DNA of 25,159 bases from a virus. Below, piece after piece: positions 1 to 25,159 of the stretch. Location of the stretch: positions 1 to 25,159 of the IMG/VR virus record IMGVR_UViG_3300048996_000069; one strand, given 5' to 3'. The notes under the pieces are model-generated. The model did no database searches. It saw only the letters and a list, made by a program, of their open reading frames with translations, and was not told where the DNA came from. How positions within the stretch are numbered: position 1 is the stretch's first letter; every line of letters begins with the position of its first letter. The translations under genes were made by a program, and so were the position numbers.

Positions 1-286
1 TCAGGCCCATGCACTCGATGTCGAGCCGGGAACCGTTTGGGGTCGATCGCACGACCAGGCCGCCACCCCGGATCTCTCCGGACGCCTCGGCGTAGATGCA
101 GGTGCCCCACTCCAGCATCATGTCGGCGATCTCGTCGTCGTACGGCGACAGGAAACCCTGCAGGTCCGGGGTGGCCGACAGGGGGTTGCCGATCTTGGTG
201 CCACGAAGCGGCAGGTCCGGGTGGAGAACTACCTCGCTTCCGGAACCGTCCATGGCTGTGAGGATGTAGCGCCAGTCCCCCGACAC
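1..286 (-). CDS. Minor tail protein, ReqiPepy6 Gp37-like (partial, 3' end off the left edge)
   Basis: This reading frame is open from GTG at 286 to the window edge (95 residues) and has no stop in view. The translation begins VSGDWRYILTAMDGSGSEVV and continues with LHPDLPLRGTKIGNPLSATP, then EWGTCIYAEASGEIRGGGLV. I recognise this pattern (WRY...G.G, DLPL, S..P, W.T.IYAE..G.IRGGG) from the N-terminus of Gp37-like minor tail proteins of actinophages, thought to be part of the tail-tip or baseplate hub. The GTG lies just after the stop of the previous gene (TGA at 290-288). The ATG at 288 is in another frame and hits TAG at 231-229. An alternative start is ATG at 253, but it would lose the conserved WRY stretch. 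Family recognition is from memory of similar sequences; the enzymatic or structural role is not visible. Confidence 0.7.
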   Translation of the reverse strand, partial: MSGDWRYILTAMDGSGSEVVLHPDLPLRGTKIGNPLSATPDLQGFLSPYDDEIADMMLEWGTCIYAEASGEIRGGGLVVRSTPNGSRLDIECMGL

Positions 287-287
287 A

Positions 288-1304
288 TCAGACCGCCTCT
301 TCGACGAACTTCAGCTTGACCATGCACGAGGAGTGCACGTCCGTCTTCAGTACGCCGTTCATCGTCGCGGTGTCTTGCACGGTCCCCCAGATGGCGAACG
401 TCTTGGTCACGCCGCGCTCGCCGACGGCCAGCGACATCGGTCCACCGATCAGGATGTTGTACCGGTCGGCGGACGAGCGGAACAGGTTGGTGAAGTCCGT
501 CACCGAGCCGCCAGTGATCTGGACGCGGAAGTTGGCGTTGAGCGTGCCGGAGCCGGACTTCAGCGTTCCGAACACCCAGGCGTCGACGTAGACCTTGGTG
601 GCCCACTTCGGGACATAGACCGCCTTGGCCGAGTTGTCCGGCCATGCCTCGTAGACGTAGTTGCCGGACGGGTTGAGCAGGTCGTCGACGGCGATCGGGA
701 CGTTCCACTGAACGGTCTTCGTGCGCGGGTTCACGACCTCGCGCAGGTCGACGATCATGGCCGACGTGATCGCGGTCGTGCTGGCCGGTACGTCGATGCG
801 GGCCAGAGCGTAGACCGGGTAGGCGGGCGGCGCGGGCAGGTCTTCGATCCGCGTGGTGCCTGCCGGGACGTTCTTGATGACCCACGGCCGGACGTACTGG
901 TAGTCCAGCTTGGCCGCACTGGTGGCCGGCTTGTTCGCATCGGTCAGCCAGGGGTGTCCAGCGGTGGAGTAGTTCCCGTCGCCGACAGTGACGCAGATCA
1001 GGTGCGACTGCGCGCCGCCCTGGCTGGTGATGCCGGTGAAGTTGTCGGTGGCGGTCAGGATCGCTTCGCTGGTCGCCTCGACGACGTACGCCTGGTTGAC
1101 GTCCAGCTCGTAGCGGTTCTCGAGCACGGCGCCACCGGACACGATGCGGACACCGTTGCCAGGGACCGACAGCGGAAGGACCTTCAGGTCGCCAGGGTTC
1201 ACGATCCCGGACTGCTTCACGGCCGCCCGGTTGGCGAGCCGCGCGAGGCTCGCCGGTGAGCGAGCTCCGTCTAGGCCCCAGGGGGCGGCGGTGAATCCCA
1301 TCAT
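288..1304 (-). CDS. Minor tail protein (baseplate-associated)
   Basis: This is a 338-residue protein with no membrane segments or signal peptide. The first ~60 residues include RLANRAAVKQSGIVNPGDLK and VPGNGVRIVSGGAVLENRY. A middle part follows with SHLICVTVGDGNYS and a proline-rich APPAYPVYALARIDVPAS. Residues ~200-338 look like a beta-rich domain (WNVPIAVDDLLNPSGNYVYE onward). I recognise the middle pattern (ALARID.PAST..IT..MI.DLREV) from minor tail proteins of Streptomyces-type siphoviruses. It lies directly downstream of the Dit-like gene. There are two adjacent ATG codons: 1304 sits immediately against GGAGGA, so the ATG at 1301 may be the one used. No catalytic motif is visible. The exact tail position is inference from gene order. 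Confidence 0.6.
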   Translation of the reverse strand: MMGFTAAPWGLDGARSPASLARLANRAAVKQSGIVNPGDLKVLPLSVPGNGVRIVSGGAVLENRYELDVNQAYVVEATSEAILTATDNFTGITSQGGAQSHLICVTVGDGNYSTAGHPWLTDANKPATSAAKLDYQYVRPWVIKNVPAGTTRIEDLPAPPAYPVYALARIDVPASTTAITSAMIVDLREVVNPRTKTVQWNVPIAVDDLLNPSGNYVYEAWPDNSAKAVYVPKWATKVYVDAWVFGTLKSGSGTLNANFRVQITGGSVTDFTNLFRSSADRYNILIGGPMSLAVGERGVTKTFAIWGTVQDTATMNGVLKTDVHSSCMVKLKFVEEAV

Positions 1305-1311
1305 TCCTCCA

Positions 1312-2214
1312 TCAGAACGAACCGTGTGCGGGGTACCACTTGATTGTAGCTGAGCCTGTGCCCTCAGCGGAATTGCCCCGGAAGCCGAAGCTCTGGTGGC
1401 CAGGCTTCAGTACGATGTCGCGCAGGCGGGTGCGCGGGCCGAGCGCGCCGGCGACCGAGGCCCCGGTGCTGCGCAGGACCGTTCGCTTCCACGGGCGCGT
1501 GTCGACCTCGATGTACTGGCCGTCCAGGATCGTGGCGTTCAGGCTGAGCGACCAGTCGTTGTTGAAGAACTGCGGGTTGACCACCGGGCCGTTGAACCGG
1601 ATGATCGGATAGGTCTCCAGAGTGCCGCCCACGAACGCCTCGCCCGGCGAGTAGCCGCCCGGCAGAGTGATGACCGGGAAGACCACCGGGAAGACGAAGC
1701 CACCCTCGGACTCGTAGGCCAGGCCCATGCTCATCGACTCGGGCTCGTCCTCGTAGTACAGCGGGTCGATGATGTCGAAGCTGGCCGTGACCGGGACCAG
1801 GCCGGACAGGAGACGGTTGTCGGGCGGTGCCGCCCAGCGGCGCGGGCGCCCGTAGACGCGCCGATAGCGGCCGCCGACACGGTAGCGTATGACGGCGACC
1901 GCATTCGGCGTCGAGATCACGGAGCGGCCCAGCCAGGCGGTGGCCAGCTCCTGCATCGACGCGAGCGCGTTCTCCTCAGAGTCTCGGTTGACGTGCAGGC
2001 TCCAGGCCCAGGGGGCCGGGCTGAGCACGTCCCGGCCGGTCCGCACCGAGCCGGAGTAGGGATCTTGCTGGTCCTGGGTCAGCCAGGTGCGCGTGCCGGG
2101 ATCGAACCCGTCCGCGTTGCAGGAGACGGGCAGGTGGATGCCGAAGCTGATCCCGGAGTCGGCGTCCTCGGTCGGGAGGAGCTCGAACTGGTGGTCCTTG
2201 AGGACCGTGGTCAT
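1312..2214 (-). CDS. Distal tail (Dit-like) protein
   Basis: The protein has 300 residues. The frame stays open upstream to 2313, but that part lies inside the tape measure gene in another frame. The start MTTVLKDHQFELL at 2214 overlaps the tape measure stop as TGATG and is preceded by GGAAGGGGAAGC. The N-terminal part (residues ~1-150) includes FELLPTEDADSGISFGIHLP, and a later FDIIDPLYYEDEP resembles the end of the first domain of siphovirus tail components. Residues ~170-300 have alternating beta patterns (FPVVFPVITLPGGYS, TYPIIRFNGPVVNP, GQYIEVDTRPWKRTV) typical of the C-terminal domain of siphovirus-type tail component proteins. Its position right after the tape measure gene is the usual place for Dit. 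It probably forms the ring joining the tail tube to the tip. The family call rests on pattern and synteny. Confidence 0.7.
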   Translation of the reverse strand: MTTVLKDHQFELLPTEDADSGISFGIHLPVSCNADGFDPGTRTWLTQDQQDPYSGSVRTGRDVLSPAPWAWSLHVNRDSEENALASMQELATAWLGRSVISTPNAVAVIRYRVGGRYRRVYGRPRRWAAPPDNRLLSGLVPVTASFDIIDPLYYEDEPESMSMGLAYESEGGFVFPVVFPVITLPGGYSPGEAFVGGTLETYPIIRFNGPVVNPQFFNNDWSLSLNATILDGQYIEVDTRPWKRTVLRSTGASVAGALGPRTRLRDIVLKPGHQSFGFRGNSAEGTGSATIKWYPAHGSF

Positions 2215-5200
2215 CAGCTTCCCCTTCCGAAGCGGCGGAGCTCGAACGCGAAGTCGTCCATGACGTCGTCGGCCGTGAGGTCCGAGCCCTCGAAGTGCGG
2301 CTCGTAGTGCCACGACCCATTGCCGCCCTGAGCGTTCATGCGGTCGAACTGGTCGTGAGTGAAGACCGGCTCGGGCTTGCCCGTCAGGTTGACGACCTGG
2401 GTCACGCCGGGCGGCAGGTAGCCGCCCTGGTCGTACATCATCGTCCCGTTGTCCGGCACGACGCCACCATCAGAGTACCAGTTGTGCTCGTTGTGGAAGT
2501 TGAGCGCGTTCTCCGGCGTGCCGTAGCGGTCCTTGATGTACTGCATGCCGTACTGGGCCTGCAGGCGCGGGTCGCTGGTCTTCTCGCCGTAGGCGCCCCA
2601 GGTGCCGTCGAGGAACTGGAACAGGCCGAAGGCCGAGCTGCTCGGGTTCTTCGCGTTCGGGTTCCAGCTGGACTCCTTCTGCACGAGCTTGCTGAGCGCG
2701 TCCCACTGGCCGCCGGTCCACCCGAAGGCGTTCTCGGCGAGCTTCTGGACCATGCCCTTGATGCCCTTCTCGTCCGACGGGCCGCCGGTGATGAAGTCGG
2801 TGACGCCGGAGATCATGTTGCTCATGGTCTGCATGATCGACTCGGGGATCGACTTCAGCAGCTGGGTCAGCGAGTTGTCGCCCCAGGTCTTGGTAAGCTC
2901 CTCGAACTTGCCGGTGATCTTGCCCTTGAGGTAGTCGATCGGGTGCGAGATCGCGTCGCTGACCCAGCCGGCGATGCTGCCGATGCCACCGACGAGCTTG
3001 CCCAGCAGGCTCCGGTCCTTGCCGACGTCCGGGCCGTCATCCTTGCCGCCCAGTCCGTCGCCGCCGTTGAAGTACGACGTGACCTGCTTCTTGGCCTCGG
3101 GGCTCGCGGTCGGGTCGCCGATTGCAACGGCGTGGATGTGGTCGTTCCAGGGGCCCTGGCTGCGGTCACGGTGCCAGGCGGCGAAGCCGGACATGCGCAG
3201 CGCCACGACGTCGGCGACCTTGCCGATCCAGGCGAGGTCGAGCACGCCACCGCCGGAGTGGGTACCGAAGGAGGCGGCGACCGAGTTGGAGTACGAGCCC
3301 TGGGTGACGGTGAAGGCGTGGCCGGCCAGGCGCTCGGCGGCCTGCAGGATCCGGACGGTGTAGAAGTCCATCGCCTTGCCGTGGTACGTGGTACGGTCCC
3401 AGTCGCCGAAGGCGTTGTTGGTCCGCTTGCCGCCGCCGAGGCCGACGCCCGAGGTGCCGTTCTTGAAGCCGCCCAGGAAGTTCAGGGCGCCCTGAACGCC
3501 GAAGTTCTTGGCCCGCTTGTTCGCCGCGTCGATCCAGTTCGAGCCGAGCGCGCGGCTGAGCTCCGGGCGCAGGATAGCCTCGCCACCTCCCACAGCGATG
3601 ATCTGGTTATCCCGGCCCGGAGTGTAGCCAGGCCGCACTCCATACGTGGCGTCAGGGACGCGCGACGTGCCGTTGGCGAACGGAAGGACGATGTCTTCGA
3701 TGTGCTTCAGGCCCGGCAGGACCGTGCCGAGCTTGTTGAACCCGGCGATGATGCCCTTGTTGATCACGGTCTCGACGACGAACTTGACCGGGCTCTTGGC
3801 CAGGTCGATCAGGCCGTCCCAGATGCTCTGGATGAACCCGATGGCGCTCTCGAAGGCGCCGACCAGGCCACCACCGTCCTTGGCGCCCTTGTCGTCCAGG
3901 CCGAGCGCGTGGGCGATGGCGTTGAAGATCGGCTTGATGCCGTTGTCGTAGACCCACTTGAAGCCGTCGCCCATCTTGCCGAAGGCCGTGCCGATGTCGT
4001 CGATGGCGGGCTTGACGAAGACATCGTACAGACTGGTGAAGATCTGGCCGAAGACGTCGAGGACCGGGAAGATTACGTCGTCCCAGGCGGCCTTGATGTC
4101 GGAGCCCATGTCGGTGAACAGCTTGCCCAGAGCCGACAGGATCGGCTGGGCGTACTTGGTCCAGAAGTCGGAGATGCTGCTCGCGAAGTCACTGAAGAAC
4201 GGCTTGATGCCCTTCTCCCAGACGTACTTCAGCGCGTTATAGAAGGCGATCGTGTACGTGACCGCCAGGCTGATCCAGCCGCTGATGGTCTGCAGCGCGG
4301 ACACCAGGATGAACTGGATGACCGGCCAGACCTCGTCGACGATCTTCTTGACGTCGGCGTTGGTGTTGTAGAAGTAGATGAGCGCGCCCACGACTGCGGC
4401 GACGGCCAGCGCGATCAGACCCAGCGGGCCCGAAGCGACCTGAACCAGGACCAGCGCACCGGAGAGCAGCTGGAACGCGCCGACCAGCTCGAGGACCGTC
4501 AGGACGATGGCGCCGAGGACCTGGGGGTCCATGTTGGCCACGAAGGTCAGGAAGCCGGTGATCCCGGCCAGCAGGGTGTCGCCGAATGGGGCCAGGCCGA
4601 CGGCCAAGTTCTTGACCGCGCCGACCAGTGCCTTGAAGAAGTCCTTCACGTCCGGCGCGATGTCGCGGACGTAGCCGAGGAAGTCGGTCATCGACTTCTG
4701 GCCGGCCTTGCTCTTAGTCCAGTTCAGCACCGAGTCGGACCAGTCGGCGAACGCCTCAGCCATCTCCAGCGCGATCGGCGCCAGGCCGACGGCGATGACA
4801 GCAAAGATCGTCAGCCAGTCGAGGAACGCCTTGCCGAAGTCCTTGGTGAGCACAGGCGCGATGTCGGCGATGGTCTTCCAGAAGGCGTCCCAGGTCGGGT
4901 TGGTGAAGACCTTGGCGGCCTGCACGGCGAGGTCACCGAACAGCGTGGCCATGTCGCCGATGAACGTCTTGAAGTCCGGGCCGACGCCGTCCATCAGGAT
5001 CTGGATGGCCTCGGTCAGCTTCGGCAGGAAGGCTTCCTGGATGATGTCGCGGATCTCGGTGAAGTCATCACGCAGCCCGTGGATGAACAGCGCGAACGCC
5101 TGACCGGCCGGGCCGAGCTTGCCCATCTCCTCGGCGACCTTCTGCGCCGACGTCGACGTGTCCTTCAGCGAGTCGTTGTAGTCTTCTTGCGCCTGGCGCA

Positions 5201-7103
5201 GGTTCAGCGTGGCGTCGGCGATGGCCTGCTGGCCGTCGACACCGGCGCGGCGCTGCGCTTCGAGCGCGTCCTTGATCTGGTCGGCGCCATCCACGCGCGC
5301 GCGGGTGACGGCCTTGTCGGCGTCACCCAGGTCGCGGAGCGCGTCCTTCTGGGCCTGGAGCGCCTCGGTGACCTTCTCCTGGGCGGTCTTGACCTTCTGC
5401 GAGTTGTCGACGCCGCCCTTGGCCTGGTCCTTTAGCTCCTTGCTCTGCTTCCGGATCTCCTCGAGCCGCAGCTTGGCCTCGGCCAGCTGGATGGAGGCCT
5501 GCTCCTTGTCGAGGTTGGTCGCGCCGGGGTCCTTGCGGGCCGCCGTGTCCGCCACTGTGGCGTTGAACAGGTCGATGACACCCTGGCGCTCGTCCAGCGC
5601 GTTCCGGCGCTGCTGGAGGGCGATGTCGTCGAGTTCCTTCTGCGCGTCGACGCGGGCCTGCGTCAGGTCGCGCTGGGCGTCGGCAGCAGACTTCTGGGTC
5701 TGCGCGAACCGGCGCTCGGCATCTTCCTGCTGACGGATGGCGCTCTCGATCGAGTCGGCGGCCGACTGGCGGGCGTCGGCCACGCGCTTGCTGGCGTCCT
5801 GGTTGCGCTGGGCCGAGTCCTCGACGGCGCGCGACAGGGACCGCTCAGCGTCGGCGACCTGACGGGCGGCAGCCTTCTGGCGCTTGGCGGCAGCCTCCGC
5901 GTCCTTGGCGGCGTTGTCCTGCTGGTCATTCAGCGCCTTGATGGCGCCGCCCAGTCCGGAGAACGCGACGGCCAGGATCCCGAGGCCGGCTACGCCAGCG
6001 ATGGCCGCGACGGCAAGACCCCCGATGCCGACCGACAGCGTGGCGATGATCGGGATAAGGGCAGCGCCGATGCTGGCGATGGCCAGCGCGGCGAAGTTGA
6101 AGAAGCGGAACGAGTTGGCAGCGTCCTTGCCGTCGACGCCGATCTTGGCCAGCATGCGGTCGACGAGGCTCAGCTGCGTGGTCGCCTTGGCGGCGCCGTC
6201 GACGTCGACCTTGACGCGGGCACGCTTGCCGTCCAGCTTCTCGCGGGCGCGCTCGACAGACTCCAGCGCGGCCAGCGCGTCAGATGCGTCACCGTGGATC
6301 TGGACCTCGGTCGTCGTGGCGACCAGGTGCGCGAGGTCGCGCTCGATCTTCTGGATCTCCTGCTCGGCATCCTTGCCGGAGACGTCGATCCCGATCTTCT
6401 TCAGGTTGAGCGACTGGAGCCGGGCCTGGAGCTCCTGGAGCTCGCGACTGCCCGAGGTGCCGATGGCGGACATGGCCTTGCTCAGGCGGTCCTTCAGCTT
6501 CTTCTCGAAGCTGCCCAGCTGCCGCTCGGCCTGGGCGGTGTCGACCTTGATCTCGACCGTGGGGTTCAGGCCGTCGACGTACTTCTCGAACGACTTGGCG
6601 GCCGCGATCGCCGGGGCTGCGTCACCCTTGATCTCGACCGTGCTGTCCTTGGTCAGGCGCGCGATAATGGCGGCCGCCTCGGCGACCTTCTCGCGGACCT
6701 CAGTCGTGTCGGCGCCCACCTTGACGGTGTTCCGCTTCGACAGTTCCTTCAGCAGCGCCTGCGCCTTGGCGAGATCTTCGGCCAGATGCTCGTTGTCGAC
6801 GTCCAGCTTGATGGGCTTGATCTCGCGCTGCATCGTCGCGATGGTGCTCTTCAGCTTGGTGCGGAAGGCGCCGGCGTACTTCTCGGCAGCATCGCTACCC
6901 GCCTTGTCGGCGCCCTTGCTGGTCTCTTCGCCGAGGATCTTGTCGATCTTGGCAGAGGCCTTCTTCGCACCCGACTCGGCACCCTTATCCAGGCCCTCCT
7001 CGAGAGCCTTGGCCAGGCCGTCGGCCATTTCCTTGTTCTTGTCCTGGAAGCCCAGGTACGAAGGAACGACCTGGAGGATGATGGTGCCAGCTGAATACGG
7101 CAC
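2214..7103 (-). CDS. Tail tape measure protein with two peptidoglycan-hydrolase-like domains
   Basis: This 1629-residue protein sets tail length and is likely expelled at infection. Residues ~90-310 are helical with short V-K-V-D beta repeats. Residues ~335-390 are strongly hydrophobic. Residues ~395-660 are a charged coiled coil, and further hydrophobic helices lie at ~765-785 and ~860-910. Residues ~1240-1330 carry a metallopeptidase-like pattern (H1282 and D1289 in THSGGGVLDL, then NDHIH at 1320-1324) like M15 peptidases. Residues ~1450-1540 match a soluble lytic transglycosylase (E1477 in KESSWNPNA, then SAFGLFQF). The C-terminus has GGYLPPGVTQVVNLTG (1560-1575). The start is GTG at 7103 with GGAGG at a good distance. 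At ~4.9 kb it predicts a long tail of roughly 240 nm, using the usual 1.5 angstrom per residue. Confidence 0.95.
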   Translation of the reverse strand: MPYSAGTIILQVVPSYLGFQDKNKEMADGLAKALEEGLDKGAESGAKKASAKIDKILGEETSKGADKAGSDAAEKYAGAFRTKLKSTIATMQREIKPIKLDVDNEHLAEDLAKAQALLKELSKRNTVKVGADTTEVREKVAEAAAIIARLTKDSTVEIKGDAAPAIAAAKSFEKYVDGLNPTVEIKVDTAQAERQLGSFEKKLKDRLSKAMSAIGTSGSRELQELQARLQSLNLKKIGIDVSGKDAEQEIQKIERDLAHLVATTTEVQIHGDASDALAALESVERAREKLDGKRARVKVDVDGAAKATTQLSLVDRMLAKIGVDGKDAANSFRFFNFAALAIASIGAALIPIIATLSVGIGGLAVAAIAGVAGLGILAVAFSGLGGAIKALNDQQDNAAKDAEAAAKRQKAAARQVADAERSLSRAVEDSAQRNQDASKRVADARQSAADSIESAIRQQEDAERRFAQTQKSAADAQRDLTQARVDAQKELDDIALQQRRNALDERQGVIDLFNATVADTAARKDPGATNLDKEQASIQLAEAKLRLEEIRKQSKELKDQAKGGVDNSQKVKTAQEKVTEALQAQKDALRDLGDADKAVTRARVDGADQIKDALEAQRRAGVDGQQAIADATLNLRQAQEDYNDSLKDTSTSAQKVAEEMGKLGPAGQAFALFIHGLRDDFTEIRDIIQEAFLPKLTEAIQILMDGVGPDFKTFIGDMATLFGDLAVQAAKVFTNPTWDAFWKTIADIAPVLTKDFGKAFLDWLTIFAVIAVGLAPIALEMAEAFADWSDSVLNWTKSKAGQKSMTDFLGYVRDIAPDVKDFFKALVGAVKNLAVGLAPFGDTLLAGITGFLTFVANMDPQVLGAIVLTVLELVGAFQLLSGALVLVQVASGPLGLIALAVAAVVGALIYFYNTNADVKKIVDEVWPVIQFILVSALQTISGWISLAVTYTIAFYNALKYVWEKGIKPFFSDFASSISDFWTKYAQPILSALGKLFTDMGSDIKAAWDDVIFPVLDVFGQIFTSLYDVFVKPAIDDIGTAFGKMGDGFKWVYDNGIKPIFNAIAHALGLDDKGAKDGGGLVGAFESAIGFIQSIWDGLIDLAKSPVKFVVETVINKGIIAGFNKLGTVLPGLKHIEDIVLPFANGTSRVPDATYGVRPGYTPGRDNQIIAVGGGEAILRPELSRALGSNWIDAANKRAKNFGVQGALNFLGGFKNGTSGVGLGGGKRTNNAFGDWDRTTYHGKAMDFYTVRILQAAERLAGHAFTVTQGSYSNSVAASFGTHSGGGVLDLAWIGKVADVVALRMSGFAAWHRDRSQGPWNDHIHAVAIGDPTASPEAKKQVTSYFNGGDGLGGKDDGPDVGKDRSLLGKLVGGIGSIAGWVSDAISHPIDYLKGKITGKFEELTKTWGDNSLTQLLKSIPESIMQTMSNMISGVTDFITGGPSDEKGIKGMVQKLAENAFGWTGGQWDALSKLVQKESSWNPNAKNPSSSAFGLFQFLDGTWGAYGEKTSDPRLQAQYGMQYIKDRYGTPENALNFHNEHNWYSDGGVVPDNGTMMYDQGGYLPPGVTQVVNLTGKPEPVFTHDQFDRMNAQGGNGSWHYEPHFEGSDLTADDVMDDFAFELRRFGRGS

Positions 7104-7152
7104 TTCGGTCCTCCAGGTCGTGAGCGGGCGTCGTCTCAGTCTAGCAGAGTGA

Positions 7153-7925
7153 CTATTCCAGCTCCCACGGCGTCAGCTTCGACTGCAGATGACGGAACAC
7201 AGCCAGCTTGCGCTGCATGTCGGCCTGCTTCTGGATCTCTTCGATTACGCTCCCTGGTCGAGTCATGGGCTTGAACTCCGGCGGCTTCCCACCGTTGACG
7301 CCGATCAGCGTGTAGCGGAGCAGCTTGAGCTCGTCGCGGACGCTGGCCAGGGCTTCGACCTCAGGAGACCAGGTCTGCCATCCGGGCGGCGCGTCCTTCT
7401 TGACGTCGTCCTTGTGCGCCTCTCGCCAGGCAACGACCGCCTTCGCGTGGCCCTCGTCCTGCATGAGCTTCGCGTAGTAGTGGCTGTTCTGCGGGAGGTG
7501 ATCGATCAGGTTCAGCAGGTCGCCCCATTCGCGAGCCCGCCACATCTCGCCGACATCCTTGGCGGGGTAGTGGCGGGCGAAGTCCGCTTCGAGCGACCGG
7601 CGGTACTTGCCGATCAGATGACAGAGCCTGCGCCTTTTCCCATTTCCGGGAGCTCGAACTTCTGCGCGTACTTGTCCATGACGCGCTTCAGGTCTTCGAT
7701 CGGGATCGGGTGCTCGCGCAGCCACTCCCGGTCCTCGAGATTGGCGACGTGCTTGAGCAGCTCGATCGGCTGCTGCATCTCGGCCAGGATTTTCCAGTCG
7801 ACCCGGTTGGGGTCGCTGAGCGTGATGACGCGGCCTTCGAGCTTGAACCGGAACACGCCACGGTTCTTGACCTCGAGCGCGTCGAGGTCGAAGTCGAGCT
7901 GTTCATCGAGCGGTGCAGGAGACAT
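7153..7925 (-). CDS. Tail assembly chaperone long form (GT-like), made by -1 frameshift
   Basis: The inferred 257-residue product joins 97 residues of the first chaperone frame (7925-7635) to 160 residues of the overlapping frame (7635-7153), re-reading base 7635. The downstream frame has no good start of its own: its open part extends upstream to 7725 only as shadow sequence with no sensible protein. After the slip the product reads RRRLCHLIGKYRRSLEADFA and continues through WGDLLNLIDHLPQNSHYYAK, ending in TPWELE. This region binds the tape measure protein in related phages (lambda GT). The gene lies 49 bp upstream of the tape measure start, the canonical position. The two-frame architecture and slippery site are seen directly; the frameshift itself is inferred. 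Confidence 0.88.
7614..7925 (-). CDS. Tail assembly chaperone short form (G-like)
   Basis: This 103-residue protein starts MSPAPLDEQLDFDLDALEVK and ends with GKGAGSVI. It corresponds to the unshifted chaperone that polymerises around the tape measure protein during tail assembly. It is acidic at the N-terminus, with a beta-like core (GVFRFKLEGRVITLSDPNRV) followed by helices (WKILAEMQQPIELLKHVANL). The size and fold pattern fit TAC proteins of actinophages. The start is ATG at 7925 with a weak purine-rich site upstream (GAAAGAAG). The stop TGA at 7616-7614 lies 19 bases past the slippery heptamer, so most ribosomes would finish here and a minority would make the long form. Confidence 0.88.
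   Translation of the reverse strand: MSPAPLDEQLDFDLDALEVKNRGVFRFKLEGRVITLSDPNRVDWKILAEMQQPIELLKHVANLEDREWLREHPIPIEDLKRVMDKYAQKFELPEMGKGAGSVI
7635..7641 (-). other. -1 ribosomal frameshift slippery heptamer GGGAAAA
   Basis: Reading leftward, the chaperone frame is ATG GGA AAA G, so the heptamer G GGA AAA has the canonical X XXY YYZ phase. It is nearly the lambda G/GT site (GGGAAAG). A one-base slip leads into AGG CGC AGG and the 160-codon downstream frame. The last codons of the short frame (GGC GCA GGC TCT GTC ATC TGA) follow. I see no clear stimulatory stem or pseudoknot immediately downstream. Confidence 0.85.
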
Positions 7926-7940
7926 GGGCAGGCTTCTTTC

Positions 7941-8036
7941 TCAGTTCGCGAGGTAGTAGCAGGATTTGGTGCAGACGTGATCGGGCAGGCCGACCACGCG
8001 ACGTACGAAGCTGATCTTCTCGTGGACTAGATCAGC
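7941..8036 (-). CDS. Overlooked 31-codon coding-like frame with paired cysteines (possible +1 frameshift extension)
   Basis: Between the gene ending at 8032 and the chaperone start at 7925 lies an open frame ending at TGA 7943-7941. Read from 8036 it gives ADLVHEKISFVRRVVGLPDH followed by VCTKSCYYLAN. About 24 of its last 28 sense codons end in G or C, as in true genes here. There is no ATG, GTG or TTG near its upstream end: the only usable start is GTG at 7997, giving 18 residues with no Shine-Dalgarno. It is in the +1 frame relative to the upstream gene and becomes continuous with it if one A of the AAAA run at 8040-8037 is skipped. It may be a frameshifted C-terminal domain, a tiny gene with an unusual start, or a decayed extension. 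I cannot assign a function. Confidence 0.35.
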   Translation of the reverse strand, partial: ADLVHEKISFVRRVVGLPDHVCTKSCYYLAN

Positions 8037-8268
8037 TTTTCGGGGCGGCCGGCTTCGGCTTGTTCGCCTCGGTCTTGGCGGTGTCGGCGGCGGCCTTGGC
8101 CTCTTCGTTGGCCTTGTCGACCTCGGCCAGGGTCTTCTCGGCCGCCTTGGTCTCGTTCAGCTTGTAGCCGTACGACTCCAGGTTGACCGCGTCGACGGGC
8201 GTGTGGGCCACCCGGTTCGGCTTCGAGGGGTGGCTGTAGAACTTGGGGAATCCTTCGTATGCGCTCAT
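8032..8268 (-). CDS. Small unknown protein between major tail protein and chaperones
   Basis: The ATG at 8268 gives 78 residues; a GTG at 8274 would add two. The protein begins MSAYEGFPKFYSHPSKPNRV. That start resembles a short motif (P-K..Y-H-P...P-R-V) I have seen in small proteins near tail genes, though I would not name a family. Residues ~38-70 form a charged Ala/Glu/Lys helix (ETKAAEKTLAEVDKANEEAK), then a Pro-Lys-rich linker ends it (NKPKPAAPKS). Ending on a flexible linker is odd for a whole protein and fits the idea that another domain follows in the next frame (see 7941-8036). There is no strong Shine-Dalgarno. The gene sits just after a terminator-like hairpin, so it is probably expressed at a lower level than the major tail protein. 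Confidence 0.65.
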   Translation of the reverse strand: MSAYEGFPKFYSHPSKPNRVAHTPVDAVNLESYGYKLNETKAAEKTLAEVDKANEEAKAAADTAKTEANKPKPAAPKS

Positions 8269-8300
8269 GGCCACGATGATACACCAAGGGCCAGACAGGT

Positions 8301-8340
8301 GAAAGCCCCGGCGAGCCCGCCCAGAGGCGCCGGGGCTTTC
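8301..8340 (-). terminator. Terminator-like hairpin after the major tail protein gene
   Basis: A perfect 13-bp inverted repeat, gaaagccccggcg (8301-8313) and cgccggggctttc (8328-8340), flanks a 14-base loop. It lies 12 bases past the major tail protein stop. Read leftward, the 3' arm ends GGGGCTTTC, with only a short U-run and no longer T-tract. It could end or reduce transcription, or protect the 3' end of an abundant mRNA. Confidence 0.75.
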
Positions 8341-8352
8341 GTTCAGGATGGA

Positions 8353-9057
8353 TCAGGGGGTGGTGTCGAAGCCCATCTCGTCGAGCAGCGCCTGCCAGCC
8401 GGGACCGCCGAAGAACCAGCGCTCGGAGTAGCCGGCCGCGTCGTCGACCTGACCGGTGAAGGTCAGCGGGTACAGGATCGGGTCCTCGCCGCCACCGTAG
8501 ACCTGCTCGCCCTGGTTGGACTTCTTCATCTTCGGGAGCAGGCGACCCAGATAGATCTCGCCACCCTCGGCCAGGTCCACGGCGATGGAGAAGCCACGGT
8601 AGAGCTTGCCGACCGGGCGGGTCGGCTTGGCGAAGTTGACCTCGCCAGTGTCCTCGTCCGGAGTCAGGGCGGCCACGTCGACGCCGGACAGCAGGCCGAT
8701 CGTGAGTGCCTTGGTCTCCTGGGCGGTGACGTTCAGCGTGGTCGTGTCGGAGATGATGTCGGTCCGCGTCGGGCTGACCTCACCCCACGAGGTGACGTCG
8801 GACTGGGTGACCTCGGACGCGAAAGACGCGCCGTCGTTGGTGAGCAGACCGAGGCTCTGGGCCATGGTCGGCAGGACCGACAGGTCGATGACCTCGTTCG
8901 GCGCGGTGCCGGTCTTCGCGGTCATGCTCGTGATCAGCGGAGTCGCTGCGCCGGCGCCGTCCGTCGCGGGCCAGATGAACACGGCACCGTCGAGGGACTT
9001 GCGGATCAGCTCGCGCTGCTTGTTCTTCAGGCTATCGAAGCTCGGCACTGTGGCCAC
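8353..9057 (-). CDS. Major tail (tube) protein
   Basis: The open frame of 234 residues starts at GTG 9057, but that codon lies directly against GGAAG. The in-frame GTG at 9048 (231 residues, VPSFDSLKNKQ) has better spacing from GGAAGG and may be the real start. The protein has a tail-tube-like beta-rich pattern: PNEVIDLSVL, DTTTLNVTAQETKALTIGLL, RGFSIAVDLAEGGEIYLGRL, then DPILYPLTFTGQVDDAAGYS near the end. There is no extra Ig-like domain at the C-terminus. It lies after the tail terminator gene and before the chaperones, as expected. The terminator hairpin after it suits a highly expressed structural gene. The family call comes from composition, size and synteny. Confidence 0.85.
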   Translation of the reverse strand: MATVPSFDSLKNKQRELIRKSLDGAVFIWPATDGAGAATPLITSMTAKTGTAPNEVIDLSVLPTMAQSLGLLTNDGASFASEVTQSDVTSWGEVSPTRTDIISDTTTLNVTAQETKALTIGLLSGVDVAALTPDEDTGEVNFAKPTRPVGKLYRGFSIAVDLAEGGEIYLGRLLPKMKKSNQGEQVYGGGEDPILYPLTFTGQVDDAAGYSERWFFGGPGWQALLDEMGFDTTP

Positions 9058-9073
9058 CTTCCGTTTCGGATTC

Positions 9074-9490
9074 TCACGCGCGGCGAGAGAATTGGTAAGT
9101 CGCTGCTAGCCGCCGGTACGAGGAGCCCGGATAGGAGACCTCGCCGAACGACCGGGTCTCGTCGACCGAGTCCAGCACAGCGACGCCGGTCGGTGTCGCT
9201 ATACGATGAGGATATCCGAGAAACAGCATCCGGATCGACTCGGATAGGGCGTTCGTCTCCGCCCAGGTCGGCGCGATGACGTCCACGTCGACGAGGGGAT
9301 AGTCTACCAGCCGCGTCGAGCCGCCAGCGGGCAGGCGTTCCAGTCGGACGAAGTGCCCGCTGAAGCCGTCACTGGTCGGGAAGTTCAGGCCGACGTGGTC
9401 CTTGTTCGGCAGCTCCGTGGGGAACTTCTGCCGCAGGAGCACCGAGAGTACGTCGGCGATCGGCGACCAGGCCGGATAGACGTTGCTCAC
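9074..9490 (-). CDS. Tail terminator protein
   Basis: This 138-residue protein starts GTG at 9490 (VSNVYPAWSPIADVLSVLLR) with GGGAGG upstream. The GTGA overlap joins it to the preceding gene. It has an N-terminal helix followed by alternating strands (FVRLERLPAGGSTRLVDYPL, VDVDVIAPTWAETNALSESI) and a strand-rich end. This is the alpha-beta pattern of tail terminator proteins (lambda gpU/SPP1 gp17 type), which cap the tube and join it to the head. Position between the gp10-like neck gene and the tail tube gene supports this. No enzyme motif is expected or seen. Confidence 0.72.
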   Translation of the reverse strand: MSNVYPAWSPIADVLSVLLRQKFPTELPNKDHVGLNFPTSDGFSGHFVRLERLPAGGSTRLVDYPLVDVDVIAPTWAETNALSESIRMLFLGYPHRIATPTGVAVLDSVDETRSFGEVSYPGSSYRRLAATYQFSRRA

Positions 9491-9834
9491 AGCTTACCTC
9501 CCATCGGAACGTGCCACTTGAACGCCACCTTGCCCAGCCAGCGCTTGGGTGCCTGGTACTTGCCGCCGAACTCCTCCGGGGCGGCGCCGGGATGTTCGCT
9601 GTAGACCTCAGCGCCAACGCGGGGAGCCCCGCCCAGCACAACGGGCGCGGTCTTGTCGTTGACCTGGTACGAGTCGGCCAGGTGCTCGCCGGAGTGGGCC
9701 GACCGGTGCACGGTGACCTTCAGCTCGGCCACGATGTCCTTGGCGGCCTCAACGCAGGGCTTGCGCGCCTGCTCCGAGTTCATGAAGGCGGCCATGCCCT
9801 TCAGGTCCTTCTTGTAGATCGCCTTGACCGGCAT
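9487..9834 (-). CDS. HK97 gp10-like neck/tail completion protein
   Basis: The protein has 115 residues and starts MPVKAIYKKDLKGMAAFMNS at 9834, where ATG overlaps the previous stop as TGATG. The frame remains open to 10002 upstream, but that stretch is the stopper gene in another frame. The N-terminal helix (AARKDIVAE-type, residues ~20-45) is followed by strands and the stretch VYSEHPGAAPEEFGGKYQAP. This fits the V...H..A...EFG pattern of HK97 gp10-like proteins. The C-terminus is basic (KRWLGKVAFKWHVPMGGKL). It likely sits at the head-tail joint. The role is inferred from family resemblance and gene order. Confidence 0.65.
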   Translation of the reverse strand: MPVKAIYKKDLKGMAAFMNSEQARKPCVEAAKDIVAELKVTVHRSAHSGEHLADSYQVNDKTAPVVLGGAPRVGAEVYSEHPGAAPEEFGGKYQAPKRWLGKVAFKWHVPMGGKL

Positions 9835-10154
9835 CAGCTGACTCCCTTCAGAACGATGAGGATGTGCATCTCGCCGCCCAGCGGATACTCCAGCGGGCGG
9901 CCTTCGATCGCGTACTCCTGGCCAGCATAGACGACGCGGTCGCGCGCCTTCGGGATCGGCTTTGCAGTCGTGATCTTCTCGGGCTGGATGTAGACGTTCC
10001 ACCCCTCGACCGGGATTCCGCCGCGCTCGAGCTCGTCGTTGGTCCGCGACCAGACGATGACCTCCTTGAAGTCGTACGGCGTGCCCCAGGAGGGGTCGCC
10101 GTGATCGTCCTCGCCGTCCCAGACCTTGATGGTGACCTGCTGCGTTCCGTCCAT
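9834..10154 (-). CDS. Head-tail stopper
   Basis: This 106-residue protein starts ATG at 10154, overlapping the stop of the deacetylase-fibre gene. The sequence (MDGTQQVTIKVWDGEDDHGD, then YDFKEVIVWSRTNDELERGG, then PIPKARDRVVYAGQEYAIEG) is a compact beta-barrel-like pattern. The stretch DRV.Y.G.EY.IEG.P is typical of head-closure or stopper proteins, which seal the connector after packaging. Its coupling by overlap to genes on both sides indicates one translational unit with the neck genes. The assignment is mainly by synteny and size. Confidence 0.65.
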   Translation of the reverse strand: MDGTQQVTIKVWDGEDDHGDPSWGTPYDFKEVIVWSRTNDELERGGIPVEGWNVYIQPEKITTAKPIPKARDRVVYAGQEYAIEGRPLEYPLGGEMHILIVLKGVS

Positions 10155-11848
10155 CAGCTGAACGCCCCCCAGCGGCTCTCGCCGACCCACATGCGGTCGA
10201 CCCACATGTCGCCGGACTCGGCGTTCATCTCGGGTCGGATGATGATGTTCGTGGCGTTGACGTCGGCAGTGAACGTCGTACTGAACAGGACCCAGGTGGT
10301 CGACGTGACGCCGGTGGCCGCCAGAACCGAGCTGATGTTGCCCGAGGCGTTGGCGCCGTTCTTCTGGCCGTACTGCAGGACCCGGATCGAGCAGCGAGAC
10401 GCGCCGGCCAGGTTGGCCACGCGTGCCCGCATCGAGACGGTGTAGACCCGGCCGGGGACGAAGTCGACGAACTCCTGGCTGAGGTAGGTCGAGTTGGCTA
10501 CGTTGGTGTTCGTCAGGTGGACCACCTTGGCGCCGCCGAGGTCGGTCGGGGTCTCGGTCTCGATCGTCGCCGTGCCGGTCGGGGCCGACAGGTTCCACGG
10601 GTGGATCAGGCCGGACTCGAACCGGGAGTTGACGAAGCCGCCGCCCATCGGAAAGGCGTCCTGGGTCCGCATGACCGGGATGCCCAGGTCGCGTGCGATG
10701 TCCATGGCCTCGATGTACTGAGCCATCGTCGGGTTGCCGACCGAGTCTGCGTCGTGGCCGTACGACGTCAGGATCTTCGGCTGGTACTGCAGGGACCGGA
10801 GCTCGGCCAGGAACTGAGCGTGCGTCGTGTCCGACCAGGGGAAGCGGCCGTGGCGGAACGGGCGCGCGTCCTTGGGGTAGGTCCACTGCGTCTTGTTGAA
10901 CGCCTGCGACAGGCCGATGTCGGCGACCCGGTCGTACCAGCCGTACGCCTCCAGGTCCGTGGTGTCGCTCCAGTCGCCGTACGGATAGCAGTAGGACGTC
11001 ACTGCCCCGACGGCCGTCAGGGCCTCCAGGGCGGTCTTGGAGGGCCCGAACTGGGCGGCGCGCAGGGTTGGCGTCGTCTCCGTGGTGGTCATCGAGGTGT
11101 GCGCGACGTTGTGCGAGCCGATCTCGTGGCCAGCGGCGTACGCGGCCGTCACCTGGGCGGCGGTCATCTTGCCGGCGACACCGAGGTTGGCCGTGGTGAT
11201 GTAGAGCGTGCAGAGCTGGCCGCGCGCGGCGTGCGCGGCGGCGAGCGTAGTGTGGCTGCCCCAGCCATCATCGTAGGAGGGAACCCAGACACCAGCGGCC
11301 GGGCGGGCGGCCACGCGGGTCGCTGACCGAGCGGCCAGGGTGACGTCGGTCGCCAGGGCCTTGCCGGGCAGTGCCGCTTCGATCGTGTCCAGGCGGCCGT
11401 CGGTCGAGGCATCCAGGGCGGCCAGTGCGGTGGCGGTCGCCTTCAGGGCCAGGGCGTTGTTGGTCGCCGTCACGAACGCGTCGTACGTCGACTGCGAGAC
11501 CTTCCCGGCCAGTCCGGCAGACAGCGCGGTGGCGTCGGCCTTGAGGTTCAGTGCGGCGTTGACGGTCGACGTGTCGGCCTTGGCGCCCAGCTGGCTGTTG
11601 ACAGTTGTCGTGTCTGCTTTGTTTGCCAGGTCACTCGACACATCCGCCTGCTCCGCCTTGGACGCGACATCCGTAGCCAGGTCGGCCAGGGCGACCTCGA
11701 GCGCGTCGACGTCGGCCTGAAGCTGTGTGATGACCTCGGGGTCGCCGCCGCCCACGACCGCAGCGATCTGCGCCTCGAGGTCGATCTTGAGCGTGTTCAG
11801 ACTGTCCGCCACCACCGAGGTGACGTCCTGGTCAAATCCTTGTGCCAT
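10154..11848 (-). CDS. Fibre-like virion protein with NodB polysaccharide deacetylase domain
   Basis: This 564-residue protein has three parts. Residues ~1-160 are a helical stalk with ~14-residue repeats (KAEQADVSSDLANKAD, TVNSQLGAKADTSTVNAALN, LKADATAL), as in trimeric fibre shafts. Residues ~185-400 match NodB deacetylases: SYDDG at 191-195 (D193, D194), SHNVAH with H246 and H250, SYCYPYGDW at 285-293, and SYGHDAD with H365. Such enzymes remove N- or O-acetyl groups from polysaccharide using a metal held by the Asp and two His. Residues ~405-564 look like a carbohydrate-binding jelly-roll (SRFESGLIHPW, VYTVSMRARVANL). There is no signal peptide, consistent with a virion part. It sits between adaptor and stopper genes, so it may be a neck or head fibre trimming host surface glycan. 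Enzyme activity is inferred. Confidence 0.85.
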   Translation of the reverse strand: MAQGFDQDVTSVVADSLNTLKIDLEAQIAAVVGGGDPEVITQLQADVDALEVALADLATDVASKAEQADVSSDLANKADTTTVNSQLGAKADTSTVNAALNLKADATALSAGLAGKVSQSTYDAFVTATNNALALKATATALAALDASTDGRLDTIEAALPGKALATDVTLAARSATRVAARPAAGVWVPSYDDGWGSHTTLAAAHAARGQLCTLYITTANLGVAGKMTAAQVTAAYAAGHEIGSHNVAHTSMTTTETTPTLRAAQFGPSKTALEALTAVGAVTSYCYPYGDWSDTTDLEAYGWYDRVADIGLSQAFNKTQWTYPKDARPFRHGRFPWSDTTHAQFLAELRSLQYQPKILTSYGHDADSVGNPTMAQYIEAMDIARDLGIPVMRTQDAFPMGGGFVNSRFESGLIHPWNLSAPTGTATIETETPTDLGGAKVVHLTNTNVANSTYLSQEFVDFVPGRVYTVSMRARVANLAGASRCSIRVLQYGQKNGANASGNISSVLAATGVTSTTWVLFSTTFTADVNATNIIIRPEMNAESGDMWVDRMWVGESRWGAFS

Positions 11849-11851
11849 GAG

Positions 11852-12346
11852 TCAGCTCTCAGGGGTGAATGCGTCGGTGAAGCGCGTGTCTCCGTAGTTG
11901 ATCAGCCAGTCCGATCCGGAGCTGTCGGGCAGATTGATCTGGTCGATCTTGGGCTCGTCGCCGCGCGTGGTCGTGATGGTCCACAGGCCGCCGAACGTCT
12001 CGGTGCTGGAGCCCATGCCGTCGAGCTCTTCGGCCTCGGCGTCGGTCAGCTGCATAGCGGCCGCCATCTCGGCGAGCATCGTCTCGGAGATCGGGCCGAC
12101 GCTGGACGAAACGATCGAGCGCCAGTTGGTGTAGGTGCGGGCGGCGACCAGGAGCGCGATGGTACGCGCGCGAGGCGGCACCAGCTCGGGAGTGGCCGGC
12201 CAGGTAGCGGGGATGCCAGCACGGCTGATGACCAGCTCGTCGGCCTTCTCCATGATGAACTGAGCCCTGGGGTCAGCTTCGACCTCGGCCGCGTCCTTCT
12301 TGGTCAGCAGCGCGAGGTGCGCGAGAGTCTCCAGTGTCTCAGCCAT
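11852..12346 (-). CDS. Head-tail adaptor (connector) protein
   Basis: The ATG at 12346 gives 164 residues (MAETLETLAHLALLTKKDAA). The open frame reaches a GTG at 12373, but that lies in the terminator-like hairpin behind the capsid gene, so the shorter form is preferred. Helical segments (AAEVEADPRAQFIMEKADEL, RARTIALLVAARTYTNWRSI) followed by VGPISETMLAEMAAAMQLTD match adaptor proteins of the HK97 gp6/SPP1 gp15 type, which dock under the portal. The C-terminal third is less regular. It follows the capsid gene directly, the standard place for the first connector gene. Family membership is inferred from the pattern and order. Confidence 0.75.
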   Translation of the reverse strand: MAETLETLAHLALLTKKDAAEVEADPRAQFIMEKADELVISRAGIPATWPATPELVPPRARTIALLVAARTYTNWRSIVSSSVGPISETMLAEMAAAMQLTDAEAEELDGMGSSTETFGGLWTITTTRGDEPKIDQINLPDSSGSDWLINYGDTRFTDAFTPES

Positions 12347-12365
12347 GTGCTCAGGATAGCCGAAA

Positions 12366-12395
12366 GGCCCCACCCCCTGCGAGGAGGATGGGGCC
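12366..12395 (-). terminator. Terminator-like hairpin after the major capsid gene
   Basis: The arms ggcccca (12366-12372) and tggggcc (12389-12395) form a 7-bp GC-rich stem with a 16-base loop. Read leftward the stem is followed by TTTCGG. It lies 15 bases past the capsid stop and just before the adaptor start. It is weaker than the hairpin at 8301-8340 and is likely an attenuator lowering expression of the minor connector genes. Confidence 0.6.
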
Positions 12396-12410
12396 AGTCA
12401 GTTGGCCGGA

Positions 12411-13427
12411 TCAGTCCAGGACCGAACCGGTGCCGGAGAAGGTGAAGCGGACCATGCGGACGTTCTTCCGCGTACCGACCGGGTTGATGGTGACACCCAC
12501 CGGGTACTCGTCGTCGTCCAGGTCGCCGTCCTCGTAGATCCACTTGCCGTCGGCGGTGCGCTCGTCACGCACGTCGTTCAGGCCGAGGAAGCTCGACACG
12601 ATCGAACGGTCCCGGAGGTAGTTCGAGTCGTAGTCGTAGATCAGGCGCATCGCGTAGCCGTTGGAGCTGAGCTGCGCACCCGCGACCACACCGTTCGGGA
12701 TGACCGGCGAGATGTTCGCGAGCAGGAGCGCCGACGGGGACAGGTAGTAGCCCTCGTTCGGGTTCAGGCCGTTGTGCTCGATGACCACGGAACCGGCGAG
12801 CCGGCCGATGATCGCGTCGCGCAGGGCCGGGGTGCCGGTCTCACCGGTGCTGTTGTACTGCGACAGGCGGTCGCTGGCGAGCCAGGCAGCCGCGATGTCG
12901 GAGCCGATGAGGAAGACACGGCCGCCGGTGGGGGCGACCTTCTTCGCATCCAGCACGCGCTTGGCCTCGACGGCCGCGAGGTGCGGGTCGGTGTCGAGGT
13001 CCGGGGTGAGGATGAGGCTGGAGTGCACCGCAGCGCCACGGAGGCCTGCGACGACCTTCGCCTCGTAGTCGGCAGCGATGGCCTCGGTCTGCGGGCCGAC
13101 CACGTCGGTCGCCAGCTGGATCTCGTCCATCGTCAGGTGCTCGTCGGTCAGCGCGGTGGCCGAGTAGACGTGCTTGTTGAGCTTGACCGGCATCGAGGCG
13201 AGGCCTTCGATGTCGTCCAGCACGATCGGGTTGTTCCGCGTCCGCCACTCGTAGTCACGCGCGACGGCCCGGAGACCCGGAATGCGCATGTTGACGGTGT
13301 CACCCTTGGCGCCCTTGAAGGCCTCGCCAGACATACGGGTGACGACGTACGGCGCCACCAGCTGACGCTGCAGCAGGGGCAGCGCGTACTGGATGACCTT
13401 CTTCGGCTTGGCCTTGAGAACGGCCAC
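12411..13427 (-). CDS. Major capsid protein, P22-coat-like HK97 fold
   Basis: This 338-residue protein starts VAVLKAKPKKVIQYALPLLQ. The N-terminal half carries RQLVAPYVVTRMSGEAFKGA, GDTVNMRIPGLRAVARDYEW and VKLNKHVYSATALTDEHLTM. This order of motifs (long-axis strand, then VKLNKHVY...LTDEHLT) I recognise from P22 gene 5-like coat proteins of many actinophages. The middle has GGRVFLIGSDIAAAWLASDR, and the C-terminus has beta strands (NGYAMRLIYDYDSNYLRDRS). The start is GTG with a near-perfect Shine-Dalgarno (AGGAGGT) four bases away, fitting very high expression. It follows the scaffold gene, and a hairpin follows it. Confidence 0.92.
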   Translation of the reverse strand: MAVLKAKPKKVIQYALPLLQRQLVAPYVVTRMSGEAFKGAKGDTVNMRIPGLRAVARDYEWRTRNNPIVLDDIEGLASMPVKLNKHVYSATALTDEHLTMDEIQLATDVVGPQTEAIAADYEAKVVAGLRGAAVHSSLILTPDLDTDPHLAAVEAKRVLDAKKVAPTGGRVFLIGSDIAAAWLASDRLSQYNSTGETGTPALRDAIIGRLAGSVVIEHNGLNPNEGYYLSPSALLLANISPVIPNGVVAGAQLSSNGYAMRLIYDYDSNYLRDRSIVSSFLGLNDVRDERTADGKWIYEDGDLDDDEYPVGVTINPVGTRKNVRMVRFTFSGTGSVLD

Positions 13428-13438
13428 GGTGACCTCCT
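13428..13438 (-). promoter_or_regulatory. Near-perfect Shine-Dalgarno of the capsid gene
   Basis: Read leftward, AGGAGGT (13438-13432) is followed by CACC and then the GTG start at 13427. The heptamer is complementary to the 16S rRNA tail and settles GTG as the start rather than a later codon. It is among the strongest ribosome-binding sites in the window. Confidence 0.85.
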
Positions 13439-13491
13439 ATGGTCGGTTGGTCCCGCTTTGGTCTCCGTGGCCGGTGACCTGCGGTAGTTCG

Positions 13492-14106
13492 TCAGAAAAG
13501 CGGGTTGCCGCTCTTGTATCCGGCGAGGAAGTCGGATACGCTCACCTTGAGCTCACCGTCATTCGCGCCGGGGGGAGTGCCGTTGTTGAGTGGTACGACC
13601 GGCTTGCCGTCGAGGCCAACTACGACCTCTTCACCTTCGCCATCGGTCTTCTTCTTCGCCAGTCCACGTTCGACCAGCTTGTCGGCCATCGCTTCGATCT
13701 CCTCGGCAGTGCCGAGCTTCTCGAAGAAGCCCAGATCAGCAATCGGGTCGAGACCCTTGCTGGTGAGAACGGTGACCTTGGTCGACTCCAGCTTCGCATC
13801 CGAAGCCTGCTTGCTCATCTCTGTTACCAGATCCATGAGTCGCTTGATCTCGGGGTTGGAGCTGTCTGCCGCACCGCCGCCGGCCGGGGCCGCTGCCTTC
13901 AGCGTCTCGATCTGCGCGGTGAGTTCACCGATCTTGGTCGCGTGGGTGTCGCGACCGGTCTGAGCCTTGTCCTTGTCGTTCATCAGATTCCAGGCCCACT
14001 TCTTCAGTACGCCCTTGTCGACTACCTGAGCCTCTTCCGCGAGCGGTTGGCCGTTCGCGTCGGTCTCCCAGGGAGCCTTGAAATCTTCGAACTTGGGGAT
14101 TGCCAC
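13492..14106 (-). CDS. Capsid scaffolding protein
   Basis: This 204-residue acidic, helical protein starts GTG at 14106 (VAIPKFEDFKAPWETDANGQ) with AGGAGG at proper distance. Residues ~50-75 (THATKIGELTAQIETLKAAA) form a coiled coil, followed by a glycine/alanine-rich hinge and then helices (EIKRLMDLVTEMSKQASDAK, AEEIEAMADKLVERGLAKKK). The C-terminus (KVSVSDFLAGYKSGNPLF) is a short hydrophobic-basic tail of the kind that contacts the coat protein. Composition, length and position between the MuF-like gene and the capsid gene match scaffold proteins. I see no protease motif, so it is probably not a protease-scaffold fusion. Confidence 0.85.
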   Translation of the reverse strand: MAIPKFEDFKAPWETDANGQPLAEEAQVVDKGVLKKWAWNLMNDKDKAQTGRDTHATKIGELTAQIETLKAAAPAGGGAADSSNPEIKRLMDLVTEMSKQASDAKLESTKVTVLTSKGLDPIADLGFFEKLGTAEEIEAMADKLVERGLAKKKTDGEGEEVVVGLDGKPVVPLNNGTPPGANDGELKVSVSDFLAGYKSGNPLF

Positions 14107-14206
14107 GATGTCCTCCTACGGACGTTGAGGATGGTCGCCTGCGGCCACCCATTGAGATCAGGATACGGAGCGGCTAGGATGCCCCGCCACCTAATCAGCG
14201 AAGTTG

Positions 14207-15031
14207 TCAGCGCTTGGTGCGCCGTTCGTACTTTCGACCCTCGTACGCCGCCCGGAACTTGCGCACCTTCTCGGCGCCGTAGACGTCGCCGGTGACGTCC
14301 TTCCAGAGCTGCTCGAACTCGGCCGAGTGGTCCGGCGGGGTGTCGTTGCGGCTGAAGGTCGGAACCATGGTGCACTGGCAGGAGTCGTGGACCTTCGCGA
14401 TGCCGTCGCCCTCGAACAGGGCGTTGGACTTCTCGAAGGCCTTCTCGCCGTAGGTGAAGCCCCGGCTGGCCAGCATCGCGCAGAAGTAGCACGGCGTGGC
14501 CTGAGTGACTCGCGCCCAGCCCAGCGCTAGAGCGTCGGATGATGCAGCCTCGCGCATGACATCGCGACCACCCGATAGCACATGACGCATGGCCGACCCG
14601 GCCGATGTCTTGGCCGCCGTGGTGAAGGCCTTCTCCTTGAGCATCTTCTCCACGGCGGGATCCGGGTGGAGCTCCTCGATCCGCTTCAGAGCCCGCTGGT
14701 AGGCGGCCGGGCCGGTCGCCCGCAGCGAAGCCTCCACGGCGTCGGTGATCAGCTCGGGCGTGTCTGGGATCTCGAAGCGGGGGGCGGCCGGGATCTCGAG
14801 CTGACGGTAGGCGGAGTAGTAGATCCGGCTCGTGGTGCCCGAGTTGTCGTGCTCGGACAGGATCCACTTGACGATCTGGACCATCCAGGCCGTCGTGGTC
14901 TCCTCCAGGTTGTCCGGCTTGATCGTCCGCAGCCACAGGCCGGCCACCAGCTTGGCGATCCGGGAGCCGCGCCGGTTCTGAGCGACCCTGTGCGCTTGCG
15001 TCAGGGTCGCTCCAGCCTTGGTCGTGCTCAC
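14207..15031 (-). CDS. MuF-like minor head protein
   Basis: The protein has 274 residues and starts GTG at 15031 (VSTTKAGATLTQAHRVAQNR), overlapping the portal stop as GTGA. The frame is open farther upstream only as portal shadow. The N-terminal part is helical, and residues ~100-165 are mainly helices (AYQRALKRIEELHPDPAVEK). The C-terminal part has the MuF signature: CYFCAMLASRG at 181-191 (C181, C184) and KVHDSCQCTMVP at 213-224 (H215, C218, C220), likely a metal-bound or structural cluster. Such proteins are minor capsid components, often injected with DNA. In actinophage annotations the family is often called capsid maturation protease, but I see no protease active site. There is no toxin domain after the MuF part. 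Confidence 0.85.
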   Translation of the reverse strand: MSTTKAGATLTQAHRVAQNRRGSRIAKLVAGLWLRTIKPDNLEETTTAWMVQIVKWILSEHDNSGTTSRIYYSAYRQLEIPAAPRFEIPDTPELITDAVEASLRATGPAAYQRALKRIEELHPDPAVEKMLKEKAFTTAAKTSAGSAMRHVLSGGRDVMREAASSDALALGWARVTQATPCYFCAMLASRGFTYGEKAFEKSNALFEGDGIAKVHDSCQCTMVPTFSRNDTPPDHSAEFEQLWKDVTGDVYGAEKVRKFRAAYEGRKYERRTKR

Positions 15032-16527
15032 TTCTTGGCTCCGCTCACGCCCTTGGGGCCACCGGCGACCGGAGTCGGCGGGACAGCCTTGGCCATCTTC
15101 TTGGCCGCGTCGGCCGCCTGCTCGGACTCCAGCTCGGCCAGCACGGCATCGATCGAGTCGCCGGACTTGGCCAGCTCGAGCGCGCGCTCCGACATCTGGT
15201 CGGTCCACCACGGGAGCTTCTCCCACAGCATCTCCAGCGGGATCTGCAGGCCGGTAGCGGCCAGCGCGAGCGCGTTCACGGTCTGCACCAGCGAGCGCGA
15301 CTCGGTGTCCATCCACTGGACCTCCATGTCGAAGGCCTTCGCCTCGTCCATGTTGCCGTCCGCCCAGGCAGTCAGGCGCAGAAGCTTCTCATGCGACTCG
15401 CCGCAGATCGTACGGAAGTCGGCCGCCTTGCGCAGTAGCCCAGCCTCGGCGGCCGCCAGCGCCTCGGCCTGCAGGTTCGACGAGACGCCGAGCAGGTGGT
15501 GCGGCGGGGTCTGCGTGATCGCCGACAGGGCGCGCAGGTCCTGCGAGTCGGCATCCAGGAAGCCCTGGATCTCGGTCGCGTCCAGCGTGCCGAACTTGGT
15601 GTCCTTGTCCTCGGCGATCAGGAGGTCTTCGATCCGCAGCCGCATCTTCTCGGCCTGGGCCTCGCTGGCCCGTGTCGGCTTGGCCATGCCGGCGATGTAC
15701 CTGATCTTCCAGGCACCGAAGCGCTGGGTGATCAGGCGGTCGAAGGTGCCCTGGTCGACCCGGCGGAGCATCGGGATGATCGGCTCCACGGCGCCCGTCG
15801 CCCGGCCGTTGAGGTCGAGGTTGTTGGCGTAGCGGACCACCGGCGGAACCGGGAAGGGGTGGGTCTCGTGGGAGATGTAGGTCCAGTCGGCCAGCTCGCG
15901 GCCGTCGTTCTCGCAGGAGATGTCGTGGACGGCGGTCTCGTCGTAGAACTTGCAGCGCCATCCCTTCCGGACGCCGAGCACGTTGGTGATCGGCTCGGCC
16001 CAGATGGCGAACATCGGCCACTGGTCCTGGGCGTCCTGGTAGAACGCTGACATCTTCTCGGCCGAATGCGCCTGCATCCGCGCCATCTTCTCCTTGGTGA
16101 AGGGGTCCTCGGACGGCATGACCGTGGCGAAGGCGACACCGTGAGCGATGACGGAGCGGTGGAGGGCAATCTGCCACGCGTCCCACTCGTTGCGCTGCCA
16201 GGTGTCCCACACCTTCAGGTTGTCCTTGGCGCCCTTGCGCCGCACGCCGGAGACGTAGACCATCTGGGCGACGGACGTAACGACCAGGCCGGCCCAGGGG
16301 GTCGTCGACCGGCTGGCCAGGTCCTCGTACTCGTCGGTGACCGAGTCGGGCTTGTAGGTGCCCGGCGACCACGACAGCTTGATGTCGTCGACGCCGTGGT
16401 TCTCCTCGAGCTCGTTCTGCTCGCCGCGTGTCCAAGCGTCCAGGATGATGGTCCGGGTGCGCTGAGTCAGGAATGCCGGGAAGTTGATGTGGGCTTGTGC
16501 CAGCACCGTACCCTGCTTGGTTACCAC
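15028..16527 (-). CDS. Portal protein
   Basis: This 499-residue protein starts GTG at 16527 with GGAGG seven bases upstream. Recognisable portal features are: an N-terminal helical part (RTRTIILDAWTRGEQNELEE); WAGLVVTSVAQMVYVSGVRR (~78-97); a central wing with strands (RCKFYDETAVHDISCENDGR); HPFPVPPVVRYANNLDLNGR near 220-240; the stem and channel helices with FDRLITQRFGAWKIRYIAGM; and the clip/crown part TQTPPHHLLGVSSNLQAEAL (~341-360). The last motif (TPPH.LLG) is typical of SPP1 gp6-like portals. The C-terminal tail is Ala/Lys-rich. It forms the dodecameric DNA channel at one capsid vertex and works with the large terminase encoded just upstream. Confidence 0.93.
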   Translation of the reverse strand: MVTKQGTVLAQAHINFPAFLTQRTRTIILDAWTRGEQNELEENHGVDDIKLSWSPGTYKPDSVTDEYEDLASRSTTPWAGLVVTSVAQMVYVSGVRRKGAKDNLKVWDTWQRNEWDAWQIALHRSVIAHGVAFATVMPSEDPFTKEKMARMQAHSAEKMSAFYQDAQDQWPMFAIWAEPITNVLGVRKGWRCKFYDETAVHDISCENDGRELADWTYISHETHPFPVPPVVRYANNLDLNGRATGAVEPIIPMLRRVDQGTFDRLITQRFGAWKIRYIAGMAKPTRASEAQAEKMRLRIEDLLIAEDKDTKFGTLDATEIQGFLDADSQDLRALSAITQTPPHHLLGVSSNLQAEALAAAEAGLLRKAADFRTICGESHEKLLRLTAWADGNMDEAKAFDMEVQWMDTESRSLVQTVNALALAATGLQIPLEMLWEKLPWWTDQMSERALELAKSGDSIDAVLAELESEQAADAAKKMAKAVPPTPVAGGPKGVSGAKK

Positions 16528-16552
16528 ATCGTCCTCCAGGTTGGATTGATAG

Positions 16553-18469
16553 TCACCAGACTACCCCGGTGCGCTCGGGTTCTGCCTCTACGGTGTTCAG
16601 GTAGACCCGGCGGAGCAGGCGTCCGCCGACCAGGCAGACAGCCAGGTCGATCTTGTGCTTGCTCTCGCGGTTGTCCTTCATCAGCGACACACCCCACTTA
16701 CTCGAGGGGTTCGCGCGCGCATTCTCGAGGTGCTTCAGCAGGGCCGGGTGGCCGTCGATCTTGAACAGCGGGTCGAACTCCTCGAGCCTGTCCAGCTGCT
16801 CGAAGTCCTCGACCGTGGTCTCGGCCATGCCGACGAAGGCCTTCTGGTTGGTCGGGCTGGTCATGTCGAACATGACGGCGTGCGCGCCCAGGCCGCCCTT
16901 GACCGGCCAGGTCTTGGGGTCCAGCTTGTCCTTGTAGCGCTTCATCCAGTCGTCGATCATGTCATCCCAGTAGCGGGTGCCGTCCTCTTCGTCGGTCGCG
17001 TGGGACGGGTCAGCCCAGAAACCGACGATCTTGAACCGCTCGAACGCCTCGCGGACGCGCTGGTCGACGGCGCCGCGCGGGGCCAGCCAGGTCTTGGCTC
17101 GCTCCTTCTGTGCGGGCGGCGACCAGATGCCGATGGTGAAGCAGTAGCCGTCGGAGATCCGGACGCCGATGATGCCGGTCGCGTCGTCGGACTTCGAGCC
17201 GTCGAAGAAGATGACGATCGGCTCTTCGGGCATGACGATCGACCAGCCGACCCGCAGGTCGTCCGCGCCGGGCAGGCGCCGGGCGTCGGCGATCAGCTTC
17301 TCGATCGAGGCTTCGAGCGCGGCCGGGTCGACCCAGGCGTTCTCGGCCGCCAGGATCTGGTTGAAGTAGAACCGTCGCGACAGGCTCGGCTTGGAGTCCG
17401 AGTCCATGATGTCGTCGAGGATCGTCTCGATGTCCAGCCAGGTCGAGTCGCCCCGGACGGCGGTGATGATGGCCGTCAGGTAGGCCTTGACCTGGTCGTC
17501 GGTCGGGTCTTTGTCCTCGGCGTTCAGCTTCTTCGGCCGGATGCGGGCGTCGGGCGGCGCCTCCAGGGTGTCGTACAGGACCTTGGAGTCGTAGGCCAGG
17601 CCGGCCAGCTGCTCCTCGTAGGACTTCCGGCGGCGCTTGGCCACGGAGTCTTCGGAGGGGTCGTAGGCGTTGGTGATCGCGAGACGCCGCGCCATGCCGC
17701 CCTTGGACTTGGTCGCGTTCCGCTTGATCGCCTCGGCCATCTCGTGGCCGTCGTTGTTCGCGAGCCAGTGGTGGGTCTCGTTCATGATGACGAACGACGG
17801 GCGGTTGCCCTCCAGGCTGGCTGGCGAGCTGGTCACACACTCGATCTGGCGGGCTCCGTTGTAGGCGTAGCTGACGACCTTGCCTGGATCCCAGCCGTAC
17901 TTCTTGTGGAGCTCCGGACGCAGCATCGAGTTGAAGAGCAGCGAGGTGTTCTTCGTCTGCTTTTCCGACACGGCCGCGACCTGTACCCAGGCGACCGGGT
18001 TGTCGCGAGCGACCGGGTCGTCGACGACCAGGCCGAGCTCGGGCATGTCCTTGACAGCCCAGCCACGGAAGCGGCACGGGCCGATCAGCTCGACCAGGGC
18101 GATGACGGCCAGGAGCGGGTCCTTGCCGTGACCCTTGATCCGCTGGAAGACGCCTTCGCGGTACAGGAAGCGGCCGCGCTCGTCGATGGCGTACCACCAC
18201 AGGATGAAGCGCGACTGCTCCCAGGTCGGCTTGAACGGCAGCCGCTGGCCCGACATCTCGTCGACCTCGTCGCCCAGGATCGAGTCCTCGACCCACTGCA
18301 GGATCTGCCATCCGAGGGTGAGCTCGGGCAGGATCCAGCGGTCGAACTCCTTCTCGCCGTTCCAGTCCGGGTTGGGCGTCCAGACCGGACCCATCGAGAA
18401 CGGCGTGACCTCCCACCGCTGCTCGGGCTCCAGCCAGACAACCCCCGGCGCTTTGGCCAGGGTGTTCAT
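16553..18469 (-). CDS. Terminase large subunit
   Basis: This 638-residue packaging motor starts ATG at 18469, overlapping the stop of the 86-aa gene. The ATPase domain (~80-400) has a deviant Walker A, RIKGHGKDP at 110-118 (K116), and Walker B FVIMNE at 226-231 with catalytic E231 followed by THHW. The nuclease domain has FFDGSKSDD with D423, GFWADPSH with D487, and KHKIDLAV with D608, fitting an RNase H-like fold that cuts concatemers. Residues 167-200 (AAVSEKQTKNTSLLFNSMLR) are typical of this actinophage family. The upstream small subunit is separated by one small gene. Length is on the high side for the family. ATP hydrolysis and nuclease roles follow from the family, not from a test. Confidence 0.93.
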   Translation of the reverse strand: MNTLAKAPGVVWLEPEQRWEVTPFSMGPVWTPNPDWNGEKEFDRWILPELTLGWQILQWVEDSILGDEVDEMSGQRLPFKPTWEQSRFILWWYAIDERGRFLYREGVFQRIKGHGKDPLLAVIALVELIGPCRFRGWAVKDMPELGLVVDDPVARDNPVAWVQVAAVSEKQTKNTSLLFNSMLRPELHKKYGWDPGKVVSYAYNGARQIECVTSSPASLEGNRPSFVIMNETHHWLANNDGHEMAEAIKRNATKSKGGMARRLAITNAYDPSEDSVAKRRRKSYEEQLAGLAYDSKVLYDTLEAPPDARIRPKKLNAEDKDPTDDQVKAYLTAIITAVRGDSTWLDIETILDDIMDSDSKPSLSRRFYFNQILAAENAWVDPAALEASIEKLIADARRLPGADDLRVGWSIVMPEEPIVIFFDGSKSDDATGIIGVRISDGYCFTIGIWSPPAQKERAKTWLAPRGAVDQRVREAFERFKIVGFWADPSHATDEEDGTRYWDDMIDDWMKRYKDKLDPKTWPVKGGLGAHAVMFDMTSPTNQKAFVGMAETTVEDFEQLDRLEEFDPLFKIDGHPALLKHLENARANPSSKWGVSLMKDNRESKHKIDLAVCLVGGRLLRRVYLNTVEAEPERTGVVW

Positions 18470-18726
18470 CGGCGTCGGCGACCCTTCTTGGCCCAGGGCT
18501 CCAGGAGCTCAGCCGCCTTCTCCAGGGCGGTCCGCATTTCGTCGTAGTCCTCGTCGAGCATGCGAACCCACTCGTGCTTGCCGTCCGGATTGGGGAAGTG
18601 GAGCCAGGTGCCGTCGTGCTTGGAGTTGCCGAGCTCCAGTTCGTCTAGGGCAGTCAGGGCGCGGCTGTGAACCGTCCGGACCGAGGTCAGGGCGGTGGTC
18701 TCCTTCTCCTTGCTGCGGTCGCTCAT
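18466..18726 (-). CDS. Unknown 86-aa protein between the terminase subunits
   Basis: The protein starts ATG at 18726 (MSDRSKEKETTALTSVRTVH), overlapping the small-terminase stop, and its stop overlaps the large-terminase start; both joins are ATGA. It has two predicted helices (SRALTALDELELGNSK, DYDEMRTALEKAAELLEPWA) flanking a short W-rich loop (DGTWLHFPNPDGKHEWVRML), and a very basic end (KKGRRRR). I do not recognise a family. Strict translational coupling to both terminase genes suggests a role in packaging, for example as an adaptor between subunits or a DNA-binding helper, but this is inference. Confidence 0.75.
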   Translation of the reverse strand: MSDRSKEKETTALTSVRTVHSRALTALDELELGNSKHDGTWLHFPNPDGKHEWVRMLDEDYDEMRTALEKAAELLEPWAKKGRRRR

Positions 18727-19223
18727 CCCGTCGCTCGCCTCTGGCGCTGAGCCGCGACCTGATCGGCGGCGGCCACCTGCTCGCCGGCCTCGCCATGGGC
18801 GGCCCGGTTGATCTCGACGGCCAGCCGACGGCGGTCGCCTTCGAGCGCCAGCAGTCCGGTCATCAGCTTGAGTAGGGCGTTCAGCTTGGCGCCAGGCATC
18901 GGCATGTCGCGCTGGACGAAGATCGGGTCACCCGCGCCGTCGACGCCGACTTGGACGTGCTTCGGCTTCAGCTCGCGGCTGAGATCGTCGCAGCCCACGT
19001 ACAGCAGGGCCCAGTCGGTGGGCTCCAGCAGCACGCTGGCGGCGGACAGGGGGAAGCTGGCCCACAGCCGCTTGGCGACCGGGTGCCAGTTCTCATCCAT
19101 CTCGGGGATGACGACCTCGCCGGACGACAGCTCGGCCACGTTGACGGTGGTCGTCGGCAGCTCGCGCTCGTTGGTGCGGCGTCGTTCAGCATCCCGCTTG
19201 GGAGCGGGTCCACGGGTGCCCAT
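18723..19223 (-). CDS. Terminase small subunit (P27-like)
   Basis: This 166-residue protein starts ATG at 19223, two bases after the preceding stop. The N-terminus MGTRGPAPKRDAERRRTNER is the G-R-G-P-x-P-K-basic tail that I associate with small terminases of the P27 family. Helical segments follow (PVAKRLWASFPLSAASVLLE, PTDWALLYVGCDDLSRELKP), then GAKLNALLKLMTGLLALEGD and an Ala/Gln/Arg-rich C-terminus. It would recognise the packaging site and hand DNA to the large subunit. No recognisable cos or pac site is evident nearby. An unknown 86-aa gene separates it from the large subunit. Confidence 0.8.
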   Translation of the reverse strand: MGTRGPAPKRDAERRRTNERELPTTTVNVAELSSGEVVIPEMDENWHPVAKRLWASFPLSAASVLLEPTDWALLYVGCDDLSRELKPKHVQVGVDGAGDPIFVQRDMPMPGAKLNALLKLMTGLLALEGDRRRLAVEINRAAHGEAGEQVAAADQVAAQRQRRATG

Positions 19224-19225
19224 GG

Positions 19226-20155
19226 TCAGAAGTCCAGGTCAGGAGAACCCTGCGCGACACCGGGCACGTTCAGCTTCGGGGTGCGGGTCGGCTTGACCTC
19301 GACGTCGGCCGGGAACATCACAGACACCTCGCGCGTGATCATGCTCTGGTCTTGCAGGCGCTCGTCGTCTGGGTGCCGCTTGGCCAGTGCCTCGCGAGCC
19401 TTGCTCAGCTCTTCGGTCGGCAGGCCTTCGCGGTTCCAGGCGGCCAGCGCCTCGTCGTAGGCCTTCTGCTCGTTGGTCCGGCGACCCTTCTTCTTGGGCT
19501 TCGGGCCGGCCTCGGTCAGGCCGTCGTCGATCTTCTCCAGGCTCTCGGTGACTGCGGCTACTACCTCCTGGGCGCGCTCGGCCTGCTGCGGGCTGAGGGG
19601 TTCGGCGGCCGCCTCGGGCACGTCGATCTCGGCGCCCTGCTCGAGCGCCATCTTGTACAGATCGGCGGTCGACAGTTCGGGGACGGTCTGGAAGTCGAGG
19701 TCCATGTCCGCGCGGTCGGCGACCTGGTCCTGGCCAGGGTGGACGAGCGGAGATACGGTGATGGTTTCGCCGGTGTCGTTGGTGACCTCGGTCAGGCCGG
19801 GCGGCAGGTAGCCGCCGTTGGAGAACGGCTGCTGCTTGTCGACGTCGCCGAGGAGCCAGGTGGTGCTGGTGATCTGGGCGCGCTCGGGCGTCAGCGGCGG
19901 GTCGGGCATGACCCAGTCCGGAAGCTTGGTGATCTCGAGCCCCTTGACGGAGCGCATCAGTCGCTTGATCGACGCGTTGACCGCATGCTTGTCGCGGCGC
20001 TTGCCGTACGACGGGAGCTCGATGATGCGGTCGTAGAACCGACCGGCGATCGACTGGGAGTTCTGGGCGAACTTGATCTTGCGGAGCGACAGGCCCTCTT
20101 GGCGAGCCCACGCCTGCGCCTCTCGCCGGGTGTTGGCGAGAACGATGGTGTACAT
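19226..20155 (-). CDS. Unknown 309-aa pre-terminase protein with a tape-measure-like GGYLPPG motif
   Basis: It starts ATG at 20155 with a perfect AGGAGGTCAC site. Residues 1-72 (MYTIVLANTRREAQAWARQE, then ELPSYGKRRDKHAVNASIKR) have an alternating strand-helix pattern like a small Rossmann-type fold. Residues 114-129 are GGYLPPGLTEVTNDTG, closely matching GGYLPPGVTQVVNLTG in the tape measure protein of this window (12 of 16 identical). The rest is an acidic, helix-rich tail with a basic patch (PKPKKKGRRTNEQK, ~219-232) and a loop ending in TPKLNVPGVAQGSPDLDF. I do not recognise the family. Position just ahead of the small terminase suggests packaging or head assembly, but nothing proves it. 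Confidence 0.75.
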   Translation of the reverse strand: MYTIVLANTRREAQAWARQEGLSLRKIKFAQNSQSIAGRFYDRIIELPSYGKRRDKHAVNASIKRLMRSVKGLEITKLPDWVMPDPPLTPERAQITSTTWLLGDVDKQQPFSNGGYLPPGLTEVTNDTGETITVSPLVHPGQDQVADRADMDLDFQTVPELSTADLYKMALEQGAEIDVPEAAAEPLSPQQAERAQEVVAAVTESLEKIDDGLTEAGPKPKKKGRRTNEQKAYDEALAAWNREGLPTEELSKAREALAKRHPDDERLQDQSMITREVSVMFPADVEVKPTRTPKLNVPGVAQGSPDLDF

Positions 20156-20158
20156 GTG

Positions 20159-20206
20159 ACCTCCTGGGGCCGCTGGGGTGTCGCCTTCGACACCGTCGGC
20201 CCCAGG
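20159..20206 (-). promoter_or_regulatory. Strong hairpin whose 3' arm runs into the Shine-Dalgarno of the 309-aa gene
   Basis: The outer stem is a perfect 10-bp pair (20163-20172 with 20197-20206). The inner stem is a perfect 7-bp pair (20177-20183 with 20188-20194) closed by a CCTT loop. Read leftward, the 3' arm ends in CCCCAGG, and that last AGG is also the first part of the AGGAGGT site (20165-20159). Folding would thus partly hide the ribosome-binding site. There is no U-tract, so it is not a plain terminator. Confidence 0.65.
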
Positions 20207-20216
20207 ATAGCAGGAC

Positions 20217-20444
20217 TCAGGGGTGCGGGGGCATCCGTTCTCCCCACTCGCACTCCCGGATCAGAGTGTCGAGCCGGTCAGCTTCCTTCTCGGCTCGCCA
20301 GACCTTGTTGGTCCAGTCGGTGAGCTCCAGGTACTCACAGTTACTAGCCAGTCGCCGCTCGTACTGCGTCCGGTTGTACTTCACCACCTCGAGCTGCTTG
20401 GGCAGCTGAGCCCGCAGCATCCCGAGATTGACCAGTCGTGCCAT
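20217..20444 (-). CDS. Unknown 75-aa helical protein
   Basis: It starts ATG at 20444 (MARLVNLGMLRAQLPKQLEV), overlapping the helicase stop as TGATG, and has AGGAGGG at a good distance. It is predicted to be almost wholly helical and charged (VVKYNRTQYERRLASNCEYL, NKVWRAEKEADRLDTLIREC) with two Cys far apart and a short C-terminal ERMPPHP. I do not recognise a family. Translational coupling to the helicase suggests a partner of that enzyme, but the hairpin just after it divides it from the terminase genes. Its function is unknown. Confidence 0.7.
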   Translation of the reverse strand: MARLVNLGMLRAQLPKQLEVVKYNRTQYERRLASNCEYLELTDWTNKVWRAEKEADRLDTLIRECEWGERMPPHP

Positions 20445-22024
20445 CAGACCCTCCTGAATTCGGCGAGGTGCTTGGTCATGAGGCCGCCGTCGCCGATGAC
20501 CTTTCCTTCGGCCCGGCAGTCGCCGATCCAGACGTGGCCGGTGTCGGTCGTCGTCCGGATGAGCCGGCCAACCGCCTGGGTGACGCGAGTCAGCATCAGG
20601 TCGTTGTACCGCTGGTAGCTGCGCTGCATGAGCGCCTCGGTGACCGGGTCCTTGCCGGGGTAGGGCAGCTTCCAGATCGAGACGAAGCGCAGGGCGTCGC
20701 CCGGCACGTCGAACCCGGTCGCGAAGCTCTCCGAGCCGAACAGGACCGCGTTGCCGTCAGCCTTGAACAGGTCGGCCAGCGTCTGGTTGTCCAGGCCGTC
20801 GTTCTGCTTCAGGACCTTCATGCCCCACTCGGCCAGCTTCGGGGCTATGTGGTCGTGGACCCGATCCATGTCGGCAAAGCTGGAGAAGAGCAGCAGCGCG
20901 CCGCCCTTGTGCTTGATCACCTGCGCGAGGAGCTCGTCGGCCCGCTTGGTCAGGTTCGTCTTCTCCTTGGCGTACTGGTAGGCGCCGTTGATCGGGCTGA
21001 TCGACAGGGTCGCTTGCTGTGCGTAGTCGAACGGGTGTCCGACGTCGACGATGTGCGCATTCGGTACGCCGAGGCTGGCGGGCATCGACTTCGGGATGGT
21101 CGCGCTGACCAACCCGAACGGGCGGGCCTGGAGCAGCTCGGCCGACGAGGCGGACACGTCCAGCCAGCTCAGCTTGAGTGACTCGCCGTTCGACCAGATG
21201 ATGCAGTTGTTCGACGGTGCCTTGATGCGCGCGAGGATCCGGGCGCAGGCCTCGTACATCTCCTTGACCTTCTCCGGCACGCTGGTCTCACCCTGCGCGT
21301 CGACCGAATCCATGAAGGCCGTGATCAGGCCGGGCAGGCGCGGGTGCTTCTCCAGCTTCATGTCCGGCGTGCTCCGGATGAAGCGGTCGAGCTCCGCGCC
21401 GGCGGGCGACCAGCGGGCGAGCCGCTCGCCGTTCAGGCTCCGGTCGGCGAAGTCGCGCAGCTTCGGCTCGAGCTGGTGAGCCTCGTCGACCAGGAGCGGG
21501 CCGATCGGGTCGAAGAACTTCACGTCCTCGCCCAGCAAGCGGTCGTTGACGATCAGCATGTCGGTGTTGGTGATGACGATGTCGGCCTGCATCGCGAGTT
21601 CCTTCTGGTCGCGGTACTCACAGTTGTGCTGGCCGTTGGCCCAGGAGTCCGCCGTGCAGCCACCGTCGCTCCCAGGGCAGCCACCTTCCTCCGCCGAGCC
21701 GTCACCGCCCTTGTCGCAGGCGTACCAGCGCTTGCCGCGCAGCTCCTCGACCGACAGGTGGAAGCACTCAGCGGCCGCCGGGGCGTCGGATTTGAGGTAC
21801 TGGTCCATCAAGACGCGGGTGGGGGTGACGATCACGACCTGCCGACCGTACTTGGTGTGCAGGTGCGCGGCGGCGGCCAGTACGGCGATCGACTTGCCGA
21901 CACCGGTACCGGCCTGCGCGATGACGCCGGAGTGGTCGAGGGTGATCAGGTGTTCGTAGAGGGCCGTCTGCTGCGGCCGTTGCTCGTAGCCGATGTGGGC
22001 GAGTAGAGTCAGGAGTTCAGTCAT
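20444..22024 (-). CDS. DinG/XPD-like superfamily 2 helicase
   Basis: This 526-residue protein has: RPQQTALYEHL (Q-like region, 16-26); Walker A AQAGTGVGKS at 36-45 (K44); motif Ia VVIVTPTRVLMDQYL (~63-77); Walker B LLVDEAHQLE at 177-186 (DEAH 180-183); motif III VSATIP (306-311); GSESFATGFDVPG (430-442); and motif VI QAVGRLIR (483-490). Between motifs Ia and II are four cysteines (C103, C116, C123, C135), arranged like the iron-sulphur cluster ligands of DinG and XPD. It would unwind DNA 5' to 3' by family analogy. It is the first gene of the leftward module, unusual company for terminase genes. The start is ATG at 22024 with GGAG one base away, possibly leaderless. Confidence 0.9.
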   Translation of the reverse strand: MTELLTLLAHIGYEQRPQQTALYEHLITLDHSGVIAQAGTGVGKSIAVLAAAAHLHTKYGRQVVIVTPTRVLMDQYLKSDAPAAAECFHLSVEELRGKRWYACDKGGDGSAEEGGCPGSDGGCTADSWANGQHNCEYRDQKELAMQADIVITNTDMLIVNDRLLGEDVKFFDPIGPLLVDEAHQLEPKLRDFADRSLNGERLARWSPAGAELDRFIRSTPDMKLEKHPRLPGLITAFMDSVDAQGETSVPEKVKEMYEACARILARIKAPSNNCIIWSNGESLKLSWLDVSASSAELLQARPFGLVSATIPKSMPASLGVPNAHIVDVGHPFDYAQQATLSISPINGAYQYAKEKTNLTKRADELLAQVIKHKGGALLLFSSFADMDRVHDHIAPKLAEWGMKVLKQNDGLDNQTLADLFKADGNAVLFGSESFATGFDVPGDALRFVSIWKLPYPGKDPVTEALMQRSYQRYNDLMLTRVTQAVGRLIRTTTDTGHVWIGDCRAEGKVIGDGGLMTKHLAEFRRV

Positions 22025-22031
22025 GCTCCAA

Positions 22032-22060
22032 AAGATACTTCGCGGAAATCACTTTGTCAA
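22032..22060 (-). promoter_or_regulatory. Sigma70-like promoter for the leftward module (predicted leaderless)
   Basis: Read leftward, a perfect -35 TTGACA (22060-22055), 17 bases, then -10 TATCTT (22037-22032; 4 of 6 to consensus). Only seven bases separate the -10 from the ATG at 22024, so transcription would begin at or next to the start codon. This fits leaderless messages common in actinobacteria. Confidence 0.65.
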
Positions 22061-22083
22061 ACGAGTTGGCATCCGGATAAACA
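22054..22083 (+). promoter_or_regulatory. Candidate promoter for the rightward module
   Basis: TTGTCA at 22054-22059, an 18-base spacer, then TAAACA at 22078-22083. Transcription would start near 22090, about 13 bases before the ATG at 22103. Its -35 overlaps that of the leftward promoter in the palindrome TTTGTCAAA (22053-22061), so the two promoters probably compete or share an operator. Confidence 0.45.
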
Positions 22084-22102
22084 ACTGTGTATCGTCAGGC
22101 TC

Positions 22103-22318
22103 ATGACTACTCCGAAAATGATCGTCGACCTGAACGAGGTGCTCGGCCTGGCCGAGATCGCCGCTCACTTCGACCTGTCGTACTCGACCGCCCTATCCTG
22201 GACACGAAGCCGTGGCTTCCCGGCGCCCGTCAAGACCTTCAAGATGGGCCCCGCGTGGCTGCTCGCGGACATCATGGACTGGAAAAAGGTCGCCAACACC
22301 CGTAGGAGGGCACGTTGA
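22103..22318 (+). CDS. Small AlpA-like helix-turn-helix protein
   Basis: The protein has 71 residues. The core VLGLAEIAAHFDLSYSTALS at ~13-32, then WTRSRGFPAPVKTFKMGPAW and LLADIMDWKKV, matches the AlpA/excisionase-type winged HTH pattern: the G..EIA..F..S...A..W..R..FP.P motif, a wing, and a D-I-x-x-W ending. It likely binds DNA. It is followed by a TTGA overlap with the primase gene, so both form one operon. A role as regulator of the divergent promoters or as origin-binding helper is inference. The start is ATG at 22103, but ATG at 22118 (MIVDLNEVLG) is also possible; neither has a strong Shine-Dalgarno. Confidence 0.78.
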   Translation: MTTPKMIVDLNEVLGLAEIAAHFDLSYSTALSWTRSRGFPAPVKTFKMGPAWLLADIMDWKKVANTRRRAR

Positions 22319-24786
22319 CCGAGATCTACGCCGCTCATGCTCACGATCTCAAGAAGAAGGGCTACTCTCCGCTACCCCTCCCGATCCGCCTGAAGTTCCC
22401 GCCGCCGATCGGCTGGACCGGCGCTCTCGCGCACATGGCCTCGGGTCCTGACGTCCAGTTCTGGATCGAGACCGAGCCGGCTGAGGCGAACATCGCCCTG
22501 CGGGTTCCCAATGACGTCATCGGCATCGACGTCGACCAGTACGACGAGAAGACCGGCGCCGAGTCGGTCCGCGCGGCCATGAAGACGTTCGGCCCCCTGC
22601 CGAGCTCCGGTCGGCTGACCTCACGGCCGGACACTCCGTCGGGCATCCGTCTGTTCCGCGTACCCGCCGGAACCAAGCTGGCTGGCACCTTCGAGGCGGC
22701 CGGGCTGGGGAAGCACGTCGAGATCATCCAGCACCACCACCGCTACCTGGTCGCACCGCCGTCGGTACACCCGAACGGCGGGATCTACGGCTGGTACGGC
22801 ATGGATGGCAAGCTCGCCGAACTGCCTGCCGTCGCCGACCTGCCCGAATTGCCGCAGGCCTGGATCGACGGGCTGCAGAAGGTCGAGAAGGAGCCAGCGA
22901 CCGATCACCCGCACGACGCCTGGGATGCGATGGACGCCCGGACGAAGAACCGCGTGGGCACCTACGTCGCCACCGCCTGGGACGCCATCCTGGAGCAGTT
23001 CACCGAGATGAAGACCTGGGACGAGGGCTACACCGGGGAGCACGGCGGCTGGGAGCTGACCACTCTGGCTCTGACCGCGTCGCTGGCCAGCTTGGTGAAG
23101 GCCGACTGGAACGACCTGGACGCCGAGGTCACCGTGAAGGCGATCGAGTCGTACGCTCCCCGTAGCGCTTCGTTCACCGTGGGTCAGTCGGTCTCGAAGT
23201 TCCTGCGGGCGCTCGAGGGCGACAACGTCCAGGCGCGGCCGTATCCCTTCCCGGTCGAGGATCACTCCTGGTTCGACGACGCCCCCGAGGCGCCGCGCCC
23301 TTTCGCTGAGGCCGGTGAGGCGTCCGATGGTTCGCCGGCGATCGCGATCACGATCTGGCCGCAGTACGAGCAGAACGACTTCGGCAACTCCCAGCGCATC
23401 GCCGCCTGGGCGAAGGGCAACCTGCTCTGGCTGGAAGACTCCAAGGTATGGGTGCGCTACAACGGCGTGCACTGGGAGAAGTCGACCACGGCCGGTGACA
23501 ATGCCGCCGTGGAGGCGCTGAACGTGGCGTACGACCTCGAGATGGAGCACTACCGCGAGCAGAAGACCGGCGACGAGCTCAACAGCCCCCGCGAGAAGTT
23601 CTACGCCTGGGTGATGGGGCAGAAGATGGCCGGCAAGTACACCGCCGCGTCCAGAACTGCTCAGATGAGCGGTGCGCTGAGCAGGTTCTCGCACGAGTTC
23701 GACGCGGATCCGATGGTTCTCGGCGTGCTGAACGGCACGGTGGACCTGAAGACCGGCGAGCTCCGCAAGGGCACGAAGGACGAGCTCATCGCGACGGCCG
23801 CCCCGTTCCGGTACGACCCGGACGCGAAGGCTCCGCGCTTCCAGCAGTACCTGGAGGAGTCGATCCCCGACGCCGACACCCGCAAGTACCTACAGAGGGT
23901 AGTCGGCTACTCGATCACCGGGCTGACCATCGAGCAGGTCATGTTCATGCACTACGGAGAGCGGACCAACAACGGCAAGTCCGTCCTGATGGACCTGATG
24001 GGCGCGATCCTGGGCGAGTACGCGGGCGGGGCCGACTCCAAGGCTCTGATCGAGTCCCGGAACGAGCAGCACAGCACGCACATCGCCTCGCTGGTCGGTC
24101 CCCGCTTCCTGATGATGTCGGAGACCGCTCGCGGCGCCCGGCTCAGCGACGTCCTGATCAAGCAGATCACCGGCGGCGACAAGATCACCGCCCGGAAGCT
24201 CTACCAGGACAACCAGGACTACTCGATCAACGGCAAGATCCACATTGCGACGAACCACCTGCCGCACATCGTGAGCTCGCCGTCGACCAACCGCCGGATC
24301 CAGCTGATCAACTGGCCGGTGGAGATCAAGGACGAGAAGATCGACCTGCAGCTGGCCAGGAAGCTGAAGGATTCGGAGGCCGAGGGGATCCTCGCCTGGG
24401 CGATCGCGGGGGCCGTCGAGTGGTGGGCGCTTCTCCAGGAGCAGCAGCAGGACGGGCGGCCGCGCAAGACGGGCCGGCCGAGCGGGCTGGGGCAGTCGGC
24501 GGACTCGATCGCGGCGACGGCCAAGTTCCTGGCCAGTGAAGACAACATCCAGGAGTGGCTCGAGGAGCGCTGTGAGCCGAGCGAGACGGTCGAGTCGGCC
24601 AGCAACCTCTACCGCGACTACAAGTACTGGGCGGAGGCGCGCGGAGAGAAGGCGATGTCGCAGCGGGCGCTGTCTCTGGATCTCGAGAGCCACGGCGTCG
24701 AGAAGAAGAAGCTGACGGCGTACAACGGCTTCAAGATCGGACTCAAGCCTCTCCAGGCGGTCACCACTCCCTGGGACAACTCCTGA
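22315..24786 (+). CDS. Primase-polymerase / SF3 (D5-like) helicase
   Basis: This 823-residue replication protein starts at TTG 22315 with AGGAGGG just upstream; the TTGA overlap couples it to the HTH gene. Residues ~10-190 are an archaeo-eukaryotic-type primase-polymerase domain: GIDVDQYDEKTG at 70-81 with metal ligands D72 and D74, SGIRLFR (109-115), and APPSVHPNGGIYGWY (147-161, H152). Residues ~460-700 are a D5/P4-type SF3 helicase: Walker A GERTNNGKS at 548-556 (K555), Walker B FLMMSE ending at E603, sensor HIATNHLP (643-650, N647) and R660/R661 as arginine finger candidates. The C-terminus likely binds DNA. Such fusions prime and unwind DNA at an origin in phages and P4-like elements. 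Confidence 0.92.
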   Translation: MTEIYAAHAHDLKKKGYSPLPLPIRLKFPPPIGWTGALAHMASGPDVQFWIETEPAEANIALRVPNDVIGIDVDQYDEKTGAESVRAAMKTFGPLPSSGRLTSRPDTPSGIRLFRVPAGTKLAGTFEAAGLGKHVEIIQHHHRYLVAPPSVHPNGGIYGWYGMDGKLAELPAVADLPELPQAWIDGLQKVEKEPATDHPHDAWDAMDARTKNRVGTYVATAWDAILEQFTEMKTWDEGYTGEHGGWELTTLALTASLASLVKADWNDLDAEVTVKAIESYAPRSASFTVGQSVSKFLRALEGDNVQARPYPFPVEDHSWFDDAPEAPRPFAEAGEASDGSPAIAITIWPQYEQNDFGNSQRIAAWAKGNLLWLEDSKVWVRYNGVHWEKSTTAGDNAAVEALNVAYDLEMEHYREQKTGDELNSPREKFYAWVMGQKMAGKYTAASRTAQMSGALSRFSHEFDADPMVLGVLNGTVDLKTGELRKGTKDELIATAAPFRYDPDAKAPRFQQYLEESIPDADTRKYLQRVVGYSITGLTIEQVMFMHYGERTNNGKSVLMDLMGAILGEYAGGADSKALIESRNEQHSTHIASLVGPRFLMMSETARGARLSDVLIKQITGGDKITARKLYQDNQDYSINGKIHIATNHLPHIVSSPSTNRRIQLINWPVEIKDEKIDLQLARKLKDSEAEGILAWAIAGAVEWWALLQEQQQDGRPRKTGRPSGLGQSADSIAATAKFLASEDNIQEWLEERCEPSETVESASNLYRDYKYWAEARGEKAMSQRALSLDLESHGVEKKKLTAYNGFKIGLKPLQAVTTPWDNS

Positions 24787-24803
24787 CCGGTCTAGACCAG
24801 ATA

Positions 24804-24833
24804 GGGCCCCGTTGGCACTCGCCGGCGGGGCCC
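24804..24833 (+). terminator. Rho-independent-like terminator after the primase-helicase
   Basis: The arms gggccccgttgg (24804-24815) and ccggcggggccc (24822-24833) pair over 12 bp, including two G-U pairs, around a six-base loop, followed by TTCGG. It lies 17 bases after the stop at 24786. There is no long U-tract, as often in high-GC actinobacteria and their phages. Confidence 0.75.
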
Positions 24834-24892
24834 TTCGGCGTCTATGGAGGATGGATGGAGCTTGTATGGAGGATCGAATCCAGGTGTTTCCG

Positions 24893-25055
24893 CAGGTCAG
24901 AGCGTTTTATGGAGCTATGGAGGATCGGAACGTATACCTCAGCTCTCCCAGATCCCCGGAGCCCTCAAACCTCTCTTACTACCCTTCTCATACGTGAGAC
25001 TTTATGTATAGAAGCTCCATAGCTCCATAAAAAGGGTAAAAGCCCAGGTCAGAGC
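24893..25055. repeat. 11-bp direct repeat CAGGTCAGAGC
   Basis: Exact copies lie at 24893-24903 and 25045-25055, each shortly followed by a TATGGAG element. They seem to be part of a larger repeated module in the intergenic array. Confidence 0.65.
24905..25032. repeat. 18-bp perfect inverted repeat around a 92-bp spacer
   Basis: ttttatggagctatggag (24905-24922) is the exact reverse complement of 25015-25032. Each arm holds two ATGGAG elements. The spacer (24923-25014) includes a pyrimidine-rich stretch (ccctcaaacctctcttacta, ~24962-24981). Confidence 0.8.
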
Positions 25056-25084
25056 TATGGAGGATGAAGATTTTAAGCTCCACA

Positions 25085-25104
25085 GAAGCTCCATGAAGCT
25101 CCAT
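25085..25104. repeat. Tandem 10-bp repeat GAAGCTCCAT
   Basis: Two adjacent exact copies lie at 25085-25094 and 25095-25104. A third lies at 25011-25020. All are minus-strand ATGGAGC elements with a shared TTC tail. Confidence 0.75.
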
Positions 25105-25159
25105 ACGGAGGAGGAGCCTCCGCTTCCGGAGGATTTACCCGTACGATTTCTGAGCTGCT

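Follow-up and report, generated by a model that had tools for sequence, protein, structure and literature searches.

What is a gene for a putative sugar-editing enzyme doing among the genes that connect the head of a phage to its tail? The question is raised by IMG/VR record IMGVR_UViG_3300048996_000069, a linear virus record of 25.2 kb that was analysed as a whole (the window, 25,159 nucleotides). An earlier note on this DNA, made from the letters alone, had read one gene between the head-tail adaptor and stopper genes as a repeat-rich stalk followed by a NodB-like domain and a carbohydrate-binding-like domain, and had proposed that the virion carries the product as an enzymatic fibre at the neck or at a capsid vertex. 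Neck fibres with a conserved anchor and swapped tips are already known from the neck passage structures (NPS) of lactococcal phages, as are deacetylases on tailspikes and tail fibres.

Here we present a computational follow-up of the gene, its product and its relatives. We think it fairly likely that the product is a virion fibre attached to the neck, on the head-tail adaptor ring or beside it, and made of an anchor, an oligomeric and probably trimeric stalk and a tip that combines a NodB/CE4 deacetylase with a carbohydrate-binding module (CBM). What is new is the intact NodB domain on a predicted neck fibre, the fusion of adaptor and stalk in relatives, and, within an actinobacteriophage group, a fixed anchor on which tips are exchanged.

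The fibre gene and its neighbours

The record holds a siphovirus-type late operon on the minus strand, with genes in the order terminase large subunit, portal (phrog_104, E=1e-81), MuF-like head protein, scaffold, major capsid protein (12411-13427; phrog_283, E=7e-33), head-tail adaptor (11852-12346; a weak match to the phrog_137 connector family, E=0.001) and the fibre gene. These are followed by the stopper (9834-10157), a small neck gene, the tail terminator (phrog_123, E=7e-11), the major tail protein (phrog_476, E=8e-54), the tail chaperones and the tape measure. The terminase, chaperones, tape measure and stopper are named by position and likeness. For the stopper the likeness is to L008:11445-11753 and to a gene of L010, two related contigs described below; it has no NCBIfam match, and a stopper scan of IMG/VR gave none. 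The virus appears to be actinobacteriophage-like, and its capsid and portal relatives together with a G+C content of 66% point to an actinobacterial host.

The fibre gene (10154-11848, minus strand) encodes 564 amino acids, from an ATG at 11848 to a stop codon at 10154-10156. It fits tightly between its neighbours, as had been noted from the sequence: it begins 3 nt past the stop of the adaptor gene, whose frame it shares (GAG AGC TGA CTC ATG), and its stop overlaps the stopper start (TGATG). Programmed stop readthrough from adaptor into fibre across the in-frame TGA CTC ATG was considered and set aside, because in the relatives L008 and L009 the two frames differ and the genes overlap by 1 nt.

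Two other features of the operon are recorded here. The tail-assembly-chaperone frames overlap (7153-7925, minus strand) with a slippery GGGAAAA near 7640, as expected for an ordinary -1 programmed frameshift, and the tape measure protein (2214-7103, minus strand) ends in a C-terminal SLT transglycosylase domain.

Stalk, NodB and carbohydrate-binding domains

All three parts that the earlier note had described in the protein stood up to analysis. The repeat-rich stalk, placed by that note at residues ~1-160, has a period of 13 residues: lysines at residues 64, 77, 90, 103 and 116 are exactly 13 apart, and the lag-13 self-identity of 26 matches was equalled in 0 of 10,000 shuffles. We delimit an N-terminal anchor and predicted helical stalk at residues 1-175 (11324-11848, minus strand), a part common to L008 and L009 at the same locus; a stalk profile found no match among solved structures. 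At the other end, residues 405-541 (10226-10636, minus strand) match CBM_4_9 (PF02018, E=1.5e-8, above the Pfam cut-off) and are beta-rich in a low-confidence full-length model. This full-length single-sequence AF2 model (mean pLDDT 38) was unusable and was kept out of the fold searches.

Between stalk and CBM lies the NodB-like domain, residues 187-400 (10649-11290, minus strand), recognised by Pfam, conserved motifs, AF2 and fold search. Residues 187-298 match PF01522 with E=1.1e-11 and 45.2 bits, against a cut-off of 23.1; the whole-record search gave E=1.7e-14. Motif 1 (D193-D194, codons 11272-11267) and the H-x3-H of motif 2 (H246, 11113-11111; H250, 11101-11099; all minus strand) are intact, at the residues named beforehand. 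When 10 bacterial NodB proteins found by searching genomes (best E=2.5e-14, 37% identity) were aligned with the domain, none of them varied in these columns. H365 (10756-10754, minus strand), in ILTSYGHD, stands where the histidine of CE4 motif 5 is expected, a place that the 10 aligned relatives stop short of. One point against lies in motif 3, where another residue replaces the arginine usual before the proline (SYCYPYG). This arginine occurs in many CE4 members, not all. Since the bacterial relatives likewise lack it, with Phe-Ala/Cys-Tyr-Pro at that place, its absence leaves CE4 membership open to the fibre domain.

The fold search that the earlier note had called for, run on a model of the NodB domain, recovered the NodB barrel. 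AF2 modelled residues 178-400 with pLDDT 71 and pTM 0.75 from an alignment of 6 sequences that left out the bacterial NodB relatives. In VIA-align the closest solved structure was the turret head of the archaeal virus HFTV1 (8qpg, Z 18.2, 194 residues, 14% identity). Next came bacterial CE4 deacetylases; PdaC reached Z 17.1 and PgdA Z 16.5, and enzymes that deacetylate peptidoglycan, chitin and xylan lay at Z 13-17. The best 25 rows all have the polysaccharide-deacetylase fold, the HFTV1 turret included, at Z 15.2-18.2 over 177-199 residues. Foldseek gives the same fold; phmmer against PDB sequences returned only a weak chitin deacetylase match. By profile, by motifs 1 and 2 and by its modelled deformed (beta/alpha) barrel, the domain thus belongs to the NodB/CE4 family, and the tip is a probable polysaccharide deacetylase.

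A NodB fold can also serve without catalysis, and the domain might be a lectin, a pseudoenzyme on a neck fibre that deacetylates nothing. Such cases exist nearby: the NodB-fold tip of the neck fibre of lactococcal phage phi7 lacks the full DD and H-x3-H motifs, a NodB protein of an unrelated phage (L067) has Asn for the second metal histidine, and CE4 pseudoenzymes occur among the fold matches (BA3943). In the fibre, however, all four metal or catalytic positions tested are intact, and the protein already has a separate CBM with which to hold sugar. We therefore regard a sugar-binding pseudoenzyme as quite unlikely and treat the tip as a putative active deacetylase.

One slot, exchangeable tips

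The major capsid protein was used as the query to find related IMG/VR contigs (L008-L011, picked by nearest capsid protein), with capsid identities of about 82-90% (90% in L008, 87% in L009 and 83% in L010). A further contig, L016, was found through the adaptor (63% identity). L008 and L009 carry, in the slot between adaptor and stopper, a fibre whose anchor and stalk match those of our protein (identity over 178 residues 59% and 55%) but whose C-terminus is unrelated and is not NodB; a second gene is also present at the slot. The tip is thus an exchangeable part on a fixed anchor and stalk encoded in the connector module.

L010 and L016 have another arrangement. Here the adaptor runs on in frame into a repeat stalk at its C-terminus (L010:3521-4327 and L016:7992-8891), and a separate gene follows with a 1-nt overlap. 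In L010 this gene encodes a LamG lectin domain (PF13385, E=7e-13); by eye, the corresponding gene of L016 resembles it. The fused stalk of L010 is related to that of L016, and both show a weaker relationship to the stalk of the fibre gene.

Some phages have nothing of the kind at this place. In five related isolated phages whose connector genes are annotated (Attoomi, Amethyst, Sycamore, Bromden and Neville) the stopper or the next connector gene directly follows the adaptor, and a sixth related isolate, vB_MoxS-R1, has no large gene at the adaptor slot. The more distant L021 and L022 also lack such a fibre directly behind the capsid and adaptor genes. The adjacency of adaptor and stopper in other actinophages therefore indicates that the fibre is an inserted optional module.

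Where on the particle would it sit? When neighbouring genes stand apart in part of a group but form a single fused gene elsewhere in it, this is a classic sign that their products associate physically. Since adaptor and stalk are separate in some relatives and fused in others, the most likely place of the fibre is on the adaptor and so at the neck. Of the two locations named by the earlier note, the neck thus gains support from the fusions and from gene order; the capsid vertex received no direct support.

The fibre could also belong elsewhere on the virion, at the tail tip or on the capsid surface as a fibre or turret, its gene lying in the connector module by chance. KAD repeats like those of the stalk are also present in tail fibres of other phages, which counts against the neck, so that the stalk alone is no proof of location; stalk-like repeats are found as well in a PHROG named minor head protein. 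The nearest solved NodB domain is on capsid turrets, and in Arthrobacter phages Mudcat and Adaia proteins with a NodB fold carry the name of minor tail proteins. Two relatives whose stalk is fused to the adaptor argue against this, as does the distribution of the stalk itself. A scan for the 13-residue lysine repeats, which took in the whole L008 contig (46.7 kb) and 60 of the 61.8 kb of L016, both with tail-tip genes, detected one stalk in each contig, at the adaptor slot only, and none in the large tail-tip ORFs of L008 and L016 (the shorter fused stalk of L010 fell under the detection rule). A site away from the neck is on this evidence unlikely.

It is highly improbable that the protein lies outside the virion, as a soluble enzyme or the product of a cargo gene inserted in the late operon, and acts to modify the host surface or to aid lysis. 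Several other viral NodB proteins (L061, L062 and L063) do stand alone, without a fibre stalk, and they offered no clue to placement, but the protein studied here has stalk and anchor, relatives in the same slot and an adaptor fusion among them, and its N-terminus looks like that of a fibre, inspection by eye showing no signal peptide. From these features we infer that the protein is part of the virion and attached at the neck.

The combination of NodB and stalk is known from one sequence, since protein, motif and plasmid searches returned nothing further. There was no NodB tip in the seven related viral contigs searched, no tblastn match to the fibre protein in 50,697 phage records, no relative in whole-protein motif scans of IMG/VR and GTDB genome contigs, and no significant match to the NodB and CBM part in 72,556 plasmids.

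Comparison with known virion fibres and proposed role

The earlier note knew of no described system with an enzyme so placed. This was too strong: NPS genes occupy the same neighbourhood, the phi7 tip has a NodB fold, and HFTV1 carries a NodB-like domain on its capsid turrets (PMC12494034).

Of the lactococcal phages of the 936 group that were analysed, about two thirds have NPS, which combine a nearly identical N-terminus of ~180 residues with seven kinds of C-terminus, several of them sugar-binding (PMC6669499). The related fibre of TP901-1 has been seen at the neck by electron microscopy (PMC6669499, PMC10747895), and how lactococcal NPS attach is unknown (PMC10747895). The NPS gene is part of the connector module, located after the capsid gene and long before that of the tape measure. 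The likeness to our fibre is considerable: an optional connector-module fibre with a conserved anchor, a helical stalk and swappable carbohydrate-binding C-termini (PMC6669499). However, the NPS anchor is a BppU-type domain (PF10651), found in the NPS proteins of P680, phi7, fd13 and jm2 with E of 1e-22 to 1e-24, whereas Pfam gave no BppU_N match in the fibre protein. The NPS gene is also further downstream in the connector module, not between adaptor and stopper, and adaptor fusion, present in L010 and L016, was not seen for NPS; nor did a literature search find published adaptor-fused fibres. The fibre would thus work like an NPS, yet it is not a member because it lacks the BppU anchor.

Among phage records, phi7 alone has a NodB-like NPS tip. 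Its NPS protein (641 aa; KC182552 6850-8775, L069:1851-3776) ends in a NodB-like domain with degenerate metal-site motifs (Foldseek TM 0.70; 19.5 bits in Pfam, under the 23.1 cut-off), in contrast to the full motifs of the fibre domain. The 936 phage paper classed this NPS in group G and matched it to a carbohydrate-esterase module (PMC6669499); in the literature consulted we found no account of a NodB-like phi7 tip with incomplete metal-site motifs.

Other systems share single aspects. The HFTV1 turret head gp31, the nearest solved fold, is a trimeric virion-surface protein with NodB-like and galactose-binding-like domains, but these come in reverse order, a separate base protein (none was noticed among the genes of the window) connects it to capsid hexamers, no stalk of 13-residue repeats is described for it, and the virus is archaeal. 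Acinetobacter phage Aristophanes gp41 and Pectobacterium phage Possum gp66 are virion proteins that deacetylate host polysaccharide at adsorption (PMC8471582, PMC9569702). For these two the action on host polysaccharide has been demonstrated, and they belong to the tail adsorption apparatus, not the neck; the domain of gp66 is of SGNH type. Anabaena phage A-1(L) has fibres joined to the neck by their N-termini and bearing a distal carbohydrate-binding module; they are assembled from several distinct proteins (gp80-82), their CBM failed to bind the host that was tested, and in the parts of that account available to us no deacetylase is reported for the neck fibres (PMC10966104).

A neck fibre with a deacetylase tip might act as follows. 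Residues 1 to ~175 would anchor the fibre and form the helical stalk, keeping the NodB-CBM tip at a distance from the neck. During adsorption the CBM would grip a glycan of the host surface, the presumed substrate, and the NodB domain would strip acetyl groups off it. The particle could thereby stay on the surface layer, roll over it or thin it until the tail tip engages, possibly aiding reversible adsorption and reorientation before tail-tip binding, as proposed for HFTV1 turrets (PMC12494034). If so, the phage particle bears a sugar-editing enzyme at its neck besides the receptor-binding proteins of the tail tip, and the neck fibre offers a plug-in site at which a fixed stalk receives different tips. 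The adaptor-stalk fusions would offer a simple attachment model for neck fibres, and enzyme-bearing adsorption proteins would be worth seeking in head and connector modules, beyond the tail genes.

More tentatively, NodB domains may have been recruited repeatedly to virion sites off the tail tip (this neck, the HFTV1 turret, the degenerate phi7 NPS and the L067 head-module protein). In this group the neck fibre may be built directly on the adaptor ring, in some members by fusion, and glycan editing far from the tail tip may be a general step of adsorption; we hold this wider view with less than even confidence.

Two further loci were noted in passing. In the unrelated phage of L067, a 530-aa NodB protein (L067:5158-6750), the one with Asn at the second metal position, is encoded between head-morphogenesis and head-maturation-protease genes. 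In Microbacterium phage Rowlf, genes 25-26 (L029:5884-8798), the first for a repeat-stalk protein and the second for a PhoD-like phosphatase, lie immediately upstream of the adaptor and possibly encode another enzyme-bearing neck or head fibre. Together they suggest that enzymes and enzyme-like domains in head and neck modules are commoner than usually noted.
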